From Candidatus Gastranaerophilales bacterium (lineage in GTDB: Bacteria; Cyanobacteriota; Vampirovibrionia; Gastranaerophilales; Gastranaerophilaceae): a DNA stretch of 64,000 bases. Numbering within the stretch: position 1 is the first letter of the stretch; every line of letters starts with the position of its first letter. Shown one piece after another: positions 1 through 64,000 of the stretch. Location of the stretch: contig CALUTI010000002.1 of NCBI GenBank assembly GCA_944323695.1, forward strand, positions 62,001-126,000, read 5' to 3'. The notes below the pieces were generated by a model. That model ran no database searches. It had not been told where the DNA came from and worked only from the letters and a program-made list of their open reading frames with translations. The position numbers and the translations under genes were made by a program.

Positions 1-105
1 ACTTTATCAACTACAAAAACACATGTTCACAGTATCTTACAAAAATTATACGTTGAAAGCCGTTCAAAAGCTGTTGCTACTGCAATGAAAGAGGGTTTGG
101 TATAA
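1..105 (+). CDS. LuxR/GerE-type regulator, C-terminal fragment
   Basis: The window opens inside this gene; 34 residues and a TAA stop remain. They read as the last helices of a LuxR/GerE helix-turn-helix: an S-T-T-K-T-H-V stretch, then I-L-Q-K-L and an S-R-S-K-A-V-A-T-A ending with EGLV, the usual close of NarL/FixJ-type response regulators. The DNA-recognition helix is therefore present and the receiver domain would lie outside the window. The stop is followed two bases later by the next gene, so the two are probably co-transcribed. Family is clear from the motif; target genes are unknown. Confidence 0.75.
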   Translation, partial: TLSTTKTHVHSILQKLYVESRSKAVATAMKEGLV

Positions 106-107
106 AA

Positions 108-1448
108 TTGCGCAAACGTATTTTTTTATTAACCGCTGCTGTATTAATAAGCTCAATTTCCGTTGATGCGTTTTCTTTTAAGAAAAAAGACGCGCGTCAA
201 AGAGAAGCTGAATACGTTCATAATGTTTTAAAGCAGGAGGAAAAAGAAAAATATGAACGTAAAAAACTTGACTACAAGCCTTCCGGCTTAATGACTGTTG
301 AGGAATACGAAGCACTTTCAACTTATAAAGACAAATCACAGGATAAAATTGAAATCCCGAAGGTTGAAAAAGGTTCTGATATGAAATACGTTCCCCAGCC
401 TACATACAGAATCGTACGCTACAATGACCCTCCGGGAAGTCCTGAATTAAATATATCAAAGAAGTTCTATCAATTACGCCAGTATAACGGTCAGGGCATC
501 GCATCACCCGATTTTTCAATTATGGTTTATCCGGTTGTCTACTATTATCCGAACAGTGCATCAACTGCCTCTGATTTGTTTATAATTCAACTTGAGCAGG
601 ACGGTACAAATTTAAGCAAACTTTTGCGCGCAAATGTTAAAAAGCGTCTACCTGACCCGATTGTTTCAACAGAAAAATCAATTGATAACCTGTCTGCCTT
701 CAGAACGCTAACACCGATTGATTTTTCAGAAGACGGCACAAAACTTTTAATCAAAGAAAAAATAGGCAGTTCCCATGACGGCATCTGGAAAACAAACGCA
801 ATAGTTTATGATTTTGATACCCAAACTTCTTACAACCTTGTCGAATTGCGTGATTCCATTATTTATTACTGGAAGGAAAGGGAGGGTTTAGACCTTGATG
901 AAGCAAGGTGGGATATCTATCCTCTGGGCTTTTTAAAAGACGAACCGCATAGAATAGCAGCTTACGCTTATGCTTACACAGGCGGCAAGCCGATATTTTT
1001 AGGTATCTGGAGTGTTGATTGCCACGGTGAACAAACACGCCTTATGTCGTTTGATTTGGATAATATAGAATTAAGTGTGAACGGCTTTAAGGTGGTTCAA
1101 GACGGTGTTGTAAAGCCAACGGTATTGGAACAGGAAGAAAAAGCTTTAAAACGTACTGAAAAAATGCAGGCAAAAGCCGCAAAAGAAAAAGAAAAAGCTG
1201 ATTTTAAACAAATGGAGCAAGAATACAAAGAAAAAATTAAGCAGATGGATGCGGAATTTAAAGAACAGACAAAAGACTTCAAAAAACAGCAAAATATCGG
1301 CGGCACTACAACGTTTAATGAGGCTCCTACTGAATTTAGAGAAGTTAAAATTAAAGAACTGCAAAAAGATATTGCAAAAGGCGAAAAAGAGCTTGAAAAA
1401 CAGCTTAAATATATCCAAAAACTGGATAAAGAGCTGCAAAAGTTATAA
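108..1448 (+). CDS. exported hypothetical protein with C-terminal coiled coil
   Basis: A 446-residue protein not recognised as a known family. Residues 1-21 form a signal-peptide-like segment (MRKRIFLLTAAVLIS then a short polar stretch), so export is likely. The middle (about 85-330) is mixed alpha/beta with many Tyr and Pro residues. The last ~110 residues (from about 335) are very rich in Lys, Glu and Gln with heptad-like spacing and should form a long coiled coil. The start is a TTG two bases after the preceding regulator stop; no better start is visible. The arrangement suggests one operon with the regulator. Function unknown. Confidence 0.7.
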   Translation: MRKRIFLLTAAVLISSISVDAFSFKKKDARQREAEYVHNVLKQEEKEKYERKKLDYKPSGLMTVEEYEALSTYKDKSQDKIEIPKVEKGSDMKYVPQPTYRIVRYNDPPGSPELNISKKFYQLRQYNGQGIASPDFSIMVYPVVYYYPNSASTASDLFIIQLEQDGTNLSKLLRANVKKRLPDPIVSTEKSIDNLSAFRTLTPIDFSEDGTKLLIKEKIGSSHDGIWKTNAIVYDFDTQTSYNLVELRDSIIYYWKEREGLDLDEARWDIYPLGFLKDEPHRIAAYAYAYTGGKPIFLGIWSVDCHGEQTRLMSFDLDNIELSVNGFKVVQDGVVKPTVLEQEEKALKRTEKMQAKAAKEKEKADFKQMEQEYKEKIKQMDAEFKEQTKDFKKQQNIGGTTTFNEAPTEFREVKIKELQKDIAKGEKELEKQLKYIQKLDKELQKL

Positions 1449-1459
1449 AATTAATCTTT

Positions 1460-1500
1460 TCGACGCCGCTCTCACCTCCGGCTCCGCTATTGTCTCAAAT
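1460..1500. repeat. degenerate copy of GC-rich palindromic element
   Basis: A 41-base stretch matching 46510-46550 at 35 of 41 positions by eye, including the shared core CCTCCGGCTCCGCTAT. It lies between two convergent genes. The flanking long inverted arms seen at 46489-46567 are not preserved here. See the entry for that copy. Confidence 0.6.
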
Positions 1501-1504
1501 AATA

Positions 1505-1765
1505 TTATTGGTTCTTTTGTATATATTTTTCTTTATCCTTGCGTGAAAGGTGTTTAATCCGGTATTCTTCTTTTTGAGCTTCTGATTTAGTTGCAAACTC
1601 TTTTTGCCAGAGTAATTTTACAGGTTTATTTGCCCTGGTGTATTTTGCGCCATGACCTTCCAGGTGCGCTTTGTAGCGTTTTTCTACATCATCAGTGTAT
1701 CCACAGTAAAAGGTGTTTCGTTCCGTCAAAAGTATATATACGTAATATTTCTTTTCCACAATCAC
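1505..1765 (-). CDS. GIY-YIG nuclease-superfamily protein (UPF0213/YhbQ-like)
   Basis: An 86-residue single-domain GIY-YIG protein. The signature is visible as YYVYILL at residues 7-13 and FYCGYT at 19-24, followed by an Arg (VEKRYKAH) and a Glu-bearing helix near residue 65 (SEAQKEEYRIKHL). Length and layout match the small UPF0213 proteins related to E. coli YhbQ, which may act in DNA repair; the substrate is not established. It starts at GTG and converges with the exported coiled-coil gene on the other strand. High confidence in the fold, low in precise role. Confidence 0.85.
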   Translation of the reverse strand: MIVEKKYYVYILLTERNTFYCGYTDDVEKRYKAHLEGHGAKYTRANKPVKLLWQKEFATKSEAQKEEYRIKHLSRKDKEKYIQKNQ

Positions 1766-1824
1766 ATTTAAACAAAAAAGAACGGTTTTTATAACCGCTC
1801 TTTGATGTATTTAATAAGCATTTA

Positions 1825-2181
1825 TTAGCAAACTGATGAAAAACCGCCGCCGCCACCGCAAGAACCGCCTGCACAGCCGCCGGCTGAAAATCCTCCGGAA
1901 AATCCGCCGCCTGTAAAACCGCCGAGTGTTGATACAGCATTTGCAAAGCTGCCTAAGAATCCGCCCATCGCAACTGTGTCACCGCCTTCAGATGTTGTAT
2001 ACATACTGTAATCAACTGCAAACGGGTTGCTTGAAATGAATTCATCATATTGACCCATTGTCATCAATCCGCTTTCAAATAACATCGCAAGTGAACCTGC
2101 TGTTTCAACTGCTTCTGCCGGTTTTTGTGCTTCCGCTACGTATGTTCTTTCTGAATTTTGTGGCTGTGATAATGTAATCAT
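1825..2181 (-). CDS. small protein with Gly/Cys-rich tail, bipartite-motif regulon member
   Basis: A 118-residue protein not matching a family I know. Residues 1-70 are ordinary and helical, with a segment ESGLMTMGQYDEF near 37-49; from about residue 72 the chain becomes very rich in Gly, Phe, Ala and Ser and ends with several Cys. There is no signal peptide. ATG is preceded by GAGGAG at good spacing. Upstream, on its own strand, lie an ACTTTATATATATG box and, 43 bp further up, TGTTACAAA, the pair shared with four other genes of this window. The ESGL-TM segment resembles one in the 660-residue protein at 28265. Function unknown; a surface or assembly role is only a guess. Confidence 0.65.
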   Translation of the reverse strand: MITLSQPQNSERTYVAEAQKPAEAVETAGSLAMLFESGLMTMGQYDEFISSNPFAVDYSMYTTSEGGDTVAMGGFLGSFANAVSTLGGFTGGGFSGGFSAGGCAGGSCGGGGGFSSVC

Positions 2182-2198
2182 CTTAACTCCTCGCTTAC

Positions 2199-2254
2199 AT
2201 ATATATAAAGTTTTTGTTTTTTATCGGATTTCAGCATGGTTATTTTTTGTAACA
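2199..2254 (-). promoter_or_regulatory. bipartite promoter motif upstream of the Gly-rich protein
   Basis: Read on the minus strand: TGTTACAAA starts at 2254 and ACTTTATATATATG starts at 2211, 43 bp downstream; the start codon follows 30 bp later. The same pair with the same spacing precedes the genes at 11293, 17349 (minus), 39472 and 40423. The TATATA part could serve as the -10 region and the upstream box as an activator site; this is inference. Confidence 0.6.
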
Positions 2255-2366
2255 TTCGTTAACATTAAAATCTAAAACCATTGATTTAGCTGAAAATAAA
2301 CCTTTGGATTGATGTTATATTGCCCTCAAAGCTTTAGTATGATAGTGGAAGGACTAGGGGATAGTT

Positions 2367-2996
2367 GTGAAAAGAATAATTTTAATTTTAACAATATTAT
2401 TTATGGGACTTGCGGTAAATGCCGCGGAGAATTATTTGAGAACAGTTGTTGTTGAAGGTACGGATGACGGCTACAATATTGTTTTGAAAACCGATAGTCT
2501 GCCTGAGGTTAAAAAGACAATAAAAGACAATAATAACATTGTCCTTGATGTAAAAGGCATTACAACATCAGCATCTGTTAATGCTATTTACAAAAGTACC
2601 GCTGATGTAAGCGGTTTAATCGTAGAAAATGTTGCCGATGACGAATTAAAGATATATATTCAGGCGAAAGATATTTCAAAGGCTACTGTTATGGCACAGA
2701 CAGCATCCGGAGAACCTGTTATATTAAGTGAGCGTTTTCCGCTTGAAAAAATTCTCTGGTCGGTTGCCGTTCTTGTAATTCTTGGCATGCTTGTTAAATC
2801 TGCAAGAGCAATTACGGATTATGAAAATTCAATTGTTATAAAAAAAGATATTAAAGACAGAGAAATTGAATTGTACAGAAATTTCCAGAAAGAGCTTGCA
2901 AACATGCCTAAAATTAACTGCAAGATTAACAATGCTTACGCAACAAATATCATGCCGCGTTCCAGACGCAATTACAAAGAACTTGCAAGAAGGTAA
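2367..2996 (+). CDS. AMIN-like domain protein with membrane anchor
   Basis: A 209-residue protein starting at GTG. Residues 1-19 form a signal peptide (ILILTILFMGLAVNA). Residues 20-120 look like an AMIN-type beta domain: alternating beta strands with a pattern such as NNIVLDVKGI, as found in cyanobacterial cell-wall amidases and pilus secretins. A single hydrophobic helix (KILWSVAVLVILGMLV, about 128-143) should anchor it in the membrane, leaving a basic cytoplasmic tail ending SRRNYKELARR. The AMIN assignment is by pattern and moderately secure. It is divergent from the Gly-rich protein gene. It may act in envelope or pilus organisation. Confidence 0.6.
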   Translation: MKRIILILTILFMGLAVNAAENYLRTVVVEGTDDGYNIVLKTDSLPEVKKTIKDNNNIVLDVKGITTSASVNAIYKSTADVSGLIVENVADDELKIYIQAKDISKATVMAQTASGEPVILSERFPLEKILWSVAVLVILGMLVKSARAITDYENSIVIKKDIKDREIELYRNFQKELANMPKINCKINNAYATNIMPRSRRNYKELARR

Positions 2997-3074
2997 ACTG
3001 CTCAAATTTTAAAACATAACGTCGTTTCAGGCGTGCGAGCAAGACAGCAACGTCGAAAAATCAAATTTCGCTGT

Positions 3075-4187
3075 TTAATTCGCAAAATAATTTCTAATAA
3101 TCTTTTCAATCTTTTGAGCGGATTTTCCGACACCGTAAGGATTTTGTGCTTGTAATCTCGATTCGGCTTTTGATTTTGAGAGCACTTCTTCGCTGTAATC
3201 AATAATTTTATCGTAATCCGCGCCGACAAGAACGGATACCCCTGCGTCAATTCCTTCCTGACGCTCGGTTTCATAACGCATAACAAGAGTCGGGCATCCA
3301 AAAGTAGGTGCTTCCTCCTGAATTCCGCCTGAATCCGTCAGAATAAGTTTTGCATTTTTCATTAAATACACAAGATAAGGATAATCAAGCGGCTTTAATA
3401 ATTTAATCTGAGGGTATTTGCAAAGCCGTGAGTGAATTTTGTCATGTACATTAGGGTTTGGATGCACAGGAATTACAAAAGTGTGATCCGGATACTCTTT
3501 TGCAAGATATTCAATTGCATCAATAATTCTGTCAATTCTTGCCCCGTGATTTTCCCGTCTGTGGGCCGTAATTAAAACAAGTTTGTCGTCAATTTTAATA
3601 TTATTAGTCTTGAAAAATTCAGCAGCACTGCTTAAAACATCATCTGTTAAGCAAAAAAGTGCGTCAATAACAGTATTTCCTGTTACAAAAATTTTGTCTT
3701 GGGAAATATTTTCTTTTAAAAGCGCTTCCTTATTTTTTTCAGTAGGTGCAAAGTTCAGCTCCGCAACCCTTGTTGTCATCTGGCGCATAATTTCTTCCGG
3801 AAACGGTTCATAAATATCGTATGACCTTAAGCCGGCTTCCACATGAAATACCGGAATTTTTCTGTAATAACTTGCCAAAGCTCCGCACAAAACCGTCATT
3901 GTGTCACCTTGAACTATTGTTGCATCAAAAGTGTTTTCTTCAAAAACTTTATCGAGCGCTGTTAGAATTCTGCTTTGAACAGAAATAAGCGACTGATTTT
4001 CTCTCATGCAGTCAAGGTTAATATCAGCTTTTAAACCGAAATATTCAAGAGTCTGGTTAGAAAGCTCTTTTTGCTGCTCTGTGTTACAGATAACAACATT
4101 ATAATTGTGTTTTCTAAGCTCTATTATGACCGGTGCAAGTTTTATAACCTCCGGACGCGTTCCGAATACAACCAATATATTTTTCAT
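3075..4187 (-). CDS. wecB: UDP-N-acetylglucosamine 2-epimerase (non-hydrolysing)
   Basis: A 370-residue cytoplasmic enzyme converting UDP-GlcNAc to UDP-ManNAc for surface polysaccharide synthesis. The start has the family pattern VVFGTRPEVIKLAPVI (residues 5-20). HVEAGLRSYDIYEPFPEE near 116-133, ITAHRRENHG near 207-216, and SGGIQEEAPTFGCPTLVMR near 286-304 match conserved active-site segments, including the His and Glu residues of the fold. Length fits the family. It is a single gene, divergent from the glutaredoxin. No Shine-Dalgarno is obvious, but a TATAAT box lies 12 bases before the ATG, implying a very short leader. Confidence 0.95.
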   Translation of the reverse strand: MKNILVVFGTRPEVIKLAPVIIELRKHNYNVVICNTEQQKELSNQTLEYFGLKADINLDCMRENQSLISVQSRILTALDKVFEENTFDATIVQGDTMTVLCGALASYYRKIPVFHVEAGLRSYDIYEPFPEEIMRQMTTRVAELNFAPTEKNKEALLKENISQDKIFVTGNTVIDALFCLTDDVLSSAAEFFKTNNIKIDDKLVLITAHRRENHGARIDRIIDAIEYLAKEYPDHTFVIPVHPNPNVHDKIHSRLCKYPQIKLLKPLDYPYLVYLMKNAKLILTDSGGIQEEAPTFGCPTLVMRYETERQEGIDAGVSVLVGADYDKIIDYSEEVLSKSKAESRLQAQNPYGVGKSAQKIEKIIRNYFAN

Positions 4188-4299
4188 AATTCAAAGTTTA
4201 TTATAAACAATTTAGGCATGCAAGGTTAATAAAAAGACTATACAATGCGGTGATTTAATATTCACAGCTTAATTTATAATGTAATTGCGGAGGAAATCT

Positions 4300-4533
4300 A
4301 TGCTTGATTTATATATTTTGGAAACCTGCCCGTACTGTCAAAAAGTAATGGCATTTCTGGGCGAAAATAATGTTGAATACAATAAACTTGATATAAGTCA
4401 AAAACAAAATATGGAAAAATTACTTGAACTTGGCGGGCACGAACAAGTTCCTTTTTTGTACGATAAACAAAATAACATTAAAATGTATGAATCAGATGAT
4501 ATTATTGCATATGTTAAAAATTTAATTAAATAG
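4300..4533 (+). CDS. glutaredoxin
   Basis: A 77-residue single-domain thiol oxidoreductase. The active site CPYC is at residues 9-12, followed by the cis-proline segment QVPFLYD near 54-60 and a C-terminal helix. ATG at 4300 is chosen because GCGGAGGAAAT lies just upstream; a further in-frame TTG at 4285 would overlap that ribosome site. A TATAAT box sits at 4276-4281. The next gene begins only 7 bases after the stop, so this glutaredoxin and the hybrid-cluster-like protein probably form one operon, suggesting a thiol or nitrosative-stress connection. Confidence 0.92.
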   Translation: MLDLYILETCPYCQKVMAFLGENNVEYNKLDISQKQNMEKLLELGGHEQVPFLYDKQNNIKMYESDDIIAYVKNLIK

Positions 4534-4540
4534 GTGCAAA

Positions 4541-6136
4541 ATGTTTTATAACAGAAGTAATTTATTTGAATATAACGAGTGTATAGGCAGGGGAATGTGT
4601 TCTATTTTCCCTACGATTTCTTCTTTTCAAGAAGTTATGCTTATTATTTTCAGGACAATGAGCTATTACATATTGAAATTGGAAAAAATAGGCGAAAATT
4701 GTGACAAGATAAAGATACATGTGATTGACGGGATTTCAAATCTTATTTCAACCACGGGGTACTCGGACGAACAGCTTTTGAGCCTTATAATAAGCAATTA
4801 CAACGACCTTATAAAGGTGCGAAAAATGTATTCGCAAATGTGTAAAACTAAAAGTATTACCTGCAAAGATATAAAGCTTACCCTGAAATTAACGCCAAAC
4901 ATGGGTTTATCTGATGTTCTTACGCTCGGACATCGGTTTATAAGCAGTAAAAATCAAAAAATGTCATCAACGCAAAAGTGTTACTCTGAGCTTTTGTTCG
5001 TCGCTGTAAAAAGTGTTTCTTTGAGTTTGGTGAAGCTTCTTGATTACAACTTATCAGATAATGAAGCAATTGATAATATTTTGGATTCACTCTCTTTATT
5101 CAATTTCAGTGTTTTTCCCGTAAATAAGGCAAAAATATTAATTTCAAAGCTTGCAGAATCTGATTTAAGGTTGTGGAAACTCAGGGAAAAAGCTCAGCGG
5201 GATACTTTTGGTGAAATTTCACAAACAAAAGTTTCATTTTCAACAGAACCGGGGAAAGCAATTCTGGTTTCGGGTTCAAGCCTGATTGATTTAAAAAATA
5301 TTCTGGATTATTCAAAAGATGAAAAAATTGATATTTATACGCATGGTGATTTGCTGATTGCTCATTCGTTTGAAAATTTTAGACACTACAAAAATCTAAA
5401 AGGACATTTCGGAACCGCCAGCGACAACTGCGTGCTGGATTTTGCGACATTTCCCGGTGCCATATTGTTGACAAAACATGCAACTCAGAATATCGAATTC
5501 CTTATCAGAGGCAGATTATTTACAACAGATGACATTGCGCCTAAAGGAGTTGTAAGCATTGCGGATAATGATTTTTTACCTGTTATAAAGGCTGCAAATG
5601 CCGCAAAAGGTTTTTCTAAAGGGCGCAAAAAAGATTCGGTGCTTGTCGGATTTGATTATAACGAGCTAAATAAAAAAATTGATTTAATTGCATCTGATTT
5701 GAATTCAGGAAAAATACGTCATATTTTTGTTTTCGGAATGTCAAATTTCTCAATGGAGCAGAGTGATTATTTCAATAATTTCTTGAAAAATATGCCAAAA
5801 GACTGCTTTGTATTGAGTTTTTCATATCATTGCGACTGCGATAATCTTTTATATGTAAACATCGCAAACAATTTCCCGCTTCAATTGACGGTTCTCGACA
5901 TGTTGTTTGCAAAAATCCCCGTCAAATCCCCTAAATTAACCTGTTTCCTTACAAAATGCGATTCAAATACAATTTCCGTTATGGTAAGTTTAAAACAGCA
6001 GGGTGCAAAAAATATTTATCTTGCTAACTGTCCGCCTACTATTATTAATCCTGCGGTTATGGCGTCTTTTATGAAATTATATTCAATAAAACCAATTACA
6101 AACGCGCAAAACGATTTGAATGATATATTAAAATAA
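4541..6136 (+). CDS. degenerate hybrid-cluster (Hcp/prismane)-like protein
   Basis: A 531-residue protein aligning by eye with the Hcp hydroxylamine/NO reductase family: YTHGDLLIAH (266-275), HYKNLKGHFG, then FPGAILLTKHA and RLFTTDDIAPKGV follow the Hcp order. Yet residues that hold the hybrid cluster in Hcp are missing: the Cys of the TTNC segment is Ala (TKHA, 311-314), the persulfide Cys of GCDG is replaced (GMSN, ~399-402), and the GQCND and EQK segments are not preserved. The N-terminus has only a C-x5-C pair (residues 14 and 20) instead of a full four-Cys motif. It follows a glutaredoxin by 7 bases and ends at a terminator. Likely an Hcp fold with lost or altered metal site; the role is unknown. 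Confidence 0.7.
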   Translation: MFYNRSNLFEYNECIGRGMCSIFPTISSFQEVMLIIFRTMSYYILKLEKIGENCDKIKIHVIDGISNLISTTGYSDEQLLSLIISNYNDLIKVRKMYSQMCKTKSITCKDIKLTLKLTPNMGLSDVLTLGHRFISSKNQKMSSTQKCYSELLFVAVKSVSLSLVKLLDYNLSDNEAIDNILDSLSLFNFSVFPVNKAKILISKLAESDLRLWKLREKAQRDTFGEISQTKVSFSTEPGKAILVSGSSLIDLKNILDYSKDEKIDIYTHGDLLIAHSFENFRHYKNLKGHFGTASDNCVLDFATFPGAILLTKHATQNIEFLIRGRLFTTDDIAPKGVVSIADNDFLPVIKAANAAKGFSKGRKKDSVLVGFDYNELNKKIDLIASDLNSGKIRHIFVFGMSNFSMEQSDYFNNFLKNMPKDCFVLSFSYHCDCDNLLYVNIANNFPLQLTVLDMLFAKIPVKSPKLTCFLTKCDSNTISVMVSLKQQGAKNIYLANCPPTIINPAVMASFMKLYSIKPITNAQNDLNDILK

Positions 6137-6138
6137 CA

Positions 6139-6164
6139 AAAAGTCCCGCCGAAACGGGACTTTT
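6139..6164. terminator. bidirectional hairpin terminator
   Basis: A 10-bp stem AAAAGTCCCG / CGGGACTTTT around a 6-base loop, with A and T flanks on both sides. It sits between the stop of the Hcp-like gene and the convergent rpsG, and can serve both. Confidence 0.85.
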
Positions 6165-6181
6165 GTATTTTATAACCAAAA

Positions 6182-6652
6182 TTAGTATCTATAGTGAGCA
6201 AATGCTTTGTTAGCTTCTGCCATTTTGTGGGTGTCCTCACGTTTTTTGCAAGCAGCACCCTGACCGTTTGAAGCATCAATAAGTTCGTTGGTTAATTTAT
6301 CAATAAATGATTTACCGTGACGTTTTTTAGCTGCTTCAATAAGCCAAGAAGATGCAAGAGCAAAACCTCTGTCTGCTTTTACTTCAATTGGCACCTGATA
6401 TGTTGAACCGCCGATACGTCTTGCTTTAACTTCCAATAACGGAGTTGCATTTGTTAAAGCTTTTTGGAATAAATCCATAGGCTTTTCGTTAGTTCTTTCT
6501 TCAATTTTAGTCATAGTTGAGTAAAAAATCTTTTCAGCGAGTGATTTTTTACCGCGTCTCATAATTCTGTTGATAAATTTAGATATATCAACACTGTTAT
6601 ATACCGGATCCGCTAACGGTACTCTTTTTGCCGGTTTAGAACGTCTTGACAT
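6182..6652 (-). CDS. rpsG: 30S ribosomal protein S7
   Basis: A 156-residue primary 16S rRNA-binding protein of the small-subunit head. The start SRRSKPAKRVPLADPVY, the segment INRIMRRGKKSLAEKI and the end KREDTHKMAEANKAFAHYRY are all classic S7. Length is standard. It follows rpsL with a one-base overlap (TAATG), so the two are translationally coupled. No fusA or tuf follows; the operon ends at the hairpin at 6139-6164. Confidence 0.98.
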   Translation of the reverse strand: MSRRSKPAKRVPLADPVYNSVDISKFINRIMRRGKKSLAEKIFYSTMTKIEERTNEKPMDLFQKALTNATPLLEVKARRIGGSTYQVPIEVKADRGFALASSWLIEAAKKRHGKSFIDKLTNELIDASNGQGAACKKREDTHKMAEANKAFAHYRY

Positions 6653-7032
6653 TACTTACCTCCCTTTGCTTTTTTAGCACCGTATTTAGATCTGCTTTGT
6701 GCTCTGTTAGCAACACCTGCAGTATCCAATGTACCTCTTACAATGTGATATCTTACACCAGGAAGGTCTTTAACCCTTCCGCCTCTAATAAGAACAACGC
6801 TGTGTTCCTGAAGGTTGTGACCGATACCCGGGATATATGAAGTAACTTCAAATCCGTTGGTTAAACGTACTCTGGCAACTTTTCTAAGTGCTGAGTTTGG
6901 TTTTTTAGGGGTTGTAGTGTAAACCCTTGTGCATACTCCGCGTCTTTGAGGACAATCCATCAAAGCAGGAGATTTTGTTTTGTCGCTTAGCTTTTTACGT
7001 TCTCTGCGAACAAGCTGGTTAATTGTAGGCAT
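6652..7032 (-). CDS. rpsL: 30S ribosomal protein S12
   Basis: A 126-residue protein of the decoding centre. [39 protein letters not shown] and the loop with [28 protein letters not shown] are universal S12 segments. The Lys positions linked to streptomycin resistance (in PKKPNSA and GGRVKDLPG) carry the usual wild-type residues. It heads the rpsL-rpsG operon, has an AAAAGGAGA ribosome site, and is preceded by a long leader with its own promoter. Confidence 0.98.
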
Positions 7033-7299
7033 TTTGTTCTCCTTTTAAATATTTTACTAACATCTGACAGAAAATTTATTTTTTAACCTGAAACCCTTAC
7101 TCATTCCGGTTATTTAGCCTTTGGTATTTTGATGCCGAAGATATATTTCTGTGTCAGTGCGATATCTCTGCTTATGCATCTTTAGTACCGTTTGGAGCTT
7201 ATTTCCCGCCTATCTGGCTCACTTTTCGCCCCACCAGGCTTTTTTCTGCCCCACCCCGCCGTCAAATCCAGCACGAAAATTTCGACTGAGTGTAACTCT
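7033..7299 (-). other. long untranslated leader of rpsL
   Basis: About 260 bases between the predicted promoter and rpsL contain no open reading frame of note. Read on the minus strand the leader has two GGTGGGGC repeats near its 5' side and segments that can pair (GCCTGG with CCAGATAGGC). It may hold an autoregulatory structure, but I do not recognise a named element. Confidence 0.35.
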
Positions 7300-7328
7300 A
7301 TCTAACTACAAGCATAAATAAAAGTCAA
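7300..7328 (-). promoter_or_regulatory. sigma-70 type promoter for rpsL-rpsG
   Basis: On the minus strand, TTGACT (7328-7323) and TTAGAT (7305-7300) are separated by 17 bases. This is the best promoter-like pair upstream of rpsL and lies immediately after the leuD stop. Confidence 0.5.
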
Positions 7329-7337
7329 ATGGTGTGT

Positions 7338-7832
7338 TTACACTAGTTTAAAATCGCCGTTCTTCTTTATGTGTTCAACAAGCCCGCCGTCATTTAAAAG
7401 TTTTATCATCACGGGCGGAATAGGCTCTATCTGGGTAATTGTGCCGTTAGTTAAGTTTTTGATTATGCCTTTTTCAATGTCTAATTCCAATTCATCACCG
7501 GCATCAATTGAATCCGTGTCGCATTCAATTGCCAAAAGCCCTATATTAATCGCATTTCTGTAAAAAATTCTGGCAAAAGATTTTGCAATAACCGCCCCAA
7601 CGCCGGCCATTTTCATGATTAGAGGCGCGTGTTCTCTTGATGAACCAAGGCCAAAGTTGTTGCCCGCAACGACAAAGTCGCCGGGTTTCATTCTTGATGC
7701 AAAAGTTTCGTCAGCGTCTTCAAGAACGTGTTTTGCAAACTCCGGTAGATTTGAACGCAGATGGTATAATCTTCCCGGTGCAATGTGGTCTGTAGATATG
7801 TTATCGCCGAATTTGAATGCTTTTCCCTTCAT
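7338..7832 (-). CDS. leuD: 3-isopropylmalate dehydratase small subunit
   Basis: A 164-residue swivel-domain subunit of the aconitase family, which with LeuC isomerises isopropylmalate in leucine synthesis. FGDNISTDHIAPGR (8-21), GNNFGLGSSREHAP (57-70) and ARIFYRNAINIGLLA are characteristic. The length suits the short bacterial/archaeal LeuD type. No leuC is adjacent, so the partner must lie elsewhere. ATG follows an AGGAGAG ribosome site. A related small subunit (homoaconitase type) cannot be excluded by sequence alone. Confidence 0.9.
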   Translation of the reverse strand: MKGKAFKFGDNISTDHIAPGRLYHLRSNLPEFAKHVLEDADETFASRMKPGDFVVAGNNFGLGSSREHAPLIMKMAGVGAVIAKSFARIFYRNAINIGLLAIECDTDSIDAGDELELDIEKGIIKNLTNGTITQIEPIPPVMIKLLNDGGLVEHIKKNGDFKLV

Positions 7833-7912
7833 AAATCTCTCCTATTTACATCAATTGTACTATAAATTTATTAAAATCTATGATATAATTAAGAAAAATA
7901 AAGAGGTTATGT

Positions 7913-8539
7913 ATGTATTTCAGCAGAAAATGTAAGATTACTTTTATATGCCATGGGGCAACTATATATTCAGAAGAAAACAGATTATCAGACGTTGAAA
8001 ATTACCCGCAGTTGAGCGAGCTCGGACAGGACGAAGTTGAACGTATAGCGGAATATTTGCGCAGAAGAGCTGTTAAAAATGATGTTATTTACACATCACC
8101 TTCAGTCAGAACAATGCAGACCGCAAAGGTTATTTCAAAATTGTTTAAGCAGGAGCCGGTTGTGCTGGAAGATTTACATCCCAGAAAGTGCGGCAAGCTG
8201 AACGGCTTAACTCTGGAACAGATAGAAAATAAATACCCCGATTTACTGGAAAGTTGGTTCAATAATCAGGAATATGACGAAAATCTTGAGGCTGAAAGTA
8301 TTAACGATTTTATTGCTCGAACCAAGAAGATTATTGATGATGTTGTAGCACAAAACGAAGGTAACAGAGTTATAGTTGTTACACATCCGGATGTAATTCA
8401 GGCTGCAATTTGCGCAGCACTTGAGATGCCGCCGAGTAAGATTGCTAAAATATTTATCAGAACAGGCAGTGCAACACAGATCAGCTACTATGAAAAATGG
8501 TCAAGCCTTGTTTATTCAGACTACACACCGCTTTTCTGA
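7913..8539 (+). CDS. histidine phosphatase superfamily protein with altered RHG motif
   Basis: A 208-residue phosphoglycerate-mutase-like protein. The family signature RHG is here CHG (FICHGAT, residues 11-17), so the first phosphate-binding Arg is lost while the catalytic His stays. The second Arg (SPSVRTMQTAKV, ~64-75) and second His (VVTHPDVIQAA, ~144-154) remain. It may be a weakened or repurposed phosphatase. A TATAAT box lies at 7884-7889. The 3' end overlaps the convergent radical SAM gene by 24 bases. Confidence 0.8.
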   Translation: MYFSRKCKITFICHGATIYSEENRLSDVENYPQLSELGQDEVERIAEYLRRRAVKNDVIYTSPSVRTMQTAKVISKLFKQEPVVLEDLHPRKCGKLNGLTLEQIENKYPDLLESWFNNQEYDENLEAESINDFIARTKKIIDDVVAQNEGNRVIVVTHPDVIQAAICAALEMPPSKIAKIFIRTGSATQISYYEKWSSLVYSDYTPLF

Positions 8540-10072
8540 TAAAAGGTTTTTACTTTCTTCAATTAAAAATTCTTTGCCGGGTTTTGTTTCAATAAAATCC
8601 CATGGCAGGTGCATGTCATACGGATAGTTTTCAATCGCGTAAAAATCAGTGTCAATTTTATTTTTGGCTGCCGACTTGAAGGAACCCAAAGAAAAACCGT
8701 TCTTATATGTATCAATGATAAAATCGGTTAATTTTTCATCTCCGCGCGATAGAACCGCCTGATAGTAATCCCATTTAATGCTTGAGAATTGCGCTTTTAC
8801 ACCGATTTTGTGCAATTCTTTTTTCATATACTGAACTTTTTTCTCCAGAGATTTTGTATTTTCTCTGCCGCACCACTGAAACGGCGTGTTCGCCTTTGGC
8901 ACAAAGCTTGAAAAGCCAAAAGATATATCAAAACCTTTGTATCTCTGTTTAATTTTGTGCGCAAGGCTAAGCATTTCATCCAAATCTTCATAAGTTTCAG
9001 TCGGAAGTCCAAGCATTCCGTAGAATTTAAAGCCTTTTAATCCGTTTTCGCGGGCAATATCAACTGCTTTGAAAATTTGCTCTTCAGTAAGATTTTTATT
9101 AATCACCCTGCGCAGCCTTTCGCTTCCGGCTTCAATAGCAAGGGTGGTATTTTTTTGACCGGCGGCAACAAGTGTTCGGACAACCTCGGGGCAAAAGGCA
9201 TCAACACGCATTGAGGATATGCTCATGCTGATTTTTTTACCTGATTGAATTTTGTCGTAAATATAGTTACAAATTTCTTTAAATTGCGGGTGTGCGGTAA
9301 TCTGTGCACCCAAAAGTGCTATTTTATCCGTATATTGAAGTCCTAATTCAATTGTTTTTATTATATCTTCATAAGAAACAAATCTAACCGGCAAATTCAA
9401 ATATGACGCAAGGCAAAAAGCGCAGCGGTTTGCGCAGCCGCGCTCAACTTCAACTATAAAAGTATTTTTGAAAAATGCATTTGCGCTGATTACGGAAGTG
9501 TAAATACACTGATCAAGCCTTTTTGTAACCTTTTTGACGCTATCAGGATTAATTGAAGGCACATAAACTCCCTCAATTTCAGATAATATGCGCAGAATTT
9601 CCGCTTTGCTTTTGTCCCTGTTGTCTTTACAAATCCTTGCGATTTTGAGGTTCAAATCTTCCCCGTCGCCGATTATGAAAAAATCAAAAAATGCGTCATA
9701 AGGCTTTGGATTAGCCGTCACAACCGGCCCGCCAGCAAAAATTAAGGGAGTACCTTCATCTCTTTCACAGCTTTTTAAAGGAATTTTTCGCTGTTCTAGC
9801 ATCCCTAAAATTGTAAAAATATCCATGTCAAAAGAAAAAGAAAAGCCCATTAAGCCGACATTTTCCGTAGGAATACGCGTTGATACGGTATCTTGATAAA
9901 CTGCTTCGATATTTATGTCGTCAGTCTCGTCAATGGATTTGTACATCCATAAAAAGCCTAAAGATGACAGCGCAAACGATTCAGGGCCCGGAAAAGCCAT
10001 CCACATGTTGTAATCAGTTTTTTTATACGGGTTTCTGTCGTATAAGTAAATATCATTCTGCTTGTTCTTCAA
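8516..10072 (-). CDS. radical SAM protein with N-terminal cobalamin-binding-like domain
   Basis: A 518-residue protein. An N-terminal Rossmann-like region (about 1-140, with VGLMGFSFSFDMDIF and LIFAGGPVVTANP) resembles the B12-binding half of YgiQ/BchE-type enzymes. The radical SAM cluster motif is C-x3-C-x2-C in GCANRCAFC (near 214-222), followed by the glycine-rich AIEAGSERLRR and GLKGFKFYGMLGLPTE segments. The reaction is not evident. It overlaps the upstream AI-2E-type permease gene by 20 bases and is probably its operon partner. Confidence 0.85.
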   Translation of the reverse strand: MKNKQNDIYLYDRNPYKKTDYNMWMAFPGPESFALSSLGFLWMYKSIDETDDINIEAVYQDTVSTRIPTENVGLMGFSFSFDMDIFTILGMLEQRKIPLKSCERDEGTPLIFAGGPVVTANPKPYDAFFDFFIIGDGEDLNLKIARICKDNRDKSKAEILRILSEIEGVYVPSINPDSVKKVTKRLDQCIYTSVISANAFFKNTFIVEVERGCANRCAFCLASYLNLPVRFVSYEDIIKTIELGLQYTDKIALLGAQITAHPQFKEICNYIYDKIQSGKKISMSISSMRVDAFCPEVVRTLVAAGQKNTTLAIEAGSERLRRVINKNLTEEQIFKAVDIARENGLKGFKFYGMLGLPTETYEDLDEMLSLAHKIKQRYKGFDISFGFSSFVPKANTPFQWCGRENTKSLEKKVQYMKKELHKIGVKAQFSSIKWDYYQAVLSRGDEKLTDFIIDTYKNGFSLGSFKSAAKNKIDTDFYAIENYPYDMHLPWDFIETKPGKEFLIEESKNLLSEKRCVV

Positions 10073-11102
10073 TCTCGTCTTTGCTCCTGTTAATCGGAAT
10101 CAAATATAACTCATCAATTAAAACACAAACCGTAGCGGCAATCGCAGGTGCCAGAATTACTCCCCATACACCTAAAAACTGCTGGGCTACAAACAATGAG
10201 AAAAATACCATTAACGGGTGTAATGCCATGAATTTTCCGAATAAAAACGGTCTTATCATGTAGTTAGAAATCTGTTGAACGATTAAAAATGCTACAATAG
10301 CCAGTGTAACTTTAACCCAGCCCAATTGCGCAGCAACAAGAATAATCAATGCAACAGAAATTGTTGGTCCTAATAAAGGTATAATATCTAAAATACCGGA
10401 AATTAAACCCAATAGCAGAGCATAATCAATTCTTAATATAAAAAGCGAAATTGTTACCATAATACCTACCGTAACCATAGATAAAATCTGCGCTCTGACG
10501 TAACTTCCGACTTTTAAGGTTATTGATGAAAGTATGCAGCTTGCAAAATCTTTTATGTTAGGCGGGAAAAATTCCAAAAATTTTGTTCTCAAATAGCTTT
10601 TATCAACCAAAAGATAAAATACAATCATAAATATAGCAAATGCTACTACTAACACTTGCGTTAAGCCCATTGTAATATTTACGGATTGGCTGAAAATGTT
10701 TTGGGCAAGATTAGATGATGAACCCAAAATTGAATTCAAATCCACCATATCAGAAATACTTTGACCATTAAATTTTTGAGCAAGTATAAAATTAGTAAGT
10801 GCAGTGAGTTTTTCAGGAAGCATTCTTACAAATACCTGAATTTCTTTGAAAGCAATAACAAATATAGGCACAAATAATGCAATAACAGCTATCGCACTTC
10901 CTGTTAATACAACTGTTGTCGCAAGCCCCCTGCTCATTTTGTTCTGAAGCTTATTTACATAAGGATTCAATGCTGCTGCAATTACATATGACGCAAAAAA
11001 TAACAATAATATTCCTGATATTTGCGGCAGAAACAGTAACAAAATTATTGTTAAAATCAAAAATACAACGTTCTTGGTTGTCCAGAAATTTTTCTTAAAC
11101 AT
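10053..11102 (-). CDS. AI-2E/PerM-family membrane transporter
   Basis: A 349-residue polytopic protein of the UPF0118/AI-2 exporter-like family. It has N-terminal membrane helices, a soluble-looking stretch around 85-145, then a block of long helices from about 150 to 330. The conserved GLISGILDIIPLLGPTIS (near 233-250) is the family signature. Substrates of this family range from autoinducer-2 to ions, so substrate is not assigned. It has a GCGAGGTAAT ribosome site and overlaps the following radical SAM gene by 20 bases. Confidence 0.88.
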   Translation of the reverse strand: MFKKNFWTTKNVVFLILTIILLLFLPQISGILLLFFASYVIAAALNPYVNKLQNKMSRGLATTVVLTGSAIAVIALFVPIFVIAFKEIQVFVRMLPEKLTALTNFILAQKFNGQSISDMVDLNSILGSSSNLAQNIFSQSVNITMGLTQVLVVAFAIFMIVFYLLVDKSYLRTKFLEFFPPNIKDFASCILSSITLKVGSYVRAQILSMVTVGIMVTISLFILRIDYALLLGLISGILDIIPLLGPTISVALIILVAAQLGWVKVTLAIVAFLIVQQISNYMIRPFLFGKFMALHPLMVFFSLFVAQQFLGVWGVILAPAIAATVCVLIDELYLIPINRSKDEIEEQAE

Positions 11103-11209
11103 ATTACCTCGCTTGTAATAATTCTATACAAAAAATTTGATTTGTGCAATTAATTATCTGTCTTGCCCAAAAGTTTATATATTAATTATGTATAACGTAT
11201 GTTAAGTTA

Positions 11210-11266
11210 TGTAACAAAACGACCCAAATTCAGCAATAATCCATGATATATATACTTTATATATTT
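11210..11266 (+). promoter_or_regulatory. bipartite promoter motif upstream of the 198-aa coiled-coil protein
   Basis: TGTAACAAA begins at 11210 and ACTTTATATATT at 11254, 44 bp apart; the ATG follows at 11293. Same elements and spacing as at four other genes in the window. Confidence 0.6.
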
Positions 11267-11292
11267 AACGAGGATAAACACGAGGACGAAAC

Positions 11293-11889
11293 ATGGGTTT
11301 CTTATTAGGCGCATACGGAAAATTAATGGCCGGCAAGAGAGTTCGACAACTCCAGGCCCGTATGATGAGCGTTCAATCACAATTGAGACGCGCCACTCGT
11401 GATATCGAAAATATGGAACGCACCCTAAACCAGCAGGAAAAAAATCTTAAATATATGAACCAAAGTTATATATCCAACATGATGATGGGTATGTCTGGTG
11501 GTTTACAGGCTTCCATATTCGGTGCCTTAAAAACGCAATTTGGGGATAGCTTACCGATTGCAAATGGTGGAATTGATTATGCAAAATTGTCATCTGAACA
11601 AGCAAGCTACTTGTCAAGTATAACACAACAAATGACAACACAATTCCAGTATCAGCAACAAGCTATGCAGTCTTCATTAATGCAACAGAATTCAATGATT
11701 GAAAACAACTTTGAAGCATACAAAGAGCTTCAATTACAACCATTAAAAGATACAGAAGAAGAATTACAACTCGAAAAAGATTCACTCGAAACACAAATCC
11801 AGTTGGCACAACAAGATTACGAAGCTTGCAAAGAAATGGAAAAAGCAGGTTCTAAAAACTTAGCTCCGCAATATACAGGTCAAGGTTAA
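11293..11889 (+). CDS. coiled-coil, Gln/Met-rich unknown protein, regulon member
   Basis: A 198-residue protein without recognised family. Residues 1-50 are basic and helical (GKRVRQLQARMMSVQSQL, then RDIENMERTLNQQEKNL) and form a coiled coil. A Gly/Met patch follows (about 62-72), then a Gln-rich helical region and a second acidic coiled coil (EEELQLEKDSLETQIQLAQ). No signal peptide or membrane helix is seen. It stands alone between its bipartite motif promoter and a strong terminator. Such proteins look structural or assembly-related; this is inference only. Confidence 0.65.
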   Translation: MGFLLGAYGKLMAGKRVRQLQARMMSVQSQLRRATRDIENMERTLNQQEKNLKYMNQSYISNMMMGMSGGLQASIFGALKTQFGDSLPIANGGIDYAKLSSEQASYLSSITQQMTTQFQYQQQAMQSSLMQQNSMIENNFEAYKELQLQPLKDTEEELQLEKDSLETQIQLAQQDYEACKEMEKAGSKNLAPQYTGQG

Positions 11890-11904
11890 TAAATAAATGG
11901 TTAT

Positions 11905-11940
11905 CTAAAAAACTCAAAGTTCCGGCTTTGAGTTTTTTAG
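11905..11940. terminator. bidirectional hairpin terminator
   Basis: A perfect 15-bp stem (CTAAAAAACTCAAAG and its complement) around TTCCGG. It ends the coiled-coil gene and overlaps the stop codon of the convergent ferredoxin gene. Confidence 0.9.
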
Positions 11941-12122
11941 TTTTCATATATATTAATTGCGTTTACAGGACATTCTATTGCTGCATCTATACAGCTTTCT
12001 TCATTTCCGCAGATGTTTGCGGAATTTACCACTGCAAAATTGCGGTTTATTTCAAAAACCTCCGGATTTATCGCAGAACACGCACCGCAGCCGACACATT
12101 TGGATGAAATACTAATATGCAT
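11937..12122 (-). CDS. small ferredoxin-type [Fe-S] protein
   Basis: A 61-residue protein with one iron-sulfur cluster site: CVGCGAC (C-x2-C-x2-C) near the start and a later C-IDAAIECPVNAI with the closing CP motif. This is the monocluster (Thermotoga/Desulfovibrio-like) ferredoxin layout, and an electron-carrier role is likely. The start at MHISISS is chosen because it places the cluster loop at the usual distance; an upstream TTG at 12149 is less likely. It lies just downstream of thrB on the same strand. Confidence 0.85.
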   Translation of the reverse strand: MHISISSKCVGCGACSAINPEVFEINRNFAVVNSANICGNEESCIDAAIECPVNAINIYEN

Positions 12123-12168
12123 AAACAGATTATGCACTATTTTACACAATTATTTATGCCCTGAAAGT

Positions 12169-13116
12169 TTAATCTTCGTTGGTAACTACCTGTGCGCCGT
12201 TTTGTTCTATAGGAAGTGTTTTAATAATAGCTTTTACATTCAAATCCGCCCAGGTTTCTTTTACTATTGAATGAATTTTATCGAGATTATTCTTCTGTGA
12301 AATTATCAGAATAGACGGCCCTGCACCGCTCAAAACACAGCCCAGCACATTTTCTTCGTGCTTTAAGTTTTCCATAATCTTTTCAAGTCCGGGAACAAGC
12401 TTCATTCTGTAGGGCTGGTGTAATCTGTCCTGAAGCGCCAGTTTCATCAATTCAGCGTCTTTTGTATTGATTGCCTCAACAAACATAGCCATGCGTTTTG
12501 CATTGAATACAGCGTCCTTCATCGGAACTTCTTTTGGCAATACTGATCTTGAAATATCAGTTGAAAGCTCATAATCCGGTATACAAACCGTTATAGACCA
12601 TTCCACCGGCCAGTTTAATTTGCGGTAAACAATTGTACAATCATCTTCCTGAGAAGATATTACAAGCCCGCCGACAATTGCAGGTGTAATATTATCCGGA
12701 TGCCCTTCAACCTCTGTAGCAATTGAAAGCAATGCAGCTTCATCAGCAGGTTTGCCTAAAAGTTCGTTAGCTGCCAAAAGCCCGCCCACAATTACGGATG
12801 CGCTGCTACCAAGTCCCCGCGCAATTGGTATATTTGAATGAATATTTATCTTTAATTCGCTTGGTGTCTGTCCTATAGAGTTATACAAAAGCTCAACAGC
12901 CTTGTATATTAAGCTGTTTTCGTCTAAAGCCATGTGTTCTAAGGTTAATTCGTCAACAGCTGCATCTTCTGATATAACGTTGATTTCCACCCCTGTGCCG
13001 GGTAAAACTGTTTCCTCTATTGTAATTGTATTATATATCGGTAATGCCATTCCCAGACAATCAAAGCCCGGGCCTAAATTCGCCGTTGTAGCCGGCACTT
13101 TTACACTTATTTTCAT
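12169..13116 (-). CDS. thrB: homoserine kinase
   Basis: A 315-residue GHMP-family kinase phosphorylating homoserine for threonine synthesis. VPATTANLGPGFDCLGMAL (6-24) is the ThrB start; PIARGLGSSASVIVGGL (near 94-110) is the ATP-binding GLGSSA loop; VLGCVLSGAGPSILII near the end is the third GHMP motif. Length is normal. An AGAGGAAAAT ribosome site precedes the ATG. No thrA or thrC neighbours it. Confidence 0.96.
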   Translation of the reverse strand: MKISVKVPATTANLGPGFDCLGMALPIYNTITIEETVLPGTGVEINVISEDAAVDELTLEHMALDENSLIYKAVELLYNSIGQTPSELKINIHSNIPIARGLGSSASVIVGGLLAANELLGKPADEAALLSIATEVEGHPDNITPAIVGGLVISSQEDDCTIVYRKLNWPVEWSITVCIPDYELSTDISRSVLPKEVPMKDAVFNAKRMAMFVEAINTKDAELMKLALQDRLHQPYRMKLVPGLEKIMENLKHEENVLGCVLSGAGPSILIISQKNNLDKIHSIVKETWADLNVKAIIKTLPIEQNGAQVVTNED

Positions 13117-13183
13117 ATTTTCCTCTTACCTAATAGTATACCAAAAACATAAAAAAATGCTAATAATAAGATTTTTAACATAT

Positions 13184-13211
13184 TTGAACTATTTGAAAAA
13201 GCATCTATAAT
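13184..13211 (+). promoter_or_regulatory. promoter predicting a leaderless transcript
   Basis: TTGAAC (13184-13189), 16-base spacer, TATAAT (13206-13211). The ATG at 13218 is 7 bases past the -10 box, where transcription would begin. No Shine-Dalgarno is present. Confidence 0.5.
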
Positions 13212-13217
13212 GGCATT

Positions 13218-14420
13218 ATGTACGAATTGTTCCCATATTTTACCAATGACGGCTCAGTAGGTCTCTACAGCCCGAAGGATGATGATATTTATCATTCAAC
13301 ATACGGTGCTTTGTCAGAAGCCTATGAAAAATTTATTCTGCCGGCAAATTTGAATGAGTTTTTAAAAACTCATAACGAAATTAAAATTTTGGATATTTGT
13401 TTTGGAATCGGATACAATTCAAAAAGTTTTTTAAATTATTTTTTCGAAAATTTTGACAAAAAATTGTCCGCCTTAAATACTACTATCGACACGATAGGTA
13501 CCGATAACAAATTGAACAAAATTTTTATAAAAGCTGTAGACACGGATAAAAATTTAATGTTTTTATCTCCGTTCATAAAAAGTGAAAATAAAAATATTTT
13601 TAATAATAAAATTAATTTTTCGCACGAAAAAATTTCAAAACTTTTGAAAAAGCGAACAAAACCAAAATACAAATTAAAAAAATTTATAAATATGATTTTT
13701 TTGAAAAAAATAATCAAAAATCATCCGGAAATTTTTGACGACAGCGAATTTAATTTAATATTAAAATCAAAAAAATACCGGCAATTTTTAGACGCGGATA
13801 TTTGCCGTTTATACGCGTTTTATAAAAACAGGGGGTATGTTTACACCCCTTTAAGACGTTTAAGTGCCTTCTTACATAATATATATTATAGGTATATATC
13901 TACAAGCTATAAAAAGGCTGCTAAATACCTGAAATTGGTCGATTTTATATTTGAGGGTGAAATAGGGGATGCAAGAAAAATTATTTTAGATGATAATAAC
14001 ACATATAATTTTATATTTTTGGATGCCTTTACCCCTGCAAAGTGCCCTTGTCTTTGGACAGTTGATTTTTTCAAAGAACTTCATAAGCACCTTGATGATA
14101 ATGGAATGATTCTTACATATTCAAATTCTGCCGCGGTCAGAAACGCATTTATTCAGGCAGGGTTCTGGACAGGGAAAATTTATAATAAAGAAAATGATAA
14201 ATTCATGGGAACAATAGCGGCTAAAAAATTAGAGCTTATAAAATTCGGACTTTCAGAATACGATTTAGGGCTTATAAAAACAAAAGCGGGTATTGTTTAT
14301 AGGGATAAAGATTTATCGCTTGATAACAGGGCGATTATAATGGCTCATGATAAAGAGGTCGCCACAAGCACTCTTATATCGAGTTCAAAGTTTATCAAAA
14401 CATTCAGAGGGAGTAATTAA
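13218..14420 (+). CDS. MnmC-like SAM-dependent methyltransferase
   Basis: A 400-residue protein with the MnmC/DUF752 methyltransferase pattern: ILDICFGIGYNSKSFL near 56-71 is the SAM-binding loop, and FIFLDAFTPAKCPCLWTVDFF near 266-286 is the hallmark DAFxPxKxPxLWT segment. MnmC methylates the wobble uridine of certain tRNAs. A long Lys/Phe/Ile-rich insertion (about 100-220) separates the two parts. The following gene, a flavin-dependent oxidoreductase, overlaps by one base; in MnmC a FAD domain is fused to the methyltransferase, but that neighbour is a different oxidoreductase type. Confidence 0.75.
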   Translation: MYELFPYFTNDGSVGLYSPKDDDIYHSTYGALSEAYEKFILPANLNEFLKTHNEIKILDICFGIGYNSKSFLNYFFENFDKKLSALNTTIDTIGTDNKLNKIFIKAVDTDKNLMFLSPFIKSENKNIFNNKINFSHEKISKLLKKRTKPKYKLKKFINMIFLKKIIKNHPEIFDDSEFNLILKSKKYRQFLDADICRLYAFYKNRGYVYTPLRRLSAFLHNIYYRYISTSYKKAAKYLKLVDFIFEGEIGDARKIILDDNNTYNFIFLDAFTPAKCPCLWTVDFFKELHKHLDDNGMILTYSNSAAVRNAFIQAGFWTGKIYNKENDKFMGTIAAKKLELIKFGLSEYDLGLIKTKAGIVYRDKDLSLDNRAIIMAHDKEVATSTLISSSKFIKTFRGSN

Positions 14421-15712
14421 TGTACGATGTAATAGTTGTCGGAGGCGGAACAGCAGGATGTGCAGCGGCTAATACCGCAGGAAAACTGGGCTTAAAGACC
14501 TTATTAATAGAAAAAAACATACATCTTGGCGGCACAATAACCTCAGCGCTTGTAGTTCCGGCAATGAAATCCGGCGAACACCAAATTAATACTGATTTTT
14601 ACAAGGATTTAATCGCTGAATTACACTCAATCGGCGGTCAGGCGACTTATCAAAATAATCCCGGATGGTTCAATCCGGAACTCACAAAAATCGCCTTAGA
14701 TAACCTTATGGCAAAAGCTAATGTGGAAGTGTATTTTGACACCCATATACGTGATGTAAAGCTTATGGACAGGCAAATTAAGTCTATAATTATTTCTAAA
14801 GAAATGTTATCAGTATATAACGAAACGATAGAACACGAGGATAAAGAGTTATCGGTATCTATCGACGCGAGATACATAGTTGACGCAACAGGAAATTGTG
14901 AAATCGGAAAACTTTGCGGATGTAATTTTTTGGAAGAAAAAAATGAAAATCAGCCGGTTAGTTTAAGATTCATGATGGGCGGAGTAGACGTACCATATTT
15001 TGCAGAATGGTTAAAGGAGTATGATACAGACAGAAATGTAACGACTGTAGAGGATGTAAACGGCTTTATACACCTTTCCACTGCATATACGTGGGATAAG
15101 GACAAGGTGTGGGCGCTTGCGCCTTTATTTGATGATGCTGTAAATAAAGGCATACTGAAAGACCACGACAGAAACTATTTTCAGATATTTACGGTAGCCG
15201 GAATGCCGTCTACAATTGCGTTTAACTGCCCCAGAATAATAGATTACACGGAGACTTTAGACGTGGCAAATATGTCAAAAGCCTTGCAGTTAGCGCGAAA
15301 GAACATATATAGGCTTGCAAATTTCTGCAGGATATACTTTCCGGGATTTAAAAACGCTTATATATCAAACATTGCTGATATGCTCGGGATAAGGGTTTCA
15401 AGGCGTATTAAGGGCAAGTATATATATACACTTGACGACTTAAAATCAGGTAAAACTTTTGAACACCCTGTAGTGGTTTCAAATTATCCGGTTGATGTTC
15501 ATTCTGAAAAGAAGGACAGCTCAACGCTTGATATGGTGCAGGATTACCAGCTTCCGATAGAAAGCTTGATGTCGGCTGACATAGATAATTTGTTTGTTGC
15601 AGGGCGATGCCTGTCTGCGGATTACATGGCACAGGGGGCGTTGAGGGTTCAGGCAAGCTGCTTTTCGATGGGGGAAGCTGTCAGCAAATATATCAGATCT
15701 AATCTTTCTTAA
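14420..15712 (+). CDS. FAD-dependent oxidoreductase (PF12831-type)
   Basis: A 430-residue flavoprotein. VIVVGGGTAGCAAANTAGKLG (start) is the dinucleotide-binding motif, with LLIEKN following; YIVDATGNCEIGKLCGC near 152-168 and LFVAGRCLSADYMAQGALRVQA near 393-414 are typical of the FAD_oxidored family. The substrate is unknown. It overlaps the preceding methyltransferase by one base and its own 3' end overlaps the convergent disulfide reductase by 14 bases. An operon with the methyltransferase is likely. Confidence 0.85.
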   Translation: MYDVIVVGGGTAGCAAANTAGKLGLKTLLIEKNIHLGGTITSALVVPAMKSGEHQINTDFYKDLIAELHSIGGQATYQNNPGWFNPELTKIALDNLMAKANVEVYFDTHIRDVKLMDRQIKSIIISKEMLSVYNETIEHEDKELSVSIDARYIVDATGNCEIGKLCGCNFLEEKNENQPVSLRFMMGGVDVPYFAEWLKEYDTDRNVTTVEDVNGFIHLSTAYTWDKDKVWALAPLFDDAVNKGILKDHDRNYFQIFTVAGMPSTIAFNCPRIIDYTETLDVANMSKALQLARKNIYRLANFCRIYFPGFKNAYISNIADMLGIRVSRRIKGKYIYTLDDLKSGKTFEHPVVVSNYPVDVHSEKKDSSTLDMVQDYQLPIESLMSADIDNLFVAGRCLSADYMAQGALRVQASCFSMGEAVSKYIRSNLS

Positions 15713-17060
15713 TCTTTTCCAACAAAAGCTGTGCCGCATTCAAAAGAGGATCAATTGTAGGAGAAAACGGCGGTGCATACGTCAAATCGTTTCTTGTAAA
15801 CTCTTCTACCGTAAGTTTGCCGAGCAGTGCGCCTGTTAAAGTATTAATTCTTTTATCGGCATCTCCCGCACCGACTGCCTGACCGCCTAATAGCAGCCCT
15901 GTTGTCTTATCTGCAATTAATTTTAGCGTAATATTGTTAACATCCGGCATATAACCGACTCTGTCGTACTTTGTTACGGTAACAGAAACCGGCTGAAATC
16001 CTGCAATTTTGGCTTTTTTTTCGGTATATCCGGTCATTGACATGGTTAAAGACAAACATCTTACAACCGCTGAGCCTAAAACCCCGTCAAAATCTTCATC
16101 TCCTCCGCTAAGGTTGATAGCCGCTACACGTCCTTCCTTGTTTGCAGTAGAACCCAGTGGAATCCAAACCTTTGATCCATCGATTTGGAGCGTTTTTTCT
16201 GCGCAATCGCCACAGGCGTATATGTTTTGAATATTGGTTCTCATGTGCTTATTTACCTTTATAGCGCCTGTTTCACCAATCGCAATCCCGGCCCCGCGTG
16301 CAAATTCGATATTTGGTCTTACGCCCGTACAAATTACAACCATATCAGTGTTGAATTCTTTTCCTGTACCGGTCTTCACACCTGTAACTTCACCGTTTTT
16401 ATTGGAATACAATTCAGTTACAAGTTCTGACGTCATAATTTCAAATCTGCCGTCACTTACACTCATCAGCTGCTGCTGGACAAGCTTTGAGATATCTTCA
16501 TCAAACACAGACATAACAAACGGAGCAAATTCCACAATCGTAACATTTAACCCAAGCTCTACAAATGCTTCCAAAAGCTCCATTCCTATATAACCGCTTC
16601 CGACTATTGTTGCGTGCTTTGAATTTAAGGCTTTTTCTCTTATTGCAATACCGTCTTCTATATGTCGAACAGTAAATACATTTTTTAAATTAACATTTTC
16701 AATCGGCGGAATAATCGGTCTTGCACCTGTTGCGATAACAAGCTGATCATATTCAACCAGATATGCTCTGTTTTCTTGCAAATCCTGTATAAGCACCTGA
16801 TTTGACTCAACAAGAATTTTAATAGCTTTTGATTGTAAATGAATGTGCACCCCTTGAGCTTCAAATTCTTCGGGTGAACGCACAAGCAGAGTTTTATAGT
16901 CAGAAAAATTGCCCTGAATATAATATGGCAAACCGCACGCCGAATACGAAATATGCGTATCATCAGTATATAAATCTATAACCGCATCAGGCAGCATACG
17001 TCTTGCTTTTGCGGCTGCTTTTGCGCCTGCGGCAACTCCGCCAAGAATTACAATCTTCAT
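15699..17060 (-). CDS. CoA-disulfide reductase / NADH oxidase family flavoprotein
   Basis: A 453-residue class III pyridine nucleotide-disulfide oxidoreductase. It has VILGGVAAGAKAAAKARR (FAD site), ISYSACGLPYY with the single redox Cys near 42, VGSGYIGMELLEAFVELG (NAD(P) site), VICTGVRPN, and IYACGDCAE. The C-terminal dimer domain contains TYAPPFSP. Members reduce CoA disulfide, persulfides or oxygen, giving oxidative or sulfur-stress protection; which applies here is not decided by sequence. No rhodanese domain is fused. Confidence 0.9.
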   Translation of the reverse strand: MKIVILGGVAAGAKAAAKARRMLPDAVIDLYTDDTHISYSACGLPYYIQGNFSDYKTLLVRSPEEFEAQGVHIHLQSKAIKILVESNQVLIQDLQENRAYLVEYDQLVIATGARPIIPPIENVNLKNVFTVRHIEDGIAIREKALNSKHATIVGSGYIGMELLEAFVELGLNVTIVEFAPFVMSVFDEDISKLVQQQLMSVSDGRFEIMTSELVTELYSNKNGEVTGVKTGTGKEFNTDMVVICTGVRPNIEFARGAGIAIGETGAIKVNKHMRTNIQNIYACGDCAEKTLQIDGSKVWIPLGSTANKEGRVAAINLSGGDEDFDGVLGSAVVRCLSLTMSMTGYTEKKAKIAGFQPVSVTVTKYDRVGYMPDVNNITLKLIADKTTGLLLGGQAVGAGDADKRINTLTGALLGKLTVEEFTRNDLTYAPPFSPTIDPLLNAAQLLLEKIKKD

Positions 17061-17106
17061 AAATTAAATGTATGGAAAAACATTTAATAATACATTCCAC
17101 ACAAGA

Positions 17107-17247
17107 CTAATTTAAGCCGGATGTCGCTAAAAACATGCCCTTCATAAAGTCACAATATGCGTCAATTTCTGATTTGTATTCTTCTGCAGTATCAATCAGT
17201 GTTTTTAATTCTTCAATAACATCTTCTTTTTTAAATTTGTCGTCCAT
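17107..17247 (-). CDS. small acidic helical protein (46 aa)
   Basis: A 46-codon reading frame starting ATG at 17247 and ending TAG at 17107. It reads MDDKFKKEDVIEELK at the start, then a helical acidic stretch with one Cys, ending ATSGLN. A weak GGGGTG lies 11 bases before the start and a TATACG box further up. It fills an otherwise empty gap between the disulfide reductase and EF-hand genes. Codon composition looks coding, but there is no homologue I recognise. Confidence 0.4.
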   Translation of the reverse strand: MDDKFKKEDVIEELKTLIDTAEEYKSEIDAYCDFMKGMFLATSGLN

Positions 17248-17348
17248 AAAAATACACACCCCGTATAAACTAACTTACATGTTACAAATACGGAATGTGT
17301 ATTAATAAACTTTGAAAAAATATTCAATTTTTTACATAATTTAATAAA

Positions 17349-17612
17349 TTATGCAAGTATATTTAATTTCTTAGCGTTAAAACCTCCGTTACTCTCAAAA
17401 TTAATACTGCCCTGCGGATCAAATTGTTCCACATCAAAACCTTTATTTTCTGTTTTCTCCGTTTTTTTATTGTTAATACCGGATACAGCAATGTAATTGT
17501 TATACTCGGCATAACTGATAACACCATCACCGTCTTTGTCATAATCATCAAACGTCAATTGTTCCATTGAATTCAATGACGCTCTTGTCAAACCTTGTGT
17601 AATAGCTAACAT
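17349..17612 (-). CDS. EF-hand small protein, regulon member
   Basis: An 87-residue protein with a single canonical EF-hand loop, DYDKDGDGVISYAEY (about residues 23-37), with Asp at loop positions 1, 3 and 5 and Glu at 12, so calcium binding is likely. The rest is polar, with an Asn/Gly-rich end. There is no signal peptide. The start is preceded by GAGAGGAG and by the bipartite motif. It is one of the set of small unknown proteins sharing that promoter; calcium may modulate assembly, which is inference. Confidence 0.75.
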   Translation of the reverse strand: MLAITQGLTRASLNSMEQLTFDDYDKDGDGVISYAEYNNYIAVSGINNKKTEKTENKGFDVEQFDPQGSINFESNGGFNAKKLNILA

Positions 17613-17630
17613 ATCAAATGCTCCTCTCTT

Positions 17631-17690
17631 GCTTATATATATAAAGTATTTAGAAAAACTCCAAATTTAGTGATTAATATTTTTGTTACA
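17631..17690 (-). promoter_or_regulatory. bipartite promoter motif upstream of the EF-hand gene
   Basis: On the minus strand, TGTAACAAA begins at 17690 and ACTTTATATATATAAG at 17647, 43 bp apart. Same pair and spacing as at the other regulon members. Confidence 0.6.
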
Positions 17691-17739
17691 TATCTTAATA
17701 TTGTTGATGATATAATTAAACAAAGTAAGGAGAGGCGAT

Positions 17740-19014
17740 ATGACAACACAGATTATAGAAGCGAAAAAAGGTAATATTACCGAAGAAATGAAATACATCG
17801 CGCTAAAAGAAGGTGTAACACCGGAATTTGTGCGGGAAAAAGTTGCATCCGGCAGGGTTGTAATCTTAAAAAATAACAGACGCGAAAACGTAATCCCGAC
17901 AGCCGTAGGCGAGGGTATGACCGTAAAAATTAACGCTAATATAGGTACCTCAATGGAACGCTCAAATGTAGAGCAGGAGCTTGAAAAGGTTAGAATAATC
18001 GAAGCAACCGGTGCCGATGTTTTAATGGATTTGTCTACAGGCTCCGACATTGACGGAACACGAAAACAAATTATTGCAGCCACAAAGTTACCTATCGGCA
18101 CAGTTCCGATGTATCAGGCAGGTAAAGAGGCTATTGATGAGTTTAAGGACATCTCTAAACTTTCAAAAGAAAAATTATTTTCCGATATAAGAAAACAATG
18201 CGAAGACGGAATTGATTTTATAACAGTGCACTGCGGAGTTACAAAATTTGTAGTGGAACAGCTTGAAAAGCAGTGCAGAATAATGGATATAGTATCCCGC
18301 GGAGGTGCAATGCTTGCGGCATGGATTAAGGCAACAGGCAAAGAAAATCCGCTTTACGAATACTATGACGAATTACTTGAAATTGCACGCGAATACGATT
18401 GCACACTATCACTCGGAGACGGCTTAAGACCCGGCTGCATAGCAGACGCAGGCGACAGAGCACAGGTTGCGGAAACCATTGTTCTCGGCGAGCTTGTAAA
18501 ACGTGCACGCGATTTCGGGGTTCAGGCAATGGTTGAAGGCCCCGGTCATGTTCCTTTGAATAAAATTCCCGCAATGATTGAAACCGCAAAAGTTTTGACG
18601 GATTACGCACCATTATATGTTTTAGGGCCGTTGGTGACAGATATTGCGCCGGGATATGACCATATAACATCCGCTATCGGCGGGACTCTTGCGGCTTATC
18701 ACGGTGCGGATTTCTTGTGTTATGTTACACCGGCTGAACACATCGGGCTTCCTGATGCAAGACAGGTTAGAGAAGGCATTATAGCAAGCAAAATTGCAGC
18801 ACACGCGGCAGATTTGGCACGAGGAAACAAACAGGCTTACAAAATGGATTTGGACATGGCAATTGCACGTAAGAACCTTGACTGGAACGCTCAACGCGCA
18901 GCCGCTATCGACAAATGCACCCTTGAAGATATTGATAACGGCGAACCCTGCACTATGTGCGGCAAATATTGCAGTGTCAAAGTATTTAAAGAATACTTTA
19001 ACGAATGCAAATAA
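17740..19014 (+). CDS. thiC: phosphomethylpyrimidine synthase
   Basis: A 424-residue radical SAM enzyme making the pyrimidine moiety of thiamine (HMP-P) from aminoimidazole ribotide. Typical segments are IGTVPMYQA, FITVHCGV, SRGGAMLAAWI, LSLGDGLRPG and EGPGHVPLNKI. The unusual C-terminal cluster motif C-x2-C-x4-C is seen as CTMCGKYC. The length fits the short ThiC form of anaerobes rather than the ~630-residue E. coli form. AAGGAGAGG precedes the ATG. I see no TPP riboswitch in the ~100-base upstream gap, and no other thi genes nearby. Confidence 0.97.
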   Translation: MTTQIIEAKKGNITEEMKYIALKEGVTPEFVREKVASGRVVILKNNRRENVIPTAVGEGMTVKINANIGTSMERSNVEQELEKVRIIEATGADVLMDLSTGSDIDGTRKQIIAATKLPIGTVPMYQAGKEAIDEFKDISKLSKEKLFSDIRKQCEDGIDFITVHCGVTKFVVEQLEKQCRIMDIVSRGGAMLAAWIKATGKENPLYEYYDELLEIAREYDCTLSLGDGLRPGCIADAGDRAQVAETIVLGELVKRARDFGVQAMVEGPGHVPLNKIPAMIETAKVLTDYAPLYVLGPLVTDIAPGYDHITSAIGGTLAAYHGADFLCYVTPAEHIGLPDARQVREGIIASKIAAHAADLARGNKQAYKMDLDMAIARKNLDWNAQRAAAIDKCTLEDIDNGEPCTMCGKYCSVKVFKEYFNECK

Positions 19015-19016
19015 TT

Positions 19017-19895
19017 TTATTCCTCAATATAAACGAGTTTTTTGCGCAAATTCCACTGAATAAGCGTCAAAACAAGAATAACAACAAATAAAACGTAGGC
19101 AATGGCAGATGCTTTGCCTACGTTAAAATATTCAAATGCATTTTTATAAATTGCATACACAAGCACGTTTGTGCTGTCCAAAGGTCCGCCCTGCGTCATT
19201 AAATAAATTAAATCAAATATCTGAAATGAGCTGATTGCCGTAATAATCACAACAAAGAATATTGTCGGCGATAAAAGCGGCACAGTAACGTTTTTAAAGG
19301 TTTGAAAAGCACCCGCGCCGTCGATTTTTGCAGCTTCAAATAAGCTCCGGTTAATCGCACTCAACGATGACAGAAAAATAATCATATTATACCCGATAAG
19401 CTTCCATACAGACACAATAATCAACGCCGGCATGGCAAATCTCGTATCGTAAAGCCAGTTTATATGAATTTGCAAAAAATTATTCAAAATCCCTATATTA
19501 GGGTCGAAAATCCACTGCCACACAACTCCTATTACAATCATTGGAGTTATGAAAGGCAAAAAATAAGCTGTTTTATAAAATTCCGAACCGCGGATTTTGT
19601 TATTCAAAATTACTGCAAGCACAAGCGGTATAATAACCCCGAAAACAGACGTCGAAACCGCGAAAACAACCGTATTTAAGAAAATTTTGTAAAACAACGG
19701 CTCCGTAAAAATTTGTCTGTAGTTATCAATTCCCGCAAACTGTATGGGATTAACCAAATCCCACTTGCAAAAGCTCAACCCGAAAGAACAAATCACAGGG
19801 ATTATAATAAATACAAAAGTTCCTGCAACAGCAGGCAGTATAAACAGCCACGCCGCATAATTCTGCTTATTAAATAGTGCATGACATAACTTCAT
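19017..19895 (-). CDS. ABC sugar transporter permease (MalF/UgpA type), orphan
   Basis: A 292-residue inner-membrane permease with about six membrane helices. The EAA loop that contacts the ATPase is EAAKIDGAGAFQTFKNVTVP (near 200-219). The TQGGPLDSTNVLVYAIYKNAFEY segment marks the CUT1 sugar family. The start at 19895 is chosen because it lies 7 bases after a TATAAT box with no Shine-Dalgarno (leaderless); an upstream start at 19931 would overlap the divergent mutase start. No partner permease, binding protein or ATPase is adjacent; a permease pair of the same family lies at 46717-48428. Confidence 0.88.
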   Translation of the reverse strand: MKLCHALFNKQNYAAWLFILPAVAGTFVFIIIPVICSFGLSFCKWDLVNPIQFAGIDNYRQIFTEPLFYKIFLNTVVFAVSTSVFGVIIPLVLAVILNNKIRGSEFYKTAYFLPFITPMIVIGVVWQWIFDPNIGILNNFLQIHINWLYDTRFAMPALIIVSVWKLIGYNMIIFLSSLSAINRSLFEAAKIDGAGAFQTFKNVTVPLLSPTIFFVVIITAISSFQIFDLIYLMTQGGPLDSTNVLVYAIYKNAFEYFNVGKASAIAYVLFVVILVLTLIQWNLRKKLVYIEE

Positions 19896-19925
19896 GTTAT
19901 AATTATACAATGAGGGAGAGGACTT

Positions 19926-21356
19926 ATGCAAAAATATGAACAGGCTTTTGGCAAAAACGATATAAGAGGAATTTACGGACAGGATATAACCGAAGAATTA
20001 TATTACAACATCGGAATAGGCTTTATGGAATGGTTAAAAGAAAAATCCGCCAAAACGCCTTCTGATATGACATTAACCGTATGCCGCGATGCAAGATTGC
20101 ATTCACCAAGCCTTTCTGAAGCTCTGATTGCAGGCATAACCTCAACCGGCGCCAATGTTATCGACCTCGGGCTTGCACCGACACCTATCGGCTATTATTC
20201 GGAAGTCACCATGCCCGAAGTTATTTCGGCAATGATTATAACGGCAAGCCACAACCCCTCTGAATACAACGGGTTAAAAATGACATACGAGCATCAAACG
20301 CTTAATGAAAAACAAATTAAAGAAGTTCGCGATTTGTGTTTCTCTAACTGGTGCGATAATCAATTACTGGTAAACACTTCACTTGTAAGGAAATACGACA
20401 TCATTCCCGATTATATAGAAGATATGAAAAAACGCTTCGGGACAATTGGCAGCGGCTTAAAGGTTGTGCTTGACAGCGCAAATGCAACAGGCGGAATCGT
20501 AGGCCCAAAACTTTACAGGGAACTCGGCTGTGAGGTTGTTGAATTATTTTCGGAGCCGGACGGAAGATTCCCGAACCACCACCCGAACCCGAGTGATTTA
20601 AAAACGTTAAAAGATATTGAAAAAGCAGTTGTTGAAAATAATGCGGATGTCGGTATAGCTTACGACGGCGACAGTGACAGAATTGGTGTTGTTGATACTG
20701 ACGGAAACCCGCTTACAGGCGATAAATTACTTCTAATTTATGCAATGGATTTAATTTCATCCTGTTCAGAAAAGCCGACTGTGGTCTCCGAGGTTAAGTG
20801 CTCACAGGTGCTTTACGACACAATTAACAAAACCGGCGCAAAAGCTGTTATGTGCAAAACCGGCCACGGCTACATCAAAGAAAAAATGAAGGAAACCGGC
20901 GCAATTCTTGCAGGTGAAATGAGCGGTCATACGTTTTTTAAAGACAGATACTACGGATTTGATGATGCAATTTACGCAGGGTGCAGAATTATTGAAATTA
21001 TTGCCAAGCATAAGAAAGACAACCCGAATTTTAAAATTCAAGAGCTTCTGCAGCCGTTTAACGCTGTTTATACGTCAAATGAAGTTCGTTTTCCTTGCGC
21101 AAATGAGCTTAAAAAGCCTGTGCTCGAAAAATTAAAAGAATATGTGAACACGCATAAAGATATGTTCGGTACGGAAATTAAGGATATAGTAACTCTGGAC
21201 GGGATGAGAATTGTATTTGACGGCGGCTTTGCCTTAATAAGACAAAGCAATACAGAACCTGTATTTACACTTAGATTTGAAGCAAAAACAAAAGACCAAT
21301 GCGAACATATCCAAAAGTGTATGCTTGATAAATTGGAAGAATTTGTAAAAAATTAG
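19926..21356 (+). CDS. phosphomannomutase/phosphoglucomutase family enzyme
   Basis: A 476-residue alpha-D-phosphohexomutase interconverting sugar 1- and 6-phosphates. The phosphoserine loop is TASHNPSEYNGLK (near 108-120), the metal site is AYDGDSDRIGVVD (near 242-254), the sugar loop GEMSGHTFFKDRYYG (near 331), and the phosphate-binding loop RQSNTEP near the end. The N-terminal FGKNDIRGIYG fits AlgC/ManB-type mutases. Ribosome site GGGAGAGG. Whether mannose or glucose is the main substrate cannot be told. Precursor supply for surface glycans is likely. Confidence 0.92.
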   Translation: MQKYEQAFGKNDIRGIYGQDITEELYYNIGIGFMEWLKEKSAKTPSDMTLTVCRDARLHSPSLSEALIAGITSTGANVIDLGLAPTPIGYYSEVTMPEVISAMIITASHNPSEYNGLKMTYEHQTLNEKQIKEVRDLCFSNWCDNQLLVNTSLVRKYDIIPDYIEDMKKRFGTIGSGLKVVLDSANATGGIVGPKLYRELGCEVVELFSEPDGRFPNHHPNPSDLKTLKDIEKAVVENNADVGIAYDGDSDRIGVVDTDGNPLTGDKLLLIYAMDLISSCSEKPTVVSEVKCSQVLYDTINKTGAKAVMCKTGHGYIKEKMKETGAILAGEMSGHTFFKDRYYGFDDAIYAGCRIIEIIAKHKKDNPNFKIQELLQPFNAVYTSNEVRFPCANELKKPVLEKLKEYVNTHKDMFGTEIKDIVTLDGMRIVFDGGFALIRQSNTEPVFTLRFEAKTKDQCEHIQKCMLDKLEEFVKN

Positions 21357-21403
21357 CAAAAAAAATTTTTTTCGGATTTTGATTATCTTCGTAAGGTGAT
21401 ACT

Positions 21404-21997
21404 ATGCAGGTTAATAAAACTAGTAGCGTAAATTTTACAGGTATATACAGAATTCCGCTGACACGCCAAAATGCTGATGAAGTAATTCAGTATATACTTC
21501 CGGCATACAGAACAATCCGGCATAAGCAAGCTGACTTTTTTATCGGCGAAAATCCGTTTCGCGTGATAACAGATAAATTACTTATAAATCTTGCAAAAAA
21601 TTCCGGCGGTTCCCCAAAATGGCTTAAAGATAATGCTGAACTCCACAACATTGATACAGAAAATTTTATTGACAATGCAATACACGTTGTGACGACTGAA
21701 AAAGACATACTCAGTGTGTTTAATTTTATAACGGCAAAACAGCGGGTTGTCGATGAATTTATCAGTCCTAAGCCCCAAAAACATTCGTTTATAGATAAAA
21801 TAAAACAGATTTGGAATGCACCAACACAGGATGTCGAAGTTGAACCCGACCTGCCGCAGCACTTACAAATATTAAAAAAAATATTGGATTTCACTAAAAA
21901 AAATAACGATGATTTTCAAGAATTTGTAAAAGACAAAATAGTAAACCTGAAATCCACTGACGAATTAATCGAAAAACTTGCAGAGGAAACAGCCTAG
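21404..21997 (+). CDS. hypothetical protein with NFTG-type N-terminus
   Basis: A 197-residue protein of no recognised family. It opens MQVNKTSSVNFTGIYRIPL; an NFTG or NPxFG/A motif close to the start recurs in proteins of this lineage and is also seen in the phage HNH protein at 55420. The remainder is alpha-helical and charged, ending with a Lys/Glu/Asp-rich helix. No signal peptide or membrane segment. AAGGTGAT precedes the start. It converges closely with the XRE regulator gene, whose stop begins at the next base. Confidence 0.65.
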   Translation: MQVNKTSSVNFTGIYRIPLTRQNADEVIQYILPAYRTIRHKQADFFIGENPFRVITDKLLINLAKNSGGSPKWLKDNAELHNIDTENFIDNAIHVVTTEKDILSVFNFITAKQRVVDEFISPKPQKHSFIDKIKQIWNAPTQDVEVEPDLPQHLQILKKILDFTKKNNDDFQEFVKDKIVNLKSTDELIEKLAEETA

Positions 21998-22222
21998 CTA
22001 AAACTTCAACAGCTCATACGGCTCGACATTAAGCGCTTTGGCAATTAATCTGATCCGTGAAAGGGGGATATCTCTATGTGCATTTTCAATGTTTGCAATG
22101 TAAGAATTGTCAGCGTCAATTTCAAAACTCAACTGTTCTTGAGTCATGCCGCGCTCTTTACGGAGGAATCTGACACGCTTACCAAACTTTTTATGAAATA
22201 CCTTATCCATTTTCTTTGTCAT
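21998..22222 (-). CDS. XRE-family HTH transcriptional regulator
   Basis: A 74-residue protein that is essentially one Cro/C1-type helix-turn-helix: GKRVRFLRKERGMTQEQLS, then DADNSYIANIENAHRDIPLSRI, then ALNVEPYELLKF. It has no extra sensor domain. The ATG is near 22222, divergent from the prepilin gene at 22323, and the short intergenic region holds the prepilin promoter, so it may control that gene. Fold confident; targets inferred. Confidence 0.92.
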   Translation of the reverse strand: MTKKMDKVFHKKFGKRVRFLRKERGMTQEQLSFEIDADNSYIANIENAHRDIPLSRIRLIAKALNVEPYELLKF

Positions 22223-22257
22223 AGATAAAGATATATCAAATAATCAAAATAAAAATA

Positions 22258-22286
22258 TTGTTATTTTGGAGGTTTTATACTATAAT
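22258..22286 (+). promoter_or_regulatory. sigma-70 type promoter for the prepilin gene
   Basis: TTGTTA (22258-22263), 17-base spacer, TATAAT (22281-22286), 36 bases before the start codon, with GAAGG as a ribosome site. Confidence 0.6.
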
Positions 22287-22322
22287 TACGCATGTAGAAC
22301 AGATTATGAAGGTATGTAATTT

Positions 22323-23150
22323 ATGAATAAAAAAGCATTCACACTTGCGGAAGTTTTAATTACCTTGGGGATAATTGGTGTTGTGGCGGCAATGACTATA
22401 CCGACGCTACTAATAAATATCAATGAGAAAGTATGGGAAAATGCTGATAAAGTGTTTATAAACAGGTATAATGAAGCAATGAGGATGATGAATGTTGACC
22501 AAAATATTGCAGGTTATGCAACAACGAAAGATTTTGTAAATGCTTTTTCTAAATACATGAAAATCGCTAATATATGCGACAAGGATAATCTTGAAAACTG
22601 TTTTGGCTCAACATTTGAATTTGAAGGTACAGAATTTAATACAAATGATATAAATTCAAGTGCGCGATTTGGTCTTGAGGACTGGGAAACGGAAGTTGTA
22701 GGCCTGCAATTTTACAGTGGAGTCGACGCACTGCTTGCTTATAATAAAAATTGTGTGAGTGCTGATAAATATTCTAACTCGACGTCTGAGGCAACTAAAT
22801 GTATTGCATTGTTATATGATGTAAATGGTATAAGTAAACCAAATATCGTAAATCATGATATAAAAAAATATAATGTGACATCTATAAATAATGTGATTGC
22901 TCCGCCTTTACCGGATGAATTAGCTTCATTTTTTGCCGCAGGGACTTTTTCATGGGATGATGATTCTTATAAAACATTTAGCGGTGTCAGCGGAAGCGGC
23001 TGGTCTTCATATCAAAATTGCAGTTGGGACAACGATTCATATACTTCATTTGACTGCAATGACAAATGGACCTGCGATAAAGTAGATGACGGATACTGGT
23101 CTTGCGGTCATGACGGTCAGCATGTCGGCGGCGGCGGACAAATAGGATAA
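22323..23150 (+). CDS. type IV prepilin-like protein
   Basis: A 275-residue secreted pilin-like protein. The N-terminus MNKKAFTLAEVLITLGIIG is a class III/IV prepilin signal with Ala at -1, Phe at +1 and Glu at +5 of the mature chain, followed by the hydrophobic helix to about residue 30. The globular part is unlike major pilins, and the last ~70 residues are rich in Trp, Asp, Ser, Cys and Gly, with repeated W-D-x-D-S-Y units (SWDDDSYKTF, SWDNDSYTSF) and six Cys. It probably assembles as a minor pilin or pseudopilin with an adhesive tip. Divergent from an XRE regulator. Confidence 0.88.
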   Translation: MNKKAFTLAEVLITLGIIGVVAAMTIPTLLININEKVWENADKVFINRYNEAMRMMNVDQNIAGYATTKDFVNAFSKYMKIANICDKDNLENCFGSTFEFEGTEFNTNDINSSARFGLEDWETEVVGLQFYSGVDALLAYNKNCVSADKYSNSTSEATKCIALLYDVNGISKPNIVNHDIKKYNVTSINNVIAPPLPDELASFFAAGTFSWDDDSYKTFSGVSGSGWSSYQNCSWDNDSYTSFDCNDKWTCDKVDDGYWSCGHDGQHVGGGGQIG

Positions 23151-23446
23151 TAAAATATATACGTCATATTTGTTTCGGCATCTATTATCAGACACAGCAA
23201 CAAGTGCGAGTTGATTAATGGAAAGGACACAAAACAAGATGTATTGGCTTTGACGGGACAGCGATACATAAACATATATTTAAATTTTCAATCCTTCACT
23301 TGCAATTTATTTTTATTTATGATAAATTAGTTCTTGTCAGAAAAGTTACTCACGAATATTTTATCAATAGCTAAAAAATTAGCTTGTTTTTGATGTATTC
23401 GTACCCGATAAAAGATTTACATTTAATTAATGAAAGGTAAAAATCA
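23151..23446. other. intergenic region before rpsE, no gene seen
   Basis: About 296 bases between the prepilin stop and rpsE. No convincing frame or known RNA is seen. A short hairpin (AGCTAAAAAATTAGCT, near 23370-23385) and a TTGCAA box (23300-23305) with a weak -10-like TAAATT are the only notable items; the latter may start the ribosomal operon. Confidence 0.35.
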
Positions 23447-24136
23447 ATGGATTTAGAAAACAAAGATGAATTGAATGTTGAAGCATCTGCTGAAACAGCA
23501 GCTGAAGAGACAAAAGAAGTTGTTGAAGAAACAACAGTTGAAGAAGTTAAAGCTGAAGAACCGGCAGAAGAACTTCAACCGGAAGAAGGCAAACCTTCAA
23601 AAAGAAGATCCCGCGGTACTAAAAAACCGAGAATTGAAACAATTGAAGAAAAACCGCAGAGCGAATGGACTGAACAGGTTGTTCAGATTAACCGCGTAAC
23701 CAAAGTTGTTAAAGGCGGTAAAAAATTAAGCTTCCGTGCAATAGTTATTGTAGGAAACAAAAAAGGTCAGGTAGGTATAGGCTGCGCTAAGGCTGCAGAA
23801 GTTATTATTGCTATTCAAAAAGCTATTGCAGACGGCAGAAAAAATCTTATTACAGTACCTATTTTCAAAACAACTATTCCTCACCCGATTACAGGTAAAT
23901 CAGGTGCAGGTTCAGTTATGTTAAGACCGGCTTCTCAAGGTACTGGTATCATTGCAGGCGGTGCTGTTCGTCCTGTTTTGGAACTTGCAGGTATTGAAAA
24001 CATTTTGGCAAAATCATTGGGTTCAAAATCACCTTTGAACGCTGCATACGCTACAATCAATGCATTGAAGGCTTTGACTCCGTTCAATGAAGTTGCTAAA
24101 AAACGCGGCTTGACTATGGCTGAATTGTTAAATTAA
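23447..24136 (+). CDS. rpsE: 30S ribosomal protein S5 with acidic N-terminal extension
   Basis: A 229-residue S5. The conserved core starts around residue 75 ([20 protein letters not shown], then [17 protein letters not shown]) and runs to the end, including [18 protein letters not shown]. The first ~70 residues are an added tail, first strongly acidic (runs of Glu and Ala), then basic ([14 protein letters not shown]). Typical S5 is about 165 residues, so the extension is notable. ATG follows GAAAGG. It heads an rpsE-rpmD-rplO-secY operon, the second half of a spc operon, without rplF or rplR upstream. Confidence 0.97.
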
Positions 24137-24191
24137 TCAGTTAAGTAATTGACTAATAAAGATAATATAATTAAATAAAAGGATATAAATT

Positions 24192-24383
24192 ATGGCTAAA
24201 ACAAAAACAAATACAGTAAAAATTAAACTTGTAAGAAGTTTAATCGGAGCATCAGAAGCTCAGCGCAAAGTTGTTGCGGCACTTGGTTTAACTAAAAAAG
24301 ATCAGGTTGTAGAGCATTCTGAAACACCTACCATTATGGGCATGGTAAATAAAGTATCACACCTTTTGGAAGTGGTAAAATAG
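24192..24383 (+). CDS. rpmD: 50S ribosomal protein L30
   Basis: A 63-residue L30. VKIKLVRSLIGASEAQRKVVAALGL and the KVSHLLEVV end are characteristic (usual pattern K-S-x-I-G plus HTPSV..GMI..V). Bacterial L30 is about 60 residues. It lies in the expected rpsE-rpmD-rplO order. Confidence 0.95.
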   Translation: MAKTKTNTVKIKLVRSLIGASEAQRKVVAALGLTKKDQVVEHSETPTIMGMVNKVSHLLEVVK

Positions 24384-24454
24384 TACAAATCGCGTACAGT
24401 TACTAGTGTAACGACAGTGAATAGCGAGCGGTTAAATAAAATGAGGAAACTAAA

Positions 24455-24904
24455 ATGACAAATATTACATTAGAAGATTTGAGACCTGCAGAAGGTTCAA
24501 CCCACAAAACAAAACGCGTTGGACGCGGAAGATCATCAGGCAGAGGTAAAACATCATGCCGCGGTCATAACGGTGAAGGACAACGTTCAGGAAGCAGTGC
24601 AAAAAGAGGTTTTGAAGGCGGTCAGATGCCGGCTTACAGAAGACTTCCTAAATTGAAAGGCTTCCAGATTATCAACAAACTTAATTATGCTGAAATCAAT
24701 GTTGGCAGAATTGCTCAGTTAGGGCTTAAAGAAGTTTCTCTTGAAGTTTTGAAAGAAGCTAAAAGAGTTCACCCGTCAGCAGACGGCTTAAGAGTTCTCG
24801 GCAACGGCGAAATCAAAAAAGCTGTTACCGTAAAAGCAAGTTATGTTACACCATCAGCAAAAGAAAAAATTGAAGCCGCAGGCGGAAAGGTTGAGTTAGT
24901 ATAA
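24455..24904 (+). CDS. rplO: 50S ribosomal protein L15
   Basis: A 149-residue L15 from the large subunit. It has the Gly/Arg-rich start (EGSTHKTKRVGRGRSSGRG), FEGGQMPAYRRLPKLKGF and the beta-rich C-terminus with VLGNGEI. Its stop overlaps the secY ATG by one base (TAATG), giving translational coupling. AGGAAAC precedes its ATG. Confidence 0.97.
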   Translation: MTNITLEDLRPAEGSTHKTKRVGRGRSSGRGKTSCRGHNGEGQRSGSSAKRGFEGGQMPAYRRLPKLKGFQIINKLNYAEINVGRIAQLGLKEVSLEVLKEAKRVHPSADGLRVLGNGEIKKAVTVKASYVTPSAKEKIEAAGGKVELV

Positions 24905-26241
24905 TGGCACAAGGTATTAAAATGCCTACAACTGAAGATTTAATGTCAATGTGGCAGGCATCAGGCTTGAAACAGAAAATTCTGTTTACATTCCTGATGA
25001 TAGCCGCATTCAGACTTGGTGTTCAGATGCCGCTTTTCGGAATTAACAATCAGGTATTTTCCAATATTGCACAGGGAAATAACATTATCGGATTTCTTGA
25101 TTTATTCTCAGGCGGCGCGTTAGGTACGGTATCAATTTTTGCATTGGGTATCGGACCTTTCATCACATCATCAATTATTATTCAGTTGGTTTCTGTTGTA
25201 ATTCCTTCTTTGGAGAAATTACAAAAAGAAGAAGGCGAAGCAGGCAGAAGAAAATTATCGCAGTATACGCGTATATTTACGGTGGTCTTGGCTGTATTCC
25301 AGTCATTAATATTCATGCTTTATCTGCACCACTTACCGGGTGCTGTATTGCCGAATGTTAACCCCGTAATGTTCTTTATAAGCTCAGTTGTTGTATTAAC
25401 AGCAGGTTCAGTACTTGTTATGTGGATATCAGAGCTTATTACGGAAAAAGGTATCGGAAACGGAGGTTCTTTGATAATCTTTGTCGGTATCCTTTCAGGT
25501 ATTCCTGTATATGCGTCAAGAACAGCACAAATGGTAGCTAACAGTTCAGCTTTACAGTTAGGCTTGGCTGTACTTTTAGCAATATTCTTTGCGGCAATGG
25601 TATTTATCGTTGTTATGCAGGAAGCTGTCAGAAAAGTCGTTATTGTAAATCCGAAAAGACAGGTCGGAAACAAGGTTTACGGCGGGATGAATTCATTTAT
25701 TCCGTTCAAACTTAACCCGGGCGGCGTAATGCCTATCATCTTTGCGATTGCAATATTGCTTTTCCCTTCAACGGTTTTAAGTTTAGTCGGACAGGCAAAC
25801 TTTAAATCAGAAGCGGTAAAAAATGTAGTTATGTCACTTAACCACTGGTTAAGTCCTGACGGAATTACATATTATGTGTTGTATTTCTTGCTAATTGTTG
25901 CGTTAACCTTCTTCTATGCATCAATTATGCCGAACATGCAGCCAAAAGACATTGCTGATAACCTGAAAAAATACGGTTCATCAATTCCCGGTATTAAACC
26001 GGGCAAACCGACTGCAGAAGCACTTGATAAAATTTTAACCAAAACAACCTTTATCGGTGCTATGGGACTTGGTATTATTGCACTTGTTCCGTCACTTGCA
26101 AGTTACTTAACCAATATTAAGACAATTCAAGGTATTGGTGCAACGTCATTAATAATCATGGTCGGTGTTGCTCTTGACTTGATTAACCAGGTTAGAACAC
26201 ACCTTTTGGCAAGAAATTATGAATCTTTCTTAAAAGACTAG
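24904..26241 (+). CDS. secY: preprotein translocase channel subunit SecY
   Basis: A 445-residue membrane protein forming the Sec channel, with about ten membrane helices. Conserved segments include RLGVQMPLFGIN, GGALGTVSIFALGIGPFITSSIIIQL (plug region), EKGIGNGGSLIIFVGI and NPKRQVGNKVYGGMNSFIPFKLN. The end is close to the usual SecY. It closes the rpsE-rpmD-rplO-secY operon and is followed by a terminator; adk, map, infA and rpoA do not follow as they do in many bacteria. Confidence 0.98.
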   Translation: MAQGIKMPTTEDLMSMWQASGLKQKILFTFLMIAAFRLGVQMPLFGINNQVFSNIAQGNNIIGFLDLFSGGALGTVSIFALGIGPFITSSIIIQLVSVVIPSLEKLQKEEGEAGRRKLSQYTRIFTVVLAVFQSLIFMLYLHHLPGAVLPNVNPVMFFISSVVVLTAGSVLVMWISELITEKGIGNGGSLIIFVGILSGIPVYASRTAQMVANSSALQLGLAVLLAIFFAAMVFIVVMQEAVRKVVIVNPKRQVGNKVYGGMNSFIPFKLNPGGVMPIIFAIAILLFPSTVLSLVGQANFKSEAVKNVVMSLNHWLSPDGITYYVLYFLLIVALTFFYASIMPNMQPKDIADNLKKYGSSIPGIKPGKPTAEALDKILTKTTFIGAMGLGIIALVPSLASYLTNIKTIQGIGATSLIIMVGVALDLINQVRTHLLARNYESFLKD

Positions 26242-26265
26242 TAATTTAAGACTATAAACAAATCC

Positions 26266-26293
26266 AAAAAACAGCTCTCAGGGGCTGTTTTTT
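26266..26293 (+). terminator. hairpin terminator after secY
   Basis: AAAAAACAGCTC and GGGCTGTTTTTT pair around a TCAG loop, with a T run. It ends the ribosomal/secY operon. Confidence 0.88.
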
Positions 26294-26461
26294 GTTATGA
26301 ATTATTAATATTTCGGACAATGTTTTACAAAATAAATATCGTATTATGAATATGTAAATCCTCAACTCTTCTGATTGCTCAGCTTTGCCTCTCGTTTTTT
26401 GAGAGGCTTTTCTTTTTGTAAAGTAGCTGACAAAATTTGACAAATCAGCTATAATAATAAA

Positions 26462-26525
26462 TGTCATTCTGAGTAAGAGATACTTCGCTAAGCTCAGTAT
26501 GACTACGGAGTGCGAAGAATCTCAA
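26462..26525. repeat. GTCATTCTGAG-type intergenic repeat
   Basis: GTCATTCTGAG at 26463 is followed by GCGAAGAATCTC at 26512. Related units with the same ends occur at 32346, 42473-42587 and 44236-44292. These are dispersed palindromic intergenic repeats seen in many gut bacterial genomes. Confidence 0.6.
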
Positions 26526-26539
26526 AGAAAGGAAACCCT

Positions 26540-27130
26540 ATGAGAGAATTAATTTCAAAAGATCAAAGAATAATAATGGTTCCGCATGATTTTAAATATG
26601 CTAATAAAGGTGTTATAACAGAGGTTGCACCGGATTATTTCATGCTGGAATTGGACTACGAACCGGATGGAGTTTTAAAAAGCAATTACTGTGAATTTTA
26701 CACACAAACAAAATATGGTACGTTATACTTTGATTCTTATGCAAAAGAAATTAACGGCAACACATTAAAAATCGCAAGTCCTGCCAAGCATAAATTTTTG
26801 CAAAGACGTCAATATACACGTATCAAATACATTTTAGAGCTTGACATGTTTGACAACGGTAATCCTGTAAAAATAACCACGCTTGATATATCAGCAGGCG
26901 GTATGAAATTAAAAACAACGGAACATGTCAGCATAGATAAAGATTACACAATAACTCTTCCTCTATCAGAAGAACAAAATGTTGAATGCAGATTTTCACC
27001 TATTCGTATTGAAAAAAATAACGAAGGCGGATACACTGTTTCCGGCAGATTTGAATTCAATTCAAGCCATGACAAAATGACTTTAATTCAGTATTGTGCA
27101 AAACGCAGTATAGAGATTAAGAATAAATAA
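26540..27130 (+). CDS. PilZ-domain protein
   Basis: A 197-residue protein with a YcgR/PilZN-like first half (about 1-90) and a PilZ domain after it. The c-di-GMP-binding motif is visible as RRQYTRIKY (R-x3-R) near residue 93 and DISAGGMKL (D/N-x-S-x2-G) near 121-129. It therefore probably binds c-di-GMP and links it to motility, pili or envelope output. ATG at 26540 is chosen because AAAGGAAA lies in front; an upstream GTG at 26510 falls inside the repeat. The next gene begins 5 bases later. Confidence 0.88.
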   Translation: MRELISKDQRIIMVPHDFKYANKGVITEVAPDYFMLELDYEPDGVLKSNYCEFYTQTKYGTLYFDSYAKEINGNTLKIASPAKHKFLQRRQYTRIKYILELDMFDNGNPVKITTLDISAGGMKLKTTEHVSIDKDYTITLPLSEEQNVECRFSPIRIEKNNEGGYTVSGRFEFNSSHDKMTLIQYCAKRSIEIKNK

Positions 27131-27135
27131 CAGTT

Positions 27136-28173
27136 ATGAGTCTGGTAAAACTTTTAAAAAAAAGAAATAAAAAAATACTTTTTACAACGCCGTCTCATTC
27201 ACAAAAACTTGCGGTCTTCAAACCGCTAAAATCAATGTACAAAATTGATATTTCGGAAACAGATGCACACGATCCCGTAAAAGCCCTTTTAAAGGCTCAA
27301 GAACGAGCGAAAAAGATTTACAAGACAAATTCCACATCATTTTTAACAAACGGCTCCACAAGCGGCATAATAGCCTCTGTTTTAACATGCACAAATCTGG
27401 GAGAAAAAGTCATGCTCTGGCGGAATTCGCACCCGTGTCATTTGAATGCTGTGAGGCTTGCAGGCGCAATTCCAATATTTTATGATCTTGAAATCGATCC
27501 GGATTGGGGTGTGCCTCTTGAGACAGAGCCGGAGATGATAGAAAATTACTTGAATGCATATGATATAAAAACATTGATAATTACATCTCCAACTTATGAA
27601 GGCATAGTATCTGATATAAGAAAAATAAAATCAATTTGCGAAAAACACAATGTCTATTTAATTGTGGATGAAGCACATGGTGCATTGTATCCGTTTTCGG
27701 AAAGACTTCCCGAAAGCGCAGTAAATATTGCGGATTTTACGGTTCAATCTTTGCACAAAACAGCCGGCGGACTTAACCCGACAGCGCTTTTGCATTGCAT
27801 GTGTAATTTAAGAGTAGAAAAAGCCTTGAGCATGATAAATACAACTTCACCCTCGTATCCGCTTCTCGCATCAATTGAAGAAAATATAAATTACCTGAAC
27901 AGCTGGTGGGGAAAAAGAAAATTAGACCGGCTTCTGGATGAATTGGAAATTTTACGCGACGAATGCGGGAATTGTGAATTTTTCGGGGATGACTTAACAA
28001 AAATTCTTCTCAAAGTTCCGAACCTGACAGGCGAAGAGTTATCCGAGATTTTGTTTGATGAATTTGATATAGAAGACGAAAAAACAAATGAAAAATCAAC
28101 AATGCTTTTATGCGGAATAGGAACCGATAAAAAGAAAGTTGAAAAATTAAAAAAAGCACTGTTAAGTTTGTAA
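27136..28173 (+). CDS. Orn/Lys/Arg decarboxylase-type PLP enzyme, short form
   Basis: A 345-residue fold-type I PLP enzyme. STSFLTNGSTSGIIASVL (near 67-84), LIVDEAHGALYPF (near 176) and the PLP-lysine motif SLHKTAGGLNPTALL (near 199-213) match the major domain of the ornithine/lysine/arginine decarboxylase family. The family is often about 480 residues or more, and the C-terminal domain appears reduced here. Substrate is unknown; polyamine synthesis is a reasonable guess. It closely follows the PilZ gene. The start lacks a clear Shine-Dalgarno. Confidence 0.82.
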   Translation: MSLVKLLKKRNKKILFTTPSHSQKLAVFKPLKSMYKIDISETDAHDPVKALLKAQERAKKIYKTNSTSFLTNGSTSGIIASVLTCTNLGEKVMLWRNSHPCHLNAVRLAGAIPIFYDLEIDPDWGVPLETEPEMIENYLNAYDIKTLIITSPTYEGIVSDIRKIKSICEKHNVYLIVDEAHGALYPFSERLPESAVNIADFTVQSLHKTAGGLNPTALLHCMCNLRVEKALSMINTTSPSYPLLASIEENINYLNSWWGKRKLDRLLDELEILRDECGNCEFFGDDLTKILLKVPNLTGEELSEILFDEFDIEDEKTNEKSTMLLCGIGTDKKKVEKLKKALLSL

Positions 28174-28264
28174 CAATTTGTTAATAAAACATCTTAAAAT
28201 TTAAAGTTTTTGAGGGCCAGAGCCGATAACCGTAGTAAGAACAAGGAAAGGACAAACGCCAACT

Positions 28265-30247
28265 ATGGGAATGGCAGCCTCACAAGCAAGATTATTATCA
28301 ATAACATCTCGTATGTCTGATAACGAGCTGAGGTCTCAGATTATCAACAATTCGAAGATGCGCCTTGCTACTGAAAGTTCAAAAGTCAGCGAGGAATATA
28401 TTAATGCTTTGAATTCTGCCACGATGATGATGTCAAACTATAATACTACAGGTGAAAGCCAGTATCAAAAATTAAGTTTTAATTCATTAACAAGCTACAG
28501 CTCCTACAACAACCAATACGGCTTAATAAATGCAAACGGAAAAATACTTGTATCAGAAAAAGATGCAAATATTTTCAGAGAAATTAAAAATACAGACGGC
28601 GACTTGGATGATTATCTTGCTGCTTACGGATTAGAATACAAATCAACTTACTTTACAGAAGATGTTCTTGGCGGAAAGTCAGTAACTTTTGAAGATATTG
28701 GACAAACATATACAATTGAAGAACTTGAAAAAATGTACTACGGTGACGCGGAGAATGATATTCTAAGCTATGATCAGGCATTACAATCAACCGAGTACGT
28801 TAACTTTAATGATTACTATAATGAATTGATACTTGCTGATGAAAATTACACAGCTACAGTAAGTGATGCAATAAATAAAGATATTTTCCACGGGCCTGCA
28901 AACAGTACGGGTGAAACCTGGGAGTCAATGTATAGTAAATATATTAATGTAGATCCATCAACACAAAGTGTATCTTACTTTAAAGGTGGTATAAACTACT
29001 TAAAAGCAGAAATCCAAAGACTTAAGAATGAAAATAAACTTGAAAACAGTGACTGGCTCACAACAATTGAATCAATGATAGCCTCATTGAACTTCTCAGG
29101 TAATAATCTAATAGTAACATCTACCGTGCCGGTAAAAAATAACGGTGATGGTACATATACGATTGATAATAATATTAAAGTAGACACGCACCACGCTCAT
29201 AGATACGACACAGGTAAAAAAAATGATGAGGGTGAGCCGATATATTCATATCGTTATGATAATAACGTAAGCGTAATTAATGCAGGAGACGACGAAACTT
29301 CCTATAAAATTACGTCCGGCGGAGGCTGCACAAGCTCTAATAATTTGAATTTCACATATTCAGTAACAGAAACCGGTGAGGCTGAAGACGGATCAAGCGA
29401 ATCAGCAACTACAAAATATACTTACAAATATAAAATTGGAGATCCTACGGCAACCGTAACATACACAATAACTGATGCAGCTGCGGCTCAACAAATCGTG
29501 TCACAAATTATTCTTGAATTTCAATCAGGTATAGTAAACAATGTAAAAAGAGACGCATATAAAGGCACAGACCAAAATGCTGCTGCGGCATCTGAAGCTT
29601 ACGAAAAGGCATTAGATAAATATATCCAACTTGTTTTTGGAAATGTAACATCAGATCAGCGTGCTGAAATCAGTGCAAACAAAGAAATGCTAAAAGATCC
29701 GGGATATATTATAACATGGGCAAAAGAACACGGTATTCAAACATCAAATGGTTTTGAATTGATAAAACAGATTTATCTTTTAGATCAATTATTTAATGTT
29801 TATGGTGAGCCTTCAGCGGGCTGGATTGACGTTAATAATCCTGACGAGAATGCGGATGCAAAAGTTCAATGGTACACAAACCTTTACAACCGTATGGAAC
29901 AAGGTTATGCAGTTCTTGAAGACGGACTTGCGTCAAGCAATGAATGGATTGAATTCGCTTTGGAAAGCGGTCTTGTAACAATGGAACAGGTTGATACTAA
30001 TAATAACTGGACTTCAACAATTTATACTAATATCAGTGATATAACAGAGGTCACAGATGATGCAGCAGTCGCTAAGGCTGAAGCTGAATACAATAAAGCA
30101 ATGAATAATATCGAAAATAAAGACAAACGCTACGATATGGAACTTAAAAATATCGATACCGAACACAATTCGTTGCAGACAGAATATGATTCAGTTAAAT
30201 CTGTTATTGACAAAAACATTGAACGGTCATTCAAAATATATTCTTAA
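28265..30247 (+). CDS. large unknown protein with SQARLLSITSRMSD start
   Basis: A 660-residue protein. It opens MGMAASQARLLSITSRMSD, a motif I associate with hypothetical proteins of this lineage, and continues with a helical region (about 20-70). The centre is polar and rich in Asn, Asp, Ser, Thr and Tyr, with beta-type stretches. The C-terminal ~110 residues contain ESGLVTMEQVD and end in a long charged coiled coil (KRYDMELKNIDTEHNSLQ). There is no signal peptide. The helical ends with a variable middle recall flagellin or hook-like axial proteins, but no family is established. Upstream lie TGTAACAAT and AAAGTTTTTGAG, a possible weak variant of the bipartite motif with different spacing. 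Confidence 0.65.
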   Translation: MGMAASQARLLSITSRMSDNELRSQIINNSKMRLATESSKVSEEYINALNSATMMMSNYNTTGESQYQKLSFNSLTSYSSYNNQYGLINANGKILVSEKDANIFREIKNTDGDLDDYLAAYGLEYKSTYFTEDVLGGKSVTFEDIGQTYTIEELEKMYYGDAENDILSYDQALQSTEYVNFNDYYNELILADENYTATVSDAINKDIFHGPANSTGETWESMYSKYINVDPSTQSVSYFKGGINYLKAEIQRLKNENKLENSDWLTTIESMIASLNFSGNNLIVTSTVPVKNNGDGTYTIDNNIKVDTHHAHRYDTGKKNDEGEPIYSYRYDNNVSVINAGDDETSYKITSGGGCTSSNNLNFTYSVTETGEAEDGSSESATTKYTYKYKIGDPTATVTYTITDAAAAQQIVSQIILEFQSGIVNNVKRDAYKGTDQNAAAASEAYEKALDKYIQLVFGNVTSDQRAEISANKEMLKDPGYIITWAKEHGIQTSNGFELIKQIYLLDQLFNVYGEPSAGWIDVNNPDENADAKVQWYTNLYNRMEQGYAVLEDGLASSNEWIEFALESGLVTMEQVDTNNNWTSTIYTNISDITEVTDDAAVAKAEAEYNKAMNNIENKDKRYDMELKNIDTEHNSLQTEYDSVKSVIDKNIERSFKIYS

Positions 30248-30255
30248 TAAAAATC

Positions 30256-30282
30256 AAAAGCGGCTTATAAAGCCGCTTTTTT
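30256..30282 (+). terminator. hairpin terminator
   Basis: AAAAGCGGC and GCCGCTTTT pair around a 7-base loop with a T run, directly after the 660-residue protein gene. Confidence 0.9.
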
Positions 30283-30373
30283 AATATCTTTATAAAGATA
30301 TAAAGATTATGTAAGGAAATCGGGAAAGCCATAAATTTTGAATTATAATAATAACAAAGGAAGGAAATGAGAC

Positions 30374-30658
30374 ATGGAAACAGTAAATGAGATTCTTAAT
30401 AAATTAGAAACAGCAGACAACACAACAAAAAATGAACTTGAAAACAAACTTGTAAATATCGGTTCATCAGTAGTCCCGCAGCTTGTAGATCAATTGCAGG
30501 TAGTAAGAGGCATTAAACGCGGTGTTGTTGCAATGACACTTATAAGAATCGGTAATGCTTCTGTTAAATATTTAAAAAAAGCAGCAGAAGTTAATAAAGA
30601 TTTTGAATGGGTAGCTGAATACTTAATAAGAGAAATTCAAGGCGTTCAAGCTGCATAA
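30374..30658 (+). CDS. small HEAT-repeat-like protein
   Basis: A 94-residue all-helical protein. Segments such as LVNIGSSVVPQLVDQLQ and MTLIRIGNASVKYLKKAA have the helix-loop-helix spacing of HEAT or PBS-lyase repeats, with two to three units. It is probably a protein-protein interaction module. The gene stands alone between two terminators. The ATG follows AAGGAAGG. Function unknown. Confidence 0.65.
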   Translation: METVNEILNKLETADNTTKNELENKLVNIGSSVVPQLVDQLQVVRGIKRGVVAMTLIRIGNASVKYLKKAAEVNKDFEWVAEYLIREIQGVQAA

Positions 30659-30677
30659 GATAAAATTAAAAAATATT

Positions 30678-30709
30678 AAAAAGCCGGGTATTATGTACCG
30701 GCTTTTTTT
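30678..30709 (+). terminator. hairpin terminator
   Basis: AAAAAGCCGG and CCGGCTTTTTTT pair around a short loop with a long T run, ending the HEAT-like gene. Confidence 0.88.
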
Positions 30710-30725
30710 ATGCTAGTATGAAGGC

Positions 30726-31922
30726 ATGAAAAACATAAAATATACATGCTTATTTGGCGGGGGTGCAATACGCGGAGCAGCTTATGCAGGTGCCGTAAAA
30801 GCGTTGGAAGAATTAAATATAATTCCGGAAAATATCGGCGGTTCATCAGTCGGATCAATTGTGGCGGCGCTTATGGCTGTCGGGTATAATGCCGATGATA
30901 TAAAAGAGATATTTCTTGATGTAAATTTTGACCTGTTTAGGGATTTCCAATTCGGATTGGGGCCTAAATTTGCCCTCAGCAAGGGAGAAGTTTTCCTTGA
31001 ATGGATAAGAGATTTGATAGAAAAGAAATTTTACGGCGAAAATTATGAAAAAGGCAAAAATAAAGCCGTAACTTTCAGTGAATTGGAAAAAAATCTATAC
31101 ATAATCACAACGGATTTATCAAACTTTGAATGCAAAGAATTTTCAAAACTTGAAACACCAGATTTTGAGATTGCAACTGCAGTCAGAATTTCATGCAGCA
31201 TGCCCGGTTTAATGAAGCCGTTGGAATACAATAACACTTTACTTGTCGACGGAGACCTGCAAAAGAGCGTTCCGATGTGGAGATTGTCTAAAAATCTTGT
31301 ATCAGATGACGAAAGAATATTGGAATTCAGGCTTGAAGGCGATTATGAGGGCTCGGACAAGAATGCATTAGACTATGTAAACACAATTTACAGCTGCATA
31401 ACATCAATTGCCACATCATTTATAGTTGACTGCTACGGCAAAAAAGATAAATATGACTATATTGTAATAAATACGGGTGATGTAATCGTAGTTGATTTTA
31501 ATTACCCGCGGGAAAAACGCGAGGATTTAGTAAAAAGCGGTTACACACAGACCATGGAATATTTTACGAAAGCTTTGCCGCAGAAAAAGGAAAATTTGCT
31601 TGATAATTACTATATTCTAAACAAAAACCTCAAAAAAATAGCAAAATACATTGACAGTAAAAAGATTATAAAAGCAAAGCACGCAATATCAGACTTATTT
31701 GTAGTTTTGTGTGACATGAAAGATTATATTGACGCAAATGTAACAGATGCCATAAAGGAATTTAACAGACAATTCTGCCATAATATGCGTTATCCGGCTT
31801 TGTTCGGCAAGGTTAAACTTACCGATGAAGCAAACGTCAAGAATAATTTAAAGGCAATAATAGATTTGATTTCAGATAAAATATACGACCTTGAATCTTA
31901 TCTGGTTAAATTTCCTATTTGA
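30726..31922 (+). CDS. patatin-like phospholipase
   Basis: A 398-residue acyl hydrolase. The oxyanion segment FGGGAIRGAAYAG (near 10-22), the nucleophile GSSVGS (G-x-S-x-G, near 39-44) and the catalytic Asp in LLVDGDLQKSVP (usual DGG/DGA, here DGD) give the Ser-Asp dyad. Conserved spacing supports an active lipase. No signal peptide is seen, so it may act in the cytoplasm or be exported by a non-Sec route. No Shine-Dalgarno; a TAGTAT box lies 7 bases before the ATG, suggesting a leaderless message. Confidence 0.9.
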   Translation: MKNIKYTCLFGGGAIRGAAYAGAVKALEELNIIPENIGGSSVGSIVAALMAVGYNADDIKEIFLDVNFDLFRDFQFGLGPKFALSKGEVFLEWIRDLIEKKFYGENYEKGKNKAVTFSELEKNLYIITTDLSNFECKEFSKLETPDFEIATAVRISCSMPGLMKPLEYNNTLLVDGDLQKSVPMWRLSKNLVSDDERILEFRLEGDYEGSDKNALDYVNTIYSCITSIATSFIVDCYGKKDKYDYIVINTGDVIVVDFNYPREKREDLVKSGYTQTMEYFTKALPQKKENLLDNYYILNKNLKKIAKYIDSKKIIKAKHAISDLFVVLCDMKDYIDANVTDAIKEFNRQFCHNMRYPALFGKVKLTDEANVKNNLKAIIDLISDKIYDLESYLVKFPI

Positions 31923-31947
31923 CAATTAAATACTTTTTAAGTATTAT
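31919..31947 (+). promoter_or_regulatory. promoter of tRNA-Leu
   Basis: TTGACA (31919-31924), 17-base spacer, TATTAT (31942-31947). It overlaps the patatin stop codon and lies 30 bases before the tRNA. Confidence 0.65.
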
Positions 31948-31977
31948 AAATAGCGTGATTTATGCTTTTACAACCGT

Positions 31978-32064
31978 GCTCCAGTGGCGGAATCGGTAGA
32001 CGCGTTGGACTTAAAATCCAATTGGGTTAATCACTCAGTGCCAGTTCAAGTCTGGCCTGGAGCA
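31978..32064 (+). tRNA. tRNA-Leu (anticodon TAA)
   Basis: An 87-base class II tRNA. The acceptor arms GCTCCAG (31978) and CTGGAGC (32057) pair perfectly with discriminator A. The anticodon arm is TTGGA-CTTAAAA-TCCAA, anticodon TAA (reads UUA). A long variable arm follows, then the T-arm GCCAG-TTCAAGT-CTGGC. CCA is not encoded. A terminator follows at 32070-32096. Confidence 0.97.
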
Positions 32065-32310
32065 ATCTTAAAAGACCTTAAAAGGGTCTTTTTTTTATTG
32101 CCGGACTTTCACTACGCAGGTCTAAACTCGCTTAAAAGCTCGTTAAGACCTGACGGTTCACGTGTTCTTTTTGCTTCGCAAAAAGCCAGTATCAGTGTAC
32201 GTAATTACTCGCTTTGCTCGTAAACGTACACGAGACAAGTCTGGCCTGGAGCAATCTTAAAAGACCCTAAAAGGGTCTTTTTTTGTTGCCGGACTTTCAC
32301 TACGCAGGAT
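32047..32310 (+). repeat. duplicated 3' end of tRNA-Leu with terminator and flank
   Basis: The stretch from 32047 (CAAGTCTGGCCTGGAGCA, then the terminator and a flank ending ACTACGCAGG) recurs almost exactly from 32237 to about 32309, 190 bp downstream, differing by only a few bases. The copy carries just the last ~18 bases of the tRNA. The spacer has several hairpins but no gene. Such a partial tRNA copy is the usual mark of integration at a tRNA 3' end, here with cargo lost, or of a tandem duplication. Confidence 0.75.
32070..32096 (+). terminator. hairpin terminator of tRNA-Leu
   Basis: AAAGACC and GGTCTTT pair, followed by a run of T. A near-identical copy lies at about 32260-32285 in the duplicated segment. 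Confidence 0.8.
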
Positions 32311-32345
32311 TAAACCGCATACATTGAGAATACTCCGAATAAGAG

Positions 32346-32379
32346 GTCATCCTGAGGCTTTAGCCGAAGGATCTCAAAG
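32346..32379. repeat. GTCATCCTGAG-type intergenic repeat
   Basis: GTCATCCTGAGGC then GCCGAAGGATCTCAAAG, a short palindromic unit of the same family as those at 42473 and 44236. Confidence 0.55.
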
Positions 32380-32394
32380 TATTGCTTAAGTGAT

Positions 32395-33414
32395 TTATCC
32401 TAATAAAACCTCGTCAACCCCGGACCAGTCAAACTTATGTGCTTCTGCAAACTCAACAAGCTTCATTTCATTCAAGTGTTTCATTTTTTCAAAAACAAAG
32501 TCAAAGTCTTCTGATGCGTCCATTGAAATTATCGGCAAACCTGCATCATCCGCCAACTTTTGAACTTTTGTGTCATAATTTACAGCAGCAGACTTCACAC
32601 CAGCCTTCAGCGCAACAACAAGCGCATGGAATCTCATTGCTATCATATATTCAAGTCTTGCGATTTTATTTATTATCTGCTCGTTTGAAAGTCCTGAAAC
32701 GACTTCTGTATGAATATTTGGATTAAGAGACGACATAATTTTCTGAAATTTTTTACATACTTCAAGATCAATGGAATCCTGAAAAGAAAAGATTTTGATA
32801 TCTTTGTCAAAAAAATCTTTCACAATCTGCCGTGCTAACTTGTAAAGAAGATTATCATTCATCGTCGGAAAATCTCTGAGCTGAATGCCAATTGTACCTT
32901 TTTGCCTGAATATTTTAAAATCAAGAGAAAAAATCGGATCGCAAAGAAGCTCTGACTTTACACCTAAGGAAGTTAAAAGAGCATGGCTTTTTGCATCCCG
33001 CACGGAAACATAAGTACAATGCTTTAAGATTTTTCCCGTAATAAATTTAGCGATTTTATTGTTAATCGGGCCAATACCTTGCGCAAATATAATAACTTTT
33101 TTTCTGTACCTAAGTGCCGTAAAAATTACCCATAAGTAATAAACTAATGACTTTACACTTGTAACATCCTGCAAAAGGCTTCCTCCGCCTGAAATCAGGA
33201 TATCAGACTGTTTTAAAAGTCCTGCAACCTGATAAAAATCAAAAGAATATATAGAATTTACAAAATAATCCATGGAAGTTTTACGCGGATTAGAGGAAAG
33301 AACAACGATTTCAAAACCCATCTGTTTTAATTTTTGAACCAGAACAGATAAAATCGCCTCATCACCAAAATTTCCAAACCCGTAATATCCGGAGATTACA
33401 ACTCTTTTTGCCAT
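32395..33414 (-). CDS. csaB: polysaccharide pyruvyl transferase family protein (CsaB-like)
   Basis: A 339-residue enzyme of the family that adds pyruvate ketals to cell-wall polysaccharides. ISGYYGFGNFGDEAILSVLV (7-26) and DILISGGGSLLQDVTS (near 70-85) are the CsaB signatures, and MRFHALVVALKAGV near 261-274 is the conserved C-terminal segment. In Gram-positive bacteria and some cyanobacteria, CsaB pyruvylation anchors S-layer proteins. It is the last gene of an eda / kinase / csaB cluster with one-base spacing to the kinase. Confidence 0.9.
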   Translation of the reverse strand: MAKRVVISGYYGFGNFGDEAILSVLVQKLKQMGFEIVVLSSNPRKTSMDYFVNSIYSFDFYQVAGLLKQSDILISGGGSLLQDVTSVKSLVYYLWVIFTALRYRKKVIIFAQGIGPINNKIAKFITGKILKHCTYVSVRDAKSHALLTSLGVKSELLCDPIFSLDFKIFRQKGTIGIQLRDFPTMNDNLLYKLARQIVKDFFDKDIKIFSFQDSIDLEVCKKFQKIMSSLNPNIHTEVVSGLSNEQIINKIARLEYMIAMRFHALVVALKAGVKSAAVNYDTKVQKLADDAGLPIISMDASEDFDFVFEKMKHLNEMKLVEFAEAHKFDWSGVDEVLLG

Positions 33415-34353
33415 CTAAGCACCTTTAAAAACCGAATAAACTTCATCATGATAAGGAATAGATTTAATTGCGCCGATACCTTTAGCCTGAATTCCTGCGG
33501 CAATAGAGGCGAGTTTTGTAGCTTCAATAGCTGAGCACCCATGAGTTAAGCCATGCAAAAATGCGCCGTTAAACACATCACCTGAGCATGTTGTATCCGA
33601 AACATCCAGCGTATAAAATTCCGTAAAGGCAACAGAGCCGTTATAGCCAGTATAATAGCCCTTATCCTGACCGGATTTAACAATAACCGTGCTGACGCCC
33701 TTATCCCACAAATATTTAATTGCCGCATCAATTGATTCAATTCCCAGCAAAGGCATGTCATGCTTTGCACTCATAAACAAAACATCAACATTAGAAATAA
33801 CTTCATCAAAGTATTCTCTTGCTTCATCCAGAGAAGAAACAGCCGTAATAAAATTCGGGTCATAGGCTGTTAAAATCTGCATATTTTTAGCAAGCTCATA
33901 GCTTCTGTTTACGGCATCTCTTGCAGATAGAGACAACGACTGCGTAATTCCGGTACTGTAAACAACTTTTGCACAGCCAAGATAGTTTTCAGAAATATCT
34001 TCGGAAGACAATTTAGCAGTCGCAGTTTTTTTACGGTAAAAAGCAAATTCTTTTTCCAAATAAGTAGGACGAGCAATCAAATAAAGCCCGTTACGTTCAT
34101 TGGAAAAAGTAACTTGCGAAATATCAAGCCCTTCATTTTTCCATGCATCCAGCAAAAAGTCCTTGAACGCGTCATTGCCGAGCTTTGTAATAAAACCGAC
34201 TTTTGAGCCGAGTCTTACGGCTGTCACGGCAGTTGCAAGGGCATCACCGCCATAGTACTTATGAAGGCATTCGGCATCTTTCAATTTTTCATCAGTGGAT
34301 AACTCCACCAGACTTTCACCGATAGCAATTATATCTAATTTTTCTTCCATCAA
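33415..34353 (-). CDS. PfkB-family sugar kinase, probable 2-keto-3-deoxygluconate kinase
   Basis: A 312-residue ribokinase-type kinase. It has the N-terminal IIAIGESLVELS pattern, YYGGDALATAVTAVRLGSKVGFITKLGND (near 29-57), and the C-terminal catalytic TCSGDVFNGAFLHGL (near 260), with Asp in GD as base. Lying just after a KDPG-aldolase gene on the same strand suggests that it phosphorylates 2-keto-3-deoxygluconate to KDPG. Sugar specificity is inferred from context. It is adjacent to csaB without a gap. Confidence 0.88.
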   Translation of the reverse strand: MMEEKLDIIAIGESLVELSTDEKLKDAECLHKYYGGDALATAVTAVRLGSKVGFITKLGNDAFKDFLLDAWKNEGLDISQVTFSNERNGLYLIARPTYLEKEFAFYRKKTATAKLSSEDISENYLGCAKVVYSTGITQSLSLSARDAVNRSYELAKNMQILTAYDPNFITAVSSLDEAREYFDEVISNVDVLFMSAKHDMPLLGIESIDAAIKYLWDKGVSTVIVKSGQDKGYYTGYNGSVAFTEFYTLDVSDTTCSGDVFNGAFLHGLTHGCSAIEATKLASIAAGIQAKGIGAIKSIPYHDEVYSVFKGA

Positions 34354-34359
34354 AACCTC

Positions 34360-34962
34360 TTAAAGTTTAGCAATTGCCTCTTTTACACGCGCGGTGATTT
34401 CGGAATAAGAATAACCGTCATACAAATCTCGACCGACACCGACAGCAGTTGCACCGGCATCAATATAACTTTTAACCTCATTCAGCTTAACATTTCCCTG
34501 CGGTAAAACGCTTAAAAAAGGCATTGGACGTTTTAAATCCTCAATATACAAAGGACCGCCGAGAGCTGTTACCGGATAAATTTTAACCAGCGGGATTCTG
34601 GCTTTCCATGCAACATAAGCTTCATTTGCCGTAGATGTACCCGCAATATATGGGATTTGTTTATCTTTTGAAAGTTTCACGAGATTCATGTGAAAAATTG
34701 GTGATGAAAAACACTTTGCACCGGCAACAATTGCAGCCTGAGCCTGCATAGAAGTAATTATACCGCCCGCGCATATATCGGCATGCTTAGAAACTGATTT
34801 TATGGCATCATAAATTAAAGGAGTTTCAACATTAACCTCCATAATTTTCAGTCCGCCTTTTAAAAGCGCTTCGACAGTATTAACAACAACATCGGGGTTG
34901 CTGCTTCTTATTATCGGAAATATTTTTTGCTCCGCCAGAGACGTAATTAAATTTTTGTTCAT
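34360..34962 (-). CDS. eda: 2-keto-3-deoxy-6-phosphogluconate aldolase
   Basis: A 200-residue class I aldolase splitting KDPG to pyruvate and glyceraldehyde 3-phosphate. KIFPIIRSSNPD, GGLKIMEVNVETPL (catalytic Glu) and the Schiff-base Lys in PLVKIYPVTALGGPLYI (near 133) fit the Eda/KHG family. PQGNV replaces the common PTGGV. First gene of the cluster with a sugar kinase and csaB; the kinase starts 6 bases after its stop. Divergent from the cyclase gene, with a very short shared upstream region. Confidence 0.9.
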   Translation of the reverse strand: MNKNLITSLAEQKIFPIIRSSNPDVVVNTVEALLKGGLKIMEVNVETPLIYDAIKSVSKHADICAGGIITSMQAQAAIVAGAKCFSSPIFHMNLVKLSKDKQIPYIAGTSTANEAYVAWKARIPLVKIYPVTALGGPLYIEDLKRPMPFLSVLPQGNVKLNEVKSYIDAGATAVGVGRDLYDGYSYSEITARVKEAIAKL

Positions 34963-35011
34963 ATACTATCCCTTTTTCAAAATTTATTATATCATAAAAT
35001 TGGGAAGGTCT

Positions 35012-36958
35012 ATGAAAAAATTAAAATCAAAAGCATTTTTTATAAAATCGGCAATAATACATCTATTTTTGTCATTATTTGTAATCCTGATATCGTGGCA
35101 GTTTTTTGAGCCTAATGCGTACAACTTTATGCATAAACTTTTCACTGCGCGCACATCAGGATCCGACAATATTGTTTTAATAGTAATAGATGACAAATCT
35201 ATTGAACAATACCGCTGGCCATGGCAGAGGAACTTATATGCCGAGATTTTTGAATATCTTGATAAATATTCCAACCCGAAGCTTATTGCATTTGACGCAA
35301 TTTTATCGAGCCTTGACAAAGAAAATCCAAAAGCTGATGAGCAACTGTTCAACACTATAAAAAACATTGACAATCTTGTAGTAGGTTTCAGTCCGCTAAT
35401 CCAGAATTATCCGCCGGATATTGACGGCAAATTATATGAAGACAAATTCAACAAAAAATTTAAAATAAACATAGATGATGAGGCATACAAATACAATTAT
35501 TCCAAATACAAAAGCCTCTCACGATTTCCCGATCCGTATTTCAATGCAATAAAGCATACCGGTTCAGTTAATACTACCCAAAATACAAGCGGATATATTA
35601 CGCTCAGCGATCAAATTATCAGTGTAAACGGAAAGTTATACCCGTCATTAGCGTTAAGACTTTACATGCTGCTTAATAACACCGATACAATTTCGCTTTA
35701 CAAAAATAAAATTCTGGTTGATGAAACAAATCTATCAATTCCCGCTGTTTATTCATACGATGCAATTCAAAATTATACACGCTACTACAAGCCGCTGCCT
35801 AACAGCGAATATTCACATAAAAAATACTCTGCAATTGATGTAATAAATTCAGCAAGGAACATAAAGCAGGGAAAAGCCCCTATAATTGATCCTTCTGAAT
35901 TCAAGGACAAAATAGTCTTTGTAGGGGCGAATGCAAAAGCTTCCGCACTTGGTTTGGAAGATGCTTTACCCACCCCTATGCTTCAAAAACATCCCGGTGT
36001 AGATATCCAAGCAACTAATCTTGATAACATTTTGAATAACCAATTTGTAAAACAAACCACAATAACTCAGGATTTGCTTTTATTAATTGCATTGACGGTT
36101 GTTGTATTTGTACTGATTGCAAAACTTTCATTTTTCCAGTCACTTGGAATACTTATTTTAATAGCGCTCGGCTACATTGCATTTACGGCTGTATGTTTCA
36201 GGCATGGAATTGCTCCGAACGTAATCACACCGCTTGCAATCCAATTAATCACAATGATATTCGGTTATTCTTTCAGGTTTATACTTGAAGGTAGAAACAA
36301 AGAAAAAATCAAGCAGGCAATGGGTAAATACCTGTCGCAGGATATTATGCAAAATGTTGTAAAAAACATTGACGATATCAAACTCGGCGGGAAAAAAGCC
36401 GTTGTAACGGTTTTATTTGCAGATATAAGAGGATTCACAAGCATAAGTGAAAAATTAACCGCAGAAGAAGTTTCAGTGATTTTGAATGAATATTTTACGG
36501 AAATTGAACCGATAATTTCCAAATACAACGGAGTCATCAACAAGTTCATCGGTGATGCGGTTATGGCAATATTCGGCGAGCCTATTCAAGATATAAATCA
36601 TGCAAAAAATGCGGTTTTATGCGCAAATGAAATGCTTAAAAAAGTTGACGAGCTGAGAGACAAATGGCTTTTTGAGGGCAAACCCAAAATTGAAATCGGA
36701 ATCGGGATTAACACAGGGGAAGCCTTTGTCGGCAATATCGGTTCCGAAAAGCGTCTGGAATACACGGTAATAGGCGATATGGTAAACCTTGCAAGCAGGA
36801 TTGAAAGCTACAACAAAGTCTATAAAACCAATCTTTTAATAAGCAGCTCAACATATTCACATGTCAGCAGCATTGCAGATGTTATAAAAATCAGTGAGGT
36901 CACAATCCGCGGTAAATCTAAAAAAATGGATATCTATGAAGTTTTGAGGATTACATAA
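35012..36958 (+). CDS. CHASE2-domain class III adenylate/guanylate cyclase
   Basis: A 648-residue membrane receptor cyclase. An N-terminal helix (about 12-32) leads to an extracytoplasmic CHASE2 domain (about 40-350; LIVIDDKSIEQYRWPWQR and ATPMLQKHPGV-like segments near the end). Three membrane helices (about 355-425) follow, then a cytosolic catalytic domain with metal Asp residues in VLFADIRGFTSIS and FIGDAVMAIFG and the nucleotide site EYTVIGDMVNLASRIE. Typical of cyanobacterial CHASE2 cyclases. ATG at 35012 follows GGGAAGG; an upstream in-frame start would lie inside the divergent eda gene. recG follows directly. Confidence 0.93.
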   Translation: MKKLKSKAFFIKSAIIHLFLSLFVILISWQFFEPNAYNFMHKLFTARTSGSDNIVLIVIDDKSIEQYRWPWQRNLYAEIFEYLDKYSNPKLIAFDAILSSLDKENPKADEQLFNTIKNIDNLVVGFSPLIQNYPPDIDGKLYEDKFNKKFKINIDDEAYKYNYSKYKSLSRFPDPYFNAIKHTGSVNTTQNTSGYITLSDQIISVNGKLYPSLALRLYMLLNNTDTISLYKNKILVDETNLSIPAVYSYDAIQNYTRYYKPLPNSEYSHKKYSAIDVINSARNIKQGKAPIIDPSEFKDKIVFVGANAKASALGLEDALPTPMLQKHPGVDIQATNLDNILNNQFVKQTTITQDLLLLIALTVVVFVLIAKLSFFQSLGILILIALGYIAFTAVCFRHGIAPNVITPLAIQLITMIFGYSFRFILEGRNKEKIKQAMGKYLSQDIMQNVVKNIDDIKLGGKKAVVTVLFADIRGFTSISEKLTAEEVSVILNEYFTEIEPIISKYNGVINKFIGDAVMAIFGEPIQDINHAKNAVLCANEMLKKVDELRDKWLFEGKPKIEIGIGINTGEAFVGNIGSEKRLEYTVIGDMVNLASRIESYNKVYKTNLLISSSTYSHVSSIADVIKISEVTIRGKSKKMDIYEVLRIT

Positions 36959-39337
36959 GTGGAAAACCTTGATCAAATAAAACTTGCGATAGATGTTGAA
37001 GTTAAGCACCGCTATATAGATATCCACGGGCGAAAACAGGCTTTTTCAAGCTACATAAAAAATATTGCAAAAGAAAATTATAAGTCATCTAAAAAAAATC
37101 CCAAATGGGCGGTAATGGTGGAAACTTTTGAGCATTACCCTTTTGCATCGGTTCCTGAGCGCAGAAGAGCGATTGAAAGCCTTGTTAAGGTGATTAAATC
37201 AGAACTTGCTGCCGAAAAAATTCCCGAAGAAAACGCCCAATTAGTTAAGAAACCTGCAAACCAAACAGATGTTATGTATGTAAAAGGCGTAGGTCCAAAA
37301 GTTGCTTATAAACTTAACAAATTAGGAATATACACCGCGCAGGATTTGATAATGTATTTTCCGAAAAAACACGTTGACTATTCCTCAAGAACCCTTATCC
37401 GCGATTTACAAGAAGGAACGACGACAACGGTTTTCGGATATATAAAATCCGTTTCGGCATTTAACACAAAAAATAATTTATCCGTTGTAAAAGTTACAAT
37501 AGCGGACGAAAGCGGGAGATTTGAGCTGAATTTTTTCCAATCAAAAAGCAACAGATTTATGCTTGAAAGAATTAAGGCACAATTTCCGCAAAACGCGGGA
37601 ATAATGGTTTCCGGCACAGTAAAAATGAACAACTACAGCCATAAATTAACCATTGATAAACCGACATATTCAATCATGACAGGCGAATTTCTGGAAAATT
37701 CAGCCTCAAACCTTAATGTAGCAAGAATAGTTCCGATTTATACCGTTTGCGAAGATTTAAGCATTAAAACGCTTCGCAGAGCAATTTATAACGCAATTCA
37801 GCTTTACAAAAATGATATTATCAACATAGTGCCAGACGAAATCAGGGAACGCCTCGGACTTTTAGACAAAAAAACTGCGGTTGAACAGATACATTTTCCG
37901 GAAAGCATGGATATGCTTGAGCATGCCCGCTTTTCACTAATTTTTGAAGAACTTTTTCTTGTCCAGCTGAAATTAATAAGATTACGCGAAAATACCGCAA
38001 AAAATACAAAATCCGTTGCCCTGCAGATTAAAAAAGACGGACTTGTACAAAAATTCATCCAAAGCCTTCCGTTTGAGCTTACAAAAGGTCAAAAAGATGC
38101 GGTAAATGAAATTTTAAACGATTTGCATTCCGAAGCGCCAATGCAAAGACTTTTGCAGGGAGATGTCGGAAGCGGAAAAACAGTAGTTGCGACAATTATG
38201 CTTCTTGCAGCGATTGAAAACGGCTATCAGGGCGCAATTATGGCACCTACCGAAATCCTTGCACAACAGCATTACAATAATATGATACAATGGCTTACAC
38301 CGTTAGGCTTGAGTGTCGGACTGTTTTTGGGAAGCCACGGCAAAAAAATCCGCACAAAATTTGAAACAGCACTCCGCAACGGGCAGATGAATATTGCTGT
38401 CGGAACGCACGCGCTTATTCAGGATAATATTGAATTTGCAAACCTCGGCGCAATTGTTGTCGATGAACAGCATAGATTCGGGGTAAAACAACGAAATGTC
38501 TTAAAGAAAAAATCCCGGAACCCGCAGATTTTAACCATGACCGCAACACCAATTCCCCGGACGCTTGCACTCACAGTCCACGGCGATTTGGATTTGACGG
38601 TTATAAACGAACTTCCAAAAGGCAGACTGCCTATTAAAACATCACTCACAAGCTCGCACAGAGGCGTCTGGGAGCTTGTAAGACGTGAACTTAATTACGG
38701 CAGGCAAGCCTACGTTGTCTACCCGCTCATTGATGAAAGCGAAACCCTTTCCGCCAAAGCCGCCACTATTGAAGCCGAAAAATTGCAAAAAGAAGTTTTT
38801 CCGGATTTCAAGGTCGGGCTTTTGCACGGAAAACTAAAAAATGATGAAAAAGAACAGGTCATGGCAGACTTCAAAAATAAAAAATATGATATTTTAGTCT
38901 CCACAACAGTTGTCGAAGTCGGTGTCGACGTTCCAAACGCAACAGTTATGGTAATTGAAAACGCAGAACGCTTCGGACTTTCACAATTACACCAATTGCG
39001 CGGGCGTGTCGGCAGAAGCAGCCTTCAATCCTACTGCATACTCGTAAGCGCAAGCCGCTCACAAGAAACCCGCGAACGCCTTAATATAATGACACAAACA
39101 AATGACGGTTTTGTCATTGCCGAAAAAGATTTGCAGCTTCGCGGTCCCGGAGAATTTTTGGGAACCCGCCAGAGCGGTCTGCCGGATTTGATAATTTCCG
39201 ACATAGTTCGTGACGCAAAAATTCTTGAGCTTGCAAGATCTGAAGCTATCGAATTTTTAAAAGACAACAACATTGACGATTACCCGAATTTGAAAAATGC
39301 AACTTCGCTTGAATTGTTCACAGGGTTAGATATATAA
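36959..39337 (+). CDS. recG: ATP-dependent DNA helicase RecG
   Basis: A 792-residue branch-migration helicase for stalled forks. After a ~110-residue N-terminal extension comes the wedge OB-fold (YVKGVGPKVAYKLNKLGIY onward), Walker A GDVGSGKTVVA (near 400), the DEQH box VVDEQHRFGVKQR, TATPIPRTLALT, and the C-terminal LHQLRGRVGRSS and GPGEFLGTRQSGLP motifs. An N-terminal extension of this sort is common in cyanobacterial RecG. It starts at GTG, directly abutting the cyclase gene, and probably shares its transcript. Confidence 0.97.
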   Translation: MENLDQIKLAIDVEVKHRYIDIHGRKQAFSSYIKNIAKENYKSSKKNPKWAVMVETFEHYPFASVPERRRAIESLVKVIKSELAAEKIPEENAQLVKKPANQTDVMYVKGVGPKVAYKLNKLGIYTAQDLIMYFPKKHVDYSSRTLIRDLQEGTTTTVFGYIKSVSAFNTKNNLSVVKVTIADESGRFELNFFQSKSNRFMLERIKAQFPQNAGIMVSGTVKMNNYSHKLTIDKPTYSIMTGEFLENSASNLNVARIVPIYTVCEDLSIKTLRRAIYNAIQLYKNDIINIVPDEIRERLGLLDKKTAVEQIHFPESMDMLEHARFSLIFEELFLVQLKLIRLRENTAKNTKSVALQIKKDGLVQKFIQSLPFELTKGQKDAVNEILNDLHSEAPMQRLLQGDVGSGKTVVATIMLLAAIENGYQGAIMAPTEILAQQHYNNMIQWLTPLGLSVGLFLGSHGKKIRTKFETALRNGQMNIAVGTHALIQDNIEFANLGAIVVDEQHRFGVKQRNVLKKKSRNPQILTMTATPIPRTLALTVHGDLDLTVINELPKGRLPIKTSLTSSHRGVWELVRRELNYGRQAYVVYPLIDESETLSAKAATIEAEKLQKEVFPDFKVGLLHGKLKNDEKEQVMADFKNKKYDILVSTTVVEVGVDVPNATVMVIENAERFGLSQLHQLRGRVGRSSLQSYCILVSASRSQETRERLNIMTQTNDGFVIAEKDLQLRGPGEFLGTRQSGLPDLIISDIVRDAKILELARSEAIEFLKDNNIDDYPNLKNATSLELFTGLDI

Positions 39338-39388
39338 GCTTTTTGGGCATATTAAATATACTTGGGCAAGGATTAAATATTAAGTTTT

Positions 39389-39448
39389 GTTACACAAATT
39401 TGTCTCAAAAAAGCAATTATATAATTGATATATACTTTTTATATATAA
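39389..39448 (+). promoter_or_regulatory. bipartite promoter motif upstream of the 284-aa protein
   Basis: TGTTACACAAA begins at 39389 and ACTTTTTATATATAAG at 39434, 45 bp apart. The start codon is at 39472, with GGGAG as a ribosome site. Confidence 0.6.
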
Positions 39449-39471
39449 GAGTTTAAATACGGGAGAAGTAT

Positions 39472-40326
39472 ATGGCAATCAGACACGCAATGACATTTAC
39501 ACCCAGAAGGCAGCAAACCGTAGTTTTTAACAAAACCTACGTTGTAAATCAGCCGACTGTTCAAAAAACAGGCAACGGTGCATTTTGGGGTGGTCTTATC
39601 GGCGGTCTGCTGACCGGTATGGGAAACATGTTCTTGAATAATAATACCCGCTTAAATCTTAACGGCCAGAATCCTTATGCATATTTAAACGAAAATATGG
39701 GCAAAGAACCCGCAACAGAAACAGGCAAAAAAGAACCATCGGTTATGACAACAACACAACCGGAGATTAAAACTGACGAACCGGAAACTGTTACAACTCC
39801 TGAAGCAGTTACTCCATCAAAAGAAACGGAAGAAACTGACCAGCCTGACGGTAAAGGCGGAATTGAATATGGTATAGATCATGATCCGGGAAGTACAACT
39901 CTTGATATCAAAAAGGGATATACTTGGTTCAATATTGTTTCTGCAAAATATGATATACCAAGCGGTGTAAGTACAAAAGATGTTGCACTTGCGCTTGCCG
40001 CAGCTAACTCAGGTGCACAAGGAACAGAGGCAATGAATCTTGCACATCAGGGAGTTTACTTCAAAGTTGGCGACCTTGTAAACTTACCTGAAAAATTGGT
40101 CGTAAACGGTCAGGAAATTTCACTAAAAGGCGATCATCAAACCCAAGCGGTTACTCCTGATGATTATGACTACGTAAAAGCCACACATTGGAGCGCTAAA
40201 GTTACTCAAGTAGGAGACAAGTGGTATGTTACCGAAAACGGAGTTCGCCGTGGAGAGGCTTATGATACAGAAGCCGATGCGAATGCTGCTAAGGCACAAC
40301 TGGAAGCACAACAAAATGCAGAATAA
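39472..40326 (+). CDS. LysM-like unknown protein, paralogue of next gene, regulon member
   Basis: A 284-residue protein. The first ~75 residues (VVFNKTYVVNQPT, then FWGGLIGGLLTG, then NPYAYLNENMG) match the same segments in the next gene, so the two are paralogues. A Thr/Glu/Pro-rich linker (80-135) follows. Residues ~150-215 look like a LysM domain (GYTWFNIVSAKYDIPS, LAAANSG, FKVGDLVNLPE), suggesting binding to peptidoglycan or glycan. No signal peptide is visible, so export would need a non-Sec route. It is preceded by the bipartite motif. Confidence 0.68.
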   Translation: MAIRHAMTFTPRRQQTVVFNKTYVVNQPTVQKTGNGAFWGGLIGGLLTGMGNMFLNNNTRLNLNGQNPYAYLNENMGKEPATETGKKEPSVMTTTQPEIKTDEPETVTTPEAVTPSKETEETDQPDGKGGIEYGIDHDPGSTTLDIKKGYTWFNIVSAKYDIPSGVSTKDVALALAAANSGAQGTEAMNLAHQGVYFKVGDLVNLPEKLVVNGQEISLKGDHQTQAVTPDDYDYVKATHWSAKVTQVGDKWYVTENGVRRGEAYDTEADANAAKAQLEAQQNAE

Positions 40327-40329
40327 CAT

Positions 40330-40398
40330 TGTAAACAAATGTAAACAAAATTATTAAAACTGACAATTATATACCCAATATATACTTTATATATATAA
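40330..40398 (+). promoter_or_regulatory. bipartite promoter motif upstream of the 353-aa protein
   Basis: TGTAAACAAA occurs twice (40330 and 40340); ACTTTATATATATAAAT begins at 40384, 44 bp after the second copy. The ATG is at 40423 with GAGAGG in front. Confidence 0.6.
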
Positions 40399-40422
40399 AT
40401 AGTAAAATCAGAGAGGTATAAA

Positions 40423-41484
40423 ATGGTACACGGACTTTACAGACCATGGATGAGGGCACCTCGTCCGATGATGATGAACAAAACCGTAATAGTAAATCAG
40501 CAGCCGCACTGCCATCATTCAGGCGGAAGCGGATTTTGGGGCGGTTTTTTAGGCGGGCTATTAGGCGGCGGTCTGTTTAGTCAGGGAGGATTATTCAGCG
40601 GCATGTTCGGCTTTGGCGGGATGCCTATGATGACCAGCACAATGCCCATGGGATACACAAATCCTTATGCATATTTAAACCAAAATCCGGGTCAACAGCC
40701 TGCTGATGCACAATCTACAAATGATGTAAATATTCTTCAAAAACATTTTAAAGATTATACAATAAGCGAACGCGACGGACAATTTATTGCAACGGATAAA
40801 GACGGTAATACAATTATAGGCGACAGCTTTGAAGATATGCTTGAAAAGCTTGGCGGTAATACCGCAGCAACAGAAGATCCGAATGCCGCCGAAATGGCTG
40901 AAATGAAACGATTATCCAGCCAAATACAAGATTTACAAGAAGAATTAAGAGAAATAAAAGACCAGAACGGAAGCCAAACTCCTCCTGCGGTAACAACACC
41001 TGGCGGAACACCCGGCGGGAACCCAACAGCAGAAGTTGGAGATGATTCAACACCAGGCTCACCTGCAGCGGATTCAAATACAACAGCAACCGGTGCCTGG
41101 GAAAGAATAGATGCAAATACAACAGCTTTTGGTTACAAAACAGACGCACTGCTTGGCGGTGAGGATTACAAAGACTGCAAAAACGCTGATGCAGTATTAC
41201 AGCACCATCTGAATACAATCGGCGGTAAATATAATACTCCTATGGATCCGCAGCAATTAGTTGCACAAATTGTAAAAAATAATAAAAGCGTATTTAATGC
41301 TGACGGCACTGTACGCGAAGACGCAGATTGGTCTAAGCTTGACCTTCCCAACAAACAATGGCTTATTGAAAACAGCTATCTAAGCGAAAATACGAACTCA
41401 GCGGCAAGCAATACTATCAGCAGCATAAGTACACAAAATATGTCACCAGATCCGATAATCGGAGGTTGGAGCGGAATAATATAA
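40423..41484 (+). CDS. Gly/Met-rich unknown protein, paralogue of preceding gene, regulon member
   Basis: A 353-residue protein. Its start shares NKTVIVNQ, FWGGFLGGLLGGG and NPYAYLNQNPG with the gene at 39472. The Gly-rich hydrophobic stretch (about 36-75) could insert in a membrane or pack in a fibre. A coiled-coil segment (EMAEMKRLSSQIQDLQEEL, near 163-181) and a Pro/Gly/Thr-rich linker follow. The C-terminal domain (from about 215; GAWERIDANTTAFGYKTD) is not recognised and differs from the LysM-like domain of the paralogue. Own bipartite motif upstream, terminator downstream. Confidence 0.68.
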   Translation: MVHGLYRPWMRAPRPMMMNKTVIVNQQPHCHHSGGSGFWGGFLGGLLGGGLFSQGGLFSGMFGFGGMPMMTSTMPMGYTNPYAYLNQNPGQQPADAQSTNDVNILQKHFKDYTISERDGQFIATDKDGNTIIGDSFEDMLEKLGGNTAATEDPNAAEMAEMKRLSSQIQDLQEELREIKDQNGSQTPPAVTTPGGTPGGNPTAEVGDDSTPGSPAADSNTTATGAWERIDANTTAFGYKTDALLGGEDYKDCKNADAVLQHHLNTIGGKYNTPMDPQQLVAQIVKNNKSVFNADGTVREDADWSKLDLPNKQWLIENSYLSENTNSAASNTISSISTQNMSPDPIIGGWSGII

Positions 41485-41497
41485 AACAATTATACAT

Positions 41498-41518
41498 AAA
41501 AGCCCTACGGGGCTTTTT
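41498..41518 (+). terminator. hairpin terminator
   Basis: AAAAGCCC and GGGCTTTTT pair around TACG with a T run, ending the 353-residue protein gene. Confidence 0.88.
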
Positions 41519-41605
41519 TATTGCCTATTTTTTCAAAATATGTTAAAATAAACAAGTGATTTTGCACAATAGGCTCATAGTTGAATATTTTTAGAAGGAG
41601 TAGTT

Positions 41606-42040
41606 ATGGATCATTTAAAAGTAGCAATCGGAAGCGATCACGGCGGGTTTAAATACAAACAAAAAATTATTGAATATCTTGAAGCAAGAAACATTGAATA
41701 TATTGATGTTGGAACCCATACTCCGGAGGCTTGCGATTATCCGGTTATTGCAAGAGATGTTGCGGAACTTGTTGTATCAGGACAGGCAGATAGAGGCATA
41801 CTTGTTTGCGGAACCGGTATCGGCATGTCAATTGCAGCAAACAAAATCCGCGGAATTCGTGCGGCGCTTTGCGGTGATACATATTCCGCAAGAGTTTCAA
41901 GAGCACACAATAATGCAAACATTCTTTGCCTTGGAGAACGCGTAATCGGTGAGCATTTGGCGCTTGATATTGTTGATGTCTGGCTTAAAGCAGGTTTTGA
42001 AGGCGGACGTCATAAACGCAGAGTTGATTTGATTGAATAA
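41606..42040 (+). CDS. rpiB: ribose-5-phosphate isomerase B
   Basis: A 144-residue RpiB/LacAB-type isomerase interconverting ribulose and ribose 5-phosphates. IGSDHGGFKYK near the start, DVGTHTPEACDYPVIA, the active-site loop GILVCGTGIGMSIAANK (Cys base in VCGTG) and HNNANILCLGERVIG are conserved. Length is typical. AGAAGGAG precedes the ATG. The rsfS gene follows by 10 bases. Confidence 0.96.
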   Translation: MDHLKVAIGSDHGGFKYKQKIIEYLEARNIEYIDVGTHTPEACDYPVIARDVAELVVSGQADRGILVCGTGIGMSIAANKIRGIRAALCGDTYSARVSRAHNNANILCLGERVIGEHLALDIVDVWLKAGFEGGRHKRRVDLIE

Positions 42041-42050
42041 GAGGGACAAA

Positions 42051-42446
42051 GTGGCAGAAGTTGATTCAAAAAAACTGGCATGTGTTATTGCACGTGTGCT
42101 GGATGACAAATTGGCAAGTAATATTACTATACTAAACATAAGCAACATATCTTCTCTGGGAGATTATTTTGTAATTGCATCGGCAGATTCGCCGACACAG
42201 GTTAAATCCTTGATGATGAGCGTTAAGGAAATGATTAAAAAACACTTTGAACGCTCTCCTGTCAGGATGGAAAATGATTTAAAAAACAGGTGGAATTTGC
42301 TTGATTACGGAGATGTGATTGTTCATATTCTCCACAAAGATGAGCGTGAAGCTTATGCTATCGAAAAATTCTGGAGCCACGCATTCAGTATTCCGGAAGA
42401 TACCTGGATGGAAGAATCCAAAGAATATAGTGAGTATACAACATAA
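42051..42446 (+). CDS. rsfS: ribosomal silencing factor RsfS
   Basis: A 131-residue DUF143 protein that binds L14 and blocks subunit joining in starvation. Conserved features are LASNITILNISNISSLGDYFVIASADSPTQ, then WNLLDYGDVIVHILHKDEREAYAIEKFW, matching the family signature. GTG at 42051 is chosen since AGAGGGAC lies just before it; a TTG at 42033 would overlap rpiB. The last ~20 residues (PEDTWMEESKEYSEYTT) are a variable tail. Confidence 0.95.
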   Translation: MAEVDSKKLACVIARVLDDKLASNITILNISNISSLGDYFVIASADSPTQVKSLMMSVKEMIKKHFERSPVRMENDLKNRWNLLDYGDVIVHILHKDEREAYAIEKFWSHAFSIPEDTWMEESKEYSEYTT

Positions 42447-42472
42447 GCTCAAGATATATGATGTCATCCTGA

Positions 42473-42587
42473 GGGCTTGCCCGAAGGATCTCAAATATAG
42501 CATTCCCAAATTTAAGATTTTGTGCGAGATGTCCTGTTTACCTGCAGAATTTTATGAGGAGATTCTTCGCTATCGCTCAGAATGACA
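42473..42587. repeat. composite inverted GTCATYCTGAG repeat
   Basis: One unit (GTCATCCTGAGGGCTTG then CCGAAGGATCTC) starts at 42473 and an inverted unit (GAGATTCTTCGCTATCGC then TCAGAATGAC) ends at 42587. The two ends are complementary, so the 115-base segment could fold as one long hairpin. It lies between rsfS and a TPR gene. Confidence 0.6.
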
Positions 42588-42616
42588 AAAAACTTTTCTT
42601 AACTTTTCTATACAAT

Positions 42617-42645
42617 TTTACAAAACGCAATAAATAGGATAAAAT
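42617..42645 (+). promoter_or_regulatory. promoter predicting a leaderless transcript
   Basis: TTTACA (42617-42622), 17-base spacer, TAAAAT (42640-42645). The ATG at 42652 lies 7 bases past the -10 box. No Shine-Dalgarno. Confidence 0.5.
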
Positions 42646-42651
42646 AAAAGC

Positions 42652-43719
42652 ATGGATAAAGCAGAATTAAGTAAACAAATTAATGACGCCATCATGGAAA
42701 TGGCACAAGATCCGCAAAATGCGGCAGGATACCATAAACTTGCAGAACTATACCTGCAGGAAGAAAATTACGACAAAGTAATGTCGGTTTTGGAAAGCCT
42801 TCTGGCAATTCATCCCGATGATATTCAGGCACTTGTCGGTATGGGTACTATGTGGTTTTATGAAAAAGATTTCAGAAAATCACTTTCATACTACAATAAA
42901 GCTCTTGAAATCAATCCGAAAAACTTCCTGATTTACTTTAATATCGGTAATGTTTTTGCTGAGTGGAAAAATTTTCCCAAAGCACTTTTCTATTACAACC
43001 GCGCTATTGATTTGAATTCAACCAATCCGGAAATCTACAACGCTATTGCGCTTTTGTATGCTGATTTTGAAGATTATGTTGAATCAAAAGCATATTACGA
43101 AAAGGCGCTGTCTTTGGATCCTGAAAACTTGACAGCTCTGATTGATATGGGTAATGTCTGCTTTAAACTTTACGATTACGAGACAGCCTTAGAGCTTTAC
43201 AAAAGAGTTTTTGCGCTTAATCCGGACAACAAAATAGTTGCTATATGTATTGGTAATACTTTAACGCTTATGAAGCAGAGAGAACAGGCTTACAGCTATT
43301 TTGAAAAAGCTCTGACGATGGAAGGCGATAACTACAAGACTTACTTATGTTATGCAATTGCGCTTTCCGAATTTAAAGAATACAATATGGCTGAAGAAAT
43401 GTATAAGCGTGCAATCAACTTAAACCCGAAAGAAAAGAACGCTTATGTTCTTTTGGGGAACCTTTATACAAACTATAACCGTATAGATTTGGCTATGAAT
43501 ATGTATAAAGAAGCATTACATGCAAAGCCGAACGATGCTGAAATTTATATGCTATTAGGAAATGCACACTATCTTGACGGCGATATTGAAAAGGCAATTG
43601 CTTCATACAGATCTTCAATTAATATTGAACCGGAAAATGATGAATACAAGCTCGTTTACACCCAGGTTCTTGAAGAATATATAGACAAAAAACGTAACGG
43701 AGAAATCAAAACAGCATAA
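42652..43719 (+). CDS. tetratricopeptide repeat protein
   Basis: A 355-residue protein made almost wholly of TPR units (about ten), with the pattern LG/A...Y...A...Y..A......P recurring: SLSYYNKALEINPKNF, ALFYYNRAIDLNSTNP, SKAYYEKALSLDPENL, ALELYKRVFALNPDN and others. No signal peptide or membrane helix, so it should be a cytoplasmic scaffold. Its stop overlaps the next gene start by one base, so it is probably linked with that membrane protein. Partner unknown. Confidence 0.9.
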   Translation: MDKAELSKQINDAIMEMAQDPQNAAGYHKLAELYLQEENYDKVMSVLESLLAIHPDDIQALVGMGTMWFYEKDFRKSLSYYNKALEINPKNFLIYFNIGNVFAEWKNFPKALFYYNRAIDLNSTNPEIYNAIALLYADFEDYVESKAYYEKALSLDPENLTALIDMGNVCFKLYDYETALELYKRVFALNPDNKIVAICIGNTLTLMKQREQAYSYFEKALTMEGDNYKTYLCYAIALSEFKEYNMAEEMYKRAINLNPKEKNAYVLLGNLYTNYNRIDLAMNMYKEALHAKPNDAEIYMLLGNAHYLDGDIEKAIASYRSSINIEPENDEYKLVYTQVLEEYIDKKRNGEIKTA

Positions 43720-44135
43720 TGAGCGGATATAGTTCAAAACCATTTATGATAGAGCGGATTGTTGCAGCATTAAGTTACATCACAATGGGTTTTGCAGGCT
43801 TTATTTGGTTAATCTTAGGTATTTTTACAAAAGCACAGCTAAGACCTTTTATGCAATACCACATTTTTCAGTCAATATTTATATCAATTGCGTATTTTTT
43901 GTTATGCTATATTTTGGGATTTTTGTTAAATATCTTAAGCTTCATCCCATTTGTTAACTGGCTGGTGGCGCAGACAACATTTTTATTCAACGCGCCGTTG
44001 ATAGGTCCGTATTCACTCATACAAATTGTTATCTATGCAATTATCTTGTATCTTGCGGTAACCTCATTTATGGGGCAGTACAGCAGAATCCCTTGGATTT
44101 CCGACATAATTGACCAGAACGTAAGACGCTACTAG
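43719..44135 (+). CDS. Tic20-like integral membrane protein
   Basis: A 138-residue protein with three to four hydrophobic helices. ERIVAALSYITMGFAGF at the start and LRPFMQYHIFQSIFISIAY near 57-75 resemble the cyanobacterial/chloroplast Tic20 family (ER..A.L.Y...., then F..FN..QAI). Tic20 is part of the plastid protein-import machinery, and bacterial homologues have unclear roles. It overlaps the upstream TPR gene by one base, a pairing that would suit a membrane complex with a soluble scaffold. Assignment by pattern only. Confidence 0.55.
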   Translation: MSGYSSKPFMIERIVAALSYITMGFAGFIWLILGIFTKAQLRPFMQYHIFQSIFISIAYFLLCYILGFLLNILSFIPFVNWLVAQTTFLFNAPLIGPYSLIQIVIYAIILYLAVTSFMGQYSRIPWISDIIDQNVRRY

Positions 44136-44235
44136 ACCTTGGGGTATTAATCGTCATTTTGTGCGTCAATTTATGTCACTCTGAGCGCAAAAATTCTGTG
44201 ATAAGCTTAACAAGCTGGGCAGGCATCCTCATGCC

Positions 44236-44292
44236 GTCATTCTGAGCGATAGCGAAGAATCTCATGGGATCCTGAAACGAGTTCAGGATGAC
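44236..44292. repeat. palindromic GTCATTCTGAG repeat
   Basis: GTCATTCTGAGCGATAGCG, then AAGAATCTC, and an inverted end TTCAGGATGAC. A related broken unit (GTCACTCTGAGCGC) lies at 44175. It separates two convergent genes. Confidence 0.6.
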
Positions 44293-44345
44293 AAAACACC
44301 GTCAATGCCTTGCAGTAATCATACCCCGCATAAAATTACGAAGTA

Positions 44346-45590
44346 TTAACTTTTCTTTGTGAAAACAATAGCATTTGAAAGCGGGATACCGCCTTTAACC
44401 TGAGGGCTGTTGACGACCTGACCGTTAACGTACATAACAGTTGAGCCGCCGCCGTCGAGGTTCATTGCATTAATACATCCGGCAGATTTCATAAAATTTG
44501 CAAGCTGCATTAAAGTCATACCGACAGAACTTCCTTCTCTGCCATCGACTGCTACAAGAATTAAATGATTATCCGCAGTGTAACCGATTGCGCTTCTCGG
44601 ATTTTTCCCGCCGATTGCGTTTAACTTTTGCGCTGTCATATCAACAAAAACCTCATTGTTTTTTACAAGATAAGGACCGCCGCTAATTATATGCTTAACA
44701 TTTTTCCATTCGGGAATGGTGCTTAAATCAAGTTTAACCCTGTCACCGAGCTTAAATTTGTTTAAAAGAGAAGCAGGGCCTGCAATTACGTAACCGTCTT
44801 GAGGGATGTGAAGCTGTGCGGTTGAAATTTGTGAAATTTTGTTGTCTGAGACTGCAATTTGCAGGCCATACTTTGGAGTGGGTGCTGCGAGGTTACCCCA
44901 ATCAGGGGTGTATGCCAAAACGTATGTTGAAAGCATTCTCGGCTGGTTAATATTATCAACCTTAACCGTATTTTTCCCTGCGCCGAAGGATGCATTCAAT
45001 TGAATTCTTGCAATATCATAACCGTCATCAAAAATGCCCATAGCTACCCTGTCGTAAATGGGACCTGTGTACAATTTTTCATTAATCATCAAAGTTCCGA
45101 GAGGAACACCCGTTTGGGGTTTGAAATATGTACCGTTTAATGCGATTATTGAATTTGTATTTTTAGCAATTGTTGTGATTGTTTTTTTATTAGAAAGAGT
45201 GTCGGAGGCGAGTGCCGGGGTAAGTGTATAATCCTTGGCGAGCTTGGGATCAATTTCTACAACGTTAATCCTAACAGGCCTGCCGTCATAGTATTTTGTC
45301 ATTTTAATATGCTTTACCCCTCTGTCAACGTCCGCTATTAAGGCATTCGGATATTTTTGTTTAACTTCATCATCAAAAGTCCGTACCTTAAGCTCATCAG
45401 AAACCTCCCGCATAATCTTAACCTGACCGGTGTCTAATACTGGCGCGGAAACCTTTGCAAATAAATCATTCGCCATAATCGGAACAAATACTGATTGTGT
45501 TGCAATAAATGCACTGACAATCAAAAAGTTCACAGCTATACCAAAGACGTTAAAATACCGATTTTCAAGACATAACAACATAGTATCCAT
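44346..45590 (-). CDS. phosphodiester glycosidase (NAGPA/DUF2233) domain protein
   Basis: A 414-residue exported or membrane-anchored protein. An N-terminal hydrophobic segment (FGIAVNFLIVSAFIATQSV, about 15-33) is a signal anchor. The NAGPA domain covers about 125-410 with IIALNGTYFKPQTGVPLGT, RSAIGYTADNHLILVAVDGR and the signature AMNLDGGGSTVMYVNG near the end. Members cleave sugar phosphodiesters, including N-acetylglucosamine-1-phosphodiester bonds, so a role in envelope polymer processing is likely. It reads alone, convergent with the Tic20-like gene across repeats. Confidence 0.9.
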   Translation of the reverse strand: MDTMLLCLENRYFNVFGIAVNFLIVSAFIATQSVFVPIMANDLFAKVSAPVLDTGQVKIMREVSDELKVRTFDDEVKQKYPNALIADVDRGVKHIKMTKYYDGRPVRINVVEIDPKLAKDYTLTPALASDTLSNKKTITTIAKNTNSIIALNGTYFKPQTGVPLGTLMINEKLYTGPIYDRVAMGIFDDGYDIARIQLNASFGAGKNTVKVDNINQPRMLSTYVLAYTPDWGNLAAPTPKYGLQIAVSDNKISQISTAQLHIPQDGYVIAGPASLLNKFKLGDRVKLDLSTIPEWKNVKHIISGGPYLVKNNEVFVDMTAQKLNAIGGKNPRSAIGYTADNHLILVAVDGREGSSVGMTLMQLANFMKSAGCINAMNLDGGGSTVMYVNGQVVNSPQVKGGIPLSNAIVFTKKS

Positions 45591-45749
45591 ACCTCAGATT
45601 AAAGTAACAGGATACCTTTTTGTTTATAGAGTGGGGTGGGGAATAACACTCTCTGGTACCATTATTATTCCCCGAAAACCCGCTTATATAACAGTTTTAA
45701 CAGGTTTTGTCGTCATTTTTTACAAAACTAAATAGAGGCAAATTTACAC

Positions 45750-46645
45750 TTAATTCCACGGATAGTCATCACTGATTGTCCAATTGTCCAGCTTAATCAC
45801 AGCTCCGCACCATCGGCTGCTTATAGTGTCCCCCAAATAGCAGATTTCCGCAAGGTCATCCCTATCGGCTTGCGTCAGACTACTATGCCGCATCCCGAGC
45901 ATATCAATAGTATTACTCTCCGGATAATATGCCATAAAAAACAAATCTTTACCGACGACATTTGGACCTTTATTACCGTTTATATCAATACCTATTATCA
46001 AGCCATAGCTATTAGTAGAGTCATACACACCTCCGGCATGTAAACTTACAACACTGCCGTCTGACAGCAATAAAACATACTTTTCTGATGCATAATATAA
46101 ATTACCATGCGAATCATATTCACCGTTAAGATTTTTATAATTAGGAAATCCGTAATCAGACATTTTTATGTAACCGTAATTACGGGATACACGCATATTA
46201 GGCAATATATAATTTTCCACAAAAAATTTTGCACAATTATTTTTTGTATCTTCATTAGAGTTGTTCATCAAACATTTTTTCAAACCTAAACCATTATAAT
46301 CTTTTTCTTCAGTTTGAGAAAGATTTTTAATCTGCATAAATTTTGCATAAGTTACTTTTAACCTTGTTGCAGTGGCCTTTTTCTGATAATTCGCAACCAA
46401 CGTCGGGATTGTCATCGCTGCAACAACGCCTATTATTCCTAATGTTATTAAGACCTCAGCTAATGTAAATGCCTTATTTATTCTTAAACGATAGTCAGGA
46501 ATTATTTTCTCGACGACGCTCCCGCCTCCGGCTCCGCTATGGTCTCGAAAATAATTCCTGACTATCGCTACACCTTCAAAACCCTTGCTACATATACCTA
46601 GGAGAGACGCCCCCCCCCGTTTTTGAAAAATTTTCTTAAATTCAT
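45750..46645 (-). CDS. prepilin-like protein with frame broken at a G9 tract (phase-variable or sequencing error)
   Basis: The intact frame runs only from 46415 (MTIPTLVANYQKKATATRLK) to 45750, but the codons upstream continue in frame through NKAFTLAEVLITLGIIGVVAA, the prepilin signal, with no usable start codon. A good ATG (46645, with AAGGAG) begins MNLRKFFKN in another frame, running into nine G (46610-46618 on the plus strand as C) and a stop six codons later. Ten G, or seven, would join the two frames into a 298-residue protein. Between tract and pilin helix the joined frame passes through the palindromic element at 46489-46567, giving an unusually long leader before the cleavage site. 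Body residues resemble other low-complexity pilin-like proteins. Confidence 0.75.
46489..46567. repeat. 79-bp palindromic element inside a prepilin leader
   Basis: Perfect 21-bp inverted arms (46489-46509 and 46547-46567; outer end CGATAGTCAGG) flank a GC-rich core that recurs at 1460-1500. In the pilin reading frame the element is open and encodes part of the leader (core residues HSGAGGGSVV). It resembles palindromic elements that insert in frame within genes, such as those of Rickettsia; the likeness is in behaviour, not sequence. Confidence 0.75.
46610..46618. repeat. C9/G9 homopolymer tract at the prepilin frame break
   Basis: Nine consecutive C on the plus strand (G on the coding strand), nine codons after the start at 46645. 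It is the longest G/C run I noticed in the window and sits exactly where the frame is lost. Length change by one base is a classic slipped-strand switch. Confidence 0.7.
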
Positions 46646-46681
46646 TGGTTGTTCTCCTTTTTTGTTAATTATACAATATTT

Positions 46682-46710
46682 TTTACAAACATGCAACAAT
46701 GTGTTATAAT
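46682..46710 (+). promoter_or_regulatory. promoter predicting a leaderless transcript
   Basis: TTTACA (46682-46687), 17-base spacer, TATAAT (46705-46710). The ATG at 46717 is 7 bases past the -10 box; no Shine-Dalgarno precedes it. Confidence 0.55.
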
Positions 46711-46716
46711 AAGCTT

Positions 46717-47589
46717 ATGTTCAAGTATTACGGCAAATACGCACCATATTTATTTTTGCTGCCTGCGGGATTGTTACTTGTTGTGTTCTTTTTTATCCCG
46801 TTTTTCCAAACCGTAATACTGAGTTTTCAGGATTACACAAACAGTATTTATGAACCCGTATTTGCAGGGCTGCAAAACTATATTGATTTATTCAAAAATC
46901 CGATTTTTTATAAGGTTCTGGTAAATACATTTATCTACCTGATAGTAGCCGTACCGATTTTAGCGATAGTGCCGCTATTTCTGGCAATTCTCTTAAACCA
47001 AAAAATCAGAGGGATTACGCTGTATAAAATATTAATTTACCTGCCGGTAATTGTTTCAATTGTAGTTGCGGCAATAGCGTTCAAGTGGTTATACGCAGAG
47101 CAGGGAATATTAAATTATCTTGTAACCTCACTTGGCTTTAGTTCAATCGGATGGCTTACGGATCCCAAATGGTCGCTTTATTCGGTAATAATTGTAACCA
47201 TTTGGAAAGGTATCGGATATTATATGATGATATACCTTGCCGCATTAATGAGTGTACCCAAAGAATTATACGAAGCCTGCGACATTGACGGCGCAAGCTT
47301 TTTGACAAAACATTTGACGGTTACGATTCCTCATATAATGCCCACAATTGCGCTTGTTGTAACTATCAGTTCAATTTCCGCAATGAAAGTTTTTGCTGAA
47401 ATTTATGTTATGACAAAGGGTGGGCCTCTAAATTCAAGCAAAACCATTGTTTACTATATTTATGAAAGAGCATTTGAAAATCTTGATTTGGGTTACGCCT
47501 CAGCCATGGCTGTCGTGCTTTTGGGAATTGTTATGATATTTTCATTAATAAATATCCTGTGCTTTGAAAGGAAGAAATACCGGTTATGA
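46717..47589 (+). CDS. ABC sugar transporter permease (MalF/UgpA type)
   Basis: A 290-residue inner-membrane permease with six helices: YLFLLPAGLLLVVFFFIPF begins the first. The EAA loop is ELYEACDIDGASFLTKHLTV (near 189-208), and TKGGPLNSSKTIVYYIYERAFEN marks the CUT1 carbohydrate family. ATG at 46717 is chosen by the promoter position; an in-frame GTG at 46699 overlaps the -10 box. The stop overlaps the next permease gene by 4 bases (ATGA). No ATPase or binding-protein gene is adjacent. Confidence 0.93.
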   Translation: MFKYYGKYAPYLFLLPAGLLLVVFFFIPFFQTVILSFQDYTNSIYEPVFAGLQNYIDLFKNPIFYKVLVNTFIYLIVAVPILAIVPLFLAILLNQKIRGITLYKILIYLPVIVSIVVAAIAFKWLYAEQGILNYLVTSLGFSSIGWLTDPKWSLYSVIIVTIWKGIGYYMMIYLAALMSVPKELYEACDIDGASFLTKHLTVTIPHIMPTIALVVTISSISAMKVFAEIYVMTKGGPLNSSKTIVYYIYERAFENLDLGYASAMAVVLLGIVMIFSLINILCFERKKYRL

Positions 47590-48428
47590 AAAAATTATTC
47601 GGAAAAACTATAACACACGCAATATTGATAATTGTATGCATATTATCAATATTCCCGTTTATCTGGTTAATTTCAACCTCATTAAAAGGTGCGGGAGAAA
47701 ACATTTTTGCATATCCGCCGGTTATGATACCTCAGGATTTCACGTTTGAAAACTATGTTGGGGTGTGGCACAGGGTTAATCTTTTTGGATACTTTATAAA
47801 CAGCATGATAGTTGCCGCGGGAACAGTTATTTTGAATTTAATTTTGTCATCACTTGCCGCATATCCGCTTGCAAGAATGGAATTTAAAGGTAAAAAAATA
47901 ACCTTTTTTGCTATCCTTGCAACAATTATGATACCGTTTCAGGCGATTATGCTGCCGGTGTATCTTATAACAATAAAACTTCATCTGATAGACAGTGTAA
48001 ATAACCTTGCGGGATACGTGGGGCTTATAATGCCGTTTGCTGTAAGCGCATTTGGAATATTTTTAATGCGTCAGGCATTTTTAGGGATACCGCGAGAAAT
48101 GGAAGAAGCGGCAATTGTTGACGGGTGCAATGTGTTTCAGGTATTCTGGCGGGTGCTGTTGCCAATGGTAAAACCCTCTTTGGCAGTGCTTGCAATATTT
48201 ACGTTTATCGGTTCATGGGGTGAATTTTTGTGGCCGAGTATTGTTCTGACAAAGGAAAGTCTCTATACGCTTCCTGTCGGCGTAAATAATCTTCAGGGAA
48301 TGTTTAGCTCAAACTGGCGTTACATCGCGGCGGGTTCAATAATTTCCATTATCCCGATTATTATTTTCTTTTTATCAATGCAAAGATACTTCATTTCAGG
48401 TGAAAATGAAGGCGCCGTTAAGGGTTAA
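47586..48428 (+). CDS. ABC sugar transporter permease (MalG/UgpE type)
   Basis: A 280-residue permease, partner of the previous gene. It has LSIFPFIWLISTSLKG early, the large periplasmic loop FTFENYVGVW, and the EAA loop EMEEAAIVDGCNVFQVFWRV (near 175-194), all typical of MalG/LacG/UgpE. The pair makes the membrane channel of a CUT1 sugar importer. Translation is coupled with the upstream permease through a 4-base overlap. Its end overlaps the convergent TPR gene stop by 4 bases. Confidence 0.93.
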   Translation: MKKLFGKTITHAILIIVCILSIFPFIWLISTSLKGAGENIFAYPPVMIPQDFTFENYVGVWHRVNLFGYFINSMIVAAGTVILNLILSSLAAYPLARMEFKGKKITFFAILATIMIPFQAIMLPVYLITIKLHLIDSVNNLAGYVGLIMPFAVSAFGIFLMRQAFLGIPREMEEAAIVDGCNVFQVFWRVLLPMVKPSLAVLAIFTFIGSWGEFLWPSIVLTKESLYTLPVGVNNLQGMFSSNWRYIAAGSIISIIPIIIFFLSMQRYFISGENEGAVKG

Positions 48429-49474
48429 TCGTTATCTAAAAAGATTTCACGAGAGCCGCAAGTTCTGAAGTTTTTCAAAATAGCCTTGTCCAATGCCTCA
48501 GAAGCCACAAGCTTTCCGTTGATATAAGTCATACTGGCAAGCGGTATTTTTTCATCGTCAATTTTGTCGATCATTGGATCATTTTCTTCGTCATACAAAA
48601 TTGTCCTTGTAACATCATTCATAACATCAAAAACATACCTTTGCCGTGCAGAATTTCCTTGACTGTCCGTAATAAGCATAGTTGCTTTTTCCAGCTCGTC
48701 AAGCGATTCTTTATAATATTTCAAATGTCTCAATAAAATAGCAAGATTATAGTGCGCCTCATAATTCATCGGCTCAAGCTGAATTGCTTTGCAATAGGTA
48801 AGCCCCGCATTATTGTAATCGCCTATAAGATGGTATGCTAATGCAAGGTTGTAACGCGCATCATAGTCCTTTTTAAGAATTTTAACCGCATTTTTATAAG
48901 CTTCAATTGCCTTTTCCAAATATTGGCGTTGTAGTCTCCAATCATCACCGGAATAAAGCGATTTTTGCCTGTAGGCAACTCCCATATTGTAATACGCAAT
49001 TCCTTTATTTGCCTTATAACTTTTTCTGTTACTGTAAACAAACGGAATTGAAATTAAATGACGCTTTGTTTTGATAATTTCATTATACTGGTCAATAGCG
49101 CCATCAAAATCACCTAACTTCTCGGCAGACACAATTCCGTAATTCATACGCGCTATCATCATCTTCGGATTGTAATTAAATGCCTGTTCGTAAGCATCTA
49201 CCGCTGAATAATAGTCTTCATAAGCCACATAAATATTCCCAAGGTTAAACCAGGCGCTGTAATGCTCAGGATAAAGTTTTAATGCTGTATTATAATGATC
49301 AATTGCACGCTGAAGTTTTAGCTTCTTAAAAGCTTTGTCCCCTTTGTGAATATAATACATACTGCATAATTTGTCATATTGTTTCAAAAACCAGCCCTGA
49401 TTAAAAAATACAACAGCTGCCATTGCAAGAAGTATTATAAAAGAAAATAATTTGTACAACCTTATCTTCACCAT
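48425..49474 (-). CDS. membrane-anchored TPR protein
   Basis: A 349-residue protein. An N-terminal hydrophobic helix (LFSFIILLAMAAVVFFNQGW, about 7-26) anchors it, followed by six to seven TPR units (AIDHYNTALKLYPEHY, AVDAYEQAFNYNPKMM, AIEAYKNAVKILKKDY, GLTYCKAIQLEPMNY) that should face the periplasm or the cytoplasm depending on topology. A non-TPR acidic tail closes it. Start at 49474 fits a promoter TTGCCT-17-TATTAT ending 8 bases before the ATG. Likely an assembly scaffold; partners unknown. Confidence 0.85.
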   Translation of the reverse strand: MVKIRLYKLFSFIILLAMAAVVFFNQGWFLKQYDKLCSMYYIHKGDKAFKKLKLQRAIDHYNTALKLYPEHYSAWFNLGNIYVAYEDYYSAVDAYEQAFNYNPKMMIARMNYGIVSAEKLGDFDGAIDQYNEIIKTKRHLISIPFVYSNRKSYKANKGIAYYNMGVAYRQKSLYSGDDWRLQRQYLEKAIEAYKNAVKILKKDYDARYNLALAYHLIGDYNNAGLTYCKAIQLEPMNYEAHYNLAILLRHLKYYKESLDELEKATMLITDSQGNSARQRYVFDVMNDVTRTILYDEENDPMIDKIDDEKIPLASMTYINGKLVASEALDKAILKNFRTCGSREIFLDND

Positions 49475-49532
49475 ACCTAAAATAATACAATTAAGTGCGG
49501 CATAAGGCAAATTTGTTAACTTTTAAGCGAAT

Positions 49533-49600
49533 TGTAAACAAATATTAAGCGTAAATTTCTAATAAGGCAATTTAAATAAAGCAAAAGTTTTTATATAAGT
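49533..49600 (+). promoter_or_regulatory. variant bipartite motif upstream of the 251-aa protein
   Basis: TGTAAACAAAT begins at 49533 and AGTTTTTATATAAGT at 49587, 54 bp apart, that is about one helical turn more than the 43-45 bp seen at five other genes. The start codon at 49638 is also further away. Confidence 0.45.
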
Positions 49601-49637
49601 AAGGTAGGTTAGAAAACTCAATTTGGAGGTTAGGATT

Positions 49638-50393
49638 ATGCTCAATGTAGGAGCAATAGGCGGTTTTCCGATGTATAACAATTATGCCAATTATACGGGT
49701 TTAAGCAACCTTTATGATATGGACATAATGGGTGGAAGTGTATTCAATGGAATGATGCCGTTTATGCCGTCATTTGGCGGAGGGATGAATTACGATTATT
49801 ATTTCAACAATATGAAAAATTATCTGAATTTTACCTCTGACTACAACTTGCAGATGGTAGAAAATCAACGCCGTAATGATTTAAGAATCAATGCGACTGA
49901 TGAAGCCATCAGAAACGCAGCATCAGTCTTAAATGAAAAGATAGTTGCAAATGAACAACAACAAATTCAACAGGCATATAACAATTATATAGCAGCTGTA
50001 GCAGCCAAATATCCGGGCGAAGACGAAAGAAATATCGTTGCCCGAGCAAAAAGCAATTACCAGCAGATGTATAATGCATCAATAACCGATGAAATCAGAA
50101 AATACGGTCACGATTCATTTACCCACGGATTGTATAAAGGATTAACATTCGGCATATATGGTAAAACAACCCCGGAAGATAATATTTCAGCAATAACAGG
50201 CCAGCCTGTAAGCCGCTGGGATAAATTCAAAGAAATCGGAGGCCTTGCAACAGGTGGTGCAGCCTTAACAAGCGGCGGTGTATTATTAGCTAAAAACCTC
50301 GGATGGCTTAAAAAAGTTCCGAAACTCGGATGGCTCTATGCAGGTGTTGTAGGCACAGGTGCCGCACTTGCAGCCATATTCGGAAGTAAATAA
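49638..50393 (+). CDS. unknown protein with C-terminal hydrophobic hairpin, possible regulon member
   Basis: A 251-residue protein of no recognised family. The N-terminal ~60 residues are rich in Asn, Tyr, Gly and Met; a helical Gln-rich centre (about 70-150) follows; the C-terminal ~55 residues contain two hydrophobic stretches (GGLATGGAALTSGGVLLAK and LYAGVVGTGAALAAIFG) like a membrane-inserting hairpin. ATG at 49638 is preferred to the TTG at 49623 because GGAGG lies 8 bases before it. A terminator palindrome follows. Role unknown; grouping with the regulon rests on the promoter variant. Confidence 0.6.
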   Translation: MLNVGAIGGFPMYNNYANYTGLSNLYDMDIMGGSVFNGMMPFMPSFGGGMNYDYYFNNMKNYLNFTSDYNLQMVENQRRNDLRINATDEAIRNAASVLNEKIVANEQQQIQQAYNNYIAAVAAKYPGEDERNIVARAKSNYQQMYNASITDEIRKYGHDSFTHGLYKGLTFGIYGKTTPEDNISAITGQPVSRWDKFKEIGGLATGGAALTSGGVLLAKNLGWLKKVPKLGWLYAGVVGTGAALAAIFGSK

Positions 50394-50440
50394 GATTAAA
50401 CCCTTAAATCGTAAAAAGTGTGTATTAATAGTGTGTAGCA

Positions 50441-50466
50441 GGCTGATTGATCAATCAGCCTTTTTC
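50441..50466 (+). terminator. hairpin terminator
   Basis: A perfect 20-base palindrome GGCTGATTGATCAATCAGCC followed by T, ending the preceding gene. Confidence 0.85.
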
Positions 50467-50502
50467 TTTGCAAAAAAGAATTCCCACAGCAAGGAGTAAG
50501 CT

Positions 50503-50559
50503 ATGGGAAATATATCAGTAAAAGAGACATCACCAACATTATGCAATACGTTTTTTTAA
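50503..50559 (+). CDS. possible 18-residue micro-ORF
   Basis: AAGGAG lies 6 bases before an ATG that opens MGNISVKETSPTLCNTFF and stops. The ribosome site is better than that of many neighbours, and it fills the gap between a terminator and the next promoter. No promoter of its own is evident. It may be chance. Confidence 0.22.
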   Translation: MGNISVKETSPTLCNTFF

Positions 50560-50566
50560 AGTCAAA

Positions 50567-50595
50567 TTGATAGGACAAATTTTTTAGTATATAAT
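50567..50595 (+). promoter_or_regulatory. promoter predicting a leaderless transcript
   Basis: TTGATA (50567-50572), 17-base spacer, TATAAT (50590-50595). The ATG at 50602 is 7 bases past the -10 box and has no Shine-Dalgarno. Confidence 0.6.
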
Positions 50596-50601
50596 TTTGT
50601 T

Positions 50602-51171
50602 ATGAAAAAGATCTTAGCTATACTTACAATATTCATATTAAGCACGGGAATTTGTTTTGCAGACGAGCTGAATGACAAAATTAACATTCTTTATGCCGAA
50701 AACAACATTAAAGAAGCATTTACTCTTTTACTGAGCATTCCGGAAGAGGAAAGATCCGCGCAAAACTGGCTTTTAATGGGAAACATTCTTCAGGATGAAG
50801 GAAAAAATGATGACGCGGCATTTATGTATAACCGCGCCATTTCAATTGATGAAAAATATTACAAGGCATATTATAACCTGGGGAATATCTATATGCTTCA
50901 GGACAAACCAAATATGGCAATACAGGCTTACAAAAAAGCCGTCAAATACAATCCTGAATTTGCTTACGGATACTACAATCTCGGATGTGCTTACCTCAAG
51001 GCCGGCAAAGTTAAATCCGCAAAATGGGAATTTTATAAAGCACTTGATTTAAACAATCAGGTTGCCGATTTTCACTATAATTTAGCCTATACGTTCAAAC
51101 AATTAAACAAAGAAAAACAGGCGAAACAATATCTGGACAATTATAATAAAATTATAGAACGGGGACAATAG
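50602..51171 (+). CDS. exported TPR protein
   Basis: A 189-residue protein with a clear signal peptide (MKKILAILTIFILSTGICFA) and about four TPR units after it (AQNWLLMGNILQDEGKNDDA, AYYNLGNIYMLQDKPNMAI, YGYYNLGCAYLKAGKVKSA, DFHYNLAYTFKQLNKEKQ). It should act in the periplasm as an interaction scaffold. It starts a two-gene operon with the HAD hydrolase, whose start is 1 base past the stop. Partner proteins unknown. Confidence 0.88.
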   Translation: MKKILAILTIFILSTGICFADELNDKINILYAENNIKEAFTLLLSIPEEERSAQNWLLMGNILQDEGKNDDAAFMYNRAISIDEKYYKAYYNLGNIYMLQDKPNMAIQAYKKAVKYNPEFAYGYYNLGCAYLKAGKVKSAKWEFYKALDLNNQVADFHYNLAYTFKQLNKEKQAKQYLDNYNKIIERGQ

Positions 51172-51172
51172 C

Positions 51173-51844
51173 TTGAAAGGTATTATATTTGACTTTAACG
51201 GGACATTATTCTGGGACTCACAGCTTCATCTTGATGCCTGGAGAGAATATTCCAAAAAACTTAGAGGGACACCCTTCACAGATGAAGAAATGCTGAAATA
51301 CATGTTCGGCAGAACAAATGAAGACATCATTGAATACGCCATAGGTAAAAAACCTGATAAAAACATGGTAGAACAGTTTGCTCAGGAAAAAGAGGCTGAA
51401 TACAGAACAATGTGCCTTGAAAGACCTGACGAAATGAAACTTGCCCCGCACGCGGAAGAATTTTTAAACTTTTTAAAGCTGCATAACATCCCGATGACTA
51501 TTGCTACAATGTCTGAATGGTGCAATGTAGAGTTTTACATAAAAGAATTTCAGCTTGAAAAGTGGTTTAATCTGGAAAAAATTGTGTATTCAGACGGCAA
51601 AATTCCCGGCAAACCCGCCCCTGATATTTACAAAATTGCCGCGAAAAATCTTGGGCTGGATCCAAAAGATTGTATTGTAATTGAAGATGCGCTGTCAGGA
51701 ATTCAAGCGGCTCATAATGCCGGTATTGGTAAAATTATTGCAATTGCCTCAAGAGAACCAATAGAATTTTACAAAGACGTAGAAGGGGTATCACAGATTA
51801 TTACTGATTTTGACCAGATCGACAAAAATATCTTTAAATTATAA
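51173..51844 (+). CDS. HAD-family hydrolase (beta-phosphoglucomutase-like)
   Basis: A 223-residue haloacid-dehalogenase-type phosphatase or mutase. Motif I is IIFDFNGTLFWDS (residues 3-15; here FNGT in place of the more usual D-G-T), with catalytic Asp and the second Asp replaced by Asn. Motif II is MTIATMSEW, motif III the Lys in GKPAPDIYK, and motif IV VIEDALSGIQAAHNAGI. The cap and GKPAPD layout match PGMB/phosphatase-type members. TTG start with GGGGAC in front. The Asn change may alter acid-base catalysis. Substrate unknown. Confidence 0.88.
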   Translation: MKGIIFDFNGTLFWDSQLHLDAWREYSKKLRGTPFTDEEMLKYMFGRTNEDIIEYAIGKKPDKNMVEQFAQEKEAEYRTMCLERPDEMKLAPHAEEFLNFLKLHNIPMTIATMSEWCNVEFYIKEFQLEKWFNLEKIVYSDGKIPGKPAPDIYKIAAKNLGLDPKDCIVIEDALSGIQAAHNAGIGKIIAIASREPIEFYKDVEGVSQIITDFDQIDKNIFKL

Positions 51845-51915
51845 ATATTTGTAAAATTTCTATATTTTTTAGCAAAAACAAGTATTCAAGAATTTTATAT
51901 AATCGGGAAAATACT

Positions 51916-52455
51916 ATGATAAAACCGATTACTACAGCTACCCCCATAAAACTAAATCAAAGAATGGCAAATTCACTTGAAAAATTTTCCGAGCAAGGCG
52001 GAGAAAAAATTGCCAATTACATTAACGCTGCCGGAAAATTTGCTATTGCTCCATTAATGATTTTATACAACCCGTTTACCAAAGAACCCAAAGAAAACAA
52101 AAAGTGGGCAGCAGTAAAACAGCCGGTTGAGGCAGTTGTGACTATTGCGGCACAAATAATGTCGCTGAATTTACTTTACAAAGGAATCGACAAGCTTGCG
52201 GAAAAAGGCAAATTGAATTTCAAACTTGTACAAGATGCCGAAAAAAGCGGTAAAATTCCTGAAGCCATATTAAAAGCAAATAGCGGAGACAAAGTAAAAG
52301 CGCTTAAGACTTTACAAAAAACTTGCCTTGATATTTTTAAAGACAGAACCGGCACCATTTTGACAATTGCATTATATGTACCTATTCTTGCGGTTTCCAA
52401 TAGAATTTTCCCTGTAATAGCAGATTTGTTAACAAAGGATAATGACGATGAGTAA
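51916..52455 (+). CDS. hypothetical protein, paired with next gene
   Basis: A 179-residue protein not recognised. It opens MIKPITTATPIKLNQRM and has two or three amphipathic or hydrophobic helices (FAIAPLMILYNPF, AVVTIAAQIMSLNLLY, ILTIALYVPILAVSNRIF), so it probably sits in or on a membrane. The next gene, of similar size and layout, overlaps by 8 bases; the two look like a matched pair. A TATAAT box lies at 51898-51903. Function unknown. Confidence 0.6.
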   Translation: MIKPITTATPIKLNQRMANSLEKFSEQGGEKIANYINAAGKFAIAPLMILYNPFTKEPKENKKWAAVKQPVEAVVTIAAQIMSLNLLYKGIDKLAEKGKLNFKLVQDAEKSGKIPEAILKANSGDKVKALKTLQKTCLDIFKDRTGTILTIALYVPILAVSNRIFPVIADLLTKDNDDE

Positions 52456-53002
52456 AATTACCCCAATAACTCAATCAAAATTATTCAACAATCACCTAAA
52501 AAGGGTGATAAATGATGATGCTTTTGCAGCAAGAACAATTGTTGTTTGTTCAGTATTAAAAGACGTATTTGCGTACTCTGTCAGATACAAAACAACAATG
52601 GAAAACAAAAAAATTCCTGAGAAACGCAGACCATTCGTAGCTGCAATGGATTTAGCATCAGGTGTTGTAACATCTGTTGCGCAGATTGCTGTCGGATTTT
52701 CTATTGCAAGCCCGAAAGTTCAAAACAAATTATGGAACAAAATATTTGGCAATGCTCAATTCAAAAACATAGGCGTTGCTAAAAAAAGCTTTGCTACCAT
52801 CCTTGCTCTGATCGGATCAGGATTAATAACAGAAAGAGTGCTTGTACCTTTGATGGCAACTCCATTGGCGGCATTTGTTGAAAAAAAATTTTTTAAACAC
52901 GATGCAACAGCACCAGCGACTTCTGCCAAGACATATAGCAATTATCCGTTTCATAAACCTACAGTATTCAAAAAGATGTTTAAAAGCAAAACGAATGCAT
53001 AA
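52448..53002 (+). CDS. hypothetical membrane-associated protein, paired with previous gene
   Basis: A 184-residue protein not recognised. After a polar start (MSKITPITQSKLFNNHLKRV) it has hydrophobic helices (AARTIVVCSVLKDVFAYS, GVVTSVAQIAVGFSIAS, FATILALIGSGLITERVLV) and a short basic tail. The start at 52448 is preferred since AAAGGA lies 8 bases before it. Shares opening style (KITPIT vs KPITTA) and helix pattern with the upstream gene. Role unknown. Confidence 0.6.
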   Translation: MSKITPITQSKLFNNHLKRVINDDAFAARTIVVCSVLKDVFAYSVRYKTTMENKKIPEKRRPFVAAMDLASGVVTSVAQIAVGFSIASPKVQNKLWNKIFGNAQFKNIGVAKKSFATILALIGSGLITERVLVPLMATPLAAFVEKKFFKHDATAPATSAKTYSNYPFHKPTVFKKMFKSKTNA

Positions 53003-53048
53003 TGAACTTTTTTATACGACAATCGTTATATAGAAAAGGAGAATGGTT

Positions 53049-53345
53049 ATGAAAAAAATTTTTGTATTACTATTTAGCTTATTAGTTACAGTCCCTGTGC
53101 TTGCTCAATGTGACTGCACTGACAGTACTATAATTAACAGATTAAACAACAGTTCATCAACTGAACTGGATGATTTATTTGAAAAATTAATTGACAGTGC
53201 ATCATTTTCACCAAGCTATAAAACCGAATCCGCACTTGCAGACCTAATATATGAAATTAAAGATGAAGATGAATTCCAAGATGCGGTGAAGTACTATATA
53301 ACGAACTACTGCAGTGTAGAAGGAAAACAAATTATTTGCCAATAA
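53049..53345 (+). CDS. small secreted protein
   Basis: A 98-residue protein with a clear signal peptide (MKKIFVLLFSLLVTVPVLA, cleavage before QCDC). The mature part is acidic, with Cys pairs near both ends (CDC at the start, C...C at the end: YCSVEGKQIICQ) that may form disulfides. ATG at 53049 lies after AAAGGAG with good spacing. It is the last bacterial-looking gene before the repeats and phage. No family recognised. Confidence 0.65.
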   Translation: MKKIFVLLFSLLVTVPVLAQCDCTDSTIINRLNNSSSTELDDLFEKLIDSASFSPSYKTESALADLIYEIKDEDEFQDAVKYYITNYCSVEGKQIICQ

Positions 53346-53370
53346 TTATGGCAATTAATAGTCAAACCCA

Positions 53371-53484
53371 GCCCTCTGCCGCCTCGCGCTCGAACCCTTT
53401 TAAAGGCTTCGCCTTGATAGCTTCTCATCCTCATCATACGCATTAAAAAAGCTCTCGCTCTTGAGAGCTTTCAAAAATGGGGCG
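53371..53484. repeat. 114-bp direct repeat, copy 1
   Basis: Matches 53566-53679 over its full 114 bases with about three differences. It starts GCCCTCTGCCGCCTCGCG and ends AAAAATGGGGCG, and contains a hairpin (AAAGCTCTC / GAGAGCTTT). The copies are 195 bp apart, beside the left edge of the prophage. Confidence 0.85.
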
Positions 53485-53565
53485 CCTGAGGGATTGTCTT
53501 GCTCGGCGGCGTTAAACGGGTCTGCGTATTTTGCTTCTGTGTTTCACACTTTCGCAAAACACTCC

Positions 53566-53679
53566 GCCCTCTGCCGCCTCGCGCTCGAACCCTTTTAAAG
53601 GCTTCGCCTTGATGGCTTCTCATCCTCATCATGCGCATTAAAAAAGCTCTCACTCTTGAGAGCTTTCAAAAATGGGGCG
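53566..53679. repeat. 114-bp direct repeat, copy 2
   Basis: Second copy of the repeat at 53371-53484. The 583-base gap between the secreted-protein gene and the endolysin holds the two repeats, two hairpins and a short frame of about 37 codons ending at 53802 (…LLELFNKTLHPIF…), for which I see no support as a gene. Confidence 0.85.
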
Positions 53680-53813
53680 GATGATAGGACTTTGCTCGAA
53701 CTCTTTAATAAAACTTTACATCCTATTTTTATATCTTCAGCCGTATTATTACTATCAAAAGAGATTGAAAATTATAAAGAAATAATTAAAAATGTTGCTT
53801 AATTTTGCTACAA

Positions 53814-53839
53814 AAAGCCCGGTTGTTACACCGGGCTTT
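53814..53839. terminator. hairpin, possible terminator
   Basis: AAAGCCCGGT and ACCGGGCTTT pair around a 6-base loop. It lies near the phage-host junction. Confidence 0.6.
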
Positions 53840-53888
53840 GTGATACAAAAAAGAAAGGAGTTACAAAGAAGCATTAAAACTAAAGAAA

Positions 53889-53906
53889 AGCCGGAAATTT
53901 CCGGCT
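53889..53906 (-). terminator. terminator of the phage late operon
   Basis: The 18-base palindrome AGCCGGAAATTTCCGGCT is followed on the minus strand by TTTTC, just downstream of the endolysin stop. Confidence 0.65.
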
Positions 53907-53928
53907 AAATATCCGATTTATCTAATTT

Positions 53929-54387
53929 TTATAATTTCTCTACAAAATCAATCAAAGCAAAAACACGGTTTAACCAACCGTTTAAAAATTTCCTTTGAGT
54001 TTGATTTTTTGCAAATTCGTTATATTTACGGATTCTTGCTAAATAAAATTCGTTTAAGTCTATCCATTTGGCGGCTTTTAAAAATTCATCAACACGGCTA
54101 ACGCCCATATTTACCGCGGTATCAAAACACACTACGGCAAATTTTGAAGTCATTTTATCGCACCCGGCCGCCAGCCAATAGTTTTTATAATAAATTTCTT
54201 TTACTTCCGCGTCTGTGATGTTTTTTACATCTTTTGAGGGCTTGCCAATGGATTTTAACCAACTGTTGTATGTATTTTGTGTTATTCCTTTATTGGTAGC
54301 CCCGCCGCGGTCGTCCGGGTCGTTTACATATCCGCCCTCGCGCGCTAAAACAAATTTTAAAGCATTTTCAAATTCTTTTGAATACAT
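53929..54387 (-). CDS. phage endolysin (glycosyl hydrolase 108 family)
   Basis: A 152-residue muramidase-type endolysin. The start FVLAREGGYVNDPDDRGG, followed by ATNKGIT, is the GH108 active-site signature, with the catalytic Glu in REGG. CFDTAVNMGVSR and the C-terminal segment match the partner peptidoglycan-binding part. Without a signal peptide it would need a holin, and a holin-like gene lies directly upstream. It would release progeny by cutting peptidoglycan. Last gene of the leftward late operon. Confidence 0.92.
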   Translation of the reverse strand: MYSKEFENALKFVLAREGGYVNDPDDRGGATNKGITQNTYNSWLKSIGKPSKDVKNITDAEVKEIYYKNYWLAAGCDKMTSKFAVVCFDTAVNMGVSRVDEFLKAAKWIDLNEFYLARIRKYNEFAKNQTQRKFLNGWLNRVFALIDFVEKL

Positions 54388-54388
54388 C

Positions 54389-54613
54389 TTAACCCCCTCT
54401 TATTAATGCTATTAACAAATTTACGCACCCGCCAACAACAAAGCCGATTCCGGCAAAAAAGCCATTAACCCAACCTTGTTTTTTTTGCGCTTTTTCAAGC
54501 GTATCAACTCTATGACATAATCCGGGTTCACCGTTGCCCATTACAGCTTGTTTAATGCATGCTATATCTTGCGCCATTTCAACAAAATCAATTTCGGTCT
54601 TTATTTCGGTCAT
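54389..54613 (-). CDS. holin-like phage membrane protein
   Basis: A 74-residue protein: a helical, charged N-terminal half (about 1-45, RVDTLEKAQKKQ) and one hydrophobic helix (GFFAGIGFVVGGCVNLLIALI, here given as two short pieces GFFAGIGFVVGG and CVNLLIALI). This layout and its position just before the endolysin fit a small holin or haemolysin XhlA-type protein. It overlaps the upstream DUF1353 gene by 4 bases. Role inferred from layout. Confidence 0.7.
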   Translation of the reverse strand: MTEIKTEIDFVEMAQDIACIKQAVMGNGEPGLCHRVDTLEKAQKKQGWVNGFFAGIGFVVGGCVNLLIALIRGG

Positions 54614-55098
54614 TTCTTTATATCCTCTCTAAAATCTTTTGGTTTATCCCATCCGCAAAATTTTTGAAAGTTATCTACGCTATGAAACATTAGCCAACGA
54701 TTAAATGCCGGTACACCCGAAACATATAAAAGACGTTCAAAAACTTTATCGCAAAAATAGCGGTCATTATTTACATATTCATGATGCTCACATAAAACAT
54801 CATGTACCATTGACGGAATCAAAAATTTTGAATCGGTTTTACTTCCGATTAATCGCCAAAACAACCGGGGAATAGTCGCCCCATCCCAGCAGTAGCCCCG
54901 CGGAATGCAAAAATAATGTTTTACATTTTTTTTGTAGTCATGTAATTCAACGTTTAAATGTCCTTTGTTTTCAAAAGGGTATTTATTAATAGCTGTTTTT
55001 TGTGCTTTAGTCATTGAAGGTAAAGCATATCTAACAGCTACGCGCGGTTTTTCGCTAAAATATATTCCGATTTCTTTATCTTTATACCATTCAAGCAT
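54610..55098 (-). CDS. phage DUF1353 protein
   Basis: A 162-residue protein with the DUF1353 signature GYCWDGATIPRLFWRLIG (near 68-85) followed by SMVHDVLCEH (near 97-106), a family common next to lysis genes in tailed phages and without established function. The conserved Trp-Asp-Gly-Ala and His-Asp pairs suggest a metal-dependent or peptidase-like fold, but that is not proven. Co-transcribed with holin-like and endolysin genes. Confidence 0.85.
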   Translation of the reverse strand: MLEWYKDKEIGIYFSEKPRVAVRYALPSMTKAQKTAINKYPFENKGHLNVELHDYKKNVKHYFCIPRGYCWDGATIPRLFWRLIGSKTDSKFLIPSMVHDVLCEHHEYVNNDRYFCDKVFERLLYVSGVPAFNRWLMFHSVDNFQKFCGWDKPKDFREDIKK

Positions 55099-55107
55099 TA
55101 CGCCCCC

Positions 55108-55416
55108 TTATTCGACTTCATAAGTGCTTGTTAGCGGGTTTACTTTTACTTTACCGTTAATCTGAACATACACACCAAGCCAATTACGCTTTAATATAAT
55201 TTTTTGGTTTGATTTTTCGTTTAAAGGCTGCTTCATTACAATAACATTTATTTTGTTGTCTTCCATTTCTATGGTTTGTGTTGATTTATCGGCTTCGATA
55301 GTTTCTTTTTCAACATTATTAACCAATTCTTCAGCCGGTTCTTGTACAACTTCATCAGCAAATACACTTGAAGCACAAAAAAATAAGATTCCTAAAATAA
55401 TTGCTAATTTTTTCAT
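55108..55416 (-). CDS. phage-encoded exported protein
   Basis: A 102-residue protein with a signal peptide (MKKLAIILGILFFCASSVFA). The mature part is acidic at first (EEVV-like runs of Glu/Val), then beta-prone (KIILKRNWLGVYVQINGKV). The Cys near the end of the signal does not form a clear lipobox. Located among the lysis genes, it could be a spanin-like or superinfection-exclusion protein. Function unknown. Confidence 0.6.
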   Translation of the reverse strand: MKKLAIILGILFFCASSVFADEVVQEPAEELVNNVEKETIEADKSTQTIEMEDNKINVIVMKQPLNEKSNQKIILKRNWLGVYVQINGKVKVNPLTSTYEVE

Positions 55417-55419
55417 TTT

Positions 55420-55791
55420 TTACCCCTCTTTCAATAAATTACTAATCGTTCTTTTTATAAGTCTTATATATTTATCCCCATTAAATCCGCGTACCAAAAG
55501 CCCTTTAAAATAATTAAAATAGTTTTCGGCGGCGTCCGGGTTATAATATTCTTTTAGCGGTCTATTGCCGCGTTTTTGATTGCTTTGTTTGGTTGCTAAT
55601 ACCAAATTGCTTAATGTTGTTTTTCCGCCCTTTGAATGGGGTTTTAAGTGTTCCAAAGTTACAGTATCTTTTGTTAATCTGTGCCCGTAAAAATCGTAAT
55701 CTATTTTTATTAATCCTTTTTTATAAAGGGTTTTCAACTCATGAGAGTACCCAAATGCCGGATTATTTAAGCTAATAGTATTTACTTTCAT
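55420..55791 (-). CDS. HNH endonuclease-family protein
   Basis: A 123-residue protein with an HNH motif: VTLEHLKPHSKGGKTTLSNLVLA (given in parts: TLEHLKPHSKGG and SNLVLATKQSNQKRGNRPL) contains the His, the Asn and a third polar residue in the expected order. HNH enzymes are common in phages, often near packaging. The N-terminus (MKVNTISLNNPAFGYS) carries the NPAFG motif seen in proteins of this host lineage. Overlaps the next upstream gene by 20 bases. Confidence 0.85.
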   Translation of the reverse strand: MKVNTISLNNPAFGYSHELKTLYKKGLIKIDYDFYGHRLTKDTVTLEHLKPHSKGGKTTLSNLVLATKQSNQKRGNRPLKEYYNPDAAENYFNYFKGLLVRGFNGDKYIRLIKRTISNLLKEG

Positions 55792-55981
55792 TTTCAGGTT
55801 TTCCGAACTTTTTAACCAATCCTAAAACAACTGATTTCATACGGCATTTTGCGGGCGTTATAGATTCGCAATTGTCAAGAATATGACAATTTGAACATTT
55901 ACACCCGTTAAAATAACAATTTACCGCTAATGCAGTCCAACGCCGCAAACATTCTTGCGGAATCGGGGTTAAAATACCCAT
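55772..55981 (-). CDS. Cys-rich small phage protein
   Basis: A 69-residue protein with a cluster of Cys in FNGCKCSNCHILDNCES and a later CRMK, the pattern of a small zinc- or iron-sulfur-binding module. It overlaps the HNH gene start by 20 bases, so the two are probably coupled. The family is unknown to me; DNA binding is possible. Confidence 0.6.
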   Translation of the reverse strand: MGILTPIPQECLRRWTALAVNCYFNGCKCSNCHILDNCESITPAKCRMKSVVLGLVKKFGKPENESKYY

Positions 55982-56083
55982 AATAACACCTTATTTTTTT
56001 GCATTAAAAAATGCCCAGCCCGAACTTTAGCCCGCTTAAAGCGCGCCGCAAGCTAAATACCCACCAACCCAGCCATAAAATTT
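55982..56083. other. phage intergenic with GC-rich palindromes
   Basis: About 100 bases with short complementary stretches (GCCCAGCCCGAACTTT, AAAGCGCGCC). It might end the retroelement transcript. It does not contain a copy of the variable region. Confidence 0.3.
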
Positions 56084-56614
56084 TTATAACAATTCGTCTA
56101 GTGTTTCACGATACGCATTGTATAATTCTTCTTTTTGAAAATAAAGAAAATAAAATAACTGCGTCAATTCTGCAATATTCATACTTACTTTATTTGCTTT
56201 TAACCGCGTAGCGTCATATATATTAACAGTTTTTTGCGCAATATCCGGGAATAATGTAGAAACATCCCCGCCAATTGCCGTTATTAATAAAAGCGGTTTT
56301 AAAATTTTGTCCATTTCCCTATCGTAATCATCAATATAGCGCGGTAAATAGATATGCCCGTTTGTTGGATATGTTACCGGCGTATCTAGTGCAAGTTCAT
56401 ATAAAACCTCTGCGTCATTATCCCCAAGGGCTTTATATTCCGCCGGGGTTATGATTGCTTCATCATAAGTATATTTTGTAACAGTTTCGCCGCTTTCGTT
56501 TTCGGTTTCTGTTACCTCAATGTTTTTTCTGATGTAAATTGCTGTTTTTGATAAATTTTTATCAACCGCAAGCGGTTGTATTAAACTTTCAGATTTTTGC
56601 CATGTCAGATTCAT
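56084..56614 (-). CDS. phage tail-associated hypothetical protein
   Basis: A 176-residue protein. AIYIRKNIEVTETENESG, then TYDEAIITPAEYKAL, resembles small tail-fibre accessory proteins of gut siphophages, with a helical C-terminus (about 125-176). Its start lies inside the reverse transcriptase gene (26-base overlap). It is larger than and unlike the Avd accessory of retroelements (a ~120-residue four-helix bundle), so I do not call it Avd. Possibly a tail chaperone or fibre-assembly protein. Confidence 0.55.
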   Translation of the reverse strand: MNLTWQKSESLIQPLAVDKNLSKTAIYIRKNIEVTETENESGETVTKYTYDEAIITPAEYKALGDNDAEVLYELALDTPVTYPTNGHIYLPRYIDDYDREMDKILKPLLLITAIGGDVSTLFPDIAQKTVNIYDATRLKANKVSMNIAELTQLFYFLYFQKEELYNAYRETLDELL

Positions 56615-57725
56615 TTTTTAACCTCTTATTTATTCTTTTCTGTCTTAAACTTACAATCTTTTTACATTCCCCTATGTTTACATAAGGTTTTATAAACCGT
56701 TCAAATACCTTGTATGTATCTGTGTATTTAAACCAGCCTAAGTAGCATAATAATTGTGTGCATTCGTACCAATTTAGCTTAGTCTTTTTGCTTATCTTTA
56801 GGGCTTTTCTAACAGCCCTTAACATAATACCGCGTCTTAATAACGTACGGTCACGGTAGAATTTAAATCCCATAAAATCAATTGGCCGCCCTCGAGCTTT
56901 GCCGTTTTTATCAGTATATGCAAATTTGAATACCTGATAATTTGATTTTAAATGTAATTCGATATTTTCCAAATATTCGGATATTTCTTTTATTGCTTTG
57001 TGCAATTCCTTTTTATTTGGACTTAACAATACAAAATCATCAACATATCTTATATAACATTTGATTTTTAATTTTTGCTTTATAAAATAATCAAAGTCTT
57101 GCAAAAACCAGTTTGCAATCCATTGACTTAAATAGTAGCCAATCGGCAAGCCCATGTTAATATTTTCGCCTTTGTATGTAGCTATATTGGAATCTAAGAC
57201 CAAGAAAACCACATCTAAAAATTTTTCATCATGTATAATTTTCCTAAATTTTTCTTTTACACGCTCAATGCTTACCGTTTGAAAAAATTTAGATATATCC
57301 CCTTTAGCTGCATATTTAACCTTTTTAGGGTGTTCCCGTATGTATTTTGCTAAGTATCTTTTACCATACAAGCCGCCCCGGCCGGGCAATGAGCCGCAAG
57401 AAAACACATACATACTGCGCATAAATATAGGGGTAAGAACTTGTACAATCGCATGATGTAAAATCTGTTCGTAAACATAATCGGGTTTTATTATTAATCT
57501 TATTTTAGCGGTTATGCCGTCATTTATTTTTACTGCTTCATGTTTTCGGATTTTTAATTTTTTATTAATTAATAAATATTGTAAGCGTTTTATATATTCG
57601 TCCTTGTGTTCTAAGACCTTTTTAACTTCGCGTCTTTCTCTTTTACCTAATGACGATTTTTCTATAGCTTCGCTTAAATTTTCATAACTTATTAACTTTT
57701 CAAAGAGATGATTATAAGACTTCAT
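56589..57725 (-). CDS. diversity-generating retroelement reverse transcriptase
   Basis: A 378-residue reverse transcriptase. Catalytic YVDD is at 227-230; KGDISKFFQTV (141-151) carries the first catalytic Asp; and GLPIGYYLSQWIAN (192-205) has the I-G-x3-S-Q form that marks retroelement-type enzymes and differs from the QG-x3-SP of group II introns and retrons. No maturase or HNH domain follows. It lies 117 bases after the end of a tail protein with a variable C-terminus, the usual retroelement layout. Its ATG is preceded by AAGAAAGACC. It should copy an RNA template with adenine mutagenesis and write it into the target gene. Confidence 0.9.
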   Translation of the reverse strand: MKSYNHLFEKLISYENLSEAIEKSSLGKRERREVKKVLEHKDEYIKRLQYLLINKKLKIRKHEAVKINDGITAKIRLIIKPDYVYEQILHHAIVQVLTPIFMRSMYVFSCGSLPGRGGLYGKRYLAKYIREHPKKVKYAAKGDISKFFQTVSIERVKEKFRKIIHDEKFLDVVFLVLDSNIATYKGENINMGLPIGYYLSQWIANWFLQDFDYFIKQKLKIKCYIRYVDDFVLLSPNKKELHKAIKEISEYLENIELHLKSNYQVFKFAYTDKNGKARGRPIDFMGFKFYRDRTLLRRGIMLRAVRKALKISKKTKLNWYECTQLLCYLGWFKYTDTYKVFERFIKPYVNIGECKKIVSLRQKRINKRLKNESDMAKI

Positions 57726-57734
57726 GGTCTTTCT

Positions 57735-57768
57735 TAGTAACCTCGCCGGTTTTCAACTGTTGCTACTA
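57735..57768 (-). ncRNA. structured segment between target gene and reverse transcriptase
   Basis: On the minus strand TAGTAGC and GTTACTA pair (7 bp, one G-T) around a 20-base loop that contains a small inner GTT/AAC stem. It lies just before the reverse transcriptase start. In retroelements this stretch usually carries the template RNA end or a hairpin after the variable region. Candidate only. Confidence 0.35.
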
Positions 57769-57841
57769 GCCCGCGCCTCTTGTTCGGTCAATTTTTACCA
57801 AGCGGTAAGGAATATAAAGTACATTAGAAAGTTGATATATA

Positions 57842-59506
57842 CTAAGAATTAGCCGCGCCAATGTTCCAGTTCGCATTAGAAGCCGCATTGTTGGAATTGA
57901 AACAGGACACCCCGCAAATCGCCCCATTGTTGGAATTGCCGCCACGATACGGGTAAGCAGTAATGCCGTTATTAGCCCATAAACCGTCACATAAAAAAGT
58001 TGTTGAAGACCCTTGCGCCACAGTAGCAAAGCGGCCGTATTTGTTTTCCATGCTTTGCGATATATAACCTTCGGACAAATTCCCGGTAACGGCCGGTATA
58101 TCCTCAAGTTTTATATAGCCTTCACCCGTAGTGTTATAATCCGTAGCGGTTGAGCCGTCGACCGTGCTTTTTGTCATTTTTACATAATGAACGCCGTTTA
58201 TTACAATATGGCCGCGGTATCTTCTCCACTGTGAAGCATAAAAATTTTCAATATATAAAAATTTAACACCCACGGCATTTGAAGAACTGCCGTACATCAT
58301 ACCTTTAGTGTTCATAGTGCCGGTTTTTAGACACGCACCGACATTAGACCCGCCGTTACTTTTTCCTTGACCTAAAACCGCTTGACTGTTTGCATTTTTG
58401 AATAAGAGTTTAAACAATCTTATTAAATACTGGTTCATACTAAATAATTCAGTATCCCAGCCGTCGCCGTTTGCCCGTGCGTAGTCTATTTCATTTTGTG
58501 CGGTTTTACTGCTTATTACCGTTTGCCCTGATAATGAGCGCAAAACATTATTAACTAATGAGCCGTTATAAATTGGCGCGTAGCCAAATTCATTATATGT
58601 CCCGTCTGATTTTTTACACCAGTAACACTCAAAGCCGTCATCAAGTTTAACATTTGAAAAATATACATAAGTCCGGCGGCCTTTTTCGTCATTTTTTGTA
58701 ACGACTTTTGTAAATACCCGGCGTATCTGTACCATGGCATTGCCGGCAAAATTTGTATTTGCTATGTCGCTTGCTACTTCACTATTGTATATTTTACTAA
58801 AATCGTTAGGGTCTAAATAATATGCTACCTGTCCGTTTTGTCCGCCAGTGCCGTTATAAAGCATACATGGTTTAACGTTATTCCAAGATACAAGCGGGCT
58901 ATTTTCCCAAGACCCCCAATTAAACAAATCACTTGTAAAATTCATATAGCAAGGGTCATAATTTTTATTTTCTTCTAAATATTCGTAACGATTGCCCGGC
59001 ACTGATTCATTATCTAATTCACAATAGCCGTACAACCAAGCCCCGAACATATTAGCCGCGGACATATTATATACATTGTTTACGGTGTAAGGAAAAGCCC
59101 TATAATAATATTCTACGGTTTCGCCGTCTTCATTTTCGGCCGGTGTTACTGTGTCTTGAAATCCTGTTATAGAATATTGATTTCTTACTTTATTGTCGCA
59201 AACTACTTCACCGTCTAAATGGTCTTCCGGGTAACTGCCGGCTTTTCTTACAATTAAAGTACCGCCCCAAGTCGCCAATTCTACACCGTCTATAATTGAA
59301 TCGTCCGGGTCTTCCCAAGTCAAAGTATTTGTATTGCCGTTTTTAACAATTTCTTTGTTTTTAATTGGCATTGGCGGTATGCCGTTACCTGTTGCCGCAT
59401 TATATCTTAAATACATTAGGCAGTCATTGAGTACATCCGGGTCGCATTCCGCTACGCCTGCTTCTGTCGGGTTGTCTGTCCATTCAAAATTTTCATCATT
59501 TGACAT
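57842..59506 (-). CDS. phage receptor-binding protein, retroelement target
   Basis: A 554-residue tail-tip protein. The N-terminal ~130 residues include a fibronectin-like part (IKNKEIVKNGNTNTLTWEDP). The centre has the tail-adhesin pattern FGAWLYGYCELDNESVPGNR and NSQAVLGQGKSNGGSNVG. The last ~40 residues form the presumed variable region within a C-type-lectin-like end: YPYRGGNSNNGAICGV, then FNSNNAASNANWNIGA, with the many AAC/AAT codons expected at adenine-targeted sites. The gene lies just downstream of the TipJ-like gene and upstream of the reverse transcriptase. It should set host range. Confidence 0.85.
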   Translation of the reverse strand: MSNDENFEWTDNPTEAGVAECDPDVLNDCLMYLRYNAATGNGIPPMPIKNKEIVKNGNTNTLTWEDPDDSIIDGVELATWGGTLIVRKAGSYPEDHLDGEVVCDNKVRNQYSITGFQDTVTPAENEDGETVEYYYRAFPYTVNNVYNMSAANMFGAWLYGYCELDNESVPGNRYEYLEENKNYDPCYMNFTSDLFNWGSWENSPLVSWNNVKPCMLYNGTGGQNGQVAYYLDPNDFSKIYNSEVASDIANTNFAGNAMVQIRRVFTKVVTKNDEKGRRTYVYFSNVKLDDGFECYWCKKSDGTYNEFGYAPIYNGSLVNNVLRSLSGQTVISSKTAQNEIDYARANGDGWDTELFSMNQYLIRLFKLLFKNANSQAVLGQGKSNGGSNVGACLKTGTMNTKGMMYGSSSNAVGVKFLYIENFYASQWRRYRGHIVINGVHYVKMTKSTVDGSTATDYNTTGEGYIKLEDIPAVTGNLSEGYISQSMENKYGRFATVAQGSSTTFLCDGLWANNGITAYPYRGGNSNNGAICGVSCFNSNNAASNANWNIGAANS

Positions 59507-59522
59507 TTAAAATTATCCTTTC

Positions 59523-61985
59523 TTAATAGCCGGAAACGGATATATTAACATTCCCGGTTGTTTCTATTCCTTCATTTGTATATAGTTTCACCACGCAATA
59601 ATCCGGCTTTGATTCGATAACATCCGGGTATGCGTTTGTATTGTACGGTGTTACAAGCACATGGGGTTCTTGTTTTATAAACGGCACGGGCTGTTTGCTT
59701 TCGGGGTCTGTTGCATAAACTATCTTTAACCCGGTTTCAGCGTCTTCAATCGCCCTGTTTGTGTAAATTTCGTTCCTGTCGGGTACATCAACATTCATTA
59801 CTAAATCATTCAGCCACATCATAGCCCCATTCGGGTTATTGAATGTTACGCGGACTTGATAGTAGCGGAATTTGTAAGACCCGGTAGACGCCAAAAGCCA
59901 ATTTGACCATGTTGTATTATCTTCACTGTACCGCCATTCTAAAGTTATAGATTGGCTTGCGTCACTTGAATATAAATTATGTGAAAAAGATATAATATTA
60001 GTAAGGCTTGCGCCAATGTCAAATACTTGTGAAGTATAAGACCCGGTAGTTACTGTTGTTGTACCCCATTTGCCGTTAGAATCCGCATAATATCTTGCAC
60101 CGGCTTTTTTCCAAAAATCGCTTAGAGTTTGCCATTTTATAGCGGATTTTAGCTTTAATTTGCCTTTATAAAACTTTGTGTCATTAAAAACCCCTTGCGG
60201 ATTTTCAAATATATGGTTTGATACAACTTCGTTTAAATCCGGCACATATTGAACATTTAAAATATCACTCGTTGCCGATTGTGAATAATTGTATTTGTTT
60301 TTAGCTTTAATCCAATATTTATATATGCCCTTTGAGGTTAAATTTAATGTATAGTTTGTACCGCTTATATTTGAAGCCACAACGCTGGAATTTTCCCAAG
60401 TTTCGCCGCGGCGTATTTCGTAAACAATATCAACACCTTGTACGGGTGTCCATGCAAATTCCGCTAATTTTTGGTTTTGTACAACATTAAAAGATTGAAC
60501 ATTATCCGGGTAGCCGTAAGAATCTTTTAAATTTGATACAAGCACGCGCGGTTCTTTGCTTCCTAATTCGTCGCTATATAATCTTTCGTCATAGGTACGC
60601 CAATTTACGGTATAAGTGCCGGCGCCGTCATCTGATACGCTTGTTACCTTTGCTAAATAGCCGGTTAAACCCATTAGTAGACTATCAAACTTGATAACGT
60701 CGCCTACCTCTAAATCAAATGCCCTGTAATCGGTTTTAAAACTCCCATAATAAGGACATAAGCGCTTAGAGTTTACATAATACCAAGCAAGCCGGCTTGC
60801 TTGTTGAAAATTGGTTATACTATAACAATTTATACTATGCTCAATCGGCACGCCGTCGCGATATTCTGGAATCTCTGCAAACGCTTCAACCTTTTGCCAT
60901 TCGTGGTCTGGTGAAATATAAACGAGTTTTAAAATGTCGTAGTGTTCTTCGGAAGGTACGGCCGAAAAAGTTTCAGACCCTTTTACAATATCTTCAGCCG
61001 TAAAAACTTTGCTTACTTCTTCAGCCTTGTCTATTTTAAATTGCAATTTACCATTTTTAGTAAACAGACCGCCCCGGCAACATCTGTAGATTTCATCTAT
61101 CAAGTCGCGGGCGCTTGTTTGGCTGTCAAAAATCATATTAAAAGTAAATCGCGGTGATTTTTTTATACTTCCGTCATTGGCTGTATATTCCAATTCTTCA
61201 TCACAAAATGCGGCCGCTTCTATAAAACTTTCAATGTCAAACAATTCCATTACGGCATTGTTATCTATTGTACCGTCATTTTTTAAGCATAACCCCAAAC
61301 CGTTATATGAGGTTAAAAAATCAAACATTACCCATGCCGGATTTTCGGAATACATAATAGAATAGCTTGTAGGGTTAGGGGAAGAATAAACGCGGATTTT
61401 ACGCCCTTTTACAATGCTTGTAAGGTTATAATTTACATCAATATCATTACTTCTTGGTACAGATACCGCCAAATAAGCAAGGTTGCGCAATGACCCGACA
61501 ATCTCGGCGCGTTCTTCATGTGTTGACCCGTCTATAATTGGGTCTACTGTCTGTGTTGCAGTTCCATAATATTTATTGACGCTTGCACCGCTGATAGTAC
61601 CGGCTTCAATATCATTAAATCTTATGTCCGAAAATTCGGTTATTTCGCCTTCCGCAAAAGCTACAAGACGTTTAACCGTTTTTGTACCGTCGTCGTGCTG
61701 CCAAATTCTATTACCTGCAAGTTTACAAGTTCCATATAATAACGGTATCGGTAAATCTTGGTTTGTTTGGGTTTGTATTACTCCGTTTGCATAAGCAGGG
61801 GAAGACGCCCCGTAATCGCCTACACTCTTTTTAGTAAATGCCATGGATAAAGCCATGCCGCCAAAAATAGTAAGCGCTTGCAAAACTCCGGCCGTGACTG
61901 TTATAAAAGTTGCAGTAGCTACCGACGCTAAAGTCATACCCAGCCCGGTTGCTATTGCTGTTGCTATCGCTGTAAATATTGCCAT
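59523..61985 (-). CDS. phage tail tip protein (TipJ / host-specificity J-like)
   Basis: An 820-residue protein. Residues 1-50 are strongly hydrophobic (ATAIATGLGMTLASVATATF, then LQALTIFGGMALSMAF), as in J-type tail proteins. The next ~400 residues carry the central tail-hub domain (LPIPLLYGTCKLAGNRIWQ; FNMIFDSQTSARDLIDEI). Fibronectin-type segments follow (about 500-600; FAWTPVQGVDIVYEIRRG). It forms the baseplate hub end that contacts the receptor. Order gpL-like, NlpC-like, TipJ-like matches siphophage and gene-transfer-agent tail cassettes. Confidence 0.88.
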   Translation of the reverse strand: MAIFTAIATAIATGLGMTLASVATATFITVTAGVLQALTIFGGMALSMAFTKKSVGDYGASSPAYANGVIQTQTNQDLPIPLLYGTCKLAGNRIWQHDDGTKTVKRLVAFAEGEITEFSDIRFNDIEAGTISGASVNKYYGTATQTVDPIIDGSTHEERAEIVGSLRNLAYLAVSVPRSNDIDVNYNLTSIVKGRKIRVYSSPNPTSYSIMYSENPAWVMFDFLTSYNGLGLCLKNDGTIDNNAVMELFDIESFIEAAAFCDEELEYTANDGSIKKSPRFTFNMIFDSQTSARDLIDEIYRCCRGGLFTKNGKLQFKIDKAEEVSKVFTAEDIVKGSETFSAVPSEEHYDILKLVYISPDHEWQKVEAFAEIPEYRDGVPIEHSINCYSITNFQQASRLAWYYVNSKRLCPYYGSFKTDYRAFDLEVGDVIKFDSLLMGLTGYLAKVTSVSDDGAGTYTVNWRTYDERLYSDELGSKEPRVLVSNLKDSYGYPDNVQSFNVVQNQKLAEFAWTPVQGVDIVYEIRRGETWENSSVVASNISGTNYTLNLTSKGIYKYWIKAKNKYNYSQSATSDILNVQYVPDLNEVVSNHIFENPQGVFNDTKFYKGKLKLKSAIKWQTLSDFWKKAGARYYADSNGKWGTTTVTTGSYTSQVFDIGASLTNIISFSHNLYSSDASQSITLEWRYSEDNTTWSNWLLASTGSYKFRYYQVRVTFNNPNGAMMWLNDLVMNVDVPDRNEIYTNRAIEDAETGLKIVYATDPESKQPVPFIKQEPHVLVTPYNTNAYPDVIESKPDYCVVKLYTNEGIETTGNVNISVSGY

Positions 61986-61988
61986 TTA

Positions 61989-62360
61989 TTATAAAACCCT
62001 GTAGTATTTAATTTCATTTTTAAATAAGCTAAGCCGGCTTATTTGTAGTGTATGCCCCTTGAATACATGTATAATTTTCCCGTATTCGTAATATATAGCT
62101 ACATGCAATTCATTGCGGAATCTTGTAGCTATAATGTCGCCTTTTTTTAATTCGTCGCGGGTTATTTCCCTGCAATGCTGTTGTAATTTTGCAATTCCAT
62201 AAAAATAATTGCGGTTGTCATCTTTTGACCTTAATTTATATCTTGGTTTATCCGGGTATAATTTTTGCACCGGGTAAAAGCAACCCTGATATGTACCGTC
62301 AGGGTTAAACATTTCGTAAGGTCTTCCGACTTCTAACAACAATTCTTTAAAATTTTCCAT
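61989..62360 (-). CDS. NlpC/P60-like phage tail protein
   Basis: A 123-residue domain. LLLEVGRPYEMFNPDGTYQGCFYPV places a Cys near residue 27, and KGDIIATRFRNELHVAIYYEYG places a His near 87 with a following hydrophobic strand, the catalytic pair of the NlpC/P60 fold. In lambda-like tails this is the K-type peptidoglycan hydrolase or tail assembly protein. It lies between the gpL-like and TipJ-like genes, as expected. Confidence 0.78.
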   Translation of the reverse strand: MENFKELLLEVGRPYEMFNPDGTYQGCFYPVQKLYPDKPRYKLRSKDDNRNYFYGIAKLQQHCREITRDELKKGDIIATRFRNELHVAIYYEYGKIIHVFKGHTLQISRLSLFKNEIKYYRVL

Positions 62361-62395
62361 AAATACCCCCTTATGTTTTTACATGCCGGCCGGTA

Positions 62396-63733
62396 TTAAA
62401 CCTTTACTACCAATTCTTCATACATTGTCGGGAATCCTCTAAAATTAGCTTCATTCCCTAATTCTTTACATCTGTCAAAAGTTCTGTCGCATGTTGTTTC
62501 TTCCCCTGTGTAACCGCACCGGCAATCTTTAAACCTGCGCACCTGACAGCTTGCGCGGTATTTCATAACCGGGCATTGCTTTTCATAGCCGCCCAGCGGG
62601 GTTTCTATATCCATGCTTGCATTTTCATAATCAAGCGTTAGATTATTGCATTTTCCGGCATATAGAATTTGCGCGGAATTTGCAATTAATGTGTTTGTAT
62701 TAACGTCTAAAAATACAAGCGTTAATATGGCCGGGGAATTGGTTATAACATCCCCGCGGCTTCCGACAATAGCGGAAATGCTTAAAGCAACGTTTGATAA
62801 CGAAATATTTAACCTTGATACACTTGAGTTATCATCTTTAGTAATTTCGCCATGTGTCAATGGCGCGCCTAAATATTCGTTGCCGTTATATACCAAGTAT
62901 GATAATGTTTCATTATCAAGTATTCTTACACCCCCGCCGGGTATGTCGATTTCTAAAAGTTTACGCGGTATTATTTCATCTTTTTCAACCTCTAACAAAG
63001 GATTAGCGGTTGGAAATACCTCTATTAATTGTACTTGTGTTGTTGCAAATCCAAGCCGGTCTACATCTAATTGTAAATTATCAGAATCAAATCTTACATG
63101 GTATGTTTTACCGTCGCCGCCCCTGCTCGTTTCCCATGTCCAATCAAAAGAACGGAAGCGGCCGCGCTTTGCTATAAAAAATTCTTCTAACTTCTTGCGC
63201 GTTTGGGGGTCTTTATCAAATTTAAGTGTCCAACTCTTTTTAGGTTTATCCCACCATACTTTCATATTATTGGCGGCCGTAAAAACACTGTCCATGATTC
63301 TATAAAAACCTATTGAGTTTTCACATTCTGCGTCATGATAAAAATTAAAAGCCCCTACGCTTTGTACCGGGGAATTATCTATACAAGCAAAAGTAATATC
63401 AAAATCGGTGTAACCTAAATTTTTTATATTTTGCTTTAACTTGTCTTCTTCAAAAAAACATAAATATGTTTTACCGTTTCCGCCGGTTTCGGCTTCCCAT
63501 GTCCAATTAAATTTACCGCCATTAAGCATTACATCTATAAAAAATTCTTCTATCGCTTTACGGTCAGTAAAATTTTTGTCAAACTTTAATGTAAAAGTCC
63601 TTTTTGGATAAGTCCATTTTGGGTATCTCTGTTCTTTCCCTTTGTGTTTTTCGTTTATTTGTGTATCAAATTCAATTGTACTTGTATATGCTTCTTTATA
63701 CTTAAAATCAAAGGTTAATACAGTATCTGTCAT
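62396..63733 (-). CDS. phage minor tail protein, fusion with duplicated domain
   Basis: A 445-residue protein. Two related ~85-residue units (about 35-120 and 150-235) each have KFDK...R..(I/L)EEFFI, then a FxWTWE motif, then GGxGKTY, and look like a duplicated gpM/DUF2460-type minor tail domain. The second half (about 250-445) is like gpL/BR0599-type minor tail proteins, with Cys in CPVMKYRASCQVRRFKDCRC and CDRTFDRCKELGN, likely a [4Fe-4S] site as in lambda gpL. This single chain replaces separate M and L proteins. First gene of the leftward tail cassette visible here. Confidence 0.82.
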   Translation of the reverse strand: MTDTVLTFDFKYKEAYTSTIEFDTQINEKHKGKEQRYPKWTYPKRTFTLKFDKNFTDRKAIEEFFIDVMLNGGKFNWTWEAETGGNGKTYLCFFEEDKLKQNIKNLGYTDFDITFACIDNSPVQSVGAFNFYHDAECENSIGFYRIMDSVFTAANNMKVWWDKPKKSWTLKFDKDPQTRKKLEEFFIAKRGRFRSFDWTWETSRGGDGKTYHVRFDSDNLQLDVDRLGFATTQVQLIEVFPTANPLLEVEKDEIIPRKLLEIDIPGGGVRILDNETLSYLVYNGNEYLGAPLTHGEITKDDNSSVSRLNISLSNVALSISAIVGSRGDVITNSPAILTLVFLDVNTNTLIANSAQILYAGKCNNLTLDYENASMDIETPLGGYEKQCPVMKYRASCQVRRFKDCRCGYTGEETTCDRTFDRCKELGNEANFRGFPTMYEELVVKV

Positions 63734-63762
63734 TGTTTAAAAGCCCCGTAAAATTAATTTAC

Positions 63763-63811
63763 TGAATTTGTAACAAAATCTAAATATATCTTTTGAATTT
63801 GTTGCAAAATC
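63763..63811. promoter_or_regulatory. doubled operator in the divergent phage promoter region
   Basis: TGAATTTGTAACAAAATC (63763) and TGAATTTGTTGCAAAATC (63794) are 18-base direct copies with two differences, 31 bp apart (about three helical turns). Each core is nearly palindromic (TTTGTNACAAA). The second copy overlaps the -35 box at 63802. Confidence 0.65.
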
Positions 63812-63830
63812 ATAAAACATAATTTATAAT
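63802..63830 (+). promoter_or_regulatory. promoter of the rightward phage gene
   Basis: TTGCAA (63802-63807), 17-base spacer, TATAAT (63825-63830), followed by AGGAAAGG and the ATG at 63862. Confidence 0.65.
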
Positions 63831-63861
63831 ATTAATAGTTGAATATAGGAAAGGCTGTAAT

Positions 63862-64000
63862 ATGATTTATAAAGTAGAATTGGCGGCAAGTGATGATTTT
63901 GAAATTATACATGCCGATTCTGATGAAGAAATGTTTTTAGAAGCAGACCAAATAAACGGCGGCTATCTAAATATTTTTGAAGTTAATGAAGATTATGAAC
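63862..64000 (+). CDS. phage gene start, partial
   Basis: The first 46 codons of a gene cut by the window end. It opens MIYKVELAASDDFEIIHAD and is acidic. Start ATG has a good AGGAAAGG ahead. It reads opposite to the tail genes behind the doubled operator, suggesting a regulated or early function. No family can be named. Confidence 0.6.
   Translation, partial: MIYKVELAASDDFEIIHADSDEEMFLEADQINGGYLNIFEVNEDYE

Follow-up and report, generated by a model that had tools for sequence, protein, structure and literature searches.

A probable diversity-generating retroelement cassette in a collapsed one-repeat state in a Gastranaerophilales prophage

A target protein with a C-type-lectin fold is usual in diversity-generating retroelements (DGRs) though not universal, and Avd, which is present in the element of Bordetella phage BPP-1, is not found in all DGRs. 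The BPP-1 DGR (NC_005357) has a reverse transcriptase (RT) downstream of a template repeat (TR), a structured RNA of the Rfam family RF03022 (Phage_DGR) between the two, a lectin-fold tail target, Mtd, and a pair of template and variable repeats (TR/VR) with the Avd gene located between VR and TR. In this phage a hairpin following the VR is needed for efficient homing (PMC3240598), and TR-VR recombination is reported to be rare in the reconstituted BPP-1 system (PMC12875486). A large DGR survey searched for RT genes that have an imperfect repeat at most 1 kb away (PMC8144416), and in one virome DGRs were called in only 82 of the 202 phage clusters carrying an RT (PMC7981956). A search of a literature library returned no report of DGRs in Gastranaerophilales. 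The window analyzed here, a single stretch of DNA of 64,000 nt, very probably contains the DGR cassette of an integrated Gastranaerophilales tailed phage, recorded in a collapsed one-repeat state.

Layout of the cassette and identity of its parts

The minus-strand transcription order is gpJ-like gene, 554-amino acid tail gene and 378-amino acid RT gene, and the features of the locus are as follows.

56589-57725, minus strand: RT gene assigned to the DGR type, 378 amino acids (RVT_1 5.8e-18; phrog_1423 1.6e-93; A-specific TR/VR pairs in relatives; small tree)
57730-57807, minus strand: RT-18 structured RNA (RF03021), located downstream of the repeat and upstream of the RT (55.7 bits against a gathering score of 41.3)
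57843-57953, minus strand: one 111-nt template-like repeat (TR), with which the tail gene ends (alignment to the TR and VR of the relative L027)
57842-59506, minus strand: tail protein gene, 554 amino acids, the DGR target in relatives (phrog_5302 1.5e-73; L027 homologue 78% identical)
57845-58888, minus strand: predicted C-type-lectin-fold region, residues 207-554 (AlphaFold model; TaqVP Z 25.9, Mtd Z about 10.7)
59039-59383, minus strand: predicted FN3-like domain, residues 42-156 (Z about 9-10 to many FN3 domains)
57953-57954, no strand: junction of the VR-like 5' flank and the template copy (alignment to L027)
59523-61985, minus strand: gpJ/TipJ-like central tail fibre protein gene, 820 amino acids (PF13550 2.3e-8; phrog_31 'central tail fiber J' 1.8e-54)
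53473-53489, no strand: putative prophage attachment core, 17 nt (direct repeat, second copy at contig position 154920 beside tRNA-His)

The matches of the upstream gene (59523-61985) to PF13550 and phrog_31 bear out an earlier sequence-only reading of this DNA, in which the cassette was placed after a TipJ-like gene. The tail gene (57842-59506, minus strand) has the C terminus RGGNSNNGAICGVSCFNSNNAASNANWNIGAANS, with the last ~37-40 residues rich in Asn and patterned with Gly, in agreement with what that reading had described for the last ~40. A prophage location had also been proposed and is supported by a direct repeat of 17 nt found at each edge, with tRNA-His at one of the copies; on this evidence the cassette sits in a prophage with its left edge near 53473, and the end of the window falls inside the prophage. 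A gene beside the 17-nt repeat is predicted from its sequence to encode a large serine recombinase. A 124-bp tandem duplication (94%, 53366-53489 and 53561-53684) lies at the left edge, its first copy including the putative attachment core. The Vampirovibrionia-type gut host suggested earlier is upheld by an order-wide search, which returns the same loci in GenBank MAGs named Candidatus Gastranaerophilales or Melainabacteria. On contig C7 of the same genome (L055:2708-4396, minus strand) there is a second RT, Drt2-like (340.7 bits, curated cut-off 390), adjoining type I restriction-like and sensor genes.

Searched by sequence, the tail protein has no match among solved structures. Its AlphaFold model (26 homologues) has a mean pLDDT of 87.9, and structure comparison of the model relates residues 207-554 to the DGR variable protein TaqVP (Z 25.9), residues 229-554 to Mtd (Z about 10.7) and residues 42-156 to FN3 domains (Z about 9-10). 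The predicted model supports a C-type-lectin fold as in DGR variable proteins, and the lectin-like character proposed earlier for the C-terminal region is upheld by the TaqVP and Mtd comparisons.

The RT matches Pfam RVT_1 (5.8e-18) and contains the motif GLPIGYYLSQ (IGxxxSQ), in line with the retroelement type and I-G-x3-S-Q motif originally noted. A profile of 20 RT relatives compared with solved structures gives chain 8ub7, which we take to be the BPP-1 enzyme, as the best match with 122 bits, compared with 83 for group II and 41 for retron enzymes. A small tree places the RT together with L025 and L034 (98/99), and each of these two has a TR/VR pair. The A-specific repeats of clade members, the tree, the 8ub7 match and the IGxxxSQ motif together assign the RT, by sequence relationships, to the DGR lineage. 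An alternative identity as an RT of group II introns, retrons or defence systems, with a chance position beside the tail gene, is extremely improbable for the enzyme. Generic cross-matches of this kind occur with NCBIfam TIGR04416 (group II, 80.8 bits, curated cut-off 300), retron St85 (57.4 bits, cut-off 235) and Drt3a (67.2 bits, cut-off 200) and with PADLOC Cas1_IIIb (89.4 bits), but all the NCBIfam scores fall far under their curated cut-offs, 8ub7 is ahead of group II by about 40 bits, and the A-specific TR/VR pairs of the nearest relatives contradict such an origin. The names group II intron, retron and DRT were rejected for the RT on these scores, and the placement among group II introns or retrons that the sequence-only reading had named as evidence against itself is not found, with tree, cut-offs and 8ub7 in agreement.

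The Rfam family RT-18 (RF03021) is matched over its full length on the minus strand at 57807-57730, with 55.7 bits compared with a gathering score of 41.3. Of 20 additional loci, 14 carry it immediately upstream of the RT; loci with RT-18 include L024, L027, L033, L040, L044, L061, L142 and L217. It is also found in Lactobacillus phage LBR48, with Butyrivibrio phage Arawn under the gathering score. Since it lies between TR and RT, in the slot held by RF03022 (Phage_DGR) in BPP-1, we infer a role for RT-18 as spacer RNA in the DGRs of the window clade; the entry is named only 'RT-18 RNA' in Rfam's table, and the DGR role is proposed here. A 2017 paper on structured RNAs reportedly describes the RT-N RNAs. 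Combined with the RT, RT-18 could serve as a DGR marker that is independent of the repeats.

The repeat in relatives and in the window

The clade set, which includes the window, consists of 103 non-redundant loci whose sequence extends 700 nt or more upstream of the RT; all were scanned in the same A-tolerant manner as the window. An A-biased TR/VR pair is present in 93/103 loci. Template A differs at 1440 of 2367 positions (61%) in these pairs, compared with 22/2463 for C (0.9%), 5/2728 for G (0.2%) and 26/2777 for T (0.9%), and the lowest share of A changed in any of the 93 VRs is 22%. From these A-specific differences we infer diversification in the relatives. A GC-rich hairpin occurs within 60 nt of the VR in 52/93 loci and of the TR in 0/93 (shuffles 1%). 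Apart from the window, nine loci were not called. L142 has lost its VR, the TRs of L157, L171 and L096 have few A left, and the pair of L039 is diverged; L037 has tandem TRs, L189 a pair that falls slightly short of the threshold, L088 an N gap and L098 an incomplete RT.

Several loci depart from the usual arrangement. Tandem arrays of 2-3 template-like repeats lie between the target gene and the RT in L037 (upstream of the RT at 3859), L063, L067 and L072, and extra A-changed repeat copies are present outside the target gene in L065, L066 and L071. The RT-proximal repeat of L157, L096 and L171, the expected template, is without most of its A, as if overwritten. The related RT of L120 (genome G360) contains 12 TGA codons in frame and is accompanied by an A-biased repeat pair, and the locus looks like a DGR in a phage reading TGA as an amino acid. 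A 213-nt repeat pair with mostly A differences on one strand flanks another RT in L017, where the presumed template follows the RT and has the opposite orientation to it.

A search of IMG/VR for a near-identical phage by RT, target and TR DNA returned only L027/L059 and the truncated L058, 15 other genomes of the genus gave no DNA match, and no genome carrying the same prophage was found; the ancestral layout of the window cassette is therefore taken from L027 (IMGVR_UViG_3300037400_001239), the closest relative, with an RT 88% and a target 78% identical. The order in L027 is VR, 7-bp hairpin, spacer, TR (starting 192 nt after the VR), RT-18 and RT. RT-18 occupies the same slot in the window, whereas the separate VR, the hairpin and the spacer of L027, about 192 nt, are all missing from it.

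No TR/VR pair is found by the A-tolerant scan of both strands of 53300-64000, and this single-repeat state had been missed by the sequence-only reading. A second repeat in either orientation, A- or T-tolerant, was sought over the same interval, and only the unrelated 124-bp tandem duplication, which lies outside the cassette, and a 52-nt gene-internal similarity (63 kb) were returned; the 1.73-Mb assembly (97.8% complete) has no second copy when A sites are left unconstrained and as many as 3 mismatches are allowed. The window copy (57843-57953) is identical to the L027 TR at 106/111 positions and to the L027 VR at 90/111, and keeps 24/24 template A compared with 16/24 changed in the L027 VR. 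It ends 117 nt before the RT, the L027 TR ending 118 nt before it. The 5' flank of the copy is VR-like, with the tail gene running directly into the template, and the fused tail frame is open, ending at the TR's stop. No hairpin or cruciform is found 3' of the window repeat. A leftover spacer was not found elsewhere in the genome in a weak search that used the L027 spacer as query without a positive control.

Judged by these alignments, the window repeat is a template and not a variable repeat. The chance of 0/24 A changed in a lightly mutated VR is 0.003 at the lowest rate seen among VRs; such an outcome in a real VR would not have zero probability, yet the loss of the spacer would still need explaining. 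Since 24/24 template A are kept in the fused repeat, the Asn-rich tail end is unmutated template rather than a diversified tip. The earlier proposal that the cassette diversifies the receptor-binding tip is not sustained, the only repeat being of template type with 0/24 A changed, and the Asn-rich end loses its value as a sign of diversification, being undiversified template fused to the tail gene.

Proposed mechanism and origin of the one-repeat state

In the relatives a transcript would carry the TR and then the RT-18 RNA, an arrangement suggested by the observed order and A-specific repeats. The RT would copy the TR with errors at A, as the repeat pattern and BPP-1 indicate, and by analogy with BPP-1 the cDNA would replace the VR, which lies next to the DNA hairpin where the lectin-fold tail gene ends, so changing the tail tip. 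The window keeps the donor parts (TR, RT-18 and RT) intact but lacks VR, hairpin and spacer, the recipient parts; the TR itself forms the end of the tail gene, and the tail protein ends in undiversified sequence. With the recipient half gone, ordinary TR-to-VR diversification is impossible for the cassette as assembled.

The explanation placed first, and given an even chance, is an assembly artefact in which the VR population was diverse and the assembler went from the VR flank into the TR, dropping the VR, hairpin and spacer. In a simulation of a diversified L027 cassette with 50 VR variants, greedy k-mer walks at k=21 reproduce the window arrangement exactly in 17/60 to 58/60 runs, the range depending on the mutation rate, but at k=55 the simulation mostly breaks instead of merging, and the walk is a simple greedy one and not a real assembler. 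A merge accounts for the presence of template A throughout, as A is the commonest base at each site under moderate mutation rates. At 100-700 nt upstream of the RT, contig ends are 2-3 times as dense as at greater distances (12 compared with 6, 4 and 6 per 600 nt), and in L088, an isolate genome, an N gap and shortened spacing fall between the VR and TR or within them, an indication that assemblers have difficulty here; the fused product, however, is present in none of the other 102 loci. Placed second, with a probability somewhat short of even, is a true deletion in which VR-TR recombination or slippage removed about 192 bp, leaving the TR in frame and diversification off. This cause is just as simple as a merge. 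The VR and TR, as direct repeats of ~110 bp that resemble each other and are separated by about 190 nt, form an arrangement prone to deletion; the fused frame stays open to the TR's stop, and other losses are seen elsewhere (the VR missing in L142, few-A TRs in L157, L171 and L096). The 24/24 template A would nevertheless require a crossover in the first few repeat bases if the lost VR resembled that of L027, and the reported rarity of TR-VR recombination in the reconstituted BPP-1 system (PMC12875486) also argues against a deletion. Mutagenic cDNA was considered separately as the cause of a merge and rejected, with 0/24 A changed.

Two arrangements in which the single repeat would be functional are both very improbable. 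The template might serve a remote VR elsewhere in the genome, the tail gene end acting as donor only, and remote targets are known in other DGRs such as that of Treponema denticola (PMC4891356), but the search of the 97.8% complete assembly described above gives no such copy. Alternatively the tail gene end might be template and target at once in a working one-repeat DGR, each round overwriting the template until the system burns out. The TR, RT-18 and RT are intact and co-oriented with the tail gene as this would require; self-editing, however, should erode template A, of which 24/24 are kept, the post-VR hairpin needed for efficient BPP-1 homing (PMC3240598) is absent, and the layout occurs in no relative.

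Should the deletion be real, it would represent a simple route to loss of tail diversification, in which the two repeats fuse and the tail stays fixed in the template sequence. If the assembly merge is correct, the locus is a warning that DGRs can be hidden in draft genomes. The large survey (PMC8144416) would miss collapsed cassettes, as its search needed an imperfect repeat near the RT.

Comparison with complete retroelements

The nearest RTs in named phages are those of Butyrivibrio phages Arawn and Idris and Lactobacillus phage LBR48, which are 40-43% identical and whose hosts differ from that of the window prophage. The variable protein TaqVP of Thermus aquaticus (PDB code 5vf4) has the same predicted fold over residues 207-554 of the window protein with 16% sequence identity, the window protein having in addition the FN3-like domain. 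The RT of BPP-1 is about 25% identical, and the structured RNA between TR and RT belongs to Phage_DGR in BPP-1 and to RT-18 in the window. BPP-1 has the Avd gene and the TR/VR pair; a search of the window's genome for Avd (PF05635), in which no positive control responded, gave no match, and the L027 spacer is too short for Avd. The features absent from the window are the separate VR, with one copy in 53300-64000 and in the genome, and the hairpin 3' of the repeat, and since a separate VR is a defining feature the element as assembled is not a complete DGR. With its DGR-lineage RT, predicted C-type-lectin-fold target and structured RNA between TR and RT, it is a collapsed DGR cassette, a system of known kind.
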